64,000 nt of DNA from Planctomycetota bacterium. Lineage in GTDB: Bacteria > Planctomycetota > Phycisphaerae > Tepidisphaerales > Tepidisphaeraceae. Below are positions 1 through 64,000 of the stretch, piece by piece. Position numbers and translations under genes: made by a program. Numbering within the stretch: position 1 is the first letter of the stretch; every line of letters begins with the position of its first letter. The notes beneath the pieces were generated by a model. That model was not told the origin of the DNA and did no database searches. It saw only the letters and a list, made by a program, of their open reading frames with translations. The stretch lies in contig JBCDCH010000001.1 of assembly GCA_039182125.1 (NCBI GenBank), forward strand, positions 1 to 64,000, given 5' to 3'.

Positions 1-13
1 CCCCGCTACCCCA

Positions 14-30
14 GCGTTGCGGAGCAACGC
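14..30. repeat. small REP-like palindrome
   Basis: A perfect 7-bp inverted repeat (GCGTTGC, loop GGA, GCAACGC) lies just upstream of the cysteine synthase gene, flanked by CTACC on the left and GGCTAC on the right. Similar short GC-rich hairpins recur at 3696-3721 and 3778-3794, which suggests a dispersed intergenic repeat family rather than a gene-specific signal. There is no T-run on either side, so a terminator is unlikely. Confidence 0.5.
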
Positions 31-67
31 GGCTACACTCCCGCGAACCCCATAGGAGACACATCCG

Positions 68-1054
68 ATGCCCCTGAAACCCCACGGCCGCGTTTACGAC
101 AACATCACCGACGTCATGGGCGGCACCCCGCTCGTGAAGATCAACCGCCTGGTCCCCGCCGACCACGCGACCGTCCTCGCCAAGTGCGAGTTCATGAATC
201 CGCTCAGCAGCGTGAAGGACCGCATCGGCGTCGCGATGATCGAGGCGGCCGAGGCGTCGGGCGCGCTCAAACCCGGCGGGCTCATCATCGAACCCACCAG
301 CGGCAACACCGGCATCGCGCTCGCTTTCGTCGCCGCCGCCAAGGGGTACCGCTGCATCCTGACCATGCCCGAATCCATGAGCATCGAGCGTCGACGGCTG
401 CTCGCGCACCTCGGTGCCGAGGTCGTGCTCACGCCGGCCGAGAAGGGCATGGGCGGCGCGATCGCCAAGGCCGAGGAACTGCTCAAGGACAACGACGGCG
501 CGATCATGCCCCAGCAGTTCCAGAACCCCGCCAACGTCGATATCCATCACAAGACCACCGCCGAGGAAATCTGGCAGGACACCAACGGCCAGGTCGACAT
601 CATCGTCGCCGGCGTCGGCACGGGTGGCACGATCACCGGTGTGAGCGAAGTGCTCAAGGAGCGCAAGCCGGACTTCAAGGCGATCGCCGTCGAACCCGAA
701 AACTCGCCGGTGATCTGCCAGACGATGGAAGGCAAGGACGTCAAGCCAGGCCCGCACAAGGTCCAGGGCATCGGCGCCGGCTTCGTCCCTGGCAACCTGC
801 ACATCCCCGCCGTCGACGAGACGATGACGGTGACCAACGAGGAGGCCTTCGAGTGGGGCCGACGCCTGGCGCGCGAAGAGGGTATCCTCGGCGGCATCAG
901 CTCCGGCGGCAACATCTGCTGCGCCGCCAAGATCGCTGCCCGCCCCGAGAACAAGGGCAAAACCATCGTCACCATCATGTGCAGCGTCGGCGAACGTTAC
1001 CTCTCCACGCCGCTCTTCGAGGCAACGCCCGAAGCGCCGGGCGTGACGGTGTGA
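68..1054 (+). CDS. cysK: cysteine synthase A (O-acetylserine sulfhydrylase)
   Basis: This PLP enzyme makes L-cysteine from O-acetylserine and sulfide in the cytoplasm. Its 328 residues are normal for CysK/CysM. The PLP lysine is K50 in the SSVKDRIG motif, the substrate loop PTSGNTG lies at about residues 76-82, and the phosphate-binding GTGGTITG motif is at about 180-190. The late SSGG motif holds the serine that contacts the pyridine nitrogen. The ATG at 68 has a purine-rich AGGAGA about 9 bases upstream. The gene stands alone, and the twin palindromes at 1071-1134 with a following T-rich stretch may end its transcript. CysK and CysM cannot be separated with certainty by eye, but the overall pattern favours CysK. 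Confidence 0.95.
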
Positions 1055-1070
1055 CCTTTCGCAACGAACG

Positions 1071-1134
1071 CCCACGGCTTTAGCCGTGGGTCTGCATGCG
1101 TGACCGGCGGCAGACCCACGCCTGAAGGCGTGGG
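1071..1134. repeat. twin palindromes between convergent genes; probable terminator / REP-like element
   Basis: Two 20-base inverted repeats lie side by side: CCCACGGCTTTAGCCGTGGG at 1071-1090 and CCCACGCCTGAAGGCGTGGG at 1115-1134. The 3' flank of the first (GTGGGTCTG) can also pair with the 5' flank of the second (CAGACCCAC), so an outer hairpin competes with the two inner ones. The second hairpin is followed on the plus strand by CTTTCGTTTT, as expected for termination of cysK. Paired palindromes of this kind are also typical of REP/RAYT-type dispersed elements. No transposase is near. Confidence 0.6.
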
Positions 1135-1148
1135 CTTTCGTTTTCATC

Positions 1149-2267
1149 TCACTCGCCCAGCACCGCACGCCACAACTCGTTGTCGTGACGCTGGGTCGGC
1201 GGGAACTGCATGCCGAACTCGTAATCCATCATCGGCCAGACGTCTTCCCGGAAGGCGTAGAAGGCGGTGTGCAGGTCGCGGCCCGTCGCGGCCCGGCGAA
1301 CGTCGCGAAGGTACTCGGCGGCACCAGTGTTGCGGCGTTGAATGCCGTACTCGGCGAGTACCATCCGTGCCGCGGGCACCGCGTGCTGAGCCATCCATGC
1401 GTCGACGCTCTCGAACTTGCCGTCGATGTAGGTTGCGTCGACCCGCTGCGCGCCCTCACCCCAGGGCAAGTCCATGATGCCGGGGTACGACCATGCGCCT
1501 TCGTGCGTCGGCCAATGGTTGAACGCCCAAGGCTCGTAGAAATGCACCGCGTACAACGTCGGTCCCAGTTCGTCTGGTAGAGGTTGAAGTGCCGCGATCG
1601 ACCCGACCGCCGCATAGTTCGGCCCGTCGAGCATGATCGGCGTCTTGGCATCCACCGCGCGGATGGCTTTCGCAACCCGCCGATACAACTCGTTGACGTC
1701 GCCGGCCTGTCCGCGCTGCTTCTCGGTGAACGCGACCACGTCGACGCTGTCGCCTTCGACCGAGCGGGCCGGGTGCGGTTCGTTGACGATGTTGTACCCG
1801 ACGAGCGCGGGGTGATCGCGGACCGCCAATGCAAGGTCGGCCCAGAACCGCGCCGCCTGGTCGTGGTAAGCCAGATCGGTCCAGAGCCGCGCGTCACTCT
1901 CGTAGTCGTTGTGCTGACGCCAGAGCGCACCGGGCAGCGAGAGCGGGACCAGCACGATCTTCACGCCCGCCGCCTCCGCGTCATCCAGCACCCGCCGCAA
2001 CACCGCGAGGTCCGCGTCGATCAATCCGTCGTAGTCATCCGCGCTGCCCTGCAGGAACGAACCCAGGGTCGCATCGTCGGCCGCGCTCGGCCATTTGCTC
2101 CACGTCAGGCGGATCCACTCGATCCCCGCGTCGGAAGCGGCATCGAAGTACGTCCGGTCCGGTGGCGCGCCGTTGAACGAGTTGGCCCCGTGTCGCGGCT
2201 CGTCCCAGAAATCCGCATGCGCCATCGACGCCAAACCGAGAACGATCATGATCGCGATCCACTTCAT
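1149..2267 (-). CDS. secreted GH5-family (cellulase-type) glycoside hydrolase
   Basis: The 372-residue product starts with a signal peptide (MKWIAIMIVLGLASMAHA, cleavage before DF), so it is exported. The rest is a (beta/alpha)8 barrel of the GH5 type. The acid/base glutamate is E163 in GYNIVNEPH, and the nucleophile is probably E306 in MVLAEYG; VHFYEPWAFNHW forms the usual aromatic/His strand between them. I chose the ATG at 2267 because it begins the signal peptide; the frame stays open upstream for 91 more codons, but that stretch is Arg-rich and antisense to the next gene. It is divergent from the DUF1801 gene, only 48 bases away. The substrate (beta-glucan or mannan) cannot be read from the sequence. 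Confidence 0.8.
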   Translation of the reverse strand: MKWIAIMIVLGLASMAHADFWDEPRHGANSFNGAPPDRTYFDAASDAGIEWIRLTWSKWPSAADDATLGSFLQGSADDYDGLIDADLAVLRRVLDDAEAAGVKIVLVPLSLPGALWRQHNDYESDARLWTDLAYHDQAARFWADLALAVRDHPALVGYNIVNEPHPARSVEGDSVDVVAFTEKQRGQAGDVNELYRRVAKAIRAVDAKTPIMLDGPNYAAVGSIAALQPLPDELGPTLYAVHFYEPWAFNHWPTHEGAWSYPGIMDLPWGEGAQRVDATYIDGKFESVDAWMAQHAVPAARMVLAEYGIQRRNTGAAEYLRDVRRAATGRDLHTAFYAFREDVWPMMDYEFGMQFPPTQRHDNELWRAVLGE

Positions 2268-2315
2268 CGCTCGGGAGTCTACTTGACGAAAGCGACTTCG
2301 TGATACCCTGTCGCG

Positions 2316-2813
2316 ATGGCCAAGACCTCGGCGAAGATCACCACCGTCGACGAGTACCTCGCCGCGTTGCCGGATGATCGCCGCGAAGCGGTGTCGGCGA
2401 TCCGCGCTGCGATCAACGCGAAGCTGCCCAAGGGGTACGCCGAAGGCATCCAGTACAACATGATCGGCTGGTACGTCCCGCACGAGCTGTACCCCCACGG
2501 CTACCACTGCGACCCGAAACAGCCGTTGCCATTTGCCCACCTCGCGTCACAGAAGAACCATATCGGCATTTACCTTTTCTGCAGCTACATGGAGCCGGAG
2601 CTGCGCGAATGGTTCGTCGACGCACGGACCAAGGACGGCCGCAAGCTGGACATGGGCGCGAGCTGCATCCGCGTCAAGTCGCTCGACGACGTGCCGTTGA
2701 AGGTCGTCGGCCAGTGCGTGGCGAAGATGCCTGTCAAGAAATTCGTTTCGATCTACGAGCAGAACTTGCCGGCTAGTGTGAAGAAGAAGCGCCAGCCAAA
2801 GAAAGCCTCGTGA
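2316..2813 (+). CDS. DUF1801 / YdhG-like protein
   Basis: A 165-residue soluble protein with the DUF1801 layout: an N-terminal helix beginning TVDEYLAALPDDRREA, then IRAAINAKLPKGYAEGIQYNMIGWYVP, then a core with HIGIYLF and a MGASCIRVKSLDDVP strand. The C-terminus is Lys-rich (KKKRQPKKAS). The family is widespread and its biochemical role is not settled. It overlaps the next gene: its TGA (2811-2813) overlaps the GTG start at 2810, so the two are probably translationally coupled. I infer no function. Confidence 0.85.
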   Translation: MAKTSAKITTVDEYLAALPDDRREAVSAIRAAINAKLPKGYAEGIQYNMIGWYVPHELYPHGYHCDPKQPLPFAHLASQKNHIGIYLFCSYMEPELREWFVDARTKDGRKLDMGASCIRVKSLDDVPLKVVGQCVAKMPVKKFVSIYEQNLPASVKKKRQPKKAS

Positions 2814-3685
2814 GTCTCACCCGCCCGCTGTTCTGCGATTTGCATTCCCATTCGACCGCGTCCGACGGCACCGATGCGCCGGCGGCACTGGTGCGCAAGG
2901 CCAAGGCGGCGGGGCTCTCGGCCATCGCGCTGACCGATCACGATACCGTCGCCGGCTGCGCCGAAGCCGCCGCCGAATGCCGACGCCTCGGCATCGACTT
3001 TCTTCCCGGCATTGAAGTCTCCTGCCTCTACCCACGCCCGGGCATCATCCACCTGCTCGGCTACGGGATCGACGTGGACTCACCCGCACTGCTGTCATTG
3101 ACCGACTCACTCCAAAGGGCCCGCGAACAGCGCAATGCACAACTGCTCGAGAAGCTCAACAACGCCGGCATTTCGATCACGCTCGGCGAACTCGAGGCGG
3201 CCGCCGGTGGCGGGCAGATCGGTCGGCCGCACTTCGCGAAAGTTCTCGCCGATCGCGGCTACGTCGCGCACCCCAACCTCGCTTACCGCTGGTACCTCGG
3301 CGAGGCCAGCCACCTGCAGGTCCGCCGCGAAGAGCCCACGCCTGCCGAGGCGATCCAAATGATCCACGCCGCCGGCGGCGTCGCGGTCCTCGCCCACCCC
3401 AAGCAGCTCCGCAAGGAAAACTTCGCCCAACTCCGCGCCGAGATCGCCGACCTGGCGCGCCTCGGCCTCGACGGCATCGAGACGATCTACAACGACCACC
3501 GCGAAAGCTTCACCCACGAACTCGACCTGCTCGCCAAGCAACACGGCCTGCTGCGCACCGGCGGCAGCGACTACCACGGCGGCGCGAAAAAATGGATCAC
3601 GTTGGGCCGACCGGGTAACCGAAGGCGTGTACCAAGGGAGCGGTACGAGGCGGTGCTGGCGCGTGTTCGAGAACGGGTGGCATGA
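2810..3685 (+). CDS. PHP-domain phosphoesterase (3',5'-nucleoside bisphosphate phosphatase / RNase AM-like)
   Basis: A 291-residue PHP-fold metal-dependent phosphoesterase. Motif I is CDLHSHSTASDG (residues 9-20), motif II ALTDHDT, motif III LPGIEVSC, and the later HPKQ and GGSDYHG motifs supply the remaining metal ligands. In the YciV/RnaAM group such enzymes hydrolyse 3',5'-nucleoside bisphosphates and trim short RNA 5' ends; that activity is inferred from family resemblance. The GTG start overlaps the previous stop codon (GTGA). A 7-bp hairpin follows at 3696-3721. Confidence 0.85.
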   Translation: MSLTRPLFCDLHSHSTASDGTDAPAALVRKAKAAGLSAIALTDHDTVAGCAEAAAECRRLGIDFLPGIEVSCLYPRPGIIHLLGYGIDVDSPALLSLTDSLQRAREQRNAQLLEKLNNAGISITLGELEAAAGGGQIGRPHFAKVLADRGYVAHPNLAYRWYLGEASHLQVRREEPTPAEAIQMIHAAGGVAVLAHPKQLRKENFAQLRAEIADLARLGLDGIETIYNDHRESFTHELDLLAKQHGLLRTGGSDYHGGAKKWITLGRPGNRRRVPRERYEAVLARVRERVA

Positions 3686-3695
3686 ACCGTAGCCC

Positions 3696-3721
3696 AGCCG
3701 CGACGCTGGGGCGTCGCAGCT
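3696..3721. repeat. REP-like palindrome downstream of the PHP gene
   Basis: The perfect stem GCGACGC / GCGTCGC with a TGGG loop is extended by AGC / GCT after one mismatched base. It lies 10 bases past the PHP stop codon. There is no T-tract, so it is either a weak terminator or a member of the palindrome family seen at 14-30 and 3778-3794. Confidence 0.5.
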
Positions 3722-3777
3722 ATGTGCTTCAATCCCAACACTTCCGGCAGGCGTGCTGAACCCTCCCGCGCCAAGCT

Positions 3778-3794
3778 GCGATGCTCCGCATCGC
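3778..3794. repeat. REP-like palindrome upstream of the split membrane-protein gene
   Basis: A perfect 7-bp stem GCGATGC / GCATCGC with a TCC loop, 31 bases before the ATG at 3826. Its stem-loop size and base composition match the elements at 14-30 and 3696-3721. It overlaps the alternative upstream start at 3781, which is one reason to prefer 3826. Confidence 0.45.
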
Positions 3795-3825
3795 GGTTCG
3801 GAACGGGCATCGGTATCATCGAATC

Positions 3826-4937
3826 ATGGGGCAAATCTACCCGATACCGTTCTGGCGCGAGATGTCGTTCAAGGGCTGGCACTGGCTCATCGCCCCCGTC
3901 CTCATTGCGTTCGGTTGTGGGTGGTTCTGGTTGTCAACAGGGCCGACGGTGGCGGAATGGTGGCAACAGCGTGCGTGGGTGGAGGCCGAGCTTGTCGACG
4001 TTGACCTGCGAATCGACGAACGCAAAGGTCCAAAGAGCCGGGTCCACTACGACATCGTCGGCAGTTTCACGTACGTCCACGATGGCACGGTGCATCGTGG
4101 TGAACGCCTCGGTCTGACCAGCCCCAGTCGCCAGTCTCGCGCCGCCGCCGAGGCACGGCGGGAAGTGCTCGAAAGCCGCACCACCTGTGTCGTCGACCCG
4201 GTCGCACCAGGCCGTGCGCTGTTGGAACCGGGTTGGAATCGCGAATCGTGGTATGTCATTAGCGGCCTCGCGTCGTTGGGTATCGGCATTGGGATGCTCG
4301 TGACCGGCTTTCTCACCCGCCCGCGACGTTCGACTCAGCACTTCCGTTGGATCGCCGGAGCGGAGCGCACTGCGAGCGCCGCTTGGGCCGGTACCTTGTT
4401 CGCAGCCGTCTTGCCGCTCGCAGTGGCCGTCTGCTTTTCGCTCGATGGCGTCGCGGATACATACCAGCTTTTAATGTGGTCTTTGCCGGCATCATCGTCA
4501 CCCTGACGTGTATGGCGGGATGGACATTCGGTCGCCGGTTGTTGCAGCTCGGCAACCCTAAGCTCGAGGTCATACTCGATCCGCCGACGCTTACCGCCGG
4601 CCAACCCGCGGCTCTGGAGGTTCGCGTCCTCGGCAATGCTAACCTTCTCCACGACTGGCGGCTCACGTTGGTCATCCGTCAGGAGATGTGCATCAAGGAA
4701 CGACGCTCAAGTAGCTTTGAGGTTGAGGAGTTACACCGCGTTACCATTGCCGTCGGAGAGCAGGCACCGCCGCACGATGCGTTGCTCATCAAGATTCCCG
4801 CCGACGTCTGGCCGCGCTATGCGATCGATGATGTCGAGCACATTTGCTACCTCGAAGCCAAAGCCCGCATCGATCGTTGGCCCGATCTTCACGACGAAGT
4901 GCGGCTGAACGTGCGTCCCGCTACTCGAACTCTGTAG
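3826..4937 (+). pseudogene. DUF3592-like membrane protein gene split by a frameshift
   Basis: Two overlapping reading frames look like halves of one gene. The first (3826-4506, start MGQIYPIPFW) has a membrane segment WLIAPVLIAFGCGWFWL, a soluble domain with VDLRIDERKG and WNRESWYVISGLASLG, a second membrane segment and the start of a third before it runs into TSSSP-like nonsense and stops. The second frame becomes protein-like from about 4458 (YIPAFNVVFAGIIVTLTC), continues with a membrane segment and the soluble domain NPKLEVILDPPTLTAGQPAA, and stops at 4937. The switch is at the T run near 4468-4472: one extra T would restore a continuous frame (about 370 residues). It could be a real lesion, a sequencing error in the homopolymer, or less likely programmed slippage. 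The stop overlaps the convergent gene by 17 bases. Confidence 0.7.
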
Positions 4938-5547
4938 AAAAGGCTTCCACTTCCGCCGGCAGCGTCGTCGGGCGGTTCTTGATCACTTGCAGACGGCTTT
5001 CCAGTTCCAGCAGGAGGCCGCCGAGTTTGAGGTTGTTGCCGAAGCCGGCATCTTCTTCCTTCTCCAACTCCGCAGCGATGCGGTCGGTGAGGTCGGTCAG
5101 GCGGTCGCGCTCGGCCTGGGTGATGTCCGGGTCGGCGATGAACGCGGTGGCTTCGTCGAGCAGGGCACCGGCGCGGTCGATCATCTCGACGCGGGCGTTG
5201 GCGTTGGCCTCGGCGAATCCTTCCTTGGCTTCCTCGACGCCTTTCTCGACGGCGAGGCCGACCACGACGTAGCTGCCCACGAAGACAACCAGCGCCATCA
5301 CCGACGCGAGCAGGCCGGCGATCGGGAAGCCGCGTGCGACGCGCTTATCGCCCATCGCCGCGAAGAGTCCGACCCCCGCGAGTGCGAGTCCGACCACGGC
5401 CATGACCGCCGCGACGACGTTCACGCACGGGATCCAAGCGATGAAGATCGCGATACCGCCGAGGATGAGCCCGGCGATGCCAAGGCCGCTGGCGTTGGAT
5501 CGGTCCGCTTGGTAGCGCATTGGGGCATTGGTGTAGGGGTCGGTCAT
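4921..5547 (-). CDS. DUF4190-like membrane protein with coiled-coil tail
   Basis: A 208-residue inner-membrane protein. After a short polar N-terminus (MTDPYTNAPMRYQADRSN) there are three hydrophobic segments (GLGIAGLILGGIAIFIAWIP, VVAAVMAVVGLALAGVGLF, and FPIAGLLASVMALVVFVGSY), the first two resembling the DUF4190 hairpin. The C-terminal half is charged and helical (VEEAKEGFAEANANARVEMI and onward) and may face the periplasm or cytoplasm. The ATG at 5547 was chosen because the upstream part of the frame is antisense to the sigma gene. The function is unknown. It is divergent from the ECF sigma gene. Confidence 0.7.
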   Translation of the reverse strand: MTDPYTNAPMRYQADRSNASGLGIAGLILGGIAIFIAWIPCVNVVAAVMAVVGLALAGVGLFAAMGDKRVARGFPIAGLLASVMALVVFVGSYVVVGLAVEKGVEEAKEGFAEANANARVEMIDRAGALLDEATAFIADPDITQAERDRLTDLTDRIAAELEKEEDAGFGNNLKLGGLLLELESRLQVIKNRPTTLPAEVEAFSTEFE

Positions 5548-5655
5548 CTGGATGAGAGTAGAAAAATTGCGGGTCGAGGTTGCAATAGATTTCGCGGGCG
5601 GTGCGTTATGGTGCCACGCGTGGCGGTTGTGCCCAACACCAACCCGGAGGATCCC

Positions 5656-6237
5656 GTGCCCGCGTTGCGCCTGGCGGGATCCGACGTGGACGACGTGGTG
5701 TTGGTGCGCCAACTCAAGGACGGCGACCCGCATGCCGCCGAGCAGCTCATCGAGCGGTACGCCGGGCCGTTGGGCGGTTATCTCCGGCGGGTGGGCGGCT
5801 CGGAACACGCGGCCGAGGAACTGATGCAAGCTACATGGCTGAGCGTGCTGGAACACCTCGACCGGTTCGACGCGGACGCCAAGGACGCGAACTTCAAAGC
5901 CTGGCTCTTTCGCATCGCGTCAAACAAGGCCTACGACGGCCACCGCCGGACCAAGCGTGACCGCAACGCCCAGGCCCACCTCCGGCTCGTCAGTGATATG
6001 GCCCACGCCGACGACGCCCGAACAAAGATCGAATACGGCGAGACGGCGGACCGGCTCAAAGCCGCGATCGACGACCTGCCCGACGCCCAGAAGCAGGTCG
6101 TGATGCTCCGGTACTACAGCGGGTTGAAGTTCGTCGAGATCGCCGACATGCTCGGCTGTCCGCTGAACACCGCCCTTGGCCGAATGCACAAGGCAATAAA
6201 AAAGCTCCGTGGAGCGTTGGAAGGATTAGACACGTGA
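5656..6237 (+). CDS. ECF-family RNA polymerase sigma factor
   Basis: The 193-residue product has sigma region 2 at about residues 25-90 (AAEELMQATWLSVLEHLDRF, FKAWLFRIASNKAYDGHRR) and region 4 at about 130-185 (LPDAQKQVVMLRYYSGLKFV, EIADMLGCPLNTALGRMHKA), with a short linker and no region 3, the layout of ECF sigmas. I start it at the GTG at 5656 because GGAGG lies five bases upstream; an ATG at 5608 in the same frame is the alternative. The next gene, 10 bases on, is its likely anti-sigma factor, so the sigma is probably held at the membrane until a signal arrives. Confidence 0.9.
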   Translation: MPALRLAGSDVDDVVLVRQLKDGDPHAAEQLIERYAGPLGGYLRRVGGSEHAAEELMQATWLSVLEHLDRFDADAKDANFKAWLFRIASNKAYDGHRRTKRDRNAQAHLRLVSDMAHADDARTKIEYGETADRLKAAIDDLPDAQKQVVMLRYYSGLKFVEIADMLGCPLNTALGRMHKAIKKLRGALEGLDT

Positions 6238-6247
6238 GCGTGAAACC

Positions 6248-6898
6248 ATGAACGGCGTAAACGACCATCTCGACCCGCTCGACGCGGACCTCATGCTGCT
6301 GGCGGTCGGCGAACTCGACGATGCGGCCACCGAGCAGTTGCGGGCCAAACTCGCCAACGACCCGGACCTGCGGCAGCGGTATGCCGGGCTCACCGAAGAT
6401 CTGGCATGGCTCGATGAAGCGGTGTCCGAAGCCGACACCGGCGCGCGTCCGGTCCGCACGACCGCAGCCCTGCGGGGTGTTCGCGAGCAGCTGCTGACAC
6501 AGCCGGCGGTCGAGCGTCCGGAGCGACAGCCGTGGAAGCGGCCGTTGGCGGGGGTGCCGAACTGGGTTCTGAGCAGCGCGGCCGCTGCCGCCGTGGTCAT
6601 TGGCGGGTTCCTTTACTGGGGCCTGCGTGACACGCCGACCGAGATTGGCCCGTCGATCGCCAACAACTTTGGCAACGGCGACATCACGCTGCCCGACGAG
6701 CACGTCACCACGTTGCAGCGCCAGGTCGAGTGGGCATTTGGCGTTGACGAACTGATCGGGGACGGGCTGGCCGACACGGTCGACGATACAGCCGGCCTCG
6801 AGTACGCGGCCGGTTCGGTCGACGAGCTGTACTACGACCTCGATAGCTTCGATGACTTCGGGTACGACGCGTTTGCCCCGATCCTGGAGGTCTACTGA
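6248..6898 (+). CDS. single-pass anti-sigma-factor-like protein
   Basis: A 216-residue protein encoded straight after the ECF sigma. The N-terminal 75 residues are acidic and helical (LMLLAVGELDDAATEQLRAK and onward), like anti-sigma domains that lack the zinc motif. One membrane helix follows at about 105-125 (WVLSSAAAAAVVIGGFLYWG). The C-terminal 90 residues are periplasmic and Asp/Tyr-rich, ending YDLDSFDDFGYDAFAPILEVY-like. The last codons overlap the next gene's ATG (TGATG). The role as sigma antagonist is inferred from position and topology. Confidence 0.7.
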   Translation: MNGVNDHLDPLDADLMLLAVGELDDAATEQLRAKLANDPDLRQRYAGLTEDLAWLDEAVSEADTGARPVRTTAALRGVREQLLTQPAVERPERQPWKRPLAGVPNWVLSSAAAAAVVIGGFLYWGLRDTPTEIGPSIANNFGNGDITLPDEHVTTLQRQVEWAFGVDELIGDGLADTVDDTAGLEYAAGSVDELYYDLDSFDDFGYDAFAPILEVY

Positions 6899-7749
6899 TG
6901 AAACCTGTTCGCATCTTCTCGGTGGTCGCGGTGCTGACGCTGTTGGCGTGTCCGACGTTTGCTCAGGACGGTGGCGATGCGCCTGCGGACGAGCCGGACG
7001 CTCAAGAGCAAGTTCGGCAGGAGCGGGCTCAGCGCGTCACGGAACGTCTCCGGCGTGGCATGCGTGAACGGTTTTTGAATGACCAACGCGGCCCGGCGGT
7101 GGACGAAGGTGAGCGCAGGCGTCCCCGTGGCGAGGGGCCCGGGGATCGGTGGCGTGACGGTCCGCTGCGCGAATGGGGTCGGGCGATGCAGGCCGCCAAC
7201 AATCCCGAGACCGTCGACTCGGCATTGGCGTTCTTCGAGGAGCATTCACCTTTCCGGTACGGCCTCTTCACCAGGTTCGCCGAGGATGCGAGCGAGGAGC
7301 AGCAGGTCGCCGTCGCCCGCCTGCGGCAGCGGATGGTCATGAACTATGCTCGAATCGACCTGTCCAGCGAGCGGTTTGGGGCACGATCGCGGGAGTTGGC
7401 GATAGAGCGGGTGTCGGCCGAGGATCGGATCGCCGAACTCGCCTTCGCATTTCGCTCCGCCGAGGGCGAAGACGCCAAGGCCTCGGCCCGTGACGAACTC
7501 AAGTCGGCGGTCCAACAACTGATCCTCGTCGGCCTCAGCGAACGCGAGTATCGCCTCGAGCGATTGCGGGAGCGCCTGCAACGTGAGATGGCGGCGGTCG
7601 AAGAAGAAAAGGCTGCGCTCGACGAGCGGTCGGAGGAGCAAGTCGAGCGATTGCTCGACGGTGAGCTTCCGCCCGCGTTGGACTTCGGCGGTCGGCCGCG
7701 TCTTGGCCGGGGTGGGCCCGGTGCGGGTCCGCGTGGGCCGCAGGAGTGA
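6898..7749 (+). CDS. secreted Arg/Glu-rich coiled-coil protein, possible periplasmic sensor
   Basis: The 283-residue product has a clear signal peptide (KPVRIFSVVAVLTLLACPTFA, cut before QDGG). The mature protein is highly charged and almost all helical, with heptad-like stretches such as EREYRLERLRERLQREMAAV and a Gly/Arg/Pro-rich tail. It is the third gene of the sigma / anti-sigma operon and overlaps the anti-sigma stop. By position and helical character it resembles the CpxP/Spy/CnrX kind of periplasmic sensor placed beside ECF systems, but I see no diagnostic LTXXQ motif, so this is only an analogy. Confidence 0.6.
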   Translation: MKPVRIFSVVAVLTLLACPTFAQDGGDAPADEPDAQEQVRQERAQRVTERLRRGMRERFLNDQRGPAVDEGERRRPRGEGPGDRWRDGPLREWGRAMQAANNPETVDSALAFFEEHSPFRYGLFTRFAEDASEEQQVAVARLRQRMVMNYARIDLSSERFGARSRELAIERVSAEDRIAELAFAFRSAEGEDAKASARDELKSAVQQLILVGLSEREYRLERLRERLQREMAAVEEEKAALDERSEEQVERLLDGELPPALDFGGRPRLGRGGPGAGPRGPQE

Positions 7750-7814
7750 CCGTTACAGACTTGGCCGATGTTTCTCACGCGTGATTGTCGAACGCCGGGT
7801 TACGCTCGCCGGCC

Positions 7815-8237
7815 ATGGGAGCGATACGCCTGCGTCCGGTCGATGCTGCCGGCCTCGTTCTGATCCACGCCTATCGACGTTGGCTCTCGCCACGCAAGGG
7901 TTTCGCGTGCCCGCATCGCTTGCTCCACGGTGGCGACTCGTGCTCGGCATATGGCCTGCGTGTCATACGTCGAGCCGGGGTGCTGCGGTTTCGCCTGCTC
8001 ATGCAACGTCGGTTTGCCGCTTGCCGAGCGGCGGCGAAGGTGATCGGACGCGAGACCAAGCAACAACGCCGCGACCGTCGAAACGCGTTTCGTGACAACA
8101 CCATCGATGCCTGCGCGATGTCGGCCTGCGACGTGCCCAGTTGTGACCTTGGGCCGCTCGACTGCGGGGTCGCCGACGGGGCCGGTGTGTTCGACGTCGG
8201 CTGCGGCAACTTCGACTGCGCTTGCGATTTCGGTTGA
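7815..8237 (+). CDS. YidD-like membrane protein insertion factor with Cys-rich tail
   Basis: A 140-residue product. Residues 10-75 follow the YidD (DUF37) pattern: LVLIHAYRRWLSPRKGFACP, then a variant of the CSxYA box (GGDSCSAYGLRVI), then RFRLLMQRRFAACRAAAK. YidD is a small peripheral inner-membrane protein linked to YidC-dependent insertion. This copy has a C-terminal extension with about eight cysteines (ACAMSACDVPSCDLGPLDCG, GCGNFDCACDFG) that standard YidD lacks. I start at the ATG at 7815; another in-frame ATG at 7785 adds ten poor residues. It ends two bases before the convergent tRNA cluster. Confidence 0.7.
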   Translation: MGAIRLRPVDAAGLVLIHAYRRWLSPRKGFACPHRLLHGGDSCSAYGLRVIRRAGVLRFRLLMQRRFAACRAAAKVIGRETKQQRRDRRNAFRDNTIDACAMSACDVPSCDLGPLDCGVADGAGVFDVGCGNFDCACDFG

Positions 8238-8239
8238 GG

Positions 8240-8314
8240 TGGCACCGGCGGGAGTCGAACCCGCAGGTCACCTGTCTCTCGAACAGGCCGCTCTGCCGGT
8301 TGGCGTACGGTGCC
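8240..8314 (-). tRNA. class I tRNA, apparent anticodon GAG (Leu-type)
   Basis: On the minus strand the sequence folds into a full cloverleaf of 75 nt. It has acceptor GGCACCG/CGGTGCC with discriminator A, T8-A9, D stem CGC/GCG with GG in the loop, anticodon stem CCTGT/ACAGG with loop TCGAGAG, a 6-nt variable region and T arm GCGGG-TTCGACT-CCCGC. Positions 34-36 read GAG (Leu codons CUC/CUU), but position 33 is C instead of the near-universal U, and bacterial tRNA-Leu normally has a long variable arm. CCA is not encoded. The amino acid is therefore uncertain. Confidence 0.7.
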
Positions 8315-8333
8315 GGGGTGATGAGGGGGGGAA

Positions 8334-8408
8334 TGTCCGCGGCAGGATTCGAACCTGCACTGTTCTGGACCTGAGCCAGACGCCTCCTGCCAGTTGGGCT
8401 ACGCGGAC
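8334..8408 (-). tRNA. class I tRNA, apparent anticodon CAG (Leu-type)
   Basis: A 75-nt minus-strand cloverleaf. It has acceptor GTCCGCG/CGCGGAC, D stem GCC/GGC with TGG in the loop, anticodon stem TCTGG/CCAGA with loop CTCAGGT (U33, anticodon CAG, G37), variable region ACAGT and T arm GCAGG-TTCGAAT-CCTGC. The anticodon pairs with the Leu codon CUG and G37 suits a Leu tRNA, yet the short variable arm does not fit the class II shape of bacterial tRNA-Leu. CCA is not encoded. It lies 19 nt upstream of the GAG gene in the same array. Confidence 0.8.
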
Positions 8409-8417
8409 GGTGTGAAG

Positions 8418-8503
8418 TGGGTCGCGTCGGAGTCGAACCGATCGCGTGCCGCCCCAATGTTGTGTCGCATCTGCTTTACAGGCAGACATGGGGAACACGA
8501 CCC
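8418..8503 (-). tRNA. tRNA-like gene, apparent anticodon GTA (Tyr-type), D arm not recognisable
   Basis: An 86-nt minus-strand element. The acceptor pairs well (GGGTCGT/GCGACCC), the anticodon arm is TCTGC-CTGTAAA-GCAGA with anticodon GTA, and the T arm is ATCGG-TTCGACT-CCGAC with one mismatch. Between acceptor and anticodon stem there are only about 10 nt (GTTCCCCATG), too few for a D arm. The variable region is about 28 nt and contains CATTGGGG, which could pair with CCCCATG with one bulge. The length matches a tRNA-Tyr, but the architecture does not. It may be a degenerate gene or a tRNA-like RNA. Confidence 0.5.
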
Positions 8504-8537
8504 GGAACTATGGAAAATGATTGCATACATACATTAA

Positions 8538-8608
8538 TGGGATGGGAAGGACTCGAACCTCCACCTTCCGAGTTTCAGTCGGACGCTCGACCATCGAGCT
8601 GCCATCCC
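8538..8608 (-). tRNA. tRNA, apparent anticodon GAA (Phe-type)
   Basis: A compact 71-nt cloverleaf on the minus strand. It has acceptor GGGATGG/CCATCCC with discriminator A, D stem GCTC/GAGC with a 7-nt loop, anticodon stem TCCGA/TCGGA with loop CTGAAAC (U33, anticodon GAA, A37), a short variable region, and T arm GGAGG-TTCGAGT-CCTTC with one G-T pair. CCA is not encoded. It is the first gene of the four-member array as transcribed, and the sulfatase terminator lies 52 bases upstream of it. Confidence 0.8.
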
Positions 8609-8660
8609 GTGTTGTGATTCGGCGCTGGCGTCACCCAGGAATACGCCGAAAACAAAATAA

Positions 8661-8699
8661 AAACGCCTGATCAGGCGGATGGTGCCTGACCGGGCGTTT
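8661..8699 (-). terminator. rho-independent terminator of the sulfatase transcript
   Basis: Read on the minus strand there is a long hairpin. AAACGCC pairs with GGCGTTT and, after one mismatch, GGTCAGGC pairs with GCCTGATC around a 7-nt loop. It is followed at once by TTATTTTGTTTT. This is a strong intrinsic terminator placed about 150 bases after the sulfatase stop codon, and it separates that gene from the tRNA array. The bases 8700-8850 hold no gene that I can see. Confidence 0.8.
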
Positions 8700-8850
8700 C
8701 TCAGAGTCGTTCGACTCGCTCACGCGTCAGTCCATGCACCATCCGTCGCTGCCAAGCAGCGTGAGGCGATATGCGAAGGTAAAGCGTGCACGCGTCATAG
8801 TCATTTGAGGATAGCTTCCATCAACTTGGCGTCAAGCCGAAACTATAGAT

Positions 8851-10305
8851 TTACGGCTGAATCCGCTCGGGCCACTTCCACAGCGGGCCGGTGAGCGGGT
8901 CTTTCGCTTCCTTCATCGACACCATCATCCGCTCGCGCAGGTGGTGCAGTTCGTTGGCGTACCGCGGATCGTCGATCAGATTCGTCAGTTCGGCCGGGTC
9001 GTTCTCCAAGTCGTACAACTCGTCGGTGGCGGCGGGGGTGTAGACGTACTTCCAGCGGCGGTCGCGCAGGTAGCGCTGATCGACCCGGCCTTGCTGCGTG
9101 CCGCTGTATTGCATGAACACGTCCTGCCGCGCCGGCTCGACGTCGGCAACCTCGTCGAACAGGCTGCGCCCGACGAACGACTTGGGTGCGTCGATCCCCG
9201 CCGCGTCGAGGAAGGTTTTGGCCAAGTCGAGCTCGTGGACGACGAAGCGGTTGCACTCGGTGTTGGCGTCGAGTTTGCCGGGCAAGCGGGCGATGAGCGG
9301 GACGTGGAGGATGTCGTCGTAGCCGCAGTAGTGCTTGTCGTTCATCCCGTGCCCGCCGCAGAAGTCGCCGTGGTCGGTGGAGTAGACGACGAGTGTGTCG
9401 TCGGCCACGCCGAGCTCGTCGAGCAGGTCCAGCAGCTTGCCGACGTGCTTGTCGAGCAGGGCGATTTCGCCGAGGTAGCGGGCGACGACCGGCTGCCATT
9501 GTTCCCAGTCCCAACCCTCGCACTCCCAGCGCTCGCGCGTCCGGCGTTGCATCGGTGGCTTGTTGGTCAGCGGGTCGGGGAAGCTCGGCCACGGCGGGAC
9601 CTCGCCCGGCTCATACATCGACGCCCACGGCTCGGACACGATGTTCGGCAGGTGCGGCTCGCTCGGATCCCACCGCACGAAGAACGGCTTGCCCGCGTCG
9701 ACGCCCGCCTTGATCTGGTCCGCCGTGTGACGCGCGCCCCACGCAATGCGGCCCATGTCCTCGTCGACGTCGTCGGTCTCGCCCCAGAAACCGTTGGTCA
9801 TCGGGCGTTTTTCCAGGCCCTGTTCGGCACGCCATTCGTCGTAGCCGTCTTCCTCGTCCTGGTAGAAAGCCGCGCCGTGGTCGAGTGGGGTACCGGTGAG
9901 TTCCTTGTGATACTTGGCGATGTGGGCGACGCGGTAGCCGGCGTCGGAGAAGAGGCGGTAGAGGTTGGGCAGCTCGTCCGGAGCGGGGCGGTAGCCGAGC
10001 GTGTTGGGGATGACCCACGACTTGTGGATCGACGCCCAGGTGCCGGTGAGGAAGCACGCTCTGGCCGGGGTACACAGTGGGATGGGCGTGTACGCGCTGG
10101 TGAAGTTGACCCCGTCGCCGGCGAGGCGGTCGAGGTTGGGCGTCTTGACCAGGCGGTTGGGCCCGTCCAGGGCGTGGGGCTGGTTGACGCCGACGCAGTC
10201 GAAGCGGTGCTGGTCCGAGTGAATAAAAAGAATGTTCGGGCTTGCCACTTCCCCGTGATACGACCGTCCGCTGCCCCGTGCAAGGGTTCGGATGTGATCG
10301 TTCAT
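8851..10305 (-). CDS. sulfatase (formylglycine type)
   Basis: A 484-residue sulfatase of the alkaline-phosphatase superfamily. The Cys-type signature that is converted to formylglycine is C78-T-P-A-R82 in PLCTPARACFLTG. The N-terminal metal site is in NILFIHSDQHR (D31, Q32) and a late metal site is in TLVVYSTDHGDFCGGHGM. No signal peptide is evident: the first 20 residues are polar (MNDHIRTLARGSGRSYHGEV), so it may be cytoplasmic, or the true start may be lower. It probably removes sulfate from a glycan or glycoside; cysK at the left end could use released sulfur after reduction, but nothing ties them directly. It is divergent from the TPR lipoprotein. Confidence 0.9.
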   Translation of the reverse strand: MNDHIRTLARGSGRSYHGEVASPNILFIHSDQHRFDCVGVNQPHALDGPNRLVKTPNLDRLAGDGVNFTSAYTPIPLCTPARACFLTGTWASIHKSWVIPNTLGYRPAPDELPNLYRLFSDAGYRVAHIAKYHKELTGTPLDHGAAFYQDEEDGYDEWRAEQGLEKRPMTNGFWGETDDVDEDMGRIAWGARHTADQIKAGVDAGKPFFVRWDPSEPHLPNIVSEPWASMYEPGEVPPWPSFPDPLTNKPPMQRRTRERWECEGWDWEQWQPVVARYLGEIALLDKHVGKLLDLLDELGVADDTLVVYSTDHGDFCGGHGMNDKHYCGYDDILHVPLIARLPGKLDANTECNRFVVHELDLAKTFLDAAGIDAPKSFVGRSLFDEVADVEPARQDVFMQYSGTQQGRVDQRYLRDRRWKYVYTPAATDELYDLENDPAELTNLIDDPRYANELHHLRERMMVSMKEAKDPLTGPLWKWPERIQP

Positions 10306-10315
10306 GCCTCCGCGT

Positions 10316-10333
10316 GTGATCGGCCGATATCAC
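10316..10333. promoter_or_regulatory. palindrome between sulfatase and TPR lipoprotein genes
   Basis: The 63-base divergent spacer contains GTGATCGGCCGATATCAC, an interrupted inverted repeat (GTGAT/ATCAC) around the perfect decamer ATCGGCCGAT at 10319-10328. Its place between two divergent starts suits an operator, but no cognate regulator can be named. The ribosome site GCGGAG of the lipoprotein gene follows at about 10355. Confidence 0.35.
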
Positions 10334-10368
10334 CTCCAACGGTCCAAATCCCCCGCGGAGCCTTTCCT

Positions 10369-11097
10369 ATGCGCAACACCCTCGTCCTCGCCGCCCTGAT
10401 CGCTTGCCCCCTCACGCTGTCGACGGCCGTCGGTTGTAACCAAAACAAGGACGGCTTCGGCAACAACACGCTGCGACAGCAGGAACTCACGGCCGACGAC
10501 GATTTCTCGCGCGGCAAGATCACGATCACCGCCGACACTCACGCGGCCGCCGGTCAGTTCGCCGAGATGCAGGGCCGAACGTCCGAAGCGCTGAGCAGCT
10601 ACCGCAAAGCCCTCAACCTGAACCCGAACCACGAACGGGCTCTCTACCACTTGGGCGTACTCCTGACCCGCAGCGGCAACTACGACGAGGCCCGCCATGT
10701 CTGGAACCGTTACGTCTCGGCCACCAACGGTTCGGCCGCGGCGTACGCCAACCTTGGCTACTGCCTCGAACTCTCCGGTGATCGCCTCGGTGCCGAGACC
10801 GCCTACGCCAAAGGCATCGACGCCGACGCGTATCACCAAGCGTCACGCGTGAACTACGGTCTGCTTCTGGTTCGCACGGGTCGCGTCGGCGAGGGCACGA
10901 TCCACCTCTCGAAAGTGCTTCCCGCGCACGCCGTGCTTTACAACATCGGCGCGATCTACGAGCGCCAGGGCAAGTTCCGCGAAGCCGCCGACTGCTACAC
11001 CGAAGCCCTCGACCTCAAGCCCGATTTCGTCGAAGCCCAGACCCGCTTGAGCGCCCTCGGTGTCGCGGACGTGTCCACGGACGAGTTGACGGAATAG
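10369..11097 (+). CDS. TPR-repeat lipoprotein
   Basis: A 242-residue lipoprotein with signal peptide MRNTLVLAALIACPLTLSTAVGC; the lipobox cysteine is C23. The mature part contains at least three tetratricopeptide repeats (GRTSEALSSYRKALNLNPNH, GNYDEARHVWNRYVSATNGS, GKFREAADCYTEALDLKPDF and others), so it is a helical scaffold for protein contacts at the outer or inner membrane. The ATG at 10369 fits the signal peptide; the frame upstream of it is the antisense of the sulfatase. No partner can be named from context. Confidence 0.85.
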   Translation: MRNTLVLAALIACPLTLSTAVGCNQNKDGFGNNTLRQQELTADDDFSRGKITITADTHAAAGQFAEMQGRTSEALSSYRKALNLNPNHERALYHLGVLLTRSGNYDEARHVWNRYVSATNGSAAAYANLGYCLELSGDRLGAETAYAKGIDADAYHQASRVNYGLLLVRTGRVGEGTIHLSKVLPAHAVLYNIGAIYERQGKFREAADCYTEALDLKPDFVEAQTRLSALGVADVSTDELTE

Positions 11098-11122
11098 TCA
11101 GCGCCTCGCCCCGACATGACGT

Positions 11123-12091
11123 TCACGCTTGGTCGCGCCATGCCGCAGGGGTGGTGCCGACGAGGTTCTTGAAGTGCTTGGACAGGTGGCTTTGGTCGAA
11201 GAAGCCACAGTCCTGAGCGACGGCGGCGATGGTCCATTCGGGGCGGTCGCGCAGCAGTCGCTTGGCGGCTTCGATCCGCAGGCGGGTCAGGTGTGCATAG
11301 GGCGGTTCGCCGGTGGCGGCCTTGAACAGTTTGCCGAAGTGCATCGGGTTCACGCCGGCCACGACGGCGAGTTCGTCGAGCGAGACGCCTTCGGAGAGCC
11401 GGGCGTGCATGAGTTCCAGCACATTCGCCAACGCGGCACCGGTGAGCTTGGCCCGCTTGGGCGCGGTCGGTACCGGCGTGTCCGCCAGACTGAACAGCCG
11501 GCCTGTGATCGACACCCGCAGCCCGTCGGCCGCGAGCGACGACGCGGCATCACCGGCCTGCACTTGCTCGGCCAGCAGCAACATCATCCGCTCGAGCGTG
11601 GCATCGCGAATGACCCCCGCGTGCAACGGCCCGAGGTCGGGCGTGGTCAATCCCGCTGACGCGGCCAAGCGGTTCACCTCGGCCATCGGTTGGGAGAGCA
11701 CGAAGTAATCCATATGATCTTGCGCCGGCCCCTTAAGGACAGACAGCAGATGAGCCGGCGTGAGTAAAAAGGCGTTACGAGGTGACGGACCAGAAAAGCG
11801 ACCGTGGCCGAAGTCGAACGCGCGGCATGCTGTCTTGGATAAGTCAGAAAAGTAAATCAAGCACAACTCTGGCATTGATGGAACAGGCGTGAACTCGCTC
11901 TGCCGACCTCGCAAGAAGGATCCTTGCCGCAAGGACTTACACATGACAATCTGCTCGCGGAGCGGTCCATTCTCGACCCAGGTTTTTGAGTTCACCCAAA
12001 CCCGCTGGAGAGCTGCCTCTTGGCACTTCTCATGTAGCCGGACAGCGGGAGTCGCGTGGCCGTTTCCTTTTCGGTACTTCGTGGTGCTCAT
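11123..12091 (-). CDS. AraC-family transcriptional regulator
   Basis: A 322-residue regulator. The N-terminal ~200 residues are a ligand/sensor part without a pattern I recognise. The C-terminal ~100 residues carry the two AraC helix-turn-helix motifs: GVSLDELAVVAGVNPMHFGK and WTIAAVAQDCGFFDQSHLSK, ending VGTTPAAWRDQA. I start at MSTTKYRKGN (12091); a start seven codons upstream also exists. It is the last gene of a minus-strand group after a histidine kinase and a cupin gene, and a fragment of a second AraC C-terminus touches its start. Targets are unknown. Confidence 0.85.
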   Translation of the reverse strand: MSTTKYRKGNGHATPAVRLHEKCQEAALQRVWVNSKTWVENGPLREQIVMCKSLRQGSFLRGRQSEFTPVPSMPELCLIYFSDLSKTACRAFDFGHGRFSGPSPRNAFLLTPAHLLSVLKGPAQDHMDYFVLSQPMAEVNRLAASAGLTTPDLGPLHAGVIRDATLERMMLLLAEQVQAGDAASSLAADGLRVSITGRLFSLADTPVPTAPKRAKLTGAALANVLELMHARLSEGVSLDELAVVAGVNPMHFGKLFKAATGEPPYAHLTRLRIEAAKRLLRDRPEWTIAAVAQDCGFFDQSHLSKHFKNLVGTTPAAWRDQA

Positions 12092-12165
12092 TACGCCACC
12101 TCCGCCCACCACACGGCCGGGGTGGTGTTGACCAAGAGTCTGAAGTGTTGGGACAGGTGGCTCAT
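12091..12165 (-). pseudogene. remnant of a second AraC C-terminus
   Basis: Twenty-four codons and a stop encode MSHLSQHFRLLVNTTPAVWW followed by AEVA. This closely matches the last 24 residues of the adjacent regulator (QSHLSKHFKNLVGTTPAAWR plus DQA). The DNA is also similar: GACAGGTGGCT is identical in both copies. Nothing upstream in this frame resembles the rest of an AraC protein, so it is a fragment left by a partial duplication or by deletion of a former neighbour. Its ATG overlaps the stop of the cupin gene and its stop abuts the start of the intact regulator. Confidence 0.75.
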
Positions 12166-12665
12166 GCGTCTGCCTTGCCGGGGTCGGCGACGATCAGACC
12201 ATAGAAGGTCGCGAGGCGGCGGGCCTCGCCGGGGGTGAGATTCCCCGCGGCCGCGAGGCGATCGAACTCGTTGAGCATTGTCTCCAAGGTCACCGGCGGT
12301 GCAAACACCAAAAGAACGCGCGAGGCGGTGGGGGCGAGGTTGTTGAGCGAGCGGGGCCGACGTGCGGGGAGGTAAGCACAATCGCCGGCCCCCAACTCGG
12401 CCCGTTCGCCGTCACAGGCGAAGTCCACGCGGCCCTCGAGGACCATCACGCTGACATCGTCGTGGAGGAGCATGTGCGGCGGGGTGGCGTAGCCGACAGG
12501 AAGCTCGCACTCGCGCAGGGCGAGCGATCCGCCGGTGTTTTCGCCGCGAAGAAGCCATCGGCCGAGCCACGCGGGGCCGGCCAACTCACGGGCCTTCACG
12601 AAACTGGGCCCGGGTCGGTTGGCGGCCGCTTCGCCGTTGGGCGGTGCTCCGTTGCCTTTGGTCAT
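12162..12665 (-). CDS. cupin-domain protein
   Basis: A 167-residue small-barrel protein. The cupin core runs from about residue 50 to 130 (ECELPVGYATPPHMLLHDDV, VMVLEGRVDFACDGERAELG, AGDCAYLPARRPRSLNNLAP), and a helical tail with LETMLNEFDRLAAAGNLTP follows. The first motif has PPHMLLHDD, so two histidines for a metal are present, but the second motif is degenerate. It starts inside the end of the histidine-kinase gene (ATGA overlap) and is probably co-transcribed with it. It may sense a small molecule for the kinase or the AraC regulator; that is inference. Confidence 0.75.
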   Translation of the reverse strand: MTKGNGAPPNGEAAANRPGPSFVKARELAGPAWLGRWLLRGENTGGSLALRECELPVGYATPPHMLLHDDVSVMVLEGRVDFACDGERAELGAGDCAYLPARRPRSLNNLAPTASRVLLVFAPPVTLETMLNEFDRLAAAGNLTPGEARRLATFYGLIVADPGKADA

Positions 12666-13450
12666 GAATCTGACTCCGGCTTCGGGTCAGAATTCACGTC
12701 GGAGTCGCGACTGGCGAGCGTCCGGGCGACCTCCATTTTCCAGACATCCGGGATGACCGATTGGTCTGCCGCCGCGGCGACTTCGACGAGGATGCGCGTA
12801 CCGCGACCGGGCGTGGAGCGGACCATGAAGATGCCACCGGCGTCCTCGATACGTTCGCGCATGAACCCCAGGCCACGGCCGGTCCCGTCGGTTCGGGGCT
12901 TGGTCGTGGTTGGATCAAAGCCCCGACCGTCGTCGGTGATCGTGAGCCGCAGGCAGCGGTGTTCGGGGTCGGTCGCATCGACCGTGTCACGCAGGCTGAT
13001 GCGGATGTTACGAGCTCGGCCGTGGTGCAGGGCGTTGTGGATCGCTTCGCTGGCGACGCGGAGCAGGTCGTAGCCGACGGCACCTGGGGAACGGGTGAGC
13101 CGGCGGTCGTCGACGGTGACGATCGTGGCCGTTTCGTGGGTCGTTCGTTCCGCCAAAGCCCGCAGCGAGCCAATGAGCGTGTCACGGCCCATCGGCGGTG
13201 GATGCAGCAACATCATCTGTCGCCGCACCGTGTCACACGCCCGTCCGGCGAGTTCGGCGGCCTGGCGCAGCTCCTGCTGGGACGTCGCTGCGCCGAGTAC
13301 CAACGAGAGCGCCGTCAGGTCTTGGGCGAGACCGTCATGCAACTCTCGAGCGATGCGTCGACGTTCCGACTCCAGCGCCGATTCCACGGCGGTGCAGTAG
13401 TGGCTTTCCTCCTCGAAAGCAGGATTGGGATTACCGGAAGACGGTTCCAC
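12662..13450 (-). CDS. soluble histidine kinase of the HisKA_3 (NarL-partner) type
   Basis: A 262-residue kinase with no membrane segment and no PAS or GAF domain. The dimerisation/phospho-acceptor helix is ESERRRIARELHDGLAQDLT with H38. The HATPase_c domain has EAIHNALHHG (N box), TDDGRGFD (G1) and GTGRGLGFMRERIEDAGG (G2). Kinases of this class usually pair with LuxR-type response regulators, but none is encoded within the window; downstream on the same strand are the cupin and AraC genes. It is divergent from the CsgG-like gene. Confidence 0.85.
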   Translation of the reverse strand: MEPSSGNPNPAFEEESHYCTAVESALESERRRIARELHDGLAQDLTALSLVLGAATSQQELRQAAELAGRACDTVRRQMMLLHPPPMGRDTLIGSLRALAERTTHETATIVTVDDRRLTRSPGAVGYDLLRVASEAIHNALHHGRARNIRISLRDTVDATDPEHRCLRLTITDDGRGFDPTTTKPRTDGTGRGLGFMRERIEDAGGIFMVRSTPGRGTRILVEVAAAADQSVIPDVWKMEVARTLASRDSDVNSDPKPESDS

Positions 13451-13575
13451 GAAGAGAGCTTCGCCAACTCCCTAGAATCTGCTAGTACGTTTGGGTCAGG
13501 GTTAAGGACGATCCGGAAATGATCGGGGTGTTTGGAGGCCAACGGACAGGGTGGCTGCGTGTCTCAACGTTCGCC

Positions 13576-14478
13576 ATGCAACGAATCTGCACGTTTCTCG
13601 TCGCTTTTTGCCTGACTATCCCCGCGTTTGCCGAACGGCCGGTGATCGGGATCGCACCCGTGACCGTGTCCGATAGTGTCGGCCAATGGAACCAGCAGGA
13701 GGGCAAGGGCCTTTCGCTCGGTGTCCTGAGGGAGGCGATCGACGACCAACTGCTCGATGCGTTCAACGGGGCTCGGAAGTTCGAGGTGGTTGCCCGAGGC
13801 GATCTGGACGACCTGCGAAACGAAAAGGCGTTGAGCAACCGCAACGGGCCGGCGACGCGCGATGCGTTTCAGGTTCCCGGGCTCGATTTTCTCGTCGTGC
13901 TAGACATCGACTTTTACCAGGACATCGGCGCGACGCTCGTACAGCCGGCCAGCGGGCGCACGCTTATGCGGCGGGATGTGCAGCTCGGCGGGGTCATGAA
14001 GATTTACGACGCTGACACCGGCGTACTGATCGAATCCGTCAACCTCGTTGTCACGCCACGCAGCGGCGACACTGTTTCGGATCGCGCTTTCGTGGACGGT
14101 GACCCAACCCGTATCGCTATCCGGCAAGCGTCGAATCAGTTTGCCGCCATCGCGGTACAGCGGGTTACCGACGTGATCTATCCGGCCAAGGTTGTCGCCG
14201 TCGGCCCGCAGGACGTGACGATCAATCGCGGTGACACCGGCGGGGCACAGGAGGGACAGGTCTACGAACTGTTCGCCCCCGGTGAGCCGCTCGTCGATCC
14301 GGACACCGGCGAAGTACTCGGCACGAGCGAACGGTTCGTCGGTGCCATCCGTATCGTTCGTGTCCGCCCGAACTTCTCGGTTGCCATCGTCCTCGACCAG
14401 AGCGGCCCGCTGCAAAAGGGTTTGATCGCCCGGCCCGCACCGCCGATGGAAGAGATGGAATCGATGGAGCAGGAGTAG
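13576..14478 (+). CDS. secreted CsgG/LpoB-fold-like protein
   Basis: A 300-residue exported protein with signal peptide MQRICTFLVAFCLTIPAFA before ERPVIGIAPV. The N-terminal half looks like the CsgG/TolB-N-type fold: IGIAPVTVSD, LREAIDDQLLDAFNGARKFE, VVARGDLDDLRNEK, then LDFLVVLDIDFYQDI. The C-terminal part (about residues 195-285) has a beta-rich GDTGGAQEGQVYELFAPGEP region that resembles FlgT-C-like domains. I use the ATG at 13576 rather than the one at 13519 because it starts the signal peptide. It heads an operon of envelope lipoproteins, 15 bases before the next gene. Confidence 0.75.
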   Translation: MQRICTFLVAFCLTIPAFAERPVIGIAPVTVSDSVGQWNQQEGKGLSLGVLREAIDDQLLDAFNGARKFEVVARGDLDDLRNEKALSNRNGPATRDAFQVPGLDFLVVLDIDFYQDIGATLVQPASGRTLMRRDVQLGGVMKIYDADTGVLIESVNLVVTPRSGDTVSDRAFVDGDPTRIAIRQASNQFAAIAVQRVTDVIYPAKVVAVGPQDVTINRGDTGGAQEGQVYELFAPGEPLVDPDTGEVLGTSERFVGAIRIVRVRPNFSVAIVLDQSGPLQKGLIARPAPPMEEMESMEQE

Positions 14479-14493
14479 CTCGCCGTCGCCCCG

Positions 14494-15996
14494 ATGAACG
14501 TGACGCGTATCGCCATTCTCGCTGTTCTCGCGCTCGCCCTCGTTGGTTGTCGCAAGTCGTACAACGCGCACATGGACCCGGTGGTGGGCGCATTGCAGGA
14601 CGGCCGGCTTGAGTCGGCGGAGCGATCGGTCCGGTACTTGGCGGCGGAAATCGACGGCAGCTACGGCGAGCTTCGTTCGTACCGGGAATCTCGCGGCGAG
14701 CCGCGCCCGCCGGCGCTCGATGCACTGCTGGCACGCGTGGAACAAGGCAGTGTCTACCACACGGTCGGGCTGCTCGACGAAGCGTTGTTCGCGCTCGACC
14801 GGGCCGACGAGATCATCGCGGTCCACGACGACCGGCCGTACATCCGGCTCGTCAACGAGGGCGGGGCGGCGTTCACGAATCTGACGTTTCTCCCGTATCG
14901 CGGCACGCAGGCCGACCGCATTCTCGTGCCGACGCTCAAGACGTTGATCCTGCTCGAACTCGGCGACTACGAGGGTGCTCGGCGTGAGGCGGTGTCGATC
15001 CGCAACCGCCAGACCGACGCGGCCGACCGGTACACGGAGAAGATCGAAGCCGAGAACGCGGCGGCGGCGGAAGCGCTGGGCCGACGCGAGGGGCGTGGTG
15101 CCGCCGATGCGTTGCAAGACCCGCGACTTGCCGAAAGTACCCGTGCCCGCATGCGTGCGGCCGGCGGTGATCTGACTGAGGCCGAGGGATATGCGTTGCG
15201 TGGCGAGGGCATGTTTCTCAACCCGTATGCGGAGTACGTCGCCGGCCTGACTTGGCTTTTGACGGCCGAGTCGTCCGGTGATTTGGATCAGGCACGGCGT
15301 AGTTTCGACCGGGTGCAGCGGATGCTGCCGGACCGCGTGTCGAAAGAGACGGTCGCGCTGTTGCAGGACGCCGCCGACCGTGGTGCGGCGGGGACGCCGG
15401 GCGTGACGCATGTGATCTTCGCCGAGGGTTTCGCGCCGCGGCTCGAGGAGTTCCGGCTCGACCTGCCCCTGATTTTCGTCACCGATCGACTCAGTTCCTT
15501 CAACATCGCCATTCCGTTTCTACAGCGTCAACCGAGCAGCGCGCCGTACCTCACGGTCTACGCCGATGGCACGCGATATCGGAGTGAGATCGTCGCGGAC
15601 ATGGACGAGGTCATCGGCAGCGAGTTCAACGCTCGACTGCCGGGGATCATCACCAAGTCGGTGACCATCGCGGTGTTCAAAAGCGCGGTCGCGGCCGGCT
15701 TGCAGTCGGTCGGTCGCGACGGACGCAGCAACGGCACCGCCGATGCCGCCGTGCAGATCGCCACGCTCCTCTGGCTCACCGCGAGTAACCAAGCCGACTT
15801 GCGCACCTGGCGTACGTTGCCCAAGACTTATCAAATCCTCGCGATCCCCACGCCGGACAACCGCGTCCTCGAACTACAAACGCCCGACGGGCGGCCCGTC
15901 CGTATCGAACTGTCCGGCGGCCGGAGCAACGTCGTGCTCGTCCGCCATGTTTACCCTGGCACGCCATTACTCGTGCGGGAGTTTCCCGTCCCCTAA
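14494..15996 (+). CDS. COG3014-like outer-membrane lipoprotein with TPR-type helices
   Basis: A 500-residue lipoprotein with signal peptide MNVTRIAILAVLALALVGC, lipid-modified at C19. The first ~280 residues are helical repeats (LLDEALFALDRADEIIAVHD, GDYEGARREAVSIRNRQTDA, GDLDQARRSFDRVQRMLPDR). The C-terminal ~200 residues are beta-rich, with LPGIITKSVTIAVFKSAVAA between them. The order and the company of YcfL and LpoB match the uncharacterised COG3014 family found with these genes in proteobacteria. The likely role is in the envelope, next to peptidoglycan synthesis control (inference). Confidence 0.7.
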   Translation: MNVTRIAILAVLALALVGCRKSYNAHMDPVVGALQDGRLESAERSVRYLAAEIDGSYGELRSYRESRGEPRPPALDALLARVEQGSVYHTVGLLDEALFALDRADEIIAVHDDRPYIRLVNEGGAAFTNLTFLPYRGTQADRILVPTLKTLILLELGDYEGARREAVSIRNRQTDAADRYTEKIEAENAAAAEALGRREGRGAADALQDPRLAESTRARMRAAGGDLTEAEGYALRGEGMFLNPYAEYVAGLTWLLTAESSGDLDQARRSFDRVQRMLPDRVSKETVALLQDAADRGAAGTPGVTHVIFAEGFAPRLEEFRLDLPLIFVTDRLSSFNIAIPFLQRQPSSAPYLTVYADGTRYRSEIVADMDEVIGSEFNARLPGIITKSVTIAVFKSAVAAGLQSVGRDGRSNGTADAAVQIATLLWLTASNQADLRTWRTLPKTYQILAIPTPDNRVLELQTPDGRPVRIELSGGRSNVVLVRHVYPGTPLLVREFPVP

Positions 15997-16030
15997 CGCC
16001 GCGACATGTCCCGTGTCTTTCCCAACGACC

Positions 16031-16438
16031 ATGAAACTGCCCGCCCTCCTCATTCCCGTCGCCTTGCTGCTCGGTTGCTCCAGCACCAACACCTACGAGC
16101 CGGTGGAGAAGACCGCCGTCGTGGATCCGGTACTGCTCAACAAGGTCATCACGGATCCCGGCCTGAACAGGGTCGCACGGGTCGTTGGCGCTCGTGAGCA
16201 GCGGGAGACCGAGCCGTACGTTGTGCAGGTGGAAATCCAAAACCTCACCCGCGAGCCGCAACGGTTTCTGTACCAGTGGGAATGGGTGTTGCCCAACGGC
16301 CTCGTGTACCAAAGTGACAGCCAGGACGCTTGGCGTCAGGAATGGATCCGCGGTCGGGAGATTGTGTACCTAGAAGGCGTTGCCCCGGTTCCGGGCGTGC
16401 GCGATTTCAAGCTGAAGCTGACCGAGCCGGCGGACTAA
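16031..16438 (+). CDS. YcfL-family lipoprotein (DUF1425)
   Basis: A 135-residue lipoprotein with signal peptide MKLPALLIPVALLLGC and C16 as the lipid site. The mature domain (VVQVEIQNLTREPQRFLYQW, EWVLPNGLVYQS, WRQEWIRGREIVYLEGVAPV) fits the YcfL/DUF1425 beta-sandwich. In Escherichia coli ycfL lies next to lpoB, and the same order is seen here: lpoB-like starts 21 bases downstream. The function of the family is not settled. Confidence 0.75.
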   Translation: MKLPALLIPVALLLGCSSTNTYEPVEKTAVVDPVLLNKVITDPGLNRVARVVGAREQRETEPYVVQVEIQNLTREPQRFLYQWEWVLPNGLVYQSDSQDAWRQEWIRGREIVYLEGVAPVPGVRDFKLKLTEPAD

Positions 16439-16459
16439 CGGCCGATACGGAAACAACCC

Positions 16460-17056
16460 ATGAATCACATCGCTCTCAAACTCACGTTGCTCGCCGGACT
16501 CGGTATTACGCTTGTCGGTTGCGGCCGCGAGGCGATCAAGATCGATCCCTACGCCGAGGATCAAGCCATCACCAGCGTCCGCGGTATCGACCCGAAGGAC
16601 GCCAACGAAGCCGCGCTTGCTTTGGTCAACTCGCTGCTCCAGCACCCGGCCATCACACGCTTCGACGCCAACGATCCGGCGGTCCTCGCCGTCAGCAGCG
16701 TTCGCGCGAATGTCTCCGACCGCCAGTTCGACGTGGACCAGGTCAACAAGACCATCCGGGTCGAACTCAACAAGAGCGGCCGGGTGCTGACCTCGACGGT
16801 CGGTTCGATCGGCAACGAAGACGTTCTGGCCAGCGAAGCCGCCGAGGCCGAGCAGTTTCTCACCGGACGGTCCAACACCGCGCCGGCAGACTACACGCTC
16901 AGCGGCAAGATCATCGAGAACTACACGCGAGCCGGCGACTTCAAGCAGAGCGTCTACATCTTCCAGATGTCGCTCACCGACGGCCGCGGGTTGGCCGTGT
17001 GGGAAGACCAGGTCGCCATCGGCAAGAAGGGCACCCGCAATCGTGTCGGGTTCTGA
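16460..17056 (+). CDS. lpoB: LpoB-like penicillin-binding-protein activator lipoprotein
   Basis: A 198-residue lipoprotein; signal peptide NHIALKLTLLAGLGITLVGC, lipid site C21. The mature part follows the LpoB fold: DANEAALALVNSLLQHPAI, then PAVLAVSSVRANVSDRQFDV, IRVELNKSGRVLTSTV, ADYTLSGKIIENYTRAGDFK and YIFQMSLTDGRGLAVWEDQV. In E. coli LpoB spans the periplasm to activate PBP1b. Here the linker between lipid and domain is short, about 15 residues. It is the last gene of the operon. Confidence 0.8.
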   Translation: MNHIALKLTLLAGLGITLVGCGREAIKIDPYAEDQAITSVRGIDPKDANEAALALVNSLLQHPAITRFDANDPAVLAVSSVRANVSDRQFDVDQVNKTIRVELNKSGRVLTSTVGSIGNEDVLASEAAEAEQFLTGRSNTAPADYTLSGKIIENYTRAGDFKQSVYIFQMSLTDGRGLAVWEDQVAIGKKGTRNRVGF

Positions 17057-17068
17057 TACGGGCGTTGC

Positions 17069-17992
17069 TCAGTGACTGTTGCCCGTCCCGAAGCGTTGGG
17101 CGAACAGGTCGGGGTAATCCCTCGTCGGGTCGGCGTACTGGTTGTCCGGGTGGCCGCTACCACGGGCCAGGTAAATCTGGTGCGGCCACTTGTGGTTCTT
17201 CGCTTCGTATAACACCGACGCGGGGATGAACCGCATCGTGTAGCCGCAGCGGCGCATGTTGGAGTGGTTCGGGTCGGAGCCGTGGATGAGGCGGGCGTCG
17301 TGGAGCGACGCCTCGTTGGGCCGAAGCTCGCAGCGTTGCGAGCGGAGCAGCACGTTCTCCGGCGCATCGGTCAGGTCGGCCACGCCGTCGGTCGGGACGT
17401 TCTTGAGCCACTTGATTTCCGAGCCGAACACGTTCACGTCCGCGTCGACGTCGGCGTACTCGCTGTAACCGTGCAGGGCACGGGGGATCACGTTCATGCA
17501 ACCGTTTTCGTGAATCGACGCGTCGATGCTCAGCCAGACCGTGCATACGTGCATCGGCTTCATCAGGTCCTTCCAGTAGAAGCTGTCCTCGTGCCAGGGC
17601 ACGCGCTTGCCGTTGCCCGCGGGCTTGGCCAGGAAGTGGCTGGAGAACAGCGCGATGTTCGGCCCGATGAGCGGCTCGACCAGGTCGAGGATCTCGTCGG
17701 AGAAGATCCACTCGAAGAGTCGGTGATCGCCGAAGTGGGGCGTGTCCATCGCCTCGGGCCGCAGGCCGGACTTGGTGTGTTCTTCGAGGAGCATCTCAAA
17801 GTGCGCCTTGAGCCCGTCGAACTGCGCTTCGCGCAGGACCGGCTTGTTGTAAAGCAGATACCCATCGCGGCAGTAAGCGGCGACGTCGTCCTGGTCCAAG
17901 CGCGGCTTGCGGAAGGTGCCGACGGTGACGTCGAAGTTCGGCGTCAGACGCGGATCGTCCGTGCGGATGTTGGGATGCGTGGCGGTGGTCAT
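17069..17992 (-). CDS. phytanoyl-CoA dioxygenase (PhyH) family Fe(II)/2-oxoglutarate oxygenase
   Basis: A 307-residue double-stranded beta-helix oxygenase. The iron ligands are H134-x-D136 in VPWHEDSFYW and the distal H237 in ARLIHGSDPN; R248 in RRCGYTMRFI probably binds 2-oxoglutarate. In planctomycetes such proteins are common beside sulfatases and sugar genes, but their substrates are mostly unknown. The gene is divergent from an AraC regulator with 68 bases between the starts, the same arrangement as the second PhyH gene at 31342. Confidence 0.85.
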   Translation of the reverse strand: MTTATHPNIRTDDPRLTPNFDVTVGTFRKPRLDQDDVAAYCRDGYLLYNKPVLREAQFDGLKAHFEMLLEEHTKSGLRPEAMDTPHFGDHRLFEWIFSDEILDLVEPLIGPNIALFSSHFLAKPAGNGKRVPWHEDSFYWKDLMKPMHVCTVWLSIDASIHENGCMNVIPRALHGYSEYADVDADVNVFGSEIKWLKNVPTDGVADLTDAPENVLLRSQRCELRPNEASLHDARLIHGSDPNHSNMRRCGYTMRFIPASVLYEAKNHKWPHQIYLARGSGHPDNQYADPTRDYPDLFAQRFGTGNSH

Positions 17993-18060
17993 GGTTGAAA
18001 GTCTCGCACAAACGTGGCCGACTGTCGCACATCGGCTTGAAAAAAAGGTACGTTGTGTTG

Positions 18061-18873
18061 ATGCCCGCGCCCGCGATTAGGACAATCCGACTCAGCCCGT
18101 TATTGGCCCGAGGTGAGTTGTTTCACTTCGCGCAGGTGCGACCCAGGGCAATGTCACCGATGCAGCACGGGCATGATTTTGCCGAAATATTTTGGGTTGT
18201 CCGCAGCGAAGGGGCCGAGCGTCGGCTCGACGCCGAACGCTTGTTGAGCGTGGGTGATGTGGGGATCGCCGACCGTGACGTCATCCACGGATTTGATGGC
18301 CGGGAGGATTTCACACTTTGCAACGTCGCGTTCCCGACGCGATTGCTCACGACGCTGCGCCGGCGGTACAGCGATTGGCCAGAGGTGAACGGCGATACGA
18401 GGACAACGCTCGACGTTGATGCGCTCGAGCAGCTTTGGCGGGTGGCCGAGCCGATGCGGGCTGGTCGGCGTGATCTGCTGACTTTCGACCGATTCATGCT
18501 GACGCTCGTCGGCCTGCTCGCGCCGATGCCAACGGCATCGCCGTTACCCGGTTGGCTTCGGTCGGCGTTGTCGGGCGACCTCCTGCGGCGTGGTGTGCCG
18601 GACTTCGTTGACGCCTGCGGGTACAGCCATGAGCACGTTGCACGCACATGCAAGGCGCTACTCGGCAAGTCGCCGACCGACCTTGTCACCGACGCTCGCC
18701 TCGATCATGCCGCTCGGTTGCTCGCCGACCCGGACGTGCGTGTCACCGACGCGTGCCTGCAAAGCGGCTTTGCCAACCTCGGCCATTTTCACGCACGCTT
18801 CAAGCGGCGCTTCGGCACGACGCCACGTCGGTACAAGGCGAAGCAGCTCGGCGTGAACCCCGTTCACCGTTGA
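18061..18873 (+). CDS. AraC-family regulator with cupin-type sensor
   Basis: A 270-residue regulator. The N-terminal ~140 residues form a cupin-like sensor (QHGHDFAEIFWVVRSEGAER, LLSVGDVGIADRDVIHGFDG). The C-terminal HTH pair is VPDFVDACGYSHEHVARTCK and VRVTDACLQSGFANLGHFHA, ending GTTPRRYKAKQ. The ATG at 18061 is used; the ATG at 17995 would extend into the divergent promoter. It lies between a PhyH oxygenase and a fucose-isomerase-like gene and is likely to control one or both in response to a sugar. Confidence 0.85.
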   Translation: MPAPAIRTIRLSPLLARGELFHFAQVRPRAMSPMQHGHDFAEIFWVVRSEGAERRLDAERLLSVGDVGIADRDVIHGFDGREDFTLCNVAFPTRLLTTLRRRYSDWPEVNGDTRTTLDVDALEQLWRVAEPMRAGRRDLLTFDRFMLTLVGLLAPMPTASPLPGWLRSALSGDLLRRGVPDFVDACGYSHEHVARTCKALLGKSPTDLVTDARLDHAARLLADPDVRVTDACLQSGFANLGHFHARFKRRFGTTPRRYKAKQLGVNPVHR

Positions 18874-18903
18874 ACTTTTCGCCCGGCATGGCACCATGCC
18901 GTC

Positions 18904-20571
18904 ATGGCCAAAACCGTCTACCTCATTGCCAACGGCGACCTGCGTCCATCCGCGAACAAGAAGTGCGAACCCGCCCAGCAGGCGATGGAGAAATCCCTCA
19001 TCGCCGTGTGCAAGGAACTGGGCGCGAACGTCAAGCGGGCGCACGGCTTCCGAAAAGACGTCGGCCACAGTTTCATCGACTCGCAGAAGCACGGTCGGGA
19101 GGTCTTCGCGGATATCCCCAAGGATGCGCCGCTCATCGTTGCCGAAGCCGTTTGGCAGTACAGCCATCATGTGCTTAGCGGCCTGATCCAGCATGAAGGG
19201 CCGATCGTCACCGTCGCGAACTGGTCGGGCACCTGGCCGGGACTGGTCGGGATGCTCAACCTCAACGGCTCGCTGACCAAGGCCGGCGTGAAGTACGACT
19301 CGCTTTGGAGCGAGGACTTCGCGACCGATGATCAGTTCAAAGCCAAGCTCTCGGACTGGCTCGCCGGCAAGCCCGTGCGCTGGAACACATCGCACAGCGG
19401 CACGATGGCGAGCAAGCTCAAGAAGGCGAAGCTTGCCAAGAGCCTCGTCAGCGAGACCGAGAAGATCGGCAGCAAGTTCGCCGAGGCGTTCCGTGCGAGC
19501 AAGCCGATCATGGGCGTGTTCGACGAGGGCTGCATGGGCATGTTCAACGCGATCGTGCCTGACCACCTGCTCAACCCGACCGGCGTCTTCAAGGAGCGCC
19601 TCAGTCAGTCGGCGCTCTACTACGCCATGACGCAGGTCAGCAACAAGGACGCCAAGGAAGTCTTCGACTGGTACGTCAAGAAGGGCGTGAACTTCCACTT
19701 CGGCAAGAAGGAAAAGACCGAGCTGACCAAGGCCCAAGTCCTCGAACAGTGCAAGATGTACATCGCTTCGATGCGGATCGCCGACGAGTTCGGCTGCGAC
19801 ACCATCGGCATCCAGTACCAGCAGGGGCTCAAGGACCTGGCCCCCGCGTCGGACCTTGTCGAGGGCACGCTCAACAACAAGGTCCGTCCGCCGGTGAAGT
19901 CGGCCGACGGCAAGCGCGTGCTGTACAAGGGCGAAGCGCTGCCGCACTTCAACGAGGTCGACGAGTGTGCTGGGCTCGACGGGCTGGTGACCTACCGATT
20001 GTGGAAGGAACTCGGCTACGCGCCGGAGAACACGCTGCACGACCTGCGCTGGGGCCGGCATTACACCGGGCCGGGCAAGGACGTCCACGGCAAGAAGGCC
20101 GAGCTCGACGACTACGTTTGGGTGTTGGAGATCAGCGGCGCGGCACCACCGGCGCATTTCATCGGCGGATGGAAGGGCACGCACAGCCACCGCCAGCCGC
20201 CGATGTACTTCCGCCTCGGCGGCGGGACGTGTTCCGGCGTGTCCAAGCCCGGCCACGTCGTCTGGTCCCGCGTGTTCGTCGAAGGTGGCAAACTCAAGAT
20301 GGACATCGGCCTCGCCGACGTCGTCGGCCTGCCCAGGGACGAAACCCAAGACCGCCTCGACCAGACCACGCCGCAGTGGCCGATCATGCACGCGGTCCTA
20401 CGCGGCACGACGCGTGACCAGATGATGGCCAAGCACAAGTCCAACCACATCCAAGTCGTCTACGCCCCCGACGAGAAAGCCGCCACCCGCGGCCTGCTCG
20501 CAAAGGCCCACGCCATGGCCGCCCTCGGCCTCGACGTCAACCTCTGCGGCGACATCGAGCCACGCGGGTAA
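18904..20571 (+). CDS. L-fucose/L-arabinose isomerase-like protein
   Basis: A 555-residue cytoplasmic protein of the FucI/AraA superfamily. Recognisable points are the metal/catalytic DEGCMGMFN at residues 207-215, FNEVDECAGLDGL at about 355, the late GGGTCSGVS, and a HSHRQPPMYFRLGG strand before it. FucI itself interconverts L-fucose and L-fuculose; this group is divergent, so the sugar cannot be fixed. It is 30 bases downstream of the AraC gene and probably in its transcript. A fucose-type substrate would fit a fucoidan-related island, but that is inference. Confidence 0.75.
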   Translation: MAKTVYLIANGDLRPSANKKCEPAQQAMEKSLIAVCKELGANVKRAHGFRKDVGHSFIDSQKHGREVFADIPKDAPLIVAEAVWQYSHHVLSGLIQHEGPIVTVANWSGTWPGLVGMLNLNGSLTKAGVKYDSLWSEDFATDDQFKAKLSDWLAGKPVRWNTSHSGTMASKLKKAKLAKSLVSETEKIGSKFAEAFRASKPIMGVFDEGCMGMFNAIVPDHLLNPTGVFKERLSQSALYYAMTQVSNKDAKEVFDWYVKKGVNFHFGKKEKTELTKAQVLEQCKMYIASMRIADEFGCDTIGIQYQQGLKDLAPASDLVEGTLNNKVRPPVKSADGKRVLYKGEALPHFNEVDECAGLDGLVTYRLWKELGYAPENTLHDLRWGRHYTGPGKDVHGKKAELDDYVWVLEISGAAPPAHFIGGWKGTHSHRQPPMYFRLGGGTCSGVSKPGHVVWSRVFVEGGKLKMDIGLADVVGLPRDETQDRLDQTTPQWPIMHAVLRGTTRDQMMAKHKSNHIQVVYAPDEKAATRGLLAKAHAMAALGLDVNLCGDIEPRG

Positions 20572-20578
20572 ATCGCCG

Positions 20579-21337
20579 TCAAGAGGCTGCGTCGAGCTTG
20601 CCCAACCACCCGTTCAGTACCGCCGCTTCCTGGTTCAACATCGCCGGATCATCGTCGGGCACGAACTCGATCATCGCATACCGATCGAACGGCGGTGCGG
20701 TCGCGGCCTTTGTCAGGTAGCGTTGCCAATCGTCGGCGGACTCGGCGAGCGGTTGTCGCTCGGTGCCGTTGATCCAGTTAAAGGTGTGCACATGCGCCAG
20801 CCACGGCAGCACCGCTTCGAGTTCGGCCATGCGCTGCTCGAACGTGCGGCGTTGGCTCGGCTGCCAGTAGAGCTTGAAGTTCGGATGATCCACGCGCCGG
20901 TGCAGGTCGAGCCCGCCGGCGAGGGTTTCGGTCAGCGTGTTGCCGTGCCACTCGGCGGCAATGACGATATCAAGCGCCGCCGCTTGCTCGGCGGCACTTC
21001 GGCAGGCATCGGCGATCGCGGCGGGATCTTCGGGGTTGCTGTGCATGCGATCGCCGGGCCAGATGCGAATCACCGGCGTGCCCAAAGCCTTGGCCGTTTC
21101 GAGCACGGGGCCGAACGCTTCGCCGGGTTGGCACGAGAAGTACGACCCGTACGCCGCGACAGCGAGTCCCGCGTCGGTGGTCATGCGGGCTGCGAGATGG
21201 GCCGCTGAGGTATCGCCGTGGGGGACGTGGACGTCACCGCCCCATTCGATGCCTTGCAGTCCGGCGCGTGCCGCAACGTCGACGAGACCGGCACAGTCCA
21301 ACTGTCGAAACGTGATGGACACAAGTCCGCTTTTCAT
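20579..21337 (-). CDS. sugar phosphate isomerase/epimerase (AP endonuclease family 2 TIM barrel)
   Basis: A 252-residue TIM barrel of the xylose-isomerase-like family. Landmarks are GLVSITFRQLDCAGLVDVAA, LQGIEWGGDVHVP, VIAAEWHGNTLTETLAGG (metal glutamate), HPNFKLYWQPSQ and HVHTFNW. The start at 21337 (MKSGLVSITF) is preferred over an upstream ATG. It is the last of three minus-strand genes with a second isomerase and an oxidoreductase; the gap to the next is 11 bases, so they form an operon. The substrate is unknown. Confidence 0.85.
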   Translation of the reverse strand: MKSGLVSITFRQLDCAGLVDVAARAGLQGIEWGGDVHVPHGDTSAAHLAARMTTDAGLAVAAYGSYFSCQPGEAFGPVLETAKALGTPVIRIWPGDRMHSNPEDPAAIADACRSAAEQAAALDIVIAAEWHGNTLTETLAGGLDLHRRVDHPNFKLYWQPSQRRTFEQRMAELEAVLPWLAHVHTFNWINGTERQPLAESADDWQRYLTKAATAPPFDRYAMIEFVPDDDPAMLNQEAAVLNGWLGKLDAAS

Positions 21338-21348
21338 GCGTGAATCAT

Positions 21349-22149
21349 TCACCCGTGCTCCTTGTAACCGGCGAGATTGCGTTCGAGCCATTGGTCCTGC
21401 GGCAAGACCCAGCCTTCCTCGCTGAAAATCTCGATTTCGTGCAGGCCCTCAAAGCCGGCGGATTCCACCATACCGCGAATGCCGGCCACATCGATGCAGC
21501 CCTCGCCGATGACGCCACGATCCAGCAGAAAGCCTCGCGTCGGCACACGCCAATCGCACTCGTGGAATGCAAAGATGCGATCGAACCGCCCGCACATTTC
21601 GATCTCGTACGCCAGGTCCGGATCCCACCAGACGTGGTAGACGTCGATCGCGACGCCGACGAGCGGATGGCCAATGTGCTCGGCGATGTTGGTCGCGTCC
21701 TTGAGCCGGGTGACGCAGCTGCGCGTGTCGGCGTACATCGGGTGCAGCGGCTCGATCGCGAGCTTGACGCCGTTGGCCTCGGCGTGCGGGACGACGTCCG
21801 CGATGGCGTCGGCGACGCGCTTGTGTTGCTCATCCATCGGCTGCCCGGGGACCGCACCAACGACGAGCACCACCATCTCCGCTCCGAGCGCGGCGGCTTC
21901 GTCGATGCATGTCTTGTTCACGTCGATTGCATCGGCTTCGTGAAAGAATCCGCCACGCACCAACGCCGGCACCTTGAGCCCGCTCGTTTTCACGATCCGC
22001 GCCGCCTCGTCGATCCCGACCGGCTCGATCGCGTCACGCCAGACGCTGATGCCCCCGCAGCCGGCCGTCGCGAACTTCTCGCAACACTCGGCCAGCGACC
22101 AAGGCTTGCAGGTAATCGTGTGCGGGGCGCATCGGGATAGCTCTGGCAT
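21349..22149 (-). CDS. sugar phosphate isomerase/epimerase (xylose isomerase-like TIM barrel)
   Basis: A 266-residue barrel of the same superfamily as its neighbour but not a close copy. Metal-site motifs are LAIEPLHPMYADTRSC, VGVAIDVYHVWWDPD, FAFHECDWRVP and EIEIFSEEGW. The ATG at 22149 overlaps the stop of the oxidoreductase gene by one base (TAATG), a sign of coupled translation. Pairs of such barrels with a Gfo/Idh/MocA enzyme are a usual catabolic set for inositols or rarer sugars, with oxidation, epimerisation and isomerisation steps (family knowledge; the actual pathway is inferred). Confidence 0.88.
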   Translation of the reverse strand: MPELSRCAPHTITCKPWSLAECCEKFATAGCGGISVWRDAIEPVGIDEAARIVKTSGLKVPALVRGGFFHEADAIDVNKTCIDEAAALGAEMVVLVVGAVPGQPMDEQHKRVADAIADVVPHAEANGVKLAIEPLHPMYADTRSCVTRLKDATNIAEHIGHPLVGVAIDVYHVWWDPDLAYEIEMCGRFDRIFAFHECDWRVPTRGFLLDRGVIGEGCIDVAGIRGMVESAGFEGLHEIEIFSEEGWVLPQDQWLERNLAGYKEHG

Positions 22150-23321
22150 TACTTCAACTCCAGCACGTCGACCCAGCAATGCTCGGCCGCGCTCTTCAGT
22201 CCAAGCTCGGCCAACTGTACGCCCTTGGCCCCTTCACGCAGCGTGTACGGGAACGGCTCGTCGAGCGCGACGTGACGCAGGAACATCTCCCACTGAATCT
22301 TGAACGCGTTGTCGTAATCGGTGGCGGCCGGCATTTGCGACCAGTTCTCGTAGAAGTCGATCGGCTGCGGGATGTCGGGGTTCCAGACCGGCTTGGGCGT
22401 GTTGGCTGCGTGTTGGATGTGGCACTCGCGCAGGCCGGCAACGGCGCTGCCGTGGGTGCCGTCGACTTGGATCGTGAGCAGGTCATCGCGGCGGACGCGG
22501 GTGACCCAGCTGCTATTGAACTGCGCGATCGTCCCGTCGGGCACGTTGTGCCCGCCGGCCAGCTCGAAGATGGCGTACGCACTGTCGTCGGCCGTGCATG
22601 TATACGGCTTGCCGCCCTCGTCGCGTCGTTCGGGCAGGTCGGTGCGAGCGGCTGACACCAGCCGCTTCACCGGGCCGAACGTGTGGGCCAGGACGTACTG
22701 CCAATGGCAGAACATGTCGACCATGATCCCGCCGCCGTCTTCCTTGCGGTAGTTCCAACTCGGGCGTTGGATGGGTTGGTCGTCGATGTCGCCGGCGAAG
22801 ACCCAGTAGCCGAACTCGCCACGGATGCTGAGGATTTCGCCGAAGAAGCCCTGGTCGATGAGTTGCTTGAGTCGGCGGATGCCGGGAAGCCAGAGCTTAT
22901 CCTGTACGACACCGTTCTTGATGCCTGCGTCCTCGGCGAGCTTGGCGAGGCGTAGCGCTTCGTCGGTCTCGATCGCCGTCGGCTTCTCGCAATAAACCGG
23001 TTTGCCCACGTCACACGCGAGCTGAACGAACTTACCTCGCAGCTGCGTGGCCGAGGCGTCAAAGACGATGTCGCAGTCGTCGCTCTTGATCGCACCTTCG
23101 ACATCGGTGGTGAACTTCTCGACGCCATGCTTGGTGGCCAAGTCGCGGAGCTTGTTCTCGTTGCGGCCGGCGAGGATCGGCTCGGGCATCAGCACGAGTT
23201 CCGGCGAGACTTTCACGCCGCCTTGATCGCGGGTGGCGAGGATCGAGCGGATCAGGTGCTGGTTGGTGCCCATGCGTCCGGTGACGCCGTTCATCACAAT
23301 GCCGAGCTTGCGTGTTTCCAT
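22149..23321 (-). CDS. Gfo/Idh/MocA-family NAD(P)-dependent oxidoreductase
   Basis: A 390-residue oxidoreductase. The N-terminal Rossmann part ([20 protein letters not shown]) binds NAD(P), and the family lysine is in the CEKPTA motif at residues 111-116. The C-terminal alpha/beta domain begins near [18 protein letters not shown]. Such enzymes oxidise a hydroxyl on sugars, inositols or glycosides. It is the first gene of the three-gene operon and follows the AraC gene at 23374 on the same strand, 52 bases downstream of its stop. Confidence 0.9.
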
Positions 23322-23373
23322 GCGTGGAGTCTACACGAGCGCGAGCCTGGTGATTGTGCGCAAGCAGCCAATT

Positions 23374-24195
23374 TCACGCGGTCTGTGGATCGGTCCGGAA
23401 ACGACGTGGCGATTGGCCGACGTGTCGCGTGAACCAGCGGGTGAACGCGCTGTGTGTCGTGAAGCCGACGGCGTCGGCGACAGCAGCGGCCGACATTTGC
23501 CCGCCGAGCAATAGTGACTTTGCCCGGGCCAGGCGGTGTGTGTCGGCGAACTCCGCCGGGGTGCAGCCGAACCGCGTGCGAAACCGTCGAGCGAAGTGCC
23601 GCCGTGAGAGGTGAGCCGCTGCGGCCATCTCCGCGATACTCGGTGGTGGCCCCTTGCTCGCCTGCACCAATGCCACGGCGTCGGCCAAATCCCGCGCGTC
23701 CTCCACGCTCGCCGCGTCCAGCGCCGACACGTCCCGCACCGGCCAGCTTGCCATCAGGTCCGTCACGAGCGCGAGCAACCTTGGTGGCCGATCCTCCTTT
23801 TGAATCGAGTAACTTGCGAGTTCACGGGCGATCCGCCCGATCCGTGGCATCGCCGGCGCAGCGGTGACAATCTCCGGCCACACTCGATCCACCCGAGGCA
23901 TGCGGAGCTTCAAATGCCAACGCCGGCCCCCACGTAGCGTGAAGCCATGACGCTCGCCTGGATAGTGCACCAGTAGCGTCAGCCCAGAGACCGGCCATGC
24001 CTCGGAACCGAGCAACGCTTCGCCACAACAATCCTCGAGCAGGTCGAACTGCAACTCGTCGCGATGGCGATGCGAGGCGATCGAGAACGTGCCGGTTACA
24101 CGATGGCTCACGACATCCCGAAGCCGTTGCGGTTCGTTGAAGATTGCGCCGCAAAGCTGTCGGATCGCTGCATGGACCTGTGTTCGCCCGGTCAT
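23374..24195 (-). CDS. AraC-family transcriptional regulator
   Basis: A 273-residue regulator with an N-terminal sensor (HRHRDELQFDLLEDCCGEAL, LTLLVHYPGERHGFTLRGGR) that includes cupin-type histidines, and a C-terminal HTH pair (SIAEMAAAAHLSRRHFARRF, SAAAVADAVGFTTHSAFTRW) ending VGQSPRRFRTDPQ. I start at MTGRTQVHA (24195); the frame is open upstream, but those residues lie in the promoter region. It is divergent from the GH88-SDR-sulfatase operon, with an inverted repeat between them, and is the obvious candidate to control it. Confidence 0.85.
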   Translation of the reverse strand: MTGRTQVHAAIRQLCGAIFNEPQRLRDVVSHRVTGTFSIASHRHRDELQFDLLEDCCGEALLGSEAWPVSGLTLLVHYPGERHGFTLRGGRRWHLKLRMPRVDRVWPEIVTAAPAMPRIGRIARELASYSIQKEDRPPRLLALVTDLMASWPVRDVSALDAASVEDARDLADAVALVQASKGPPPSIAEMAAAAHLSRRHFARRFRTRFGCTPAEFADTHRLARAKSLLLGGQMSAAAVADAVGFTTHSAFTRWFTRHVGQSPRRFRTDPQTA

Positions 24196-24215
24196 GGGTG
24201 CAGTATACCGACTTT

Positions 24216-24240
24216 GCCAAAACGGACACATACGCTTGGC
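24216..24240. promoter_or_regulatory. inverted repeat between AraC and GH88 starts, candidate operator
   Basis: The 70-base divergent spacer holds GCCAA at 24216-24220 and TTGGC at 24236-24240, an interrupted palindrome with 15 bases between the arms. Half-sites one to two helical turns apart suit an AraC-type dimer. The GH88 ribosome site appears to be CCGAGG at 24254-24259. Confidence 0.35.
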
Positions 24241-24265
24241 GAGCACGAACGGTCCGAGGTACTCT

Positions 24266-25627
24266 ATGAGCGTGATCAAGCACAACCCTGACCTCTCGCC
24301 GGCCGACCTACTCCCGGCGATCGAACGCATGTGGGACTTGTCCGGTCGGAAGATCGAACGCATTGAGGCGTCCGCCGATCAGCGCGACGGCAAGACGCCG
24401 GTGTTCACCGTGAACGGTGTCTATCAGCCGCAGGGTTGGACCGAGTGGACGCAGGGCTTCCAGTACGGCAGCGCGGTGCTGCAATACGACGTCACCGACG
24501 AAGATCGCTTCCTGCAGATCGGCTGGCGAAACACGCGCGAGAAGATGCACAACCACGTCAGCCACGGCGGGGTACACGATCACGGCTTCAACAACCTGAG
24601 CACCTACGGCAACCTCCTGCGGCTCGGCCGGGCAGGGCGGTTCGATATGTGCGAGGACGAAGAGGCCTTTTACACACTCGCGCTGCAGATCAGCGGCGCG
24701 GTCCAGGCGGCGCGTTGGACGAAGACGGCCGACGGTGGGGGGTTCATCCATTCGTTCAATGGGCCGCAGAGTTTGTTCGTCGACACGGTGCGCAGCTGCC
24801 GGATCGTCGCGGTGAGCCATCTGCTCGGACACCGCCCGCTCGGCGAGCAAGATGCACTCCTCGACTTGCCGTGGCGGTTGAGGGAGCACTTGCGAAAGAC
24901 GGCCGAGTACAACGTGTTCCACGGCGAGGGCCGAGACACGTACGACATCCGCGGCCGGACGGCGCACGAGACGCTTTGGAACCCTGTGAGCGGAGCATAC
25001 CGATGCCCGTCGACGCAGCAGGGTTACAGCCCGTTCAGCACGTGGACGCGTGGCTTGGCGTGGGCGATGGTCGGCTTCGCGGAGCAGCTCGAACTCGCGG
25101 CCGAGCGTCCCGAACTCTACGACGACGAGATCCTCAAGCTGATGCACAAGGCCGCGGCAGCAACGTGCGACTTCTACCTCGAACACACGCCGACCGACGG
25201 CGTGCCATACTGGGACACGGGTGCCCCAAGCCTCGACAAGATCGGCGATTGGCGCGGCAAGCCGAGCGATCCGTTCAACGATCACGAGCCGATCGACAGT
25301 AGTGCCGCCGCGATCGCGTGCCAGGGGCTCATTCGCTACGGCCGACTCACGGGCGAGGCCAAGTACACTGCCGCCGGGCTGACCACCCTCAAGACGCTGC
25401 TGGACGAACCGTATCTCTCGACCGACGCCGACCACGAGGGACTGTTGCTCCACAGCATTTATCACCAGCCGTTCGGCTGGGACCATGTGCCCGAAGGTTC
25501 CAAGATCGCCCGCGGCGAGGCGTGTATGTGGGGCGACTACCACCTGCGTGAAGCGGCGTTGCTCGTTCAGCGGTTCGCGGCGGGTAGGGATTACCGGTTC
25601 TTCGACTGTCTCGGAGGCGATAAGTGA
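24266..25627 (+). CDS. GH88-family hydrolase (unsaturated glucuronyl/galacturonyl hydrolase)
   Basis: A 453-residue (alpha/alpha)6-barrel hydrolase. The family's first catalytic Asp corresponds to D105 in VHDHGFNNLSTYG, and the second block is DHEPIDSSAAAIACQG at residues 339-354. Other hallmarks are STWTRGLAWAMVGFAEQL and GVPYWDTGAP. GH88 enzymes hydrate the double bond left on uronates by polysaccharide lyases and so finish oligosaccharide breakdown, usually in the cytoplasm; no signal peptide is present here. The ATG at 24266 follows a GAGG. It overlaps the SDR gene (TGATG). Confidence 0.88.
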   Translation: MSVIKHNPDLSPADLLPAIERMWDLSGRKIERIEASADQRDGKTPVFTVNGVYQPQGWTEWTQGFQYGSAVLQYDVTDEDRFLQIGWRNTREKMHNHVSHGGVHDHGFNNLSTYGNLLRLGRAGRFDMCEDEEAFYTLALQISGAVQAARWTKTADGGGFIHSFNGPQSLFVDTVRSCRIVAVSHLLGHRPLGEQDALLDLPWRLREHLRKTAEYNVFHGEGRDTYDIRGRTAHETLWNPVSGAYRCPSTQQGYSPFSTWTRGLAWAMVGFAEQLELAAERPELYDDEILKLMHKAAAATCDFYLEHTPTDGVPYWDTGAPSLDKIGDWRGKPSDPFNDHEPIDSSAAAIACQGLIRYGRLTGEAKYTAAGLTTLKTLLDEPYLSTDADHEGLLLHSIYHQPFGWDHVPEGSKIARGEACMWGDYHLREAALLVQRFAAGRDYRFFDCLGGDK

Positions 25628-26391
25628 TGAGTGATGATCGACGCGTGGTGATCGTGACCGGTGGGTCACGCGGCATTGGCCTGGGTATCGCTAAAAGCCT
25701 TGCCCAGGAGGGTTGTTCGGTCGTCATCAATGGCCGCAAGCCGACGGCCGACGAAGCGCTCGCGGAACTCGGGGAGCGTGCGTATTACGTCTCGGCGGAC
25801 ATCGGCAGCGCTGAAGATCGGCAAAAGCTTGTCGATGAGACGGTTGCGAAGTTCGGCCGCATCGACGCTCTGATCAATAACGCCGGCGTCGCCCCCGATG
25901 TCCGCGCGGACATCCTCGACGCCGACGAAGCCAGCTTCGAGCGGCTCGTCCGGATCAACACGCAGGGCCCGTACTTCCTCACGCAGGCCGTCGCCAACCA
26001 AATGCGCAAGCAGCACGAGGCCGACGCGCGGTGGCGGGGAAGCGTCGTGTTCGTCACATCGGTGAGCGCGACCGTCGCGAGCGTGAACCGCGGCGACTAC
26101 TGCATCAGCAAGGCCGCGCTCGCGATGGCGACGCAGCTCTGGGCGGTGCGCCTGGCCGAGTTCGGCGTCGGCGTGTACGAGGTCCGCCCAGGCGTGATCA
26201 AGACCGACATGACCGCCGGCGTCACCGACAAATACGACGCGTTGATCGCCGACGGCCTGACCGTCGAGCCGCGTTGGGGCCAGCCCGAAGACATCGGCCG
26301 AGCCGTGCTGCCGTTGGCACTCGGGCAGTTCACTTACGCGACCGGCAGCGTCGTGACAGTCGATGGCGGGCTGACGATCCCGCGGTTGTGA
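25627..26391 (+). CDS. short-chain dehydrogenase/reductase (SDR)
   Basis: A 254-residue classical SDR. The nucleotide-binding motif is TGGSRGIG (residues 11-18), the NNAG motif is at 84-87, a Ser lies in VTSVSATV, and the catalytic Y158-x-x-x-K162 is in YCISKAA. The end (ATGSVVTVDGGLTIPRL) is typical. It may reduce or oxidise the keto-sugar released by the upstream GH88 enzyme, as KduD-type SDRs do for uronates; FabG-like annotation is the alternative. The ATG at 25627 overlaps the GH88 stop. Confidence 0.88.
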   Translation: MSDDRRVVIVTGGSRGIGLGIAKSLAQEGCSVVINGRKPTADEALAELGERAYYVSADIGSAEDRQKLVDETVAKFGRIDALINNAGVAPDVRADILDADEASFERLVRINTQGPYFLTQAVANQMRKQHEADARWRGSVVFVTSVSATVASVNRGDYCISKAALAMATQLWAVRLAEFGVGVYEVRPGVIKTDMTAGVTDKYDALIADGLTVEPRWGQPEDIGRAVLPLALGQFTYATGSVVTVDGGLTIPRL

Positions 26392-26419
26392 CGCAACACG
26401 TTTCTGCGACGATAATCGC

Positions 26420-27874
26420 ATGAAATGTGTCATGCTGATGTTCGATTCGCTCAATCGGCACATGCTCGCGCCGTACGGTTGCGACTGGACCCACACGCCC
26501 AGCTTCCAGCGGCTTGCCAATCGCGCGGTGACGTTTGAACGAAGCTACGTGTGCAGCATGCCTTGCATGCCGGCGCGACGCGACCTGCACACCGGCCGGC
26601 CCGGATTTCTTCATCGCGGATGGGGCCCGCTCGAGCCGTTCGATCGCAGCGTGTTTGACACGCTTCGTGATCAACAGGGCGTGTATTCACATCTTGCAAC
26701 GGATCACTATCACTACTTCGAGGATGGCGGTGCGAACTATCACTGCCGCTACGACACATGGGAGTTGTTCCGCGGTCAGGAAGGCGATCCGTGGATTGGG
26801 CAAGTCGCCGAGCCGGAGATCCCCGATAACGTCAACGGAAAGGGACGTCGTCAGGACTGGATCAACCGGCCGTACATGCAGCCGGACGAGAAGCTAAGCC
26901 AGTCGCTGACAATCGATGCGGGGCTGACGTTCATCGATCGCAACGCAGCCGAAGACAACTGGCTGTTGCAGGTCGAGTGCTTCGATCCGCATGAGCCCTT
27001 CTTCTGCGATGACCAATGGCTTGACGTGATCGGATCGCCGGATTTCGAGCGACCGTTGTACGACTGGCCCGACTACGGCCGAGTGCCGGATGATCCCGCA
27101 CTCATTGAGCAAGCGCGCCGGCGGTACGCCGCGCTGCTGGCCAAGTGCGACGACTCGCTGGGCAAGGTGCTCGACGCGTTCGACCGCCACGACATGTGGA
27201 AGGACACGATGCTCGTCGTCTGGACCGACCATGGTATCCTGCTCGGCGAGCACGGTTGGATGATGAAGAACGATCCGCCGATGTACGAGCAGATCAGCCA
27301 CACGCCTTTGTTCATCCACGATCCGCGTCGGCCGGTCGGGGGTGAGCGGCGGAGGGCGTTGGTCCAGCCGGCCATTGACCTCGCGCCGACGTTGTTGGGG
27401 TTCTTCGGTGCCGAGTCAGACGCGACGTTGTTGGGCAAGGATCTTGGGCCGGTCCTCGCTGACGACACACCGGTGCGCGACGCGGCGATCTTCGGGTACC
27501 ACGGGCGGGGTGTGAACATCGTCGGTGACACGCACGTCTACTACCGTGGCGGCCGTGAGGACACGCCGCCGGCGTCGACGTACACAATGCAACTCACGGC
27601 GATGAACTCCCGCTACGAGTTGCCGCGGCTGCTGCAAGTCGAGCCGGCCGGTCCTTTCGACCACACGCACGGCGTCTCGGTTTGGCGCGTGCCGCACAAG
27701 GACTTTCCCGGCTCGAACGACACGCTTTTGTTCGACCTGTCGCACGATCCCGACCAGGCGTCGCCGGTCGACGACCTTGAAATCGAGCGGCGGATGTGCA
27801 GCCAGATGGCGGCCTTGATGCGAGAAGCCGACGCGCCGCCGGAACAGTTCATACGCCTCGGTGTGTCGCCTTGA
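26420..27874 (+). CDS. sulfatase (formylglycine type)
   Basis: A 484-residue sulfatase. The signature is C49-M-P-A-R53 in VCSMPCMPARRDLHTGR, with the first metal ligand in MLMFDSLNRHML (D9) and a later site in MLVVWTDHGILLGEHGWMMK. No signal peptide is seen, so it may act inside the cell on imported oligosaccharides. It is the third gene of the GH88-SDR operon, 28 bases downstream. That grouping suggests removal of sulfate from an unsaturated uronate-containing oligosaccharide. It overlaps the convergent GH92 gene by 26 bases. Confidence 0.92.
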   Translation: MKCVMLMFDSLNRHMLAPYGCDWTHTPSFQRLANRAVTFERSYVCSMPCMPARRDLHTGRPGFLHRGWGPLEPFDRSVFDTLRDQQGVYSHLATDHYHYFEDGGANYHCRYDTWELFRGQEGDPWIGQVAEPEIPDNVNGKGRRQDWINRPYMQPDEKLSQSLTIDAGLTFIDRNAAEDNWLLQVECFDPHEPFFCDDQWLDVIGSPDFERPLYDWPDYGRVPDDPALIEQARRRYAALLAKCDDSLGKVLDAFDRHDMWKDTMLVVWTDHGILLGEHGWMMKNDPPMYEQISHTPLFIHDPRRPVGGERRRALVQPAIDLAPTLLGFFGAESDATLLGKDLGPVLADDTPVRDAAIFGYHGRGVNIVGDTHVYYRGGREDTPPASTYTMQLTAMNSRYELPRLLQVEPAGPFDHTHGVSVWRVPHKDFPGSNDTLLFDLSHDPDQASPVDDLEIERRMCSQMAALMREADAPPEQFIRLGVSP

Positions 27875-29939
27875 TCACGTCAGCGTGCGCGACGGTGCCG
27901 GTCGTTTCGACGCGCGGCAAGTGAATCACATGGCCATCGTCGGCGTGCAGTACGACATCATCGAACAGGCTCGGCAGGCGTGTGTAGCTCGGGTCGCCCG
28001 GACAGTGCGGGAACAGGCCGATCGCCGCGAGGACGTACCACGCGCCCATCTCGCCGTTGTCTTCGTCGCCGGGATAGTCGTCGGGCGAGTACAACTCATC
28101 GAGCACGCGCCTGACCAAGCGCTGCGTCACGTCAGGCCGACCGACTCGTGCGGCGGTGAACAGCATGCCATGCACGGGCTGATTCGAGTGCGCATATTGG
28201 CCGAAGTTCGCCCCGGCCATCTCGGCCATCTCGTGGATGACCTTGCGGTAAGTACCGACCTCGAAGTGCGGCGGGGTATCGACCATGCGTTGCATCTCGG
28301 CCGCCAGCGCGTCCGAACCGCCGAAGACGTCGGCGAGTCCCCGCGGATCGTGCGGCACCGCGAACCGGTATTGCCACGGCCCGCCTTCGCGATATGGGCC
28401 ACCCCAGAGAAACTCTCGGAACGGTTCGACGAACTGCCCGTCCATGTCACGCGGCCGAAAGAACTTGGTCACGGGGTCGAAGAGCGTGCGCCAATTCTCG
28501 GCGCGCTTGCGGAACGTCGCCGCGTGTTCGGTTTCGCTCAGCACGTCCGCAACCACGGCGACGCACCAATCGTTGTACGCGTAGTCGAGCGACCGGCACA
28601 CGCTGTCGAGCCCGTCGACTTCGGGGCAATAGCCGCGCTCAAGGTACTCGGGCAGTTGCTGTCGGCCGTACACGCCGTCGGGGTGTCCTGGAACGGTCGC
28701 GTCTTTGAGCATCGAGGCGAACGCGGTCGCGTGGTCGAAGCCCTTGATGCCCTTGGCGATGGCGTCGGCAAAGACGGCAGCCGAGTGGGTACCGACCATG
28801 GCGGCGCGATGGCCGGGACTTGCCCATTGGGGCATCCACCCGCTCTGCCGATATGCGGTCAGCCAACCGTCGAGAGTTTCACCGAGCTTGGTCGGCCAAG
28901 CCAGCGAGAGCAGGGGGTAGACCGTTCGGCTCGTATCCCAGAATCCGTTGTCGGTGACGAGGTGACCCGGCTTGACGCCGCCGGTGTACGGACTGCGATG
29001 GACCGGGTTGTCATCCGCGTCGAACTCGGTGAGCGTGCGCGGGAAAAGCAACGTGCGCCAGAGACAGGTGTAGAACGTTCGCCGTTGGTTGTCGGTGCCG
29101 CCGGTGATTCGGACACGATCCAGTTCAGCCCGCCAGGCGGCTTCGGTCTCGGCACGAACGGCGTCGAAGTCGCGCCCGCCGATCTCGCGGTTGGCGTTTC
29201 GTTGGGCCTGCTCGTGGTCGATGAAACTCGTCGCCAGCGTGACATGAACCGGACCATCCCCGGCGTCGAAACGCACCACCAACGCACCATTGACACGCTC
29301 GATCGAAGTGATCGACCGATCAAGACGCACGACATATCTACACGCAAAACCTTCGGGTAAGTTCACGCCGTCGCGGGCGGTGCCGTGGAGTTCGTGGTCG
29401 CCGTGTTGGTGAACTTCACATACATCGGTGGTCAGATTCACCAGCAGGTGTGCGTCGGCGTCGGCCGGGTAGTTGAGACGGAGCATGCCGCACCGGGCCG
29501 TCGCGGTCAGCTCGCATCCGATGCCCGAAGCGGCGAGACGGATGCGGTAGTCGTGTGGTGCGCTGTGCTCGGTGTCGAGCCGGTAGCAGTCGGCACGGTC
29601 GGCCGGATGTTCCTGCACGGTTCCGACGCCTGGCAGGACGGAGACACTGCCGTAGTCGCCAACCCACGCCGAGGCCGCATGGGTCGCGACGAAGCCGTCG
29701 AGGCGGTTGATCGGCCAGTCGCGCCGCCGGGTGAATACCTGTCCGCCTGGCCGGTTCATCGGTGAGAAGTACGTCATTCCCCACGGCACACCGACCGCCG
29801 GGTAGGTCAGACCCGTCGAGTAATCACGCTCGGATTCGGACCCGCAAAGCGGATTGACGAGTCTCACGGTGTCGGTCCATGGTTGGTCGGCTGGTGTCGC
29901 GGGCATCGTGGCCGGACAACCTAACGCAAGCCACAACAA
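27849..29939 (-). CDS. GH92-family alpha-mannosidase-like protein, probable lipoprotein
   Basis: About 696 residues with the GH92 layout: an N-terminal beta-sandwich from VRLVNPLCGSESERDYSTG, then the (alpha/alpha)6 barrel with VTDNGFWDTSRTVYPLLSLA, ASPGHRAAMVGTHSAAVFAD and PGDEDNGEMGAWYVLAAIGL. GH92 enzymes are Ca2+-dependent exo-mannosidases. The start is uncertain. The only start codon at the signal sequence is TTG at 29939, which leaves a short LWLALGC lipobox, while the same frame upstream reads SDRLVLGGACLLLWLALGC without any ATG or GTG. An ATG at 29906 would omit the lipobox. The 3' end overlaps the sulfatase. Confidence 0.8.
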   Translation of the reverse strand: MLWLALGCPATMPATPADQPWTDTVRLVNPLCGSESERDYSTGLTYPAVGVPWGMTYFSPMNRPGGQVFTRRRDWPINRLDGFVATHAASAWVGDYGSVSVLPGVGTVQEHPADRADCYRLDTEHSAPHDYRIRLAASGIGCELTATARCGMLRLNYPADADAHLLVNLTTDVCEVHQHGDHELHGTARDGVNLPEGFACRYVVRLDRSITSIERVNGALVVRFDAGDGPVHVTLATSFIDHEQAQRNANREIGGRDFDAVRAETEAAWRAELDRVRITGGTDNQRRTFYTCLWRTLLFPRTLTEFDADDNPVHRSPYTGGVKPGHLVTDNGFWDTSRTVYPLLSLAWPTKLGETLDGWLTAYRQSGWMPQWASPGHRAAMVGTHSAAVFADAIAKGIKGFDHATAFASMLKDATVPGHPDGVYGRQQLPEYLERGYCPEVDGLDSVCRSLDYAYNDWCVAVVADVLSETEHAATFRKRAENWRTLFDPVTKFFRPRDMDGQFVEPFREFLWGGPYREGGPWQYRFAVPHDPRGLADVFGGSDALAAEMQRMVDTPPHFEVGTYRKVIHEMAEMAGANFGQYAHSNQPVHGMLFTAARVGRPDVTQRLVRRVLDELYSPDDYPGDEDNGEMGAWYVLAAIGLFPHCPGDPSYTRLPSLFDDVVLHADDGHVIHLPRVETTGTVAHADVIKATHRGV

Positions 29940-30382
29940 CAGGCACGCGCCGCCGAGAACAAGCCGGTCGGATGGACCCTCGATGACCGTGTTGAAGTTG
30001 GCGTCCGATAATCGGCCTTATGTTAAATCCAAGCGTTGGCGTGTTGGGCTTATGTGCGGGCGCTGCGCCATGTGCTGTTTCCGCACGGCCGGATGCTCAC
30101 CCCTACGCAACTCGTGCAGCGGTACGGTGCTGCACGAGCTTCTGTTGAGGCTGTCGCTTGAAGGTTGCCATCGTGGACTCCTACTCGAACCGACCGTAAT
30201 TCCAACACTCGACTTTAGTCGACGTTTGATTTCGACATCTGCCTGATGTCGGGCGCAACAAGGCTCGGTAGCTTTGGAATCGAAGAAAGCTCATAGCTTC
30301 GTTGACTTGCAGAGTGTGTATTGCATGACTGACTAAGTGATGTCGCTAGCGGCAACAGCCCATGGCGAATGATCAGAGCCGC
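29940..30382. other. intergenic region, 443 bases, with one perfect hairpin
   Basis: I see no convincing gene here. At 30111-30138 there is a perfect 10-bp stem CTCGTGCAGC / GCTGCACGAG around an 8-base loop, without a T-tract. The sequence is less GC-rich than its surroundings near 30190-30350. The plus-strand frame 29854-30246 is open but lacks coding character (Arg/Cys-rich, no motif). The region lies between two minus-strand genes, GH92 and AraC, so it probably holds the GH92 promoter and the end of the AraC transcript. Confidence 0.5.
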
Positions 30383-31225
30383 TTACCCCGGACGTGATTG
30401 GCGGTACGCCCGTGGCGTGGTGCCGCGGACTTCGCGGAACTGGCGGTTGAAGTGCGAGAGATTGGCGTAGCCAGATTCGGTAGCGACGTGCGTGATTGGC
30501 AGGTCGGTTTCGTCGAGCAGTTTGCACGCACGACCGATACGGATTTCGCGGGTCCAGTCGGTGAAGGACCGGCCGGTCGCGCGTTGGAAGAACCGGCAGA
30601 ATGCTGACGGCGTCAGGCCGATGTGCCGCGCGACCGTCCGCTGTTCCGGCGGAACGCCGTCGCGCTTGCGGCGGGTTTCAACGAAACGGATAGCCCTGTC
30701 GAGCCGAGACGCATCGACCACGTTGCTGGTTGTTTCGGTCAGGTATCCGTCACTCGCCAGTGGCCGGCCGCGCTTGTGCGAGAGACGGTCGAGGAGTTGG
30801 TACAGCCCGACCAACCTGTCGAGCGATGATGCCTCGGTGAGTTCGACAAAGGCCGACCGTTCTTTCGGCGTACAACGAAACGCAAGTCCGCGGCGAGCAT
30901 TTTCGACCAGCCGCCGGCAACGTTTCAGTTCCGGGCGGTCCGCGAGTAGTTTCGTTTGGAACTGCACCACGATCGAGATGTCGTGTTTGGGTGGATCGGA
31001 TTGCCAAGTGTGCGGGACGTTCGGGCCGAGCAACACCACGTCGCCGGTGGCAAATGCTTCGATGCTGTCGCCGACGAATCGTCGGCCGATCCCTTGCTCG
31101 ATGAGCGTGAGCTCGACCTCATCGTGACGATGCCATGTGAACGGGAAGCCGCGCGGTGACACCGATCGGGAGACGCGAAACGAGCCGTCGATCGGCAATC
31201 GGATGTGCTCTCGGCTTGGCAGCAT
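30383..31225 (-). CDS. AraC-family regulator with cupin-type sensor
   Basis: A 280-residue regulator. The sensor has FPFTWHRHDEVELTLIEQGI and FATGDVVLLGPNVPHTWQSD, a classical AraC cupin with sugar-binding character. The HTH pair is RTVARHIGLTPSAFCRFFQR and LPITHVATESGYANLSHFNR, ending VRGTTPRAYRQS. The ATG at 31225 (MLPSREHIRLP) fits better than upstream alternatives. It is divergent from the second PhyH oxygenase gene, repeating the arrangement at 17069-18873. Confidence 0.88.
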   Translation of the reverse strand: MLPSREHIRLPIDGSFRVSRSVSPRGFPFTWHRHDEVELTLIEQGIGRRFVGDSIEAFATGDVVLLGPNVPHTWQSDPPKHDISIVVQFQTKLLADRPELKRCRRLVENARRGLAFRCTPKERSAFVELTEASSLDRLVGLYQLLDRLSHKRGRPLASDGYLTETTSNVVDASRLDRAIRFVETRRKRDGVPPEQRTVARHIGLTPSAFCRFFQRATGRSFTDWTREIRIGRACKLLDETDLPITHVATESGYANLSHFNRQFREVRGTTPRAYRQSRPG

Positions 31226-31341
31226 GCTGGTGCAAGATACTCCACAACACCGGGTAGTTCTCGCATGGACAATCAATTGAGTATCAGAAATGGCCAAACG
31301 TGGTGAAGCTGGGATGGGTGCGACAGTTTATCTTTCCAGCC

Positions 31342-32172
31342 ATGAACACCACCGCGGATCAACTCAGCCTAGATACGTTGATCGATGTCACCCCGGAACA
31401 GATTCGCCAGTTCCGTGAGGATGGCTTCATCAAACTCAAGCACATTCTCACCCCGGACGAACTTCGGCACTACGGCGATGCCATCACGGATCATGTGATG
31501 GCGAACAATCCCCACAAGGATCGGCCGCTTGAAGAGCGCGATACCTACGGCAAGGCGTTCATCCAACTCGGCCGGATCTGGGAGAACTCCGCGGTCGGCC
31601 GTGAACTGACGCTCAGTAAACGGCTCGGAAAGATCGCCACGGATCTCATGGGAACGCGCGGCGTCAGGCTCTATCACGATCAGGCCCTCTACAAGGAGCC
31701 CGCCGGCGGATTCACGCCATGGCACGTTGATCAGCAATACTGGCCGCTTGCAACGAGCCAAACCGTCACCGCATGGATCCCGTTGCAGGCGACGCCGATC
31801 GACATGGGCCCGCTCGAGTTCGGCAAGGGCAGTCACCTGAAGAACATTGGCCGTGATCTGGAGATCGGCGAGGACTCCGAGCGCCGCATCCGCGACGCGA
31901 TCAAGGAGCACGGCGTCGTCTCCAGCTTCGAGCCGTACGACCTCGGCGAAGTCAGCTTCCACTACGGCTGGACGCTCCATCGCGCCGGCGGCAACACGAC
32001 CGACCAACCGCGCAAGGTCCACACCATCATCTACATGGATCGCGACATGACGCTGCTCGACCCGAAGACCGAGAATCGCAAACGCGACGCGGCCAGCTGG
32101 TGCCCCGGTGTTCAGCCCGGCGAAATCGTCGACAGTCCGCTCAATCCGGTGATCTTCGACTATGACGCTTAG
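31342..32172 (+). CDS. phytanoyl-CoA dioxygenase (PhyH) family Fe(II)/2-oxoglutarate oxygenase
   Basis: A 276-residue oxygenase. Iron ligands are H128-V-D130 in TPWHVDQQYW and H213 in WTLHRAGGNT; R224 in QPRKVHTIIY is the probable 2-oxoglutarate ligand. It is not a close copy of the 17069 protein. The ATG at 31342 is chosen over 31300. The octamer AAACGTGG occurs 39 bases before it and also in the spacer of the other AraC-PhyH pair (18010-18017). The stop overlaps the convergent cyclase gene by four bases. Confidence 0.85.
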   Translation: MNTTADQLSLDTLIDVTPEQIRQFREDGFIKLKHILTPDELRHYGDAITDHVMANNPHKDRPLEERDTYGKAFIQLGRIWENSAVGRELTLSKRLGKIATDLMGTRGVRLYHDQALYKEPAGGFTPWHVDQQYWPLATSQTVTAWIPLQATPIDMGPLEFGKGSHLKNIGRDLEIGEDSERRIRDAIKEHGVVSSFEPYDLGEVSFHYGWTLHRAGGNTTDQPRKVHTIIYMDRDMTLLDPKTENRKRDAASWCPGVQPGEIVDSPLNPVIFDYDA

Positions 32173-33332
32173 GCCGCGTCGATCGCATCGTTGACCGGTT
32201 CGTCGCCGCCCTGCTCACGGACGGCGTCGATCGCTTCACGCATCGCGACGGCATCAATCTCATGCACGTTGATCGGCTGAGCGATGCGCTTGAGCAGCGT
32301 AATCGTGAGTCGACCGCCCAAGTGTTGGCGGAACTCTTCGAGGCCGCCGAGTAGTTCGTCGGTCCGCGTTAGGGCCGAGTGCGTCAGTGGCAGTTGCAGG
32401 TCTGTGAGACATTGGACCACGCGCTGCGTGTCGCCCTCGGGGAAGCCCTGGGTGAGCGTCGAGTAGTAGCAATCGATGGCGACGCCGATGCCGACCGCTT
32501 CGCCATGGCGCAGGGCGAAGTCGGTCATGGGTTCGAGCCGGTGGGCGGACCAGTGGCCAAAGTCGAGCGGGCGTGCTTCGAGCATCTCGAACGGGTCGCC
32601 GCCACGGGTGATGTGCATCAGGTGCCAGAATGCCGAGCGTTCGATCGCGCGGAAGCTGGCGATCGGCTCGCGGTCCGCAATGGCCTCCGCGTCTTCGCAG
32701 AGCTTGTCGAACTCGCCGGCGTCCTTGAGCAGCGCGACTTTGACCGCCTCGGAGAAGCCACACCGGAAATCCCTATCCGACAAAGTCGCTAGCAGTGCCT
32801 CGTCATTCAGCACGGCCCAGGGTACGGCGAACGTGCCTTGCCAGTTCTTCTTGCCGTGGAGATTGACGGCGTTCTTCACGCCGATGCCGCTGTCAGCTTG
32901 GGCGAGGGTGGTGGACGGCAGCCGGACCAGACGGATGCCGCGGTGGGCGATCGCTGCCGCGAAGCCGACGGTGTCGAGGACCGCCCCGCCGCCGATGACG
33001 ACAATGTAGCTGCGTCGGTCCAGGCCGTGCGCTTCGATCGCAGCGAGCAGTTGTTCGACGACGACCGGGTCGTTCTTCGAATCCTCCCCGGCGGTGACGC
33101 GGATGGTCTCCCCGACGATTTCCAACCGACCATCGAAGCGATCGCCCAATGCGTCGATCTTGTGTAGCAGCGTGCCAGCTTCGTCGATGAGCCCGTCGTC
33201 GACGACGAACATCACACGCGGGCGGTCATCGGCTTCGAGCACGTCGATCAGCGCGTCCGCGTCGTCGCCCAGGACGTCGCGCGTGAACACGACCCGGTGC
33301 GTGAACGGCACCGTGAAGGACATGCGATACAT
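32169..33332 (-). CDS. eboD: EboD-like sugar-phosphate cyclase (3-dehydroquinate synthase superfamily)
   Basis: A 387-residue cyclase. NAD-binding is by VIGGGAVLDTVGFAAAIAHR; the active site has LPSTTLAQADSGIGVKNAVN and SEAVKVALLKD (zinc Glu), with zinc histidines in LDFGHWSAHRLE and ALRHGEAVGIG. The phrases AHRGIR, DSGIGVKN, GDPFE and the C-terminal EEFRQHLGGRLTITLL are those of EboD, the 3-dehydroquinate-synthase-like protein of the eustigmatophyte/bacterial ebo cluster, rather than of AroB. No eboA, B, C, E or F is in the window. Several in-frame ATGs exist (33362, 33350, 33332, 33323); I use 33332. Confidence 0.75.
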   Translation of the reverse strand: MYRMSFTVPFTHRVVFTRDVLGDDADALIDVLEADDRPRVMFVVDDGLIDEAGTLLHKIDALGDRFDGRLEIVGETIRVTAGEDSKNDPVVVEQLLAAIEAHGLDRRSYIVVIGGGAVLDTVGFAAAIAHRGIRLVRLPSTTLAQADSGIGVKNAVNLHGKKNWQGTFAVPWAVLNDEALLATLSDRDFRCGFSEAVKVALLKDAGEFDKLCEDAEAIADREPIASFRAIERSAFWHLMHITRGGDPFEMLEARPLDFGHWSAHRLEPMTDFALRHGEAVGIGVAIDCYYSTLTQGFPEGDTQRVVQCLTDLQLPLTHSALTRTDELLGGLEEFRQHLGGRLTITLLKRIAQPINVHEIDAVAMREAIDAVREQGGDEPVNDAIDAA

Positions 33333-33430
33333 CTGGCGGGCGGACGACATTGCAGGGAGCATCGGTAACTACGACGCCGCGACATCGGCAGATGTTGCGG
33401 ACGACCGACAATAGGTTCCTGCCCGAGGGA

Positions 33431-36052
33431 TCACTCGCGGACGGCTTCGACGTAGATCGTCTTCAAATCATTCGACCAATCGAACTGCGTCCCGCCAGCG
33501 ACACGCGTGGTCTCGATTTCGGCGATGCGATTGCCGAGGGGATCAAGGGCGAAGAGTGTGACGTCCTCGAACGGAAGCGTGATCGTCGCCGGCTGGACTT
33601 CGACGAGCACGGGGCCATGGCCCCAGTTGGTGCCGAAGGTCGTGCGGGCTTCGTTCCAGCCCATGTTCTGGTTGGACGCCCGGCTGATGTAAGTCAGCAA
33701 CATGCGGTCACTGTCGGCCAGATCATCGTCGTTGAGCGTGACGGCGATGAACGACCCGAATTCCAGCCCGGCCGGCTCGGCGGTCAGCGTGATCCCGCCG
33801 GCGTCGATCGACTTGCCGCCGATGAAGCCGCTGACCACGACCGCCCCGTCGCCGACGGCGGTGTACACGCCGTCTTCGGTAACGTTGAGCGGGGAGGTGC
33901 TTCCGCGTGCTTCGGTGCGGTCGACTTTCGTTTCCTCGACCGGTTCCTCCGGATCGAGGTCGATTGCGACGCGGTACCACGCGAGGTCTGCGTCGGCGAA
34001 ATCGCCGCGCCGCCACGCGGCGTTCACGTCCTCGACCGCCTTCCACAACGGCACCGGGGCACGCAGCGTCGCGGCGGTGTCGATCGGGTCGATGAGCCCG
34101 TTGCGGAAGATCAACGCGGCCGCCGGATAGAAGCCGGCCTTCGCGGGGTTGTTGTTCTGGTCGAAGAAGCCGGTGATGCGATCGACGTCGGCGCCGATCG
34201 CGGCGATGGAGAATGTGTAGAGCGCGTCCCAATCCTGTGCCGCGCCGAAAGTCGCAAACAGCGGGATGTACTCCGCGGTGAAGTCACTCGGGGCCGGGTG
34301 ATCATATTCGCTGACGGTGAACGGCTTACCGGCGACGCGGTACTTGGCCAGGCCGAACGAGCCGGACCGCCCTCGCGCAAGCTCGGCGATCATCGACGAG
34401 TTTTCGATTGTCCAGTTGTTCGGATCCCAAGCCTCGCCGCCGAACTGCGGGTGCTGCCAGTATGCGTGTGTGTCGATGAAATCGGAGTCGGCTTCGCGGA
34501 CGTAAGCGGTCGCCCCGCCCCATTGCACCTGCGAGTCGGCGATGGGTACGCGTACGCCGATCTCGTTGCGGATCAGGTCGCGCATCTGGTTCGTGAACGC
34601 CAACTCGGTGTCGGTCAGGAATGCGATCCAGTCACGGCGCTGGTTGGGTGTCGACGCGGTCGGCATGCCGATGGTGCCGTCGGCGAGTGTTTCGCCCGCG
34701 CCCATCTCGAACGTCGGCGCGCCCGGCATCAACTCGATGTCCTCGAGTACCACCTTGCCCACGTCGTTGCCGACGCTGAAGGAGATGCGGGCGTGGTCGG
34801 GGATGGCGTTCTGAGCGACGAACGTTGCCTCGACGACGCGTGGGGTTTCGTTGAGGGTGACGGTGTTGTTGAGGCCGAGGTTGGTCCATTCGGGAATGTC
34901 GAGGTTGGTGCTGAATCGCATGAGCTTCGGCTTGTCCTCGTTGAACGTCGAGACACCGGGCGCGGACGCGGTGAAGCGGAGTGTGTAGGTGTCGCCGTTC
35001 TCGATGGTGAGTCCGGTGATGAGCGCCTGGGCATGCCAGTCGGTGCCCGTCACGTTCGTGACGTCGATGACCGCCCCGCCGTTGGCCGGCGTGATGTCGA
35101 GCGTCGTGCCGTTGTGCTCGTCCTCGACCCAGGTGGGATCCTCGGGGACAACGCTCGCGCCGAGTGGTTGGGTCGATCCCGTCCATGACTCGATCAGCCG
35201 CGCTTCGCTGTCGTACTTGTCGCCGAGCCAGACGTTCCATTGCCGCACGAGTTCTGATTTGAACGGCTCTGGCAGCCGGTCCCAGTCCCCGCCGAGCGGC
35301 TGGCCGGGCCATTCGTGCATGATGCTGTTCTCGTTGTTGATCTCCACGAACGCCACCACGGGATCGTCGGCGTACCGCAGCCCGGTGTAAGGGTTTACAT
35401 GGCCGAGCAGGTCACGGGCGTACTGCTTCTGCAGCTCGATCATCCGCGGTTCGAAGCGGTCGACGCGCTTCTGATGCGTGTAGCCGATGTCTTTGATGCT
35501 CTCGGGGAAGCCGTCTTCGGGGGCGAGTTCCTTGCTGACCTTCAGGTTGATGTTGACGTAGATGCCGTTGCGTTTGAGGGCGGCGATGAGGTAGTCGAGC
35601 TTATCGAGTTCGACGGGGTTGAAAGCTTGGTGCTTGCCCTCGGAGTTGTCCCAGATCGTGCCCGCGCCGCCGGGGTACATCCAGTTGTTGTCGAGGTGGT
35701 GGAGCCGCACGAGGTTGATGCCCTTCTTGGACAGGTGCGCGGCGAACGCGTCGGCGTCCTCTTTTGTCGGAAACGCCTCGCCGGCGCCCATGTTCGTTGC
35801 GAAGAACCGGATGCGTCTGCCCGTGTCGGATTCGACGAACACGCCGTTGCGCGTGGTAATGAAACCGTTGGCACCCGCGGGTTTGGTGTTGAGGCGCGAA
35901 ACGTCGATCGCGGTCCCGTTTGGTGCGGCGTCGTTGGGGATCACGAAAGGAAAAGCGTCGTCAGCCACGGTGCGATCCTCGGGCTCGAACTGAGCGAGGG
36001 CTGGCGAAGTCAGCGCAAAACAAGCCGCGGCGGCAATGATTGAACGGTTCAT
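33431..36052 (-). CDS. secreted GH5-like glycoside hydrolase with inserted carbohydrate-binding-type domain
   Basis: An 873-residue exported enzyme; signal peptide MNRSIIAAAACFALTSPALA. The barrel starts near residue 60, with INLVRLHHLDNNW at about 113-125 and acid/base E241 in VEINNENSIMHE. Residues 300-450 are a beta-rich insert (ITPANGGAVIDVTNVTGTDW, KVVLEDIELMPGAP) like a CBM4/9 module. The barrel resumes after RRDWIAFLTDTE, and the likely nucleophile is E582 in KPFTVSEYDHP. A beta-rich tail follows from about 690. The ATG at 36052 has a strong GGAGG six bases upstream. The substrate is unknown. Confidence 0.8.
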   Translation of the reverse strand: MNRSIIAAAACFALTSPALAQFEPEDRTVADDAFPFVIPNDAAPNGTAIDVSRLNTKPAGANGFITTRNGVFVESDTGRRIRFFATNMGAGEAFPTKEDADAFAAHLSKKGINLVRLHHLDNNWMYPGGAGTIWDNSEGKHQAFNPVELDKLDYLIAALKRNGIYVNINLKVSKELAPEDGFPESIKDIGYTHQKRVDRFEPRMIELQKQYARDLLGHVNPYTGLRYADDPVVAFVEINNENSIMHEWPGQPLGGDWDRLPEPFKSELVRQWNVWLGDKYDSEARLIESWTGSTQPLGASVVPEDPTWVEDEHNGTTLDITPANGGAVIDVTNVTGTDWHAQALITGLTIENGDTYTLRFTASAPGVSTFNEDKPKLMRFSTNLDIPEWTNLGLNNTVTLNETPRVVEATFVAQNAIPDHARISFSVGNDVGKVVLEDIELMPGAPTFEMGAGETLADGTIGMPTASTPNQRRDWIAFLTDTELAFTNQMRDLIRNEIGVRVPIADSQVQWGGATAYVREADSDFIDTHAYWQHPQFGGEAWDPNNWTIENSSMIAELARGRSGSFGLAKYRVAGKPFTVSEYDHPAPSDFTAEYIPLFATFGAAQDWDALYTFSIAAIGADVDRITGFFDQNNNPAKAGFYPAAALIFRNGLIDPIDTAATLRAPVPLWKAVEDVNAAWRRGDFADADLAWYRVAIDLDPEEPVEETKVDRTEARGSTSPLNVTEDGVYTAVGDGAVVVSGFIGGKSIDAGGITLTAEPAGLEFGSFIAVTLNDDDLADSDRMLLTYISRASNQNMGWNEARTTFGTNWGHGPVLVEVQPATITLPFEDVTLFALDPLGNRIAEIETTRVAGGTQFDWSNDLKTIYVEAVRE

Positions 36053-36319
36053 GGATGTCCTCCGGTGGTTTGACGCGAGCATAACCGCAACCCCCTCGCT
36101 TTCGCACCCCGAAGGTCAACGGGCATCACGGACAAAGTCGTGCCCAAAATTTTCACGTTTCGTGGCATCCACATGTGACAGGAATCTGGTATGAATTGCG
36201 CCAGCGACCTGAGGGAAACGGTCGCTGACTTGCGGCCGTTTTGTGTCGCGGCGGCCTCGATTTTCGCGGCAAACACGATCAAGGGCTCTTGACGTTGGTG
36301 AGCCCGGGTAGGAGGAATC
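36053..36319. promoter_or_regulatory. divergent spacer with leader hairpin
   Basis: This spacer separates the GH5-like gene from the PEP-CTERM gene. It contains a perfect 8-bp stem CAGCGACC / GGTCGCTG at 36202-36227 around a 10-base loop, followed by G/C-rich sequence that can fold further (GGCCG ... CGGCC). The first stem lies about 90 bases before the PEP-CTERM start and may be part of its leader. The GGAGGAATC just before the ATG is its ribosome site. I could not match the fold to a known riboswitch. Confidence 0.4.
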
Positions 36320-36931
36320 ATGCGAATTGCCTTTGGAATTGGCGCGTTTTGTGCCAGTGCGTCGATTGCTGGTGCCGCGTTTATTGTCGACGCGGGTGAC
36401 CAAGTGGCGTTCGAGAACGCCGTCATGCAGCCGCTCGAGATCCGCATCTCGAACGACAACCCGGCCGATCGTGTCGGCGGCGCGACGATCATTCTCGGCA
36501 TCCGCGATCCCGGCGGTGGCCCCGCGCCCGAGATCACGGGTTTCGACGTCACCACCGGCACGATCTTCGACGGTGTCGCCGTGACCGTGACCGATGTCGA
36601 TGACCTCGTCGGCGGCGGTGTGGACGGGTTCCCGAACGACGAAAACGCCAGCGTTGCGTTGAGTGTGACTGGCGCTGACATCGAGGTCGGGGTGGACGAA
36701 CTGCTCGCGACCTTCTTCATCGACACGACCGGCTTCTCGGCCGGGCAGGTGTTCGATCTCGAAGTGAACAGTTTGTTCGGGCCGACGGAGATCGTGTCGG
36801 CCGGAGCGATCCCGACGGTTTTTCCGACGACGCTCAACGACGGCATCGTGACGTTGATCGCCGTGCCAGAGCCGGCGTTGGTATCGCTCATCGGACTCGG
36901 GGGTCTGCCGTTGCTGCGGCGTCGGCGCTGA
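36320..36931 (+). CDS. small PEP-CTERM protein with cohesin-like ectodomain
   Basis: A 203-residue protein with signal peptide (MRIAFGIGAFCASASIAGA) and a C-terminal PEP-CTERM tail: VPEP at about 182-185, a hydrophobic stretch, then RRRR. Such tails are processed by an exosortase, which is not in this window. The ectodomain (about 20-180) is beta-rich with the rhythm of a cohesin: MQPLEIRISNDNPADRVGGA, ITGFDVTTGTIFDG, and DELLATFFIDTTGFSAGQVF before a final strand. The same rhythm occurs in the PEP-CTERM protein at 52508. The cohesin assignment is by pattern only. A 5' GGAGG supports the start. Confidence 0.75.
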   Translation: MRIAFGIGAFCASASIAGAAFIVDAGDQVAFENAVMQPLEIRISNDNPADRVGGATIILGIRDPGGGPAPEITGFDVTTGTIFDGVAVTVTDVDDLVGGGVDGFPNDENASVALSVTGADIEVGVDELLATFFIDTTGFSAGQVFDLEVNSLFGPTEIVSAGAIPTVFPTTLNDGIVTLIAVPEPALVSLIGLGGLPLLRRRR

Positions 36932-36999
36932 GCGTCGGTCAGTAAGGGGAAGACATTTCGCGCCGTCCGATCGAGCGTCGGGTTGCGTGATTGATGGAA

Positions 37000-37020
37000 G
37001 GCCGGCCACTGGGACCGGCC
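37000..37020. terminator. hairpin after the PEP-CTERM gene, weak terminator candidate
   Basis: GGCCGG at 37000-37005 pairs with CCGGCC at 37015-37020 around a nine-base loop. It lies about 70 bases beyond the PEP-CTERM stop. No T-tract follows, so termination is uncertain; a second imperfect stem (GCGCGCC / GGCGTGC) lies near 37037-37061. Confidence 0.3.
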
Positions 37021-37085
37021 ATGGGTAGGAAGGTCGCGCGCCGATTTTCACAGGCGTGCGGCGTTCGACAAACCAGCTTTAGCGA

Positions 37086-37100
37086 CAGACCAGGAGTCTG
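37086..37100 (+). promoter_or_regulatory. hairpin presenting the ribosome-binding site of the giant gene
   Basis: CAGAC (37086-37090) and GTCTG (37096-37100) can pair around CAGGA, so the AGGAG Shine-Dalgarno overlaps the loop and the start of the right arm. The stem ends two bases before the ATG at 37103. Translation of the 15-kb gene could be modulated by this fold, but a 5-bp stem is weak and may be chance. Confidence 0.35.
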
Positions 37101-37102
37101 CT

Positions 37103-40100
37103 ATGTGCGCACGCGCCGATCGCCCCGTTGACTTCGCCGCCGAGTCCCTGACCGGAGGCGTAAACAAGCGCGGCCGGCACTATCGCATCGACCCCGATGA
37201 TCACGGTGGCCGGTCCCCCGGCGGCGGGAAGCGCAAGCCCATCCTCGACGCCGCCGCCTGCACCGCCAAGGCCCTGCGCAACCGCACGTCCGGCTCGGCG
37301 ATGATGCTCGATCAGCTGGAGAAGCGCGTGCTCCTCGAAGGGCGGGGCCTCGAAGCACCGTCCCTCGTCGGCCTCACCGCTGGCGATCCGGCGGTCACCA
37401 TTAACCAGACCGTCGCCGAGTTCGACAACCTCACCGAGCGTCTTGCCGACCTGGGCTACATCGACGACCCGGTCACCGCCACGGTCGGCGAGATCGAAGC
37501 CGCCTTGCAACTGTTCCGCGCGGCCATCGACGCGGCGGCCCAGTCCGAGCCGGGCGACTTCCTCGCGGAGGTGTCGTTCCTTGCCCAAGAGTGGTTCAAC
37601 GACACCCTCGCCCCGGAGTGGGAGACCTTCGGCGCGGCGGTCGAGAACTTCGCGACCAGCTGGATGGTCGACACGCTCACCCCGGTCGTCGGCATCACCT
37701 CCCCGGGCATCACCCTCGAGTCGCTCAGCGCCGAGGACGGTGTGAGCAGCAGCCCTGGTCACAGCGTCGCCCGAGGCCAGACCGCCGGCATGGGCGCGAC
37801 GTTCAATATCGCCGGCGCGAGTCAAGCCGACATTGTCACGTTCGTTCAAGCCCTCGAGACCGCCGCCGGCACCATCGGGCTCGGCACCGAACTCTCGCTG
37901 GTCGTGCTCAACAGTTCGACGCTGTCGGACTCGACGGTGGTCGGTGCGATCAACGCCGCCATCCCGCGCGACACCGACCCGCTGGCGTTCACCGAAGATC
38001 CGGACAGCGGCGCGCAGATGCCCAGCGATCGGATGTTCGTCGGGTTGCGTGCCCCGCGGGTCGGCGTCTCGCTGGCCGACTTCGAAGCCACCGAACTGCG
38101 GAACATTCTCGAAACGCTGCAACGACTCGGCGACGAGCTGATCGAGCGCGCGACCGAGGCGTTCCAAAGCTACACCGAAGCCGTTTCAGGCATCCCGGGT
38201 GTCGGCGAAGTGCCCAACCCCGGCCTGTACTCGGGCATCCCGTTCGTGGAGCAGAAGCTCAACGAAATCGCCGAGTTCGGCAACACGCTGCGCAAGCTCG
38301 TGTCCAACCTGCTCGACCCGGCTGAGATTCGTGGGGCGTCGCCGGTGGCATATCCGACGGTGACAACGCGGTTCGTGCTCGAGACGGACCTGTTCGAGCC
38401 GACGATGGTCGAGATCGCCCCCGCCGCCAACGACGCCGCCCTGCTGGCCAATGCCAATGCCGGTCTCGCAGCTGCGGGTCTCGGTGACGTGATCGAGCCG
38501 TTCATCGACGCCGGGATCTTCGGCTTCCGCGCGGTCGATGTCCTCGGCACGTTCGGTCTGCCGCAAACGCTGCTGGTCTCCACCACGCGCGTCGACGCCA
38601 CCTCCGCCGGTCCTGCCTTCGGCCAACTCGGGGCCGACCTGAACTACACGATTGACATTGCATCTCGTGATCAGGAGGGCAACCTGATCGAGTACAACGA
38701 CGTGCCGGTCACCGTTCTCGCCTCCGACACGACGGCTAACACGACGCTCCAAGATCTGGCCGACGACCTGAACCTCGCGCTGGTCGGTTTGGAAGTCACC
38801 GCGACCGTCTCCTCGCCGGAGAACGATCTCGCCGCCGACGGCATCGGCGGACTCGGCAACGATCTGAGCTTCATCGTCGACGGCTCCAACCTTCGGCTCA
38901 TCACGACCAACCCAGACATCGCCCGCATCACCCTCGGCGGTGCCGGCGAGACGACGCTCGGTTTCACCAACAACGCCTCGTCGCAAGACACCACCCAGGC
39001 CGAGTTCGCCGACCTCGGCATCCTCGGTGGCCAGGCCATCGCGGAGCCCAAGTACCAGGACATTCCGTCGCTCATGCAAGCGATCGCCGACGAGCTCGGC
39101 GTGGATGAGTTCGGCGGCGGGACCGACGCGCTCAACTGGGAATACGACGAAGCCACGCGCTCGCTGTTGTTCACGCTCACGATCTCCGAGACGTTCGAGC
39201 GAACGCTGGACCTGGACTTCTCCGAGGGCATCGACCTGGGCGGGATCGCGACGCTGGAAGTGGCCGGCGGTGCCGAGGCGGATGCGTCGGCGACGGTCGG
39301 TGCGTCGCTGCGGGTGGGCATCGTGCTCAGTGACTTCGCCGAAGGGCTCGGCGGCTTCGAAGCGACGACGCCGTTGACCGTGCTCAACGACGGCGCGGGC
39401 GTCCCGATCCTCACCGGCGTGATTGCAAATGGTGCTCCGCCGGCCGGCGATACGTTGCTCGCCGACACGCAGGTCGACATCCTCACCAACGGGGGCCCGG
39501 GCAGCGGCGGAGACTTCTACTCCGTCAACGTCGCCGCCCTCGACACCGTGGACAACACTGGCATCGAGATGCTCGTCGGCGACCTGAACATGGCCATCGA
39601 GGACGCGGGGTTCGGCGATTTGTTCAATGCCGTCGTCGATGACGCCACCGGTCGGGTCGCGATCGTTTCGGTTGACAAAGACATCCACACGCTCGAAGTC
39701 CAGCAAGGCGCGGGCTTCGGATTCAGCGGTATCCAGATCGACGACGGCACCGGGCCGGACACGCTGCCGGACCTGCTCATGTACGTCGGTCCGACGCCGA
39801 TGACCCCCGGTGCGTTGACCGCCATCTCGTTCAGCGGTGCGGTGACGCTCGGCGACGTGAAGAGCCGTATGGAGTCGGCGTTCGCGAACGTGGTCGTCAC
39901 CTTCGACGCCGAGAACGCGACGCTGGTCATCACGCCCACCAGCAACGGCGATGGCGTGGCGATCATCCCGGCGACCTACAACGACGACCCGATGACGATC
40001 GAGGTCAACGAAGGCTTCACCTCCCCCGCCGGCTTGTCGCTCAAGATCCTCGGCGTCGCCGAAGCACCGTCGCCCGCCGAGGTCGGCGTGCTCAACGGCG

Positions 40101-43100
40101 GGCAGACCCACGGTAAAGGGCTGCTCGATCGCGTGTTCATCGCCGAGCCGACCGGCTCCGATCCGGACAACCTCTCGATCGACCTGAGCTTCACCGCCGA
40201 TGCCGGCGATGTGAACCTCGGCGCGTCGCTCGGCTTCGCGGGGCTGGTGCTGCAGAACTCCGAGGACTTCGTCGCCACGCTCTCGTCGTCGATCAACCTC
40301 ACCGACCCTGGCACCGGCGACGATGCCGACGGCCGCATCTTCGTGTCCGAGCTGATCAACCTTACTGACATCGACGCGCTGATCGACACGACCAATCTGC
40401 TCAACGTCACGCTCGACGGCTGCTTCGAACTGGCCGGCGACATCGGCGGCGCGGTCTCCGGCACGCTCGGCGAGGTCTGCGTCACCCTCACCGACCCCAA
40501 CGACCCGCTGAGCTTCGACTTCACGTTCGAGACGCTCGACTTCCAGGCGCTCATCGACCAGATCAAGAACTTCAGCCTCGAAGACCTGATCGGCGCATTG
40601 CGGGGCTTCCTCGAAGGGCTCGCGGACTCCGGGACGTTTGATCTGCTCAACTTCGACATCCCGCTGGTCGATTTCTCGCTCAACGACCTGATCGAGGCTG
40701 GCGAGTTCGTGCTCGACACTATCGAAGACCTCGGCGGCCTGTCGATCGACATCCCGGCGCTCACGCAGATCGAGCTCGACCTGCGTGCGGCGATTGCGAA
40801 CCTGCCGATCGATCTCGAACTCAAACAGCCGTTCTTCGACCTGCTCTCCGACTTCAAGTTTGCGCTCCAGGGTGATCCGCTGCGCTTGCCGAGCCGGTTG
40901 GTCGGGTTGTTCAAGACGATCGAGCTGCGTCTGCCCGATCTCGAAGCCTTGGTGCCCGGCGGCGCGGCCAACATCCAGTTTCAAGAGCTGCTCGACGCGT
41001 TCGACGTGTTCGACTTCAACCTTCCACAGTTCGACCTGGGCAAGGTTGGTGCAAAGCTGACGGACGCGCTCAACGACGCCTGGCCGCTGGGCGGTGACCC
41101 GTTCACGATCGACCTTGATCTGGTCGACTTCGACACCGGCACGGCCGGGACCCAGTACGCGATCGTCTCGACGCTGAACGTGGCGTACGAGCTCGATCCG
41201 ATCATGGTCGCGCCGAACCTGCCGACCGGCATGTTCGGGCCGGTCACGCTCGACACGATGGCGGACTTCGAGCTGTTTGCAGGCGCGGAGCTGAACATCG
41301 GCTTCGGCCTCGCGCTCGATGGCGGGCTTAACGCGTTCCTGATCACTGACGACCCGACGGGCAACGGCCGCACCAGCGGCCTGACGATCACCGCCGGCTT
41401 CGAGGGCGACTTCGACGGCGAGGTGCAGTTCGGCGCGCTGGACCTGATCGGTGCCGAGGCTGACGCCGGGCTGGTCGATGCGGTCATCGACGAGAACCTG
41501 CCCGTCGGCGGCGGGAGCATCACGCTCTCGACCGCCCCCTACCAGCGCAACGGCACGATCATCGAGGAATTTCTCTTCCTGTACGACGGCTCCTCGCTGA
41601 TCGACCCGGCCAACTACAGCGTCTCGGGCACGACCGTGACCTTCTCTGGCGTCAGCCCGAGCACCGTCACCGCGATCTACCGCGCCAACGCCCCGGCCCC
41701 CGATCCGTCCACCGCCGGCGATCGTGCGTCGTTGGAGTTCACGCTCGGTGCCGCGCCGGACGCCGGCAACACCATCGGTGCGACCAGCCTCGGCAGCGCG
41801 TTCTCCGGCGGCATCGACACCGAGATCGATGGCATCCTCACCGCCGCCCTCGACGCGACGTTCCTCGGCTCCACCGCGTCCAACGCCGTGCTCGTAGCGA
41901 CCGATCTGCGCTCGCTCATCTCCAACGGCCCGCGCCTGGAGATCGACGACGAAGCGCTGCTCGACCTGTTCACCAACCTCGACTTCAACTTCAAGACGAT
42001 CGTCGCGGGAATCGACCTGTTCCTCGACTTCCTCGAGGAATCGCTCGAAGCCGAGATCTTCGAGAAGCTGCCGCTGATCGGCAGCGATGTCGATGCGGCC
42101 GGGACGTTCATCGGCGACCTGCGTGAGAACATTACGCAGCCGCTGCTGGAACTGTTGTGTGCTCCGAACATCGGCGACACGTTCGAGGCCGTCGAGACGG
42201 CGGTCCGCAACTTCCTCTTCTCCACGCTCACCAGCATCGGCGACGGCGGACTGCTGGCGAAGCTCACCGGCGGCGGCGCGGTCTCGCCCAGCGACATCAT
42301 CGTCGAACTCACCGAGAACAACTTCGAGATCGGCTTCCGCATCGGTGGCAAGTCGGAGATCGCCGGCATCAACTTCACCACCGGCCTCGATGGCTTCCCG
42401 ATCAGCGCCGACGGCGGACTCACCGTGCAGTTCGGTTACGACGTGTTCGTCGGCATCGGCGTGGACCGGAACACCGGCGTCTACCTCACCGCCGACCCGC
42501 AGGGCGATGCTGAGTTCGAGTTCGACATCGTCGCCGGCCTCGCGGTCGACGATTCCGGCGACGTCGCGGTGCCGACAAGCTTCGAGTTGGATCTGTTCGG
42601 TCTGAAGTTCACCGCGACCGACAACAACGTCGGCTCCATGCCCGGCACCGGCATCTTCGGCTCGCTCGGGCTCGACATCCTCGGCTTCACCGACGGCCGC
42701 AAGCTCATCTCCGAAATCATCAGCGACTTCACTGGCAGCTTCGCGCTGCTGGCCACGCTCGATGCGAAGATCGACGTCGAGCTCGACGCGGGCTTCGGCG
42801 ATGACTTCCCCTCCATCGCGGCCGATCTCGTTGGCGAATGGGGCATCGACGCGTCGTTCAGCTCCGAGGGCATCGAGTTCGACTTCGGCAACGACCCGTC
42901 GATCGGCTTCCAGGACGTCCGCCTCGAACTGGGCGACTTCATCAGCCAGTACCTCGGCGGCCCGGTCGAGTTCTTCGCGAACATTCTGCAGCCGCTGGAG
43001 CCGTTGCTGAGCATCCTCAACACCGAGGTGCCGGGCGTGAGCCAGATCAGCCAGCTCGCGGGCAACGGCCCGGTGCGCGTGATCGATCTGGCGCTGCTGC

Positions 43101-46100
43101 AGGTCCCCGACGCGGCCGGCCCGGCCAAGCAGTTCCTCAACGTCGCCCAGACCATCCTCGACATCGCGTCGGTCATCGGCGTCGACAACGGCGAGGTGTT
43201 CATCAACTTCGGCAGCTACGGCTTCGGCCCGCTCTACGACAACGCCGGGCTCGACCCGCGCGATCCGAACTCCATCCTCTCGGCCGCGAGCGACTTGGAA
43301 ACCAACGGCGTGACCGGTTTCTTCGACGCTGCCCAGCAGGTGCTCGACTCGGGCAACGCGGCGGTCGAGGGCATCCTCAGCACGATCCAGGCCGAGCCCG
43401 CCGAGGGCAGCCCCGACGACGGCGGCCTGGGCATCAAGCTCGACATCCTCGACCCGGCCAACATCTTCCGCTTCCTGCTCGGGCAGGACGTGAACATCAT
43501 CACGTGGGACCTGCCGCGGCTGGAGCTCGGATTCGACTGGGGCGTGTCGTTCAACATCTGGCCGGTGCCGCCGATCGTGCTGGACCTCGGGCTCGGGTTC
43601 GAGGCGTTCGTGGATTTGGCGATCGGTTACGACACGCGCGGCCTGCGGACGGGGAACTTTATCGATGGGTTCTTCTTCTCGGATGTCGACTTCGGCAACT
43701 TCGAGGACATCGCCGAGTTCGGTCTTGAGCTGCAAGCGTCTCTCGGCGCCGGCGTGGGTGTGCCGGGGCTCAAGGCCGGCGTGAAAGGCACGCTCATCGG
43801 CAGCGTCGACTTCAACTTCCGAGACCCCGACAACGACACCAAGCTCTACCTCGACGAGATCGCGTCGATTGTCGTCACCGACGGCATCGAGTGCCTCTTC
43901 GACATTACCGCGCAGATCCGTGTGGTGCTGAGCGTGTACTGGGAGATCCTGTTCTTCAAGGGCGACGCGGACCTGCTGGATGCGACGCTGCTGGAGATCA
44001 CCAACGAAGGGCTGTGTCCGAAGGTCACGCCCGCGACGCTTGTGGATGGCTCGAATCCGCTGGACTACAACGGCGCACCACTGCCGGCCGGGACGCTCGT
44101 GGTCCACGCGGGCGAGTTCGCCAGCCTTCGCGGCGGCGGCGCGTCGGACACGTCGGAAGCCGCGACGATCGACGAGGTTGCCCCCGGCGTCTACCAGGTC
44201 GAAGTCCTCGACATCCGCGAAGGGTTCACCGGCGTCACCGCGATCCTCTTCGACGGCGGAGCAGGCAACGATTCACTCACGCTGCTCTCCTCGGCCGACG
44301 GCGTCTTCGACATCCCGGTCATGGCCTTCGGCGGCGCGGGTAACGACTCGCTCAACGGCTCGGTCGTCGACGACACGCTCGACGGCGGCGAAGGCAACGA
44401 CGAGATCTTCACCTTCGCCGGCAACCACACCGTCCTCGGCGGCGGCGGCAACGACACGATCGTCGCCGAGGGCGGTAACGACAGCATCGACGGCGGTGCG
44501 GGTGCCGACACGATCGATGGCGGCGAGGGCAACAACACCGTTCTCGGCGGCGGCGGCTCCGACACCATCATGACCGGCGGCGGTACGGACGACATCGACG
44601 CGGGCGCAGGCGCCGACAGCGTCCTCTCCGCTGGTGGTGCCGACACGATCATCGGCGGCGCGGGCCCGGACTACATCGAAGCCGGCAGCGGTAACGACAG
44701 TGTCGAGGGCGGCGGCGGCTCCGACACCATCCTCGGCCTCTCCGGCAACGACGATCTGTCCGGCGGCGGCGCCACCGACTCCATCCTCGGTGCCGACGGC
44801 AACGACACGATCTCCGGCGGCGGCGGTTCCGACTTCATCGACGCCGGCATCAACGACGACGTGGTCACCGGCGACGACGGCAACGACGAAATCCAACTCG
44901 GCGCGGGCAACGACTTCGCCGACGCCGGCCGGGGCAACGACTTCGTGCTCGGCCTGGCCGGGTCCGACACGATCCTGGGCAACTGGGGCAACGACGTGCT
45001 CATCGCCAACGACATCGCCGACCCGACCTCCGGCGTCGGCGAGCTCATCGAGGGCGGCCCGGGCGACGACTTCATCTGCGGTGGCGACGACGACGACACG
45101 ATCGTCGGCGGCACCAGCCAGACTTACCTCGACGAGGTGCTGGTCCTGGCCGAGGTGGTCGCCGGCGAGATCGTCGCGCCGACGTCGCTGGGCGGCTGGG
45201 ACGCGGTCGATTGTGACACGCTTCCGCTCCCGATCGAAGTCGTCAGCGGCACCATCACCGTCAACGTCGCCGACGACGAGGACGGTGACGGCGAGTTCGA
45301 CGCGCCCGAAGGTTTCGAGGGCGTCACCATCCGCCTGTTCGACGCCGGCGGTGATTTGTTCGACGAAGTCGCGACCGACTCGACCGGTGCGGCGATCTTC
45401 ACCGGCGTCGAGCCGGGCACCTACACCGCCGAGCAGGTCGTGCCCGATGGCTTCTACCAGGTCACGCCCATTGACAACGAAACGATCGAACTGATCGTTG
45501 GTGAAGGCGATGCGGTGGTCGCGGCGTTCGTTGACGACGACCTCGGCGGCGTCACCGGCATCAAGTGGCTCGACCTCGACCGCGACGGCTTCCAGGACCC
45601 CGGCGAGCCGGCGTTGCCCGACGTGACGATCAACCTCTTCGACGAGACCGGCACCAACATCATCGACTCGACCACGACCGATGAAGAGGGTCGCTACGTC
45701 TTCGATGACGTAGTGCCGGGCGACTACTTCATCGGTGAGGTTGTGCCCGGCGTCGCGCCGGTGCAGACCTTCCCCGCAGCCGGCGTCCCGCTATATGCCG
45801 ACAACTTCTCCGGCGGTACCCCCGCAACCATCTGGTCCAACGCGTCCAACGCCCTCGCCCCGAATGGCCAACGTTTCGCCGGGCTCTACGCCAACGAAAC
45901 CGTCACCGCCACCGTCGACACCAGCGTCGAGCACTCGGCGCTGATCATCGAGTTCGACCTGTACATCATCGGTACCTGGGAAGGCGTCGACACCGGCGCG
46001 TTCCCGTTCGGGCTTGACGAGGACCTCTGGTCGGTCTCGATCATCGCCGACGGCGAGAACGTCAACGAAACCTACAGCTTCTCCAACGTCGAGATCAGCC

Positions 46101-49100
46101 CCGACTCGCCGAGCTTCCCGCAATCGTTCCCCGAGCCGGCGGCGCTGGGCGGTGTGAACGATCCGGGCGAAGGCGCGGCCGCGACCGGGTCGCTCGGCTA
46201 CCAGTCGGTCTTCGACGGCAACCCCACCAACATCCGCGACGCGGTCTACAAGTTCCGCTACATCATCCCGCACACCGGGTCGCTGCTGACGATGAACTTC
46301 ACCGGCAGCGGCCTCGACAACGACGGCCCCAACGAAACCGCCGGCGACGGCGAGTTCTGGGGCATCGACAACGTGTCCGTCCGCACGCTCGGCGGCGGGC
46401 ACTACGTCACCGTCACCGGCGGCGATCCGCAGGGCGACTTCGACTTCGGCAATGCCCCGCGTGTCGGCGATGCGGTCGGCCGGGTCATGCGTGACGACAA
46501 CGCCGACGGCCGGGTGACCTTTGGCGACTACGGCCTCAACGGTCGCGGCGTCCGTCTGCTCGACCTCACCACCGGCGAGATCATCGCCAACGCCACCACC
46601 GGCAGCGTCGACCTCAATGACGACGGCTTCATCGACCCGTTCACCGAGCGCGGCGTCTACCAGTTCATCGGCGTCGCGCCCGGCACCTACCGCGTCGAGA
46701 CCGATTTGCCCGAGGGCTGGATCGCCGGCAGCCCCGGATTCTCCGGCGACGTCCAGCAACAGCTGGTCACCGTCAACAGCTTCAGCCAGGTCACCGGCGA
46801 CTTCGCCCAGCGCCCGGCACCCGGCAACATCGAGGGCTTCGTTTACAACGACGCCAACCGCGATGGCGACTTCAACGGTGCCGAGACCGGCCGGATTGGC
46901 GAGACCGTCTTCCTCGACGCCCCCGACCAGGGCCCGGGTACCACCAACGAAGCGCTCGGCGACGGCGTCGCCGGGACCTACGAGTACCACGCCCAGTACT
47001 CCGGCGTCCGCAATGAACTGCTCAGCCGGCAGACCATCGACGTCCAACGCGTCATCGGCACCGTCGATGACCTCGACGTCAACGTCGACTTCACCCTCGC
47101 CGGCGGCTTCACCGGCACCGCGACCATCGTCGGCGAACTGATCGCGCCCGACGGCACGGTGCGTGACCTGTTCAACTTCACCACCGACGCGACCGGTGCG
47201 GGCCGATTCAACGTCACCTTCGACGACAGCGCATCGGCGAGCATTCCGGGCAACACGGCCGACACCCAGGGCACCTTCGAGCCCGACGAGTTCCTCGCGC
47301 TCTTCGACGGCGACAGTTTGCAGGGCGTCTGGCAGTTGAGCCTGACCTCCGACCGGCCGGAGCTGATCTCGGTCAACAAGTGGCAACTGCTGGCCGACAT
47401 GGTCGAGCCGACCGAGGTCACCGGCACCGGCGGCGTCTATTTCTTCGGCGGCGTCAACGAAGGGCTGTGGCGCACCGTTCACGTTCCCGCCGCGGGCTTG
47501 GAACTCACCGAGCCCAACGCCGAGGCGGGTGACGGGGCTTACTTGGTTCGCATGCGATCCAGCCAGTTCTTCGGCCTTCTCGACTTCGGCCTCGCCGAGG
47601 ACACCGGGCCTGCCGTGGTCGACCAAGCCGTCTTCTTCTACAACGAGTCTTCCTTCGACAACAACGACCCGGCGATCACCCCTGAAGACGCCGAGGCGAT
47701 CGCGCCCGACAAGACCCCGCTGCGTCCCGGCGAGCTGGCGACCTTCGAGAACGTCAGCAGCTACTGGTTCGGGATCAACGGTCTGATCTTCGACATCTCC
47801 GCCGCGAGCCGGCCGCTGGGCGTGAACGACTTCACGTTCCGCTTCGGCAACACGCAGGACCCGAGCCAATGGGACCTGGCGCCCGCTCCGGAGATCGAGT
47901 TTGCCGGTGGCCGCGCGACCGACGGCAGCGGCCGCTACACGATGGTCTGGCCGAACAACACGCTCGAGGACGGCTGGCTGCAGGTCACGATCAACGAAGG
48001 CGCGGGCTTCGACGAGCCGGAGGAGTTCTACTTCGGCACCAACCCCGGCGACACCGACGGCCGCGTGCTCAACGGCCGCTTCCCCGTCGACACCGCCGAC
48101 TTCATCGCCGTCCGCGATTCGCAGACACTCTTCGGCGGACAGCCGATCACTACCGCCGCCGACCACAACAAGTCCGGCAAGGTCGACGCGGTCGACCTCA
48201 TCATCACGCGCGACAACCAGGTGCTACTGCCCTTCGCAGTAGTGCAGCTGCAAGCTCCCGCGGCCGGTCGCTTCTTCGTCGCCCCGCCGGCACCGACTCC
48301 GGGCGTGACGCTCGGCGGATCGAGCTTTGGTGGAAGTGCCACGGTGTTCGTGGGCAACATCGATCTGACCATCAGCGACAAGGGCGAAGCGCTCCGCGTC
48401 ATGACCGGTCGAAATGGACTGGCGAGTGAGACGCCCGACGGGCGTGGCTTGGCCAAGGGTGCGTTCCTTGCCGGCTCGGCGATCGCCGGCTTGGCCGAGA
48501 GCCCGGCGGCGGACGATCCGACCGACATCTTCCCCGATCCCGAACGCCTCGTGGTCAGCTACCGCGACGCCGACCTCTACGACATCGACCTCAACACCGC
48601 CGGCCTCTCCAACGACCGGATGACCCAGTCGTTCATGATCGGTATCTCCAATGCGACCGTCGGCGACGATGCCGGCACGCTCTTCGGCATCGGACCCGCC
48701 GGCGAGCCCGGTGGCCTGGCGACGATGAACGTCTTCGAGATCGACAAGGACACCGGCGCACCGACCGATCGCGGCCCGATCGGAACGCCGCCGGAGATTC
48801 GTCGCTTGCTGCAAAACGAAGGCGCGCTCGACTTCATGCCGGCCGACCTCAACGAGTTCAGCGGCCAGATGTATGTCCTGATGCTCGCCGAGTTCATCCC
48901 GTCGATCAGCGTCGGCGAAAGCCCGCGTGTCGTGGGTCGCGACAGGCAACCCGAAGGTCAGTTCCCCAGTGCCTGGATCTACGCCCGGTTGAGCAACCCC
49001 TCCGACGGCCCCGTGTCGATTCAGGAGTACCGCATCCTGCAAGGCGTCGAAGACCCCTCGGCCCTGGCGTTCCGCGACGACACCGGCGTCGGCGTCGCCT

Positions 49101-52100
49101 TCGACGCAGGCACCGGCTTGTTCTTCCAGGCCACCGGCTCGCTGGAGTTCTTCCCGATCGCCGAGGGTGCCAGCGAGGGCAACCTCGCCGGGGCCGACTG
49201 GGTCGGCGACACCCTCTACCTCACCAACGGCAGCAACCAGTTCAGCTTCCTGCGCCGCTATGACAACGGCGATCTGAACAACCCGATCTCCATCGGCACC
49301 AACAACGAAGACCTCTCGGGCATGGAACTCTCCAACGCCCGCTTCGGCTTCATCGACGGTGCCGACACGATCGACGCGCAGGCCGGCGACGACAACGTCT
49401 GGGGCGACCACGACCTGCCCGACCCGTTCCAGTACACCGCCGAAATCATCATCGTCCCCGACGGCGATAACGATCGGATCTTTGGCGGCGAGGACGACGA
49501 CACCGTCCGCGGTCAGCAGGCCGACGACACCATCTCCGGCGGTCCGAAGCGCGACGCCGACATCGCGCCGACCAACTCCGAAGGCAACGACCTGCTCTTC
49601 GGCGGCGACGCGACCACCGACGACGGCACCGACCTCATCGAGCTCGCCGTCGACAACAACATCACCCTCACCAATATCAGTCTCACCGGCCAGGGCAACG
49701 ACACGCTGCGCGGTTTCGAAGAGTCGCAGCTCACCGGCGGGTCCTCGAGCAACATCATCGACGCGTCCGGGTTCAACGGTGTACGCAACACACTCATCGG
49801 TGGCGATGGCGACGACCGAATCCTCGGCACGCCCAACCTCGACACCATCGTCGGCAACGCCGGCTCCGACGATCTGATCGGCAATGACGGCAACGACCTC
49901 TACCTCTTCGACACCCCCACCGCCGCCGAGGCCGACGTCGTCACCGAACTGGCCGGCTTCGCCGCGGGCATCGACACGATCGACTTCTCCGCGTACACCA
50001 GCCTCCCCGGCGGCGCGACCGGGCTCATCATCAACCTCAACAGCACCACGCTCATGACCGACGGCCTGCGCACCGTCGGCGACTTCACCGGCGGCGGCGT
50101 CATCGAGAACGCCATCGGCACCAACTTCGACGACGAAATCCTCGGCAACAACCTCGCCAACAGCCTCGTCGGTGCCGAGGGTGAAGACACCCTGCGCGGC
50201 TTCGGCGGCAATGACACGCTCGACGGCGGTGACGACGACGACACCCTCGCCGGCGGAACCGACAACGACATCTACTTCTTCCGCCCCGATACCGGTGGCC
50301 AGTCGGACTCGCTCGTCGAGTTGCCCGGCGAAGGCACGACCGACCGCATCGACTTCTCCGCGCTCGACGAAACCCAACCGGTGATCGTCGATCTCTCGGA
50401 CCCGGCCGTGATTGCAAGCTACATCGGCGGGACCAACCTCGTGCTCAACGCCGGCAGTCCTGACATCGAGCAAGTCCTCGGCGGCGACGGCGATGACTTC
50501 TTCCGCGACAACACCAGCGCGAACATCATCGGCGGCGGCTTCGGTAATGACTACTATGAGTTCGTCCAGCACCCGTTGGCCGGTCTCGTGCAGGACACCG
50601 TCTTCGACAGCTTTGGCCAGGGCGAACAGGACACGCTTGACCTGTCCAACACGTCCAACGGCTACGTCATCGACCTCACCGGCGTCGGCTTCCTCGCCGA
50701 CAGCACGAATCACCAGATCTTCTCCAGCGACGGCTTCGAGAACGTCTTCGGTTCGACCGGCAACGACGACATCACCGGCAACGCGTCCGACAACTTCATC
50801 GACGCGGGCGCTGGCGATGACACGATCATGGCCGGCGCGGGCAACGACACCCTCATCGACGGCATCGGCTCCGACGAAGTGTTCGGCCAGGGCGATGACG
50901 ACGTTTACCAGTTCAGCGACCCGGTCGGCGGCGACACCGAAGTACTTGATGACAACATCGGGTCGAACATCCTCGACATGTCGGCCCTGAGTCTGGGCGT
51001 CACCGTCAATCCCGCGTTCAACGCCGCCTTCGTCAGCACCGGTACCGGTTATGTCATCGACAAGACCGGTCCGGCCAGCTTCGACCGCATCATCGGCACC
51101 AACTTCAACGACAACCTCACGGGCGACGGCACCGATGACACGCTCGTCGGCCTCGACGGCAACGACTTCCTTAACGGCCGCGGCGGTAACGACTCGCTCG
51201 TCGGCGGTGGTGACGACGACATTTATGTCTTCGAGCCGGCCGTTGGCACCGAGTTCGACTTCCTCGTCGAGAACGACACCACCGACCGCGACGGACTGAT
51301 CTTCCAGGGCGTCGGTGCGTTCGTCGATGTCACGGTGGATATTTCTTCCGATGCCTTCGGCGTCATCGCCAGCCACGCCGGGCGGTTCGTCGGCGGCATC
51401 GGCACGCAGTTCGAGAGCGTCATCGGAAACAGCAACGGCAACAACACCATCACCGGCAACGACAAGGACAACGTCCTCTTCGGCGGTGCCCAGAACGACA
51501 CCATCATCGGCAACAAGGGTGCCGACACGATGTCCGCCGGCGGTGGGACCAACGACTTCGACGGTGGCGGCGGCGACGATCTGTACTTCTTCAGCTCGGC
51601 GGGCGTCTCGACCAACAACATTCTCGAGGCCGACGGCTCCGTTTCGTCGGGACTCGCCTCAGGCGGCGGGAACGACACGCTTGACTTCAACGCCTTTACC
51701 ACCAACGTCACTTTCAACCTGACCGTCCCGTCACAAGTCGTCGGCGGAGCCGCCACGATCAACTTGCTCGCCCCGGATGGTCTTGGTGGCACCGACCCCG
51801 ACGGCTCCAACTTCGAGAACGTCATCGGCTCTCAGACCTTCGCCAACAACCTCACCGGCAACGACGCCGACAACCTGCTGGTCGGCGGCGCCCTCAACGA
51901 CACGATTTTCTCGGGCCGGGGCGATGACATCCTCATCGGCAAAGCGGGCAGCGACCGAATGTCCGGTCAGGAAGACAACGACATCGTCCTCGGCGGCGAC
52001 GGCAACGACATCCTGTTCGGCGACCGAAGCACCGACCCCGACGGCGGCCGTGACCTGATCGTCGGCGGAAACGGTTCCGACAACCTCAACGGAGGCACAG

Positions 52101-52492
52101 TCTTTGACGACAGTGTCGAGGACGACATCGTCATCGGCGATCGCCTGACCTATGCCGAGGTGCTCGCGGGAATCTCCAGCGGCTTTGACCTGACCGCCAG
52201 TGCGTTTGGCGAACCGCCGACCGCGATCGAGGAAGCCTTCGAGGCCCTCGACGCGATTCGCGATCGTTGGACCCGGCCGGACCTGAGCTACAACAGCCGA
52301 GTCGCGTCGATCGCCACCGGCGTCGGGGCCAACGGCATCGGCACCGGTCCATACCGCCTGGCCGCCGGCATCACCGTCCTCGCCGACGGCACGCCCGACA
52401 CCATCTTCGGCGAGTCCGGCACCGACTGGTTCTTCGCCGGAACTGGCGACACCGATGACGCCATCCTTGGCGAGGTCGTCACTCCGGTTTGA
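37103..52492 (+). CDS. giant LEPR-XLL / RTX / SdrD-B / dockerin-like surface protein
   Basis: A 5129-residue protein. A LEPR-XLL-like motif (LDQLEKRVLLEG) lies near residues 69-80, a mark of giant planctomycete surface proteins; there is no classical signal peptide. Residues ~100-2370 are long beta-rich repeats with amphipathic helices such as GIPFVEQKLNEIAEFGNTLR and LPLIGSDVDAAGTFIGDL. An RTX block (GGxGxD nonapeptides) is at ~2380-2670, SdrD-B-like folds at ~2715-2890 and ~3115-3260, a lectin-like domain between, a proprotein-convertase P-like domain at ~3250-3480, a FYN-type module plus dockerin-like loops (DHNKSGKVDAVDLIITRDN) at ~3506-3712, and a second RTX block at ~4085-5129. RTX repeats bind Ca2+ and suggest type I export. 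The AGGAG is six bases before the ATG. Confidence 0.9.
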   Translation: MCARADRPVDFAAESLTGGVNKRGRHYRIDPDDHGGRSPGGGKRKPILDAAACTAKALRNRTSGSAMMLDQLEKRVLLEGRGLEAPSLVGLTAGDPAVTINQTVAEFDNLTERLADLGYIDDPVTATVGEIEAALQLFRAAIDAAAQSEPGDFLAEVSFLAQEWFNDTLAPEWETFGAAVENFATSWMVDTLTPVVGITSPGITLESLSAEDGVSSSPGHSVARGQTAGMGATFNIAGASQADIVTFVQALETAAGTIGLGTELSLVVLNSSTLSDSTVVGAINAAIPRDTDPLAFTEDPDSGAQMPSDRMFVGLRAPRVGVSLADFEATELRNILETLQRLGDELIERATEAFQSYTEAVSGIPGVGEVPNPGLYSGIPFVEQKLNEIAEFGNTLRKLVSNLLDPAEIRGASPVAYPTVTTRFVLETDLFEPTMVEIAPAANDAALLANANAGLAAAGLGDVIEPFIDAGIFGFRAVDVLGTFGLPQTLLVSTTRVDATSAGPAFGQLGADLNYTIDIASRDQEGNLIEYNDVPVTVLASDTTANTTLQDLADDLNLALVGLEVTATVSSPENDLAADGIGGLGNDLSFIVDGSNLRLITTNPDIARITLGGAGETTLGFTNNASSQDTTQAEFADLGILGGQAIAEPKYQDIPSLMQAIADELGVDEFGGGTDALNWEYDEATRSLLFTLTISETFERTLDLDFSEGIDLGGIATLEVAGGAEADASATVGASLRVGIVLSDFAEGLGGFEATTPLTVLNDGAGVPILTGVIANGAPPAGDTLLADTQVDILTNGGPGSGGDFYSVNVAALDTVDNTGIEMLVGDLNMAIEDAGFGDLFNAVVDDATGRVAIVSVDKDIHTLEVQQGAGFGFSGIQIDDGTGPDTLPDLLMYVGPTPMTPGALTAISFSGAVTLGDVKSRMESAFANVVVTFDAENATLVITPTSNGDGVAIIPATYNDDPMTIEVNEGFTSPAGLSLKILGVAEAPSPAEVGVLNGGQTHGKGLLDRVFIAEPTGSDPDNLSIDLSFTADAGDVNLGASLGFAGLVLQNSEDFVATLSSSINLTDPGTGDDADGRIFVSELINLTDIDALIDTTNLLNVTLDGCFELAGDIGGAVSGTLGEVCVTLTDPNDPLSFDFTFETLDFQALIDQIKNFSLEDLIGALRGFLEGLADSGTFDLLNFDIPLVDFSLNDLIEAGEFVLDTIEDLGGLSIDIPALTQIELDLRAAIANLPIDLELKQPFFDLLSDFKFALQGDPLRLPSRLVGLFKTIELRLPDLEALVPGGAANIQFQELLDAFDVFDFNLPQFDLGKVGAKLTDALNDAWPLGGDPFTIDLDLVDFDTGTAGTQYAIVSTLNVAYELDPIMVAPNLPTGMFGPVTLDTMADFELFAGAELNIGFGLALDGGLNAFLITDDPTGNGRTSGLTITAGFEGDFDGEVQFGALDLIGAEADAGLVDAVIDENLPVGGGSITLSTAPYQRNGTIIEEFLFLYDGSSLIDPANYSVSGTTVTFSGVSPSTVTAIYRANAPAPDPSTAGDRASLEFTLGAAPDAGNTIGATSLGSAFSGGIDTEIDGILTAALDATFLGSTASNAVLVATDLRSLISNGPRLEIDDEALLDLFTNLDFNFKTIVAGIDLFLDFLEESLEAEIFEKLPLIGSDVDAAGTFIGDLRENITQPLLELLCAPNIGDTFEAVETAVRNFLFSTLTSIGDGGLLAKLTGGGAVSPSDIIVELTENNFEIGFRIGGKSEIAGINFTTGLDGFPISADGGLTVQFGYDVFVGIGVDRNTGVYLTADPQGDAEFEFDIVAGLAVDDSGDVAVPTSFELDLFGLKFTATDNNVGSMPGTGIFGSLGLDILGFTDGRKLISEIISDFTGSFALLATLDAKIDVELDAGFGDDFPSIAADLVGEWGIDASFSSEGIEFDFGNDPSIGFQDVRLELGDFISQYLGGPVEFFANILQPLEPLLSILNTEVPGVSQISQLAGNGPVRVIDLALLQVPDAAGPAKQFLNVAQTILDIASVIGVDNGEVFINFGSYGFGPLYDNAGLDPRDPNSILSAASDLETNGVTGFFDAAQQVLDSGNAAVEGILSTIQAEPAEGSPDDGGLGIKLDILDPANIFRFLLGQDVNIITWDLPRLELGFDWGVSFNIWPVPPIVLDLGLGFEAFVDLAIGYDTRGLRTGNFIDGFFFSDVDFGNFEDIAEFGLELQASLGAGVGVPGLKAGVKGTLIGSVDFNFRDPDNDTKLYLDEIASIVVTDGIECLFDITAQIRVVLSVYWEILFFKGDADLLDATLLEITNEGLCPKVTPATLVDGSNPLDYNGAPLPAGTLVVHAGEFASLRGGGASDTSEAATIDEVAPGVYQVEVLDIREGFTGVTAILFDGGAGNDSLTLLSSADGVFDIPVMAFGGAGNDSLNGSVVDDTLDGGEGNDEIFTFAGNHTVLGGGGNDTIVAEGGNDSIDGGAGADTIDGGEGNNTVLGGGGSDTIMTGGGTDDIDAGAGADSVLSAGGADTIIGGAGPDYIEAGSGNDSVEGGGGSDTILGLSGNDDLSGGGATDSILGADGNDTISGGGGSDFIDAGINDDVVTGDDGNDEIQLGAGNDFADAGRGNDFVLGLAGSDTILGNWGNDVLIANDIADPTSGVGELIEGGPGDDFICGGDDDDTIVGGTSQTYLDEVLVLAEVVAGEIVAPTSLGGWDAVDCDTLPLPIEVVSGTITVNVADDEDGDGEFDAPEGFEGVTIRLFDAGGDLFDEVATDSTGAAIFTGVEPGTYTAEQVVPDGFYQVTPIDNETIELIVGEGDAVVAAFVDDDLGGVTGIKWLDLDRDGFQDPGEPALPDVTINLFDETGTNIIDSTTTDEEGRYVFDDVVPGDYFIGEVVPGVAPVQTFPAAGVPLYADNFSGGTPATIWSNASNALAPNGQRFAGLYANETVTATVDTSVEHSALIIEFDLYIIGTWEGVDTGAFPFGLDEDLWSVSIIADGENVNETYSFSNVEISPDSPSFPQSFPEPAALGGVNDPGEGAAATGSLGYQSVFDGNPTNIRDAVYKFRYIIPHTGSLLTMNFTGSGLDNDGPNETAGDGEFWGIDNVSVRTLGGGHYVTVTGGDPQGDFDFGNAPRVGDAVGRVMRDDNADGRVTFGDYGLNGRGVRLLDLTTGEIIANATTGSVDLNDDGFIDPFTERGVYQFIGVAPGTYRVETDLPEGWIAGSPGFSGDVQQQLVTVNSFSQVTGDFAQRPAPGNIEGFVYNDANRDGDFNGAETGRIGETVFLDAPDQGPGTTNEALGDGVAGTYEYHAQYSGVRNELLSRQTIDVQRVIGTVDDLDVNVDFTLAGGFTGTATIVGELIAPDGTVRDLFNFTTDATGAGRFNVTFDDSASASIPGNTADTQGTFEPDEFLALFDGDSLQGVWQLSLTSDRPELISVNKWQLLADMVEPTEVTGTGGVYFFGGVNEGLWRTVHVPAAGLELTEPNAEAGDGAYLVRMRSSQFFGLLDFGLAEDTGPAVVDQAVFFYNESSFDNNDPAITPEDAEAIAPDKTPLRPGELATFENVSSYWFGINGLIFDISAASRPLGVNDFTFRFGNTQDPSQWDLAPAPEIEFAGGRATDGSGRYTMVWPNNTLEDGWLQVTINEGAGFDEPEEFYFGTNPGDTDGRVLNGRFPVDTADFIAVRDSQTLFGGQPITTAADHNKSGKVDAVDLIITRDNQVLLPFAVVQLQAPAAGRFFVAPPAPTPGVTLGGSSFGGSATVFVGNIDLTISDKGEALRVMTGRNGLASETPDGRGLAKGAFLAGSAIAGLAESPAADDPTDIFPDPERLVVSYRDADLYDIDLNTAGLSNDRMTQSFMIGISNATVGDDAGTLFGIGPAGEPGGLATMNVFEIDKDTGAPTDRGPIGTPPEIRRLLQNEGALDFMPADLNEFSGQMYVLMLAEFIPSISVGESPRVVGRDRQPEGQFPSAWIYARLSNPSDGPVSIQEYRILQGVEDPSALAFRDDTGVGVAFDAGTGLFFQATGSLEFFPIAEGASEGNLAGADWVGDTLYLTNGSNQFSFLRRYDNGDLNNPISIGTNNEDLSGMELSNARFGFIDGADTIDAQAGDDNVWGDHDLPDPFQYTAEIIIVPDGDNDRIFGGEDDDTVRGQQADDTISGGPKRDADIAPTNSEGNDLLFGGDATTDDGTDLIELAVDNNITLTNISLTGQGNDTLRGFEESQLTGGSSSNIIDASGFNGVRNTLIGGDGDDRILGTPNLDTIVGNAGSDDLIGNDGNDLYLFDTPTAAEADVVTELAGFAAGIDTIDFSAYTSLPGGATGLIINLNSTTLMTDGLRTVGDFTGGGVIENAIGTNFDDEILGNNLANSLVGAEGEDTLRGFGGNDTLDGGDDDDTLAGGTDNDIYFFRPDTGGQSDSLVELPGEGTTDRIDFSALDETQPVIVDLSDPAVIASYIGGTNLVLNAGSPDIEQVLGGDGDDFFRDNTSANIIGGGFGNDYYEFVQHPLAGLVQDTVFDSFGQGEQDTLDLSNTSNGYVIDLTGVGFLADSTNHQIFSSDGFENVFGSTGNDDITGNASDNFIDAGAGDDTIMAGAGNDTLIDGIGSDEVFGQGDDDVYQFSDPVGGDTEVLDDNIGSNILDMSALSLGVTVNPAFNAAFVSTGTGYVIDKTGPASFDRIIGTNFNDNLTGDGTDDTLVGLDGNDFLNGRGGNDSLVGGGDDDIYVFEPAVGTEFDFLVENDTTDRDGLIFQGVGAFVDVTVDISSDAFGVIASHAGRFVGGIGTQFESVIGNSNGNNTITGNDKDNVLFGGAQNDTIIGNKGADTMSAGGGTNDFDGGGGDDLYFFSSAGVSTNNILEADGSVSSGLASGGGNDTLDFNAFTTNVTFNLTVPSQVVGGAATINLLAPDGLGGTDPDGSNFENVIGSQTFANNLTGNDADNLLVGGALNDTIFSGRGDDILIGKAGSDRMSGQEDNDIVLGGDGNDILFGDRSTDPDGGRDLIVGGNGSDNLNGGTVFDDSVEDDIVIGDRLTYAEVLAGISSGFDLTASAFGEPPTAIEEAFEALDAIRDRWTRPDLSYNSRVASIATGVGANGIGTGPYRLAAGITVLADGTPDTIFGESGTDWFFAGTGDTDDAILGEVVTPV
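44250..45116 (+). repeat. RTX (GGxGxDxxx) nonapeptide-coding repeat block 1
   Basis: About 290 codons of tandem nonapeptides of the type GGAGNDSL, GGGGNDTI, GGGGSDTI. DNA copies share GGCGGCGGCGG...AACGACAC cores but differ in sequence, so the repeats are old. Each pair of turns forms a Ca2+-binding beta-roll. The block divides the N-terminal beta-rich half from the SdrD-B-like modules. Confidence 0.9.
49360..52480 (+). repeat. RTX-like repeat block 2, interspersed
   Basis: About 1040 codons at the C-terminus. Short RTX clusters (DAGAGDDTIMAGAGNDTLID, GGAQNDTIIGNKGADTMSAG, GGDGNDILFGD) alternate with about 90-residue units that carry the phrase N-N-L-x-G-N. Each unit holds YxFxxP or IDFSA-type strands, a pattern of RTX adhesins and not of toxins. 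The last residues, DTIFGESGTDWFFAGTGDTD, may include the type I secretion signal. Confidence 0.8.
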
Positions 52493-52507
52493 CCGAGAGG
52501 CTTGGGA

Positions 52508-53071
52508 TCATCGTCGTCGCAACAGCAGGCCCAGACCGGCGAGGCCGGCAAGCGCCGGCTCCGGTACCGCGGCGACGACGATCAGGCCGTTGACGATGTT
52601 CGTGGTGATACCCGCGCCGGCCAGGTCGAAGAACTGCGTGTCCGCCGCCCCGTCGGCGACGCCCGCGAGCAGCAGGTTGAAGCTCGCGTCGCTCACGCCG
52701 GTGGTATCGACCTCGAGTGTGACGAGTAGCCCATCGGCATTGGCGGTTTCGGTCGCGTCGATGATGCTGTAGATGCGGGTCGGCTCGGCGATCGAGTTGG
52801 TCTGATTGGCCGACCCGAGCTCGCCGAAGATCGTGCCGGTCAGCAAGTCGACGTCGGCGATGACCGGCGTCACGGCCAGCGCGTCGTTGAAGATCTCCGC
52901 GAAGAAGTCCACGCCCGCGACGGCATCGCCGCCCGTGACGTTGATCTCCAGCGTCTGTCCCGGCGTGTCCGCCGCGAGGTTGAACGTTCCGACGTCGATC
53001 GTCGCCCCTCGGGCAGAGCCGACGAGACAGAACGCGACCGTGGTCGCGATGAAAGTGGTGGATTTGAACAT
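52508..53071 (-). CDS. small PEP-CTERM protein with cohesin-like ectodomain (paralogue of 36320)
   Basis: A 187-residue protein: signal peptide MFKSTTFIATTVAFCLVGSARG, beta-rich ectodomain, and PEP-CTERM tail with VPEP at ~169-172, hydrophobic segment and RRR. The ectodomain has VAGVDFFAEIFNDALAVTPV and LLVTLEVDTTGVSDASFNLL, a good match in rhythm to cohesin beta strands, and parallels DELLATFFIDTTGFSAGQVF of the 36320 protein. Both end with a short strand before VPEP (LNDGIVTLIA / IVNGLIVVAA). An AGGAG lies upstream of the ATG. It follows the giant CARDB gene by 67 bases on the same strand and may be co-transcribed. Confidence 0.75.
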   Translation of the reverse strand: MFKSTTFIATTVAFCLVGSARGATIDVGTFNLAADTPGQTLEINVTGGDAVAGVDFFAEIFNDALAVTPVIADVDLLTGTIFGELGSANQTNSIAEPTRIYSIIDATETANADGLLVTLEVDTTGVSDASFNLLLAGVADGAADTQFFDLAGAGITTNIVNGLIVVAAVPEPALAGLAGLGLLLRRR

Positions 53072-53138
53072 AACTCGTTTTCTCCTGTGAAATGGGTCCG
53101 CCGACCCTCAATGTAACACGTTCCCTCTTGAACGTTGG

Positions 53139-56100
53139 TTAGATTCCCATGCGTCCGATCAGTCCTGCCTGGTCGTCGTCATTGCCGCCGCTGGAGAGCA
53201 GCGGTGTTCGTCCGAACGGCGTACGCCCGCCGATGACGCCGCCGAAGGTTCCCTTGGCACCGCCACTGTCGCGCCCACCGTCGGACTCGCCGCTCAGGTT
53301 GATCAAGCGCAGTGGCGTGAAGCCGCTGAGGTTGTTGCGAACGATGATGGCGTCGCCGGCATCGACATCGCCGTCACGGTCGAAGTCGAAGTTGCTGTCG
53401 AGCCCTATCGACGAGAACCCGCTGAGGTTTTGTCGGGTGAGAATGACATCGCCGGCGTTGACGATCGCGTCCGTCGCGATGTTGCCGGTTTCGCCCGGGG
53501 CATTGCCGAAGTAGAACACGTCGGGTGCGCTCAGGCCGGTGTTGGCCATGGCGCGGACCGTGACCTCCAGCCAGGTCTTGGTGATCGCGCCGTTGTCCCA
53601 GATGAGCGTGACGCGGTCGCTGCCGCCCTCACCGGCCCCGCGTCGGACGGTGATGCTCGTCGGTGCGGTTGCTTCGGTCCATGCCTCCGGGTCGTTGTCG
53701 TTGCCGACCGTGAACGCGAAGTCGTCGACCGAGAGGTCATCACCGTCGGGCAAGCCGGCGATATCGATCATGATGCCGTTGAGCCCGTTGATGTAGCTGG
53801 TGTAGTTGGCAAAAGTCGCAACGCCGCCGGGGAGCAACGCGACCTTGTCCGGTGCAATGGCGGCATCGTCGTTGACGCTGGGGCCGGCGTCGCCGTCGAA
53901 GCCGCTGTCGTTGTAGAAGATGTGCCGACCGACCACCGAAGAGCCCGCGACGACCACGGTCGCGTCGGCGATTTGCGGCAATGCCTCTCGGTTGCTGGCG
54001 TTGTCCTGAGCGATCGTGACGAACTCGTACGTTCGCCCTGCGGCACCCTGGTACGGAGCGCTGGTCAGTTCGGTTCCGAGCAACCACGGCTCGTACGGAC
54101 CACCGTCAACCGAGACGAACACGCTGTACGTCGCCAGACCCGAGCCGCCTGTCGGGTCGGACCCGGCCCATGCGACGTTGAACGTTGTTGTCTCCGAGTT
54201 CGTCGGTGCCGACGCGATGCTCGTCGGCTTGTCGCCATCGATCGTGATCGCCCACTCGGGGGTGAGGATCGGTGCGTTGGCGTCGAAGATGATCGATGCT
54301 TCGGCCGCGATAACCGTACCGGTGGGCGTGTCGGTTCGCGACCGCACGGTGTAGTCCACGAAACCCTCGCCGATGCCGGTACCGTCGTTAATCGGAAGAA
54401 GCCCAATGGTCGGGTCAACCGGGCGTTGGCCGGTGTCCGGGTCGAGGGTCTCGAATTCCCAGAACGCGACACCGGAGATGATGTCGATGCCGGCGGTGAC
54501 TTCGACGAGGAAGCCCTTGGTTTCGGTCAGGTCGAGCCGGGTCTGGAAGAACGGCACGTCTTCGGGCACTTCGACAGTGACGTCGTTGAACCCGAAGCCG
54601 CCCAGGCGGAACGTGCGGAAGTCCAACGAATCGTCGAGCGGGTTCTCGATGCGGATGAATTGCGCCGGCGCGGTCGCCGTCTCCTCGTTCTCGAAGCGAA
54701 TGCGGTAGCCGAGCGTTTCCTCAGCGGTGACGAACCGGCTGTCGCCATAACCCTCGGGTCCGAGGATGTCGTTGGGGTCGAACGACTCGACCCGTGCCAG
54801 ACGTGCCTGCCAGCGACGCAGGCGATCGACTTCGTCCCAGTCGGGTTGATCGTCGCAGTTGTTCTGAAGGCAGAGCTTGAATCGCTGGTGTGCGTTTTCA
54901 ATGCGTGGCCGCATTTGATCGAGCTGCCAGATCGCGGTCTCGGCGATTCGCAGGTCTCGCTCAACATCGGCAAGCCGGTCCTTCATGTCGTTGTAGATGC
55001 CGTCGTCGAAGATGATGTTCTTCAGATCGAGCAACAGGCCAAGAACGGCCGAGGCGGCGCCGACGTTGGTGAAGCCTGTCTGGTAGAAGTCGTCGGCACT
55101 GTCGATGACTTTGGTCAGCGCTGCGACCGAGGTATCGAAGGTTCCCTTGAGGAAACCGACGCTGTTGTTGGCCGCGTTGACTTTCTGTTGAGCCACGGAA
55201 ACGTCGGTCGACGGGCTGACCAGTCCGCGGACCGCCTGACCCAGGCCGACCACCGCGTCGAGCACGCCGGTCGCGAAGAACGCACTTTCGAGGAAGCCGG
55301 CAACCGCAACGGCGCCGGTCCCTTGTGCGCCAGCGGCGGTCGCAGCAGTGGCGGCGGCCGAGGTGGCCGTGACGCCCAGCGCGGCCGCCACGCCAACGTA
55401 TGCCGCCGCGACCGCACCGGTGAGCTTGGCTGCCCGTTGGACGTAGACGAGGAACGCGTCTTGCGCCGTGCGTTCGTAGGCCTCGTTCGCCTCGCGGGCA
55501 CGCTGGGCGATGACCTGCTCAAGCTCGATGAGCGTGTTGAGGAAGATCAGCTCGTCGAGACACGCCGGGCAGTTGGCCTCGACCGCCGCTTCGCTCGGAA
55601 GCACGAAGCGGTCGCCGAACGTCGAGATTTCAAGGTTGGGAAAGCCGAGCGAAGCACGGGAGAAGTTGGCCAGACTTAGCGAATCGAGGAAGCCGTCGTC
55701 CGGGCTGGGGACGGTGATCTCCGCGAGGGACAGTAGTTCTGGTGCGTCGATGCCGAAGGCGATGGCCGTCACGGCCACGTCACCGACCGCGTCCACGCCA
55801 CCACTGAGCACGACGGGAATGTCATCGCTGGCGTAGCCGAGGCGTTCGACTTCGAGCGTCATCGTGCTGCCCGGCGCGTCGATGGCGAAGATCTCGAACG
55901 TACCGTTGGTCCCGACCGTCGCGCTGCCGACCTCCACACCGTCGGCGTTGAGCAGTCGGACCGCTCCGCCGGAGACCGGATTCACGCCGGCGATCAATCG
56001 GCCCGTGACGCGTTGCGTAGTCGTGTCGAGGATGAGCTGCGGCGGTGCTCCCCCGAGCACCAACGTGTCGAAGGCCTCCGATCCCACGCCCTCGACGGTG

Positions 56101-59100
56101 ACGGTGACGTCGTACGTGCCCGGGTCAGCGACGACCGAGAACGATCCGTCGGGCCGAAGCACGCTGGTGCCGACGACGGCGCCGCCGACCGGGTCGGTGA
56201 GGGTGACGACGCCCGCGCTGAGCGAATCACCCGCGGCATCGACAATGTTGCCGGTCAGCATGGTGATGATCGCGGCGTCCGCGTCGACGGTGCCGCCTGC
56301 GGCGGTGATCGTGACCGTCTCGGAGTCTTCACGCCCGTCGGCGTAGAAGGTGTCGATCTGGTAGGTGCCGGGTCCGAGACCGTTAAACGTCGCGGTCGCA
56401 CCCTCGGGAACGAACTGGCCGTCAAGGATATCGAGTCGGCCATCGATCACGGCCATGAGCAACACCCGCGCCCCGCCGCCGCCGGTGACATTTGCGGTTT
56501 GAACCGAAAGTGATGCCGAACCGGCCGTGAGCGAGAGGTCAAGATCGTCACCACTGTTGACAGTGACGGGCGTCGGGCCGAACGTCTGGCCACCGGCGGT
56601 CGCGCTGACCACGAAATCGCCCGGCTCGAGGATGGCGAACGACCACACGCCTGCGGCATTTGTCTGCGTTGTCGCGATCACGACTTCGTCGTTGGCACGA
56701 CGGAGCTGGACGATGGCCTCACCGGCCGGCGCGTTGTTGGCACCAAGCAACATCCCGCCGATCGTTGCTTCTGACGTGATGGCGAAATCGATTTCGCGCT
56801 CGGTATTGAGCGACGGAATGTTGATCGCGGTACTCCCGACATCACCGACGACCGGGACCACGACGTAATCACCGACCGGCAGACCGCCCACATCGTACGA
56901 CCCGTTGGCGTTGGTCCGGCGGGTGAAGGCGAACTCGCCGTCGATCTCGGTGACCGACACCGCGATACCGCCGACGCCAAATCCGTTGAGCGTGACTTGG
57001 CCTGAGATGTTTCCGCCGGGGAACACGTCGAGGTCGAAGTTCGAGCGCTGCTCACCTTCGGCGAGCGAGAACGGCACCGGCGTCGCAACGCCCTGTCCAT
57101 CGATCACGCGAAGGTCGTAGTCACCGGCTTCGAGATCGCCGAAGTTGAACTCGTCATCAACGCCGATGGTCTGCTGGGCGAAAGGTTCCCCGTCTCGGAA
57201 GAGTTGAACCGTGATTTGCTGCACGTCGGGCAGGTCGACAAGATCGACCGTCCCGGATGCCGAGGCGGCCAGGGTCAGATCGATCGTTCCGAGGTCGACT
57301 TCCCCGGCGGCACCGATCGTCACCGAGACCGTCTGGGCCAGGGAGCCTTCGGCCTTGAGCGTGAGGTCATACGTGCCGGCCGAGAGGTGCTCGACGAGGA
57401 AGATGCCCCCGCCAGTGGTTCCAATGATCGGCGGTTGACCAGGTACGTCGACGGTCGCAAGCAGTTCCGCGATCCCGATCGGCTGACCGTCGATCGTGAC
57501 TTTGCCGCGGATGATGGACTCGGGCTCCAAGGTGGTGTTGAGGAGAACGATGTCACCATCCCCACCGACCGTGACATCGATGATCCGTCGGGCCAATCCG
57601 TCGGCATCGACCATCAGCCGGTAATCGCCGGCTTCCAGGCCGCTAATGCGGAACGTGCCGTCGACGTCGCCACGCAGCGAAACCGGCGGTCCGTCGAGCA
57701 GTGTCACTTCCGGCTGCACCGGCGACCCGTCGCCATCGAACACCGTGCCGCGAATCTCCGAACTCTGTTGTAGCGCGATTTCGATCCCGGCGACTGCATC
57801 TTCGGCACCGACCTGAACCTCGACGTCAGCGATCGGCAGGCCATCAGTGACGGTCAGCCGGTAAGTGCCCTCGCTTACATCGAGCAGATGGAACCGACCG
57901 TCGCGGTACGTCGTCGTGAGGAACCGCTCGCCGGTGTCGATGTTGCGAGCCTCGACAACGCGGTTGGCGATGTCGACGCGGAAGCTGTCGGCCGTCACAT
58001 GACCGCCGATCGAGCGGCCAAGTTCGGCATAAGCGGCGATCAAGTTCAGTTCGAGCAACTCAGGAACGAAGGCAACCTGCGGGTTGGTGATGAGTCGGTT
58101 CGCACTCTCGGACATCGCCGTGAGCAGTGCCCCCCAATCCGGTCCGACCACCTCGATCATCCGATCGAACGCCTGATCGAAGCGGTCCTGTGACCACGTC
58201 GGTTGCAGCTCCCGTAGGTCTTCCCGGACAAGTTCGTAGTCGATGGGCACGCTCGGGTCCTCGCTGAGCACGAAACCGCTGACGTCGTGGGTTCCGTCGG
58301 TGAGACCGCCGGGGCTGGTGAGGACGATCGAGGACGCGGCGCCGGGGGGGAGGATGCCGCGCGGCCCGGAATCGGCGAGGCCGACGAACGTCAGACGTGG
58401 TCGGGTGATCGAGTCACCGCCGAAGCCATAACCGATGCCGATGTCGCTGAACTGCAACACCGGTGCGAACACGTCGTTGAGACTACTGTTGCCCCACGAC
58501 ATGGTCAGCGGCGTCGGCGCTCCCGGGCGGGCGCTGCCGGGGGTGATGCCGTTGAACTGCGCGCCATCGGTCGCGAGGGTGTCGACGACCTCAAAGACGT
58601 CGAGCGTCAGATCGGACTCGCCGGTACTGGCCTTGTCGAGCCGCAGGCCGAAGCTGCTCGCCTCGATGCCGGTGAGATCGAACGTGGCATAGAGCTTGGC
58701 GTCGTCGACACGGAAGTAGCTCTGCGCGGCGATCTCGGTGCCGCCGGTAACAAGTGTCGCGGTGACGGTGCGGTCGAAGCGTGCGCCGTCGATCTCGACG
58801 GTGCGAAGCCCCGCGTTGCCACCGATCCCAAGGTTTTCGCTGAGCAGGCCGAACGGCACGAGCCGGGCGGTGATCGTCAGATCGTTGTCCGGTGAGAAGT
58901 CGGTTTCGGAGACGAACGCCGTGACGAAGTAGGTGCCGGCCTGCGTGTTGGGGACCACGACCCGTTGGTCGCGCTGGAGCGGCCGGTCGTAGGCGAAGTC
59001 GAAGTTGTTGCGGGACGCAACGCTGTCGTACTTCACATAAAGCTCGGTCGCACCGAACCCGCTGGTCGCGTTGAGATCCACCAGGAGCGTCTGATCGGCG

Positions 59101-62100
59101 GTTACCTCGACGCGGTAGTACACGAACCGTCCCCCCTGAACGGTCGTGTCCACCGGCACGTCAAGCGTGAGTTGTGGGATGGTGATTTCGAACGCGTCCA
59201 TCGTTGCCGACGCGTTGTTGTCCTCATTGGTTTCGACGATGAAGTTGAGGATGTCGGAGCGGACGATGACGTAGTAGTCGCCGGTCGGCAGGCCCGGCAG
59301 CGGCGCGGTCGCGGTGCGGGTGTACGTCTCGCCATCGGCGACGGGGCCGGTGACGCGGACCTCGGAGAAGAGCGGATCGTTGATGTCCCAGACCGGGTCG
59401 GCCGAGATGTAGAGCGAATCGGTCCAGCTGCCGATGATCTCGGCCGGGCCGCTGTTGGTCACGGAGTAGGTGATCGACGCGTCCTGCCCCGCGAAAGCGT
59501 CGACCGGCAACGGGATCAGGCCCGCGACGAGATCGACCGGCGGCGCGAGCTCGATATCGATGCCGTCGGGATCGGCGGCGGTGTTGTTCAGCTCGCCGTT
59601 GCGCTCGGGGATGTAGCCGCCCGAGTCGACCCGGGCGACGATAAACCAGTTGCCCGTCACGCCGGCCGGAAGACGCACGCTCGTGTTCAACGGCAACTCG
59701 GATTGAGCGTCGAGGTCGCCCACGAGCACGCTCTTGAGCGTTTGGTCGCCGGAGTCGAACGACGTGTCGGCGGACAGGTAGAACGTGGTGAAAAAGTTGC
59801 GGCCGGTGGTGAGATCGCCGTCGTTGCGGACGGTGAAGTCGATGTCGATGTCGCGGCCGGAGAAACCCGTGTCGGCCGCGTCGATGCTCGTGATGATCAG
59901 ATCCGGCGTCGGGCCGGGCGTGATGGTGATCGGCTGTACCGTGATGTTGTCGACCTCGCCGGCGACCCCTTCGGGCACGCGCTGGAACGAGTCGGTCACG
60001 ACGATCACGAAGTAGTCGCCCGGCACTTGCTCGGTGAACGAGATGCCACCGGTGTAGCTCTCGCCGGCATCAAGGATGTCGTAGTTGCGGTAGATGCCGA
60101 TCCGCGGATCGCGTGGATCGAAGATCGAATCCGTCGAGAGGTAGACCGACTCTTCCCAGTAGTCTGTCTCAGTCGGGCCCCCGCCTTGGTTGGTCGTCGT
60201 CCAGGTGACGGTGATCGGGCTGCCGCTGACGGTCGGGGTTTGCGGGGCGATGTCGCTGACGACAAGGTTGGGCAAGTTCTCGGTGACGGCGACCGGCACG
60301 ACGATGTCGTTGTCGACCTCGTCCTCTCCCTCGAAGACCCGGTTGTTGTGATCGGTCCGTAGGATGAGGAAGTAGTCGCCGGGATCGGTGCCTTGCGGGA
60401 CGGCGGCGAACAGTGACGCGTCGTACGACTCGCCCGCGTCGAGAATCTCGTCGCGCAGGACTCTGCCAAGGTACAGATCCCCAAAGCCGAACGTCTCGTC
60501 GGTCGACAGGTAAAGCCGGTCTTCCCATTGGCCTGTGCGCGTGTCGCCGATGCCTTCGTTGACGACGCTGTAGTCGACGAGGATCGGCTCGCCGGTCACG
60601 AGGGTCGACGGCAGGTTGTTCGACGTGATTCGCAGGTCCGGCAGTTCCTCGGCGACATCGACCGATGACGCGATGAGGTTGTTGTCGCGGTCGAGCTCGA
60701 AAACGCGGACAAGGTAGTCGGTGCGGAGAATCAGGAACTGCGTGCCGCTCGCGTCGACAGGCACAGTGAAGCCGATGGTCGTGTCGTAGCCCTCGCCGGG
60801 TTGGAGCACGCCGTTGTAGTTTCGCGTGCCGATGCGTTGATCAGTACCGTCGAGGATGTCGTCGTCGGAGATGTAGACGGCGTCGGTCCAGCTACCGCGA
60901 TCGGTCGCGGTCGAGCCGAGGTTGTCGACGCGGAACGTCATCGCCGCCGGCTTGCCCGAGACAAGCTCGGTCGGCACCGATACGGGCGTCGCCACCAAGT
61001 CCGGCGGCGGCGTGAGCAACACGCTGACCGCCTCGGAGGCGAGGTTGTTGTTCTCGAACGGACCCTCGAAGACTTGGTTGATGGCATCGGCTTCGAAGAG
61101 GAAGAAGAACTCACCGCTCAGACCGACCGGGATCGTGACGAACTGCTCGTAAACCACCGACCCGTTGGCCGCGATGCCGGGGCTGGAGAAGGTTTGCAAC
61201 AGCGTGTCGCCGCCGCGTTGATCGTCGTTGCTGAGCCAGATGCGGTTGTTGAAGCCGCCACTGGGCGTTTGGCCGATGTTGTCGACACGGAACGTGACGA
61301 GCACGGGCTGCCCGCTGAAGGCGTTGTTGGGCGAGTTGCTGAACCCGACCGTGAGGTCCGGCGGCGGCGTGAGTTGGACGTCGATCGTCTGGCTGGCCGC
61401 GTCGTTGTTGTCTTCGAGGCCGACCTCGCGGACGTTGTTGTTGCCGTCGGCGCGGACGACGAACTGGTAGTTGCCCGCGAACTCGATCGGGATCGTGACA
61501 TCAAGGCTGTTGGCGTAGCTCTCACCGGGTCGCAGGAATGCGGCGTTGCGTGCCCGGCCGAGATACTGGTCGCCGGTGTTGATCTCATCGTCGAGTGAAA
61601 GGTAGACGTGGTCGTACCAGACGCTCGCGTTGGTGTCGGCCGTTCCTTGGTTGGTCACGGTCCAGGTGACCGTCGTCGTCTCACCGCTGAACATGCTGTC
61701 GGGCCCGTCGACGTTCGACGTCACCAGGTCCGGCTGCGGTGCGAGGCTGATGTCGATCGGCAAGTTGGAGACGGCGGCGTTGTTCGCTTCACCACCGACT
61801 TCGACGACCTGGTTGAACACGTCGCTTTGCACGACAATGAAGCGATCCTCGTCGAGATCGACCGGGAGCGTGATGTCGACCGTTCGCAGGACCGACGAGC
61901 CCGCCGGAATGGTGCCGGTGAAACTGAAGTCACCGATGAAGCTGTCGCTTCCGATCGTGTCGTCGCTGCTGAGGTAGAGCCGGTCGGAATAGGTTCCGTT
62001 GAAGTCGGCCGTACCGTCGTTGGTGATGGTCCAGGTGATGACGATCGTCTCACCCGAGAGTGCGGTCGTCGGGCCTTGGATATTGCTTGGGATCAGGTCG

Positions 62101-64000
62101 ACTTGCGGGGCGAGCGTGACGGTCGTTGGCGTCGACGTAATCCCGGCGTTGTCTGTCTCGTTCAGGTATTCTTCGACGACGTCGCCGATGTCGGTGCTGA
62201 CGACAAACCAACGCTCGCCATCGGCATCGAGCGGTACATCAACCGTCGCGGTGCGGCTGATCGACTGGCCCGCGAGGAGTGTGCCGGTGAACGGAACGTC
62301 TTTGAGGAACTGATCGCCGCCGATGGTGTCGTCTGTGCTGATGAACAGGCGTTCGTTGAACGTGCCGGTGAAGTCCTGATCGCCCGCGTTGGTCAAAGTC
62401 CAGGTGACGTTCACCGTCTCACCCGACGACGCCGCGGCGGGCGCGGTGACGTTGGTCGCGGTCAGGTTCGGCAGCGCGGGTGCCTCGACCGTGATCGGGC
62501 CGATCGTGACGATGTTGTCGGCTTCGTTGGCTTCGGTGATTTGTCCGTTGGTGTCCGCGACGACGTGCAGGTAGTACGTGCCGGGCGGTCGATTGGTGTC
62601 GAGGCCGAGCGTGATCTGTGGCGTTCGGTTGTACGTCGCGCCGTCGGCGAGCGGGATCACGTCCGCGGTTCGCTCGAAGTAGATCGACTCGGCCGTGCCG
62701 TCGAGGATCGGCGAAGTGGAGATGAGGATGCGATCAGCCCACTGCGCGGTTGCCGGGTCGGTGCCGACGTTTTCGACGGTGAAGTCCACGACGAATGGGA
62801 CGGTCATCGTGACCGTCGGCGGCGCGGTCGCGGCCGCGACAGCCAGATCCGGATTCGCGAGTGTGATAACGGCCACTACGTTGTCGTCACCGACCTCGCC
62901 GGGCGTGCCGTCCTGGTCTTGGTCGATTGCGGTGCCGAGCGTGTTCTGGATGGTCGGGCGGAAGGTGAACGTGTAGTCGCCGTTGACGGTCTGATCCGCG
63001 AAGCGGAGCACGATCGAGCCGTCGACGACCTCGATGCCGTTGAACGAGTCAATCTGATCGAGCAGGTCGACGCCGCCGGGACCGGTGAAGGCGATGAGAT
63101 CGTCGAGCGTGACACTGGCCGGATCGATCGGGAAGTCAAAGTTGAACCGGGCTTCCGAAAACGGTGCGGCGGCCTGTGCGGGCGTGGAATCGACGTAGAC
63201 CGGGCCACCGGGGTTGACCACGAAGATGCCGGCGAACGCCGCATTCGCATTGCCGTAAACGTCGGTGACCGCGCCGGCGGCAAGGGTGTATGCGTAGTCG
63301 AAGTTGCCGCCCGGGCTGTCGAGCGTGTAGCGGACGGTGTACGCGTCGATCATCTCGACCGCGTTGACGGTCGTTTCGTTGTCGACGCTCAGTGCCGCCG
63401 CGGCGTTGGCACCGAGTTGGACCGGCTCATCGAAGCGGAACAGCAGTTCGGCGACGCCCCCCGCGAGGCCGCCGTCGGCGGGTGTGGCTTCGACGATCGT
63501 CGGCGGGATGTCGTCGGCGCTGTTGCCGGTGATGGTGAGCGTGAGCAGGCCCCCGCCGCTGTTGCGGTTGACGCGGATGTTGTGATAGCCGGTTTCGGTG
63601 GCGGTGAACGTGAGCCGCGCGTTGACAGCTTCGCCCGAGTCGCCGTCGGCACCGAGCGAAACGCCGCTCGGACTCGATACCTGGATGCTGGGATTGAGAT
63701 CGTTGCCCTCGGGCATGAACGGCGTGCCGGTCTCGACGGTCACGACATCGCCGGCTTTGGCGAAGAAGCGGTAGTTCACGAACGCGCTGAACGCGCGGAG
63801 ATCGTCGATGGACTTGCCCGACGGGCCGATGATGCTCGCGGGGTTGAACGCATGGCCGCGGACGGTCGCGTCCTTGCCGACGGTCAGCACATACCCGCCC
63901 GCGCCGACGACGCGGGCATACACCTCGCCGTCTTGGTCAGGGACATAGGTGGCGATGCGTTCGTTGGGGAAGCTGGTTTGTTCGGAGCCGGGTTGGTCGG
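53139..64000 (-). CDS. giant CARDB / carboxypeptidase-regulatory / dockerin-like surface protein (5' end beyond window)
   Basis: At least 3620 residues; the frame is open to base 64000, so the N-terminus is missing. Visible order from the edge: a PPC/Ig-like region (to ~62860); ten CARDB repeats (62860-59165); a PPC-like domain (~59165-58770); a long stretch of carboxypeptidase-regulatory-like Ig folds (~58000-55800); an Ala-rich hydrophobic helical segment (~55480-55250); helices to ~54800; a SFDPNDILGPEGYG domain (~54790); an Ig-type domain; a FYN-type module (~53935-53470); and a dockerin-like Ca2+ loop (FDRDGDVDAGDAIIVRNNLS, ~53380-53310). The end is Gly/Asp-rich. This is probably an exported adhesin or scaffold. 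Confidence 0.9.
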   Translation of the reverse strand, partial: DQPGSEQTSFPNERIATYVPDQDGEVYARVVGAGGYVLTVGKDATVRGHAFNPASIIGPSGKSIDDLRAFSAFVNYRFFAKAGDVVTVETGTPFMPEGNDLNPSIQVSSPSGVSLGADGDSGEAVNARLTFTATETGYHNIRVNRNSGGGLLTLTITGNSADDIPPTIVEATPADGGLAGGVAELLFRFDEPVQLGANAAAALSVDNETTVNAVEMIDAYTVRYTLDSPGGNFDYAYTLAAGAVTDVYGNANAAFAGIFVVNPGGPVYVDSTPAQAAAPFSEARFNFDFPIDPASVTLDDLIAFTGPGGVDLLDQIDSFNGIEVVDGSIVLRFADQTVNGDYTFTFRPTIQNTLGTAIDQDQDGTPGEVGDDNVVAVITLANPDLAVAAATAPPTVTMTVPFVVDFTVENVGTDPATAQWADRILISTSPILDGTAESIYFERTADVIPLADGATYNRTPQITLGLDTNRPPGTYYLHVVADTNGQITEANEADNIVTIGPITVEAPALPNLTATNVTAPAAASSGETVNVTWTLTNAGDQDFTGTFNERLFISTDDTIGGDQFLKDVPFTGTLLAGQSISRTATVDVPLDADGERWFVVSTDIGDVVEEYLNETDNAGITSTPTTVTLAPQVDLIPSNIQGPTTALSGETIVITWTITNDGTADFNGTYSDRLYLSSDDTIGSDSFIGDFSFTGTIPAGSSVLRTVDITLPVDLDEDRFIVVQSDVFNQVVEVGGEANNAAVSNLPIDISLAPQPDLVTSNVDGPDSMFSGETTTVTWTVTNQGTADTNASVWYDHVYLSLDDEINTGDQYLGRARNAAFLRPGESYANSLDVTIPIEFAGNYQFVVRADGNNNVREVGLEDNNDAASQTIDVQLTPPPDLTVGFSNSPNNAFSGQPVLVTFRVDNIGQTPSGGFNNRIWLSNDDQRGGDTLLQTFSSPGIAANGSVVYEQFVTIPVGLSGEFFFLFEADAINQVFEGPFENNNLASEAVSVLLTPPPDLVATPVSVPTELVSGKPAAMTFRVDNLGSTATDRGSWTDAVYISDDDILDGTDQRIGTRNYNGVLQPGEGYDTTIGFTVPVDASGTQFLILRTDYLVRVFELDRDNNLIASSVDVAEELPDLRITSNNLPSTLVTGEPILVDYSVVNEGIGDTRTGQWEDRLYLSTDETFGFGDLYLGRVLRDEILDAGESYDASLFAAVPQGTDPGDYFLILRTDHNNRVFEGEDEVDNDIVVPVAVTENLPNLVVSDIAPQTPTVSGSPITVTWTTTNQGGGPTETDYWEESVYLSTDSIFDPRDPRIGIYRNYDILDAGESYTGGISFTEQVPGDYFVIVVTDSFQRVPEGVAGEVDNITVQPITITPGPTPDLIITSIDAADTGFSGRDIDIDFTVRNDGDLTTGRNFFTTFYLSADTSFDSGDQTLKSVLVGDLDAQSELPLNTSVRLPAGVTGNWFIVARVDSGGYIPERNGELNNTAADPDGIDIELAPPVDLVAGLIPLPVDAFAGQDASITYSVTNSGPAEIIGSWTDSLYISADPVWDINDPLFSEVRVTGPVADGETYTRTATAPLPGLPTGDYYVIVRSDILNFIVETNEDNNASATMDAFEITIPQLTLDVPVDTTVQGGRFVYYRVEVTADQTLLVDLNATSGFGATELYVKYDSVASRNNFDFAYDRPLQRDQRVVVPNTQAGTYFVTAFVSETDFSPDNDLTITARLVPFGLLSENLGIGGNAGLRTVEIDGARFDRTVTATLVTGGTEIAAQSYFRVDDAKLYATFDLTGIEASSFGLRLDKASTGESDLTLDVFEVVDTLATDGAQFNGITPGSARPGAPTPLTMSWGNSSLNDVFAPVLQFSDIGIGYGFGGDSITRPRLTFVGLADSGPRGILPPGAASSIVLTSPGGLTDGTHDVSGFVLSEDPSVPIDYELVREDLRELQPTWSQDRFDQAFDRMIEVVGPDWGALLTAMSESANRLITNPQVAFVPELLELNLIAAYAELGRSIGGHVTADSFRVDIANRVVEARNIDTGERFLTTTYRDGRFHLLDVSEGTYRLTVTDGLPIADVEVQVGAEDAVAGIEIALQQSSEIRGTVFDGDGSPVQPEVTLLDGPPVSLRGDVDGTFRISGLEAGDYRLMVDADGLARRIIDVTVGGDGDIVLLNTTLEPESIIRGKVTIDGQPIGIAELLATVDVPGQPPIIGTTGGGIFLVEHLSAGTYDLTLKAEGSLAQTVSVTIGAAGEVDLGTIDLTLAASASGTVDLVDLPDVQQITVQLFRDGEPFAQQTIGVDDEFNFGDLEAGDYDLRVIDGQGVATPVPFSLAEGEQRSNFDLDVFPGGNISGQVTLNGFGVGGIAVSVTEIDGEFAFTRRTNANGSYDVGGLPVGDYVVVPVVGDVGSTAINIPSLNTEREIDFAITSEATIGGMLLGANNAPAGEAIVQLRRANDEVVIATTQTNAAGVWSFAILEPGDFVVSATAGGQTFGPTPVTVNSGDDLDLSLTAGSASLSVQTANVTGGGGARVLLMAVIDGRLDILDGQFVPEGATATFNGLGPGTYQIDTFYADGREDSETVTITAAGGTVDADAAIITMLTGNIVDAAGDSLSAGVVTLTDPVGGAVVGTSVLRPDGSFSVVADPGTYDVTVTVEGVGSEAFDTLVLGGAPPQLILDTTTQRVTGRLIAGVNPVSGGAVRLLNADGVEVGSATVGTNGTFEIFAIDAPGSTMTLEVERLGYASDDIPVVLSGGVDAVGDVAVTAIAFGIDAPELLSLAEITVPSPDDGFLDSLSLANFSRASLGFPNLEISTFGDRFVLPSEAAVEANCPACLDELIFLNTLIELEQVIAQRAREANEAYERTAQDAFLVYVQRAAKLTGAVAAAYVGVAAALGVTATSAAATAATAAGAQGTGAVAVAGFLESAFFATGVLDAVVGLGQAVRGLVSPSTDVSVAQQKVNAANNSVGFLKGTFDTSVAALTKVIDSADDFYQTGFTNVGAASAVLGLLLDLKNIIFDDGIYNDMKDRLADVERDLRIAETAIWQLDQMRPRIENAHQRFKLCLQNNCDDQPDWDEVDRLRRWQARLARVESFDPNDILGPEGYGDSRFVTAEETLGYRIRFENEETATAPAQFIRIENPLDDSLDFRTFRLGGFGFNDVTVEVPEDVPFFQTRLDLTETKGFLVEVTAGIDIISGVAFWEFETLDPDTGQRPVDPTIGLLPINDGTGIGEGFVDYTVRSRTDTPTGTVIAAEASIIFDANAPILTPEWAITIDGDKPTSIASAPTNSETTTFNVAWAGSDPTGGSGLATYSVFVSVDGGPYEPWLLGTELTSAPYQGAAGRTYEFVTIAQDNASNREALPQIADATVVVAGSSVVGRHIFYNDSGFDGDAGPSVNDDAAIAPDKVALLPGGVATFANYTSYINGLNGIMIDIAGLPDGDDLSVDDFAFTVGNDNDPEAWTEATAPTSITVRRGAGEGGSDRVTLIWDNGAITKTWLEVTVRAMANTGLSAPDVFYFGNAPGETGNIATDAIVNAGDVILTRQNLSGFSSIGLDSNFDFDRDGDVDAGDAIIVRNNLSGFTPLRLINLSGESDGGRDSGGAKGTFGGVIGGRTPFGRTPLLSSGGNDDDQAGLIGRMGI
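59165..62860 (-). repeat. ten tandem CARDB repeats
   Basis: Ten ~120-residue units, each opening with a variant of (P/V)-(D/N)-L and then SGE-V-TWT-TN-G, for example PNLTATNVTAPAAASSGETV, VDLIPSNIQGPTTALSGETI and PDLVTSNVDGPDSMFSGETT. Most carry a strand like DRLYLSSDDTI in the middle and end with E-x-DN. CARDB domains are cell-adhesion-related Ig-like folds. The units have drifted, so the array is old. Confidence 0.88.

What the first reader, a model, noticed from the sequence alone, without database searches (positions are those of the whole stretch)
8240..8408. Two class I tRNAs with Leu-type anticodons (CAG and GAG)
Bacterial tRNA-Leu is class II, with a long variable arm. The genes at 8334-8408 (CAG, G37) and 8240-8314 (GAG, with C33) fold as complete class I cloverleaves with 5-6 nt variable regions. 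Such tRNAs might be charged by another synthetase and recode CUN codons, be regulatory or phage-derived, or be non-translational. They sit in a compact array with two other tRNA-like genes.
Basis: seen in the sequence. Interest (0 to 1): 0.6.

Follow-up and report, generated by a model that had tools for sequence, protein, structure and literature searches.

The report
Short-armed leucine tRNAs in tRNA cluster
Two real tRNA genes in this planctomycete lack the long side arm that textbooks give to bacterial leucine tRNAs, but they keep the known leucine-charging signals and belong to a little-described family of compact leucine tRNAs found in bacterial tRNA clusters, in phages and as ordinary chromosomal genes; they are very probably true leucine tRNAs and not a change of the genetic code.

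Summary
In detail: 8334-8408(-) (CAG, G37) and 8240-8314(-) (GAG, C33) are intact class I tRNAs with Leu anticodons, on top of a class II Leu set (CAG, GAG, TAG, CAA) elsewhere in the genome. The suggestion of another synthetase or of CUN recoding is not supported. Both tRNAs carry the leucine identity elements known from E. coli (A14, A15-U48, G18G19, A20a, A73). In related planctomycete tRNA arrays this set is found in 23 of 23 short Leu-anticodon tRNAs but in 1 of 78 other short tRNAs. The family's D-arm motif alone predicts a Leu anticodon in 223 of 225 tRNAs. The host's only detected tRNA-Leu(UAA) is also class I, as in other planctomycetes and in Okibacterium, so such molecules must be leucylated. 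The window cluster resembles the 18-29-tRNA arrays of same-family genomes. Its likely job is redundant CUG/CUC decoding, perhaps as a back-up set resistant to tRNA-targeting toxins; that role is inference. Short tRNA-Leu in a tRNA cluster has been noted in mycobacteria, so this is a new member of a known kind. I found no paper on the family-wide identity signature or the replacement of class II tRNA-Leu(UAA).

The parts
8240..8314 (-). class I tRNA-Leu(GAG), C33, A37, 6-nt variable region, A73; no encoded CCA
8334..8408 (-). class I tRNA-Leu(CAG), T33, G37, 5-nt variable region, A73; no encoded CCA
8419..8503 (-). tRNA-Tyr-like element (anticodon loop CTGTAAA = GTA): acceptor, anticodon and T arms present, D arm reduced to about 10 nt that can pair with the long variable region; probably decayed
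   Evidence: sequence; not found by ARAGORN or Rfam at E<=10; fold
8538..8608 (-). class I tRNA-Phe(GAA) with short 7-nt D loop, C8/G14; diverged from the host tRNA-Phe
7785..8237 (+). neighbouring ORF with YidD domain, convergent with the array (context only)

Best explanation
The two genes are leucine tRNAs of a short-variable-arm (class I) family. They are charged by the ordinary leucyl-tRNA synthetase through A73 and the D-loop/elbow elements (A14, A15-U48, G18G19, A20a), and they read CUG and CUC as leucine. They are redundant with the host's class II isoacceptors and belong to a four-gene tRNA cluster that is a small or reduced relative of the long tRNA arrays of same-family planctomycetes. 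Shown here: genes intact, identity set present, family coherent, and a class I relative is the only detected UUA reader in this genome. Inferred: transcription, processing, leucylation of these two molecules. Least certain: the benefit, most likely a diverged supplementary or back-up tRNA set whose altered anticodon loops and missing variable arm could escape tRNA-targeting toxins or nucleases.
For: Intact folds; stems 98-100% paired outside the 13/22 mismatch, with compensatory changes at nearly all variable pairs over 26 class I tRNA-Leu. Identity set in both window tRNAs and in 23/23 Leu vs 1/78 other class I tRNAs of planctomycete arrays, Fisher 7e-22; 21/30 vs 2/556 and 17/17 vs 1/118 in viral and genome loci after removing the tRNAs that matched the fetch pattern. 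The D-arm motif, which contains no anticodon, predicts Leu in 223/225 tRNAs. The E. coli leucine identity set is A73, A15-U48, G18G19, A20a, with the variable arm dispensable (PMC9976931). Own genome: class II Leu CAG/GAG/TAG/CAA but only a class I Leu(UAA). Okibacterium: all nine class II tRNAs read, none is Leu(UAA); a class I one is present. Long arrays in relatives hold class I Leu with CAG, GAG, CAA, TAA. Nearest own-genome relative of both window tRNAs is the class I Leu(UAA).
Against: No expression or charging data. The GAG gene scores low (42.9 bits) and has C33; its Tyr-like neighbour looks decayed, so this cluster may be partly dead. No convincing promoter directly upstream. Tests of sole UAA decoders in planctomycetes rest on draft genomes and could miss an intron-split class II gene, although the model and pattern searches found none in the own genome.
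Confidence: 0.82

Rival explanations
1. The tRNAs are charged by another synthetase and insert a different amino acid at CUN codons (recoding or regulated mistranslation).
For: Class I shape differs from the host's class II tRNA-Leu; C33 in the GAG gene is unusual.
Against: Full leucine identity set; family-wide link between D arm and Leu anticodons; class I Leu(UAA) is the only UUA reader detected; no G3-U70 alanine determinant and no long arm for SerRS in the sequences; CUC and CUG are the commonest Leu codons in ten window genes (157 and 121 of 349), so recoding would be proteome-wide.
Confidence: 0.04
2. The cluster is a decaying remnant of a horizontally acquired tRNA array and is no longer expressed or used.
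For: Only 3-4 genes against 18-29 in relatives; the Tyr-like member is degenerate; low score of the GAG gene.
Against: All stems of both Leu genes are paired; the GAG gene has compensatory swaps in its D stem (C10-G25, G11-C24); the identity set is kept. Decay would break these first.
Confidence: 0.25
3. Non-translational or regulatory tRNA-like RNAs, for example donors for aminoacyl-tRNA-dependent peptide synthesis or decoys.
For: The cluster specificities Phe, Tyr, Leu are frequent substrates of cyclodipeptide synthases (own knowledge).
Against: No such enzyme was recognised in the few flanking genes examined: YidD and a sulfatase. Relatives' arrays span most amino acids, which fits general decoding.
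Confidence: 0.04

Closest known systems
Short-variable-loop tRNA-Leu(TAG) in mycobacterial tRNA clusters (PMC6582537)
   Same: Leu anticodon on a class I body inside a tRNA cluster, redundant with a normal class II gene of the genome
   Different: Different anticodons and phylum; there it is noted in one sentence without an analysis of identity
tRNA array units of Mycobacterium, mycobacteriophages and plasmids (PMC5966550, PMC12803027)
   Same: Dense clusters of diverged tRNAs redundant with the host set; class I tRNA-Leu also occurs in actinophage genomes and in viral contigs
   Different: The window cluster has 3-4 genes, below the 20-gene definition; the relatives' arrays lie in chromosomes among housekeeping genes
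Chromosomal class I tRNA-Leu(UAA/CAA) of Actinobacteria (M. tuberculosis only Leu-2, 3 and 5 have a long loop, PMC11541572)
   Same: Same D-arm motif and identity set, class I body
   Different: Stand-alone housekeeping genes with UUR anticodons, often with encoded CCA
Mitochondrial tRNA-Leu (PMC9976931)
   Same: Leucylated without a long variable arm; A14 and A73 are the key elements
   Different: Organellar, with its own LeuRS; independent loss of the arm

Membership tests
Bacterial class II tRNA-Leu | Long variable arm (about 11 nt or more with a stem) | tested here: not met
   5 and 6 nt
Leucine-accepting tRNA (LeuRS substrate) | A73, A14, A15-U48, G18G19, A20a | tested here: met
   element set from PMC9976931
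Leucine-accepting tRNA (LeuRS substrate) | Actual leucylation | not testable with these tools
   needs a charging assay; indirect evidence from sole UUA-reading class I relatives
Short-variable-arm tRNA-Leu family | D arm GCCCAA(1-3 nt)GGNA(G)AGGC, C13.A22, class I body, Leu anticodon | tested here: met
   CAG gene matches directly; the GAG gene has compensatory swaps C10-G25 and G11-C24, with D loop and C13.A22 kept
tRNA array unit | At least 20 tRNAs at 2 or more per kb (PMC5966550) | tested here: not met
   3 recognised tRNAs plus one tRNA-like in 0.37 kb; relatives L366 (25 tRNAs) and L367 (29) do meet it
Phage-encoded tRNA | Lies in a phage or prophage | tested here: inconclusive
   YidD and sulfatase flank the window cluster and relatives' arrays sit by purA, rsmH, dnaX, pheT; similar genes occur in actinophages

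The most novel reading that the evidence does not exclude
The compact leucine tRNAs form a mobile, leucine-charged back-up set. Lacking the variable arm and carrying changed anticodon loops (A37 in all 15 class I NAG-Leu genes of the family's arrays against G37 in the host; C33 in 4 of 7 GAG genes and in the window), they escape enzymes that cut or modify host tRNAs at those places, and members of the family have displaced the class II tRNA-Leu(UAA) gene in several planctomycete lineages and probably long ago in Actinobacteria.
Probability: 0.22. Interest if true: 0.65.

Novelty: new member of a known kind. Interest (0 to 1): 0.42.

Why it matters
It corrects the rule that bacterial tRNA-Leu is class II: a coherent short-armed leucine tRNA family exists, is predictable from its D arm alone, is spread over Planctomycetota, Actinobacteria, phages and other groups, and can serve as the only UUA reader. 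It gives natural test molecules for which parts of tRNA-Leu LeuRS really needs, and for whether variable-arm and anticodon-loop changes protect tRNAs from toxins. It also warns annotators not to read recoding into such genes.

Tried and rejected
(1) Looked for a class II tRNA-Leu(UAA) hidden by a group I intron in the own genome: the one intron hit (C101:1769-2030) has no tRNA around it; D-arm and 5'-half patterns and a class II Leu(UAA) covariance model found none. (3) GOLLD RNA or other RNA families in the arrays: only tRNAs. (4) Mobile-element genes beside arrays: none recognised among the 20 flanking proteins scanned. (5) Recoding by another synthetase: rejected on identity elements. (6) Two literature searches with other wording found no dedicated paper.

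Full report
CHECK. ARAGORN and Rfam confirm tRNA-Leu(GAG) at 8240-8314, tRNA-Leu(CAG) at 8334-8408 and tRNA-Phe(GAA) at 8538-8608, all on the minus strand. A fourth element at 8419-8503 has an acceptor stem, an anticodon loop reading GTA and a T arm but almost no D arm; no program calls it. E-values of 2e-9 and 9e-6 in the 64-kb scan exclude chance for the two Leu genes.

HOST SET. The window lies in a 4.13-Mb draft genome (131 contigs, 100% complete by the tool's estimate). Reading its 53 Rfam tRNA hits gives ordinary class II tRNA-Leu for TAG, CAA, GAG and CAG, so the window pair is redundant. Surprisingly, the only tRNA-Leu(UAA) is itself class I (C9:77199-77271), and it is the nearest own-genome relative of both window tRNAs.

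IS THE UAA GENE REALLY THE ONLY ONE? The group I intron hit of this genome is not in a tRNA. A class II D-arm pattern finds only the four known genes plus non-tRNA matches. A 5'-half pattern finds nothing. A covariance model built from 15 class II tRNA-Leu(UAA) genes of the family gives as its best hit in this genome the class I gene itself. In the same family, a stand-alone tRNA-Leu(UAA) is class II in 15 genomes, class II with an intron in 3 and class I in 3 (G000, G012, G018); five gave no match. Eleven further planctomycete genomes with a stand-alone class I UAA gene returned, among the top model hits that I read, CAA, TAG or CAG class II genes but no UAA one; two control genomes returned their class II UAA gene at the top. 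In the isolate Okibacterium fritillariae all nine class II tRNAs were read: five are Ser or Tyr, four are Leu (CAA, CAG, GAG, TAG), and the UAA gene is class I. Since UUA is used (4 times in ten window genes), this shape must be leucylated and decoded as Leu, unless an unassembled or split gene exists.

FAMILY. In a sample of 244 Planctomycetota genomes 49 have a slightly relaxed form of the motif.

IDENTITY. Giege and Eriani (PMC9976931) list for E. coli tRNA-Leu: A73, the A15-U48 pair, G18G19 and A20a; the long arm is not needed, and mitochondrial tRNA-Leu does without it using A14 and A73. Both window tRNAs have A14, A15-U48, A20a and A73. In planctomycete arrays all 23 class I Leu-anticodon tRNAs have the set against 1 of 78 other class I tRNAs (Fisher 7e-22). 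After removing tRNAs that matched the fetch pattern, the figures are 21/30 against 2/556 in viral loci and 17/17 against 1/118 in genome contigs. The four host class II tRNA-Leu also have it.

SELECTION. Over 26 class I tRNA-Leu (planctomycete arrays, window, own UAA) acceptor, anticodon and T stems are 98.9, 98.5 and 100% paired, with compensatory changes at nearly all variable pairs; 13-22 is an unpaired C.A in 25 of 26. The window GAG gene has swapped C10-G25 and G11-C24 pairs, which argues against decay.

CONTEXT. Same-family genomes carry long arrays: 25 tRNAs in 2.8 kb in G004, 29 in 5.7 kb in G011, 18 in G016, with a conserved order Val-Ile-Arg-Lys-Leu-Arg-Ala-Leu-Leu-Ser-Ser-Asp-Phe. 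They sit among pheT, dnaX, purA and rsmH with no recognised integrase nearby. The window cluster (YidD gene on one side, sulfatase gene on the other) looks like a small member of this kind. Class I tRNA-Leu genes also occur in actinophages.

ANTICODON LOOPS. All 15 class I NAG-Leu genes in the planctomycete arrays have A37, where the host's class II genes have G37; 4 of 7 GAG genes have C33, against 4 of 92 in the arrays' non-Leu tRNAs. The window GAG gene has both; the window CAG gene keeps G37. [quoted passage not shown] A back-up role is therefore plausible, but nothing here tests it.

CONCLUSION. Genuine, probably functional leucine tRNAs of a short-armed family; no support for recoding. 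Short-loop tRNA-Leu in a mycobacterial tRNA cluster was noted before (PMC6582537), and M. tuberculosis has a long loop only in tRNA-Leu-2, 3 and 5 (PMC11541572). What I found in no paper is the identity-set test, the D-arm predictor and the replacement of class II tRNA-Leu(UAA) in planctomycetes; the library searched holds open-licence papers only.

Noticed in passing
8419-8503 (-): Tyr-like (GTA) element with acceptor, anticodon and T arms but a 10-nt D region (CCCCATG) complementary to its variable region (CATTGGGG); decayed tRNA-Tyr or an unusual tRNA-like RNA.
   Followed up: partly
G000:C9:77199-77271 (L348, L463): The host's only detected tRNA-Leu(UAA) is class I; same-family genomes mostly have a class II gene, so the class II gene seems to have been replaced.
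   Followed up: yes
L389 (G004), L393 (G001), L395 (G017): Class II tRNA-Leu(UAA) genes of same-family genomes are interrupted in the anticodon loop by introns of about 200-250 nt that look like group I introns.
   Followed up: no
L366 8152-10989, L367 5014-10715, L370 4626-6450: Long chromosomal tRNA arrays (18-29 tRNAs) with conserved gene order in planctomycete genera, next to housekeeping genes.
   Followed up: partly
7785-8237 (+): YidD-domain ORF with a Cys-rich C-terminal tail, convergent with the tRNA cluster and ending within 3 bases of it.
   Followed up: no
G000:C101:1769-2030 (L058 1501-1762): Group I intron-like RNA (51.3 bits) not inside a tRNA gene; its host gene was not identified.
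   Followed up: no
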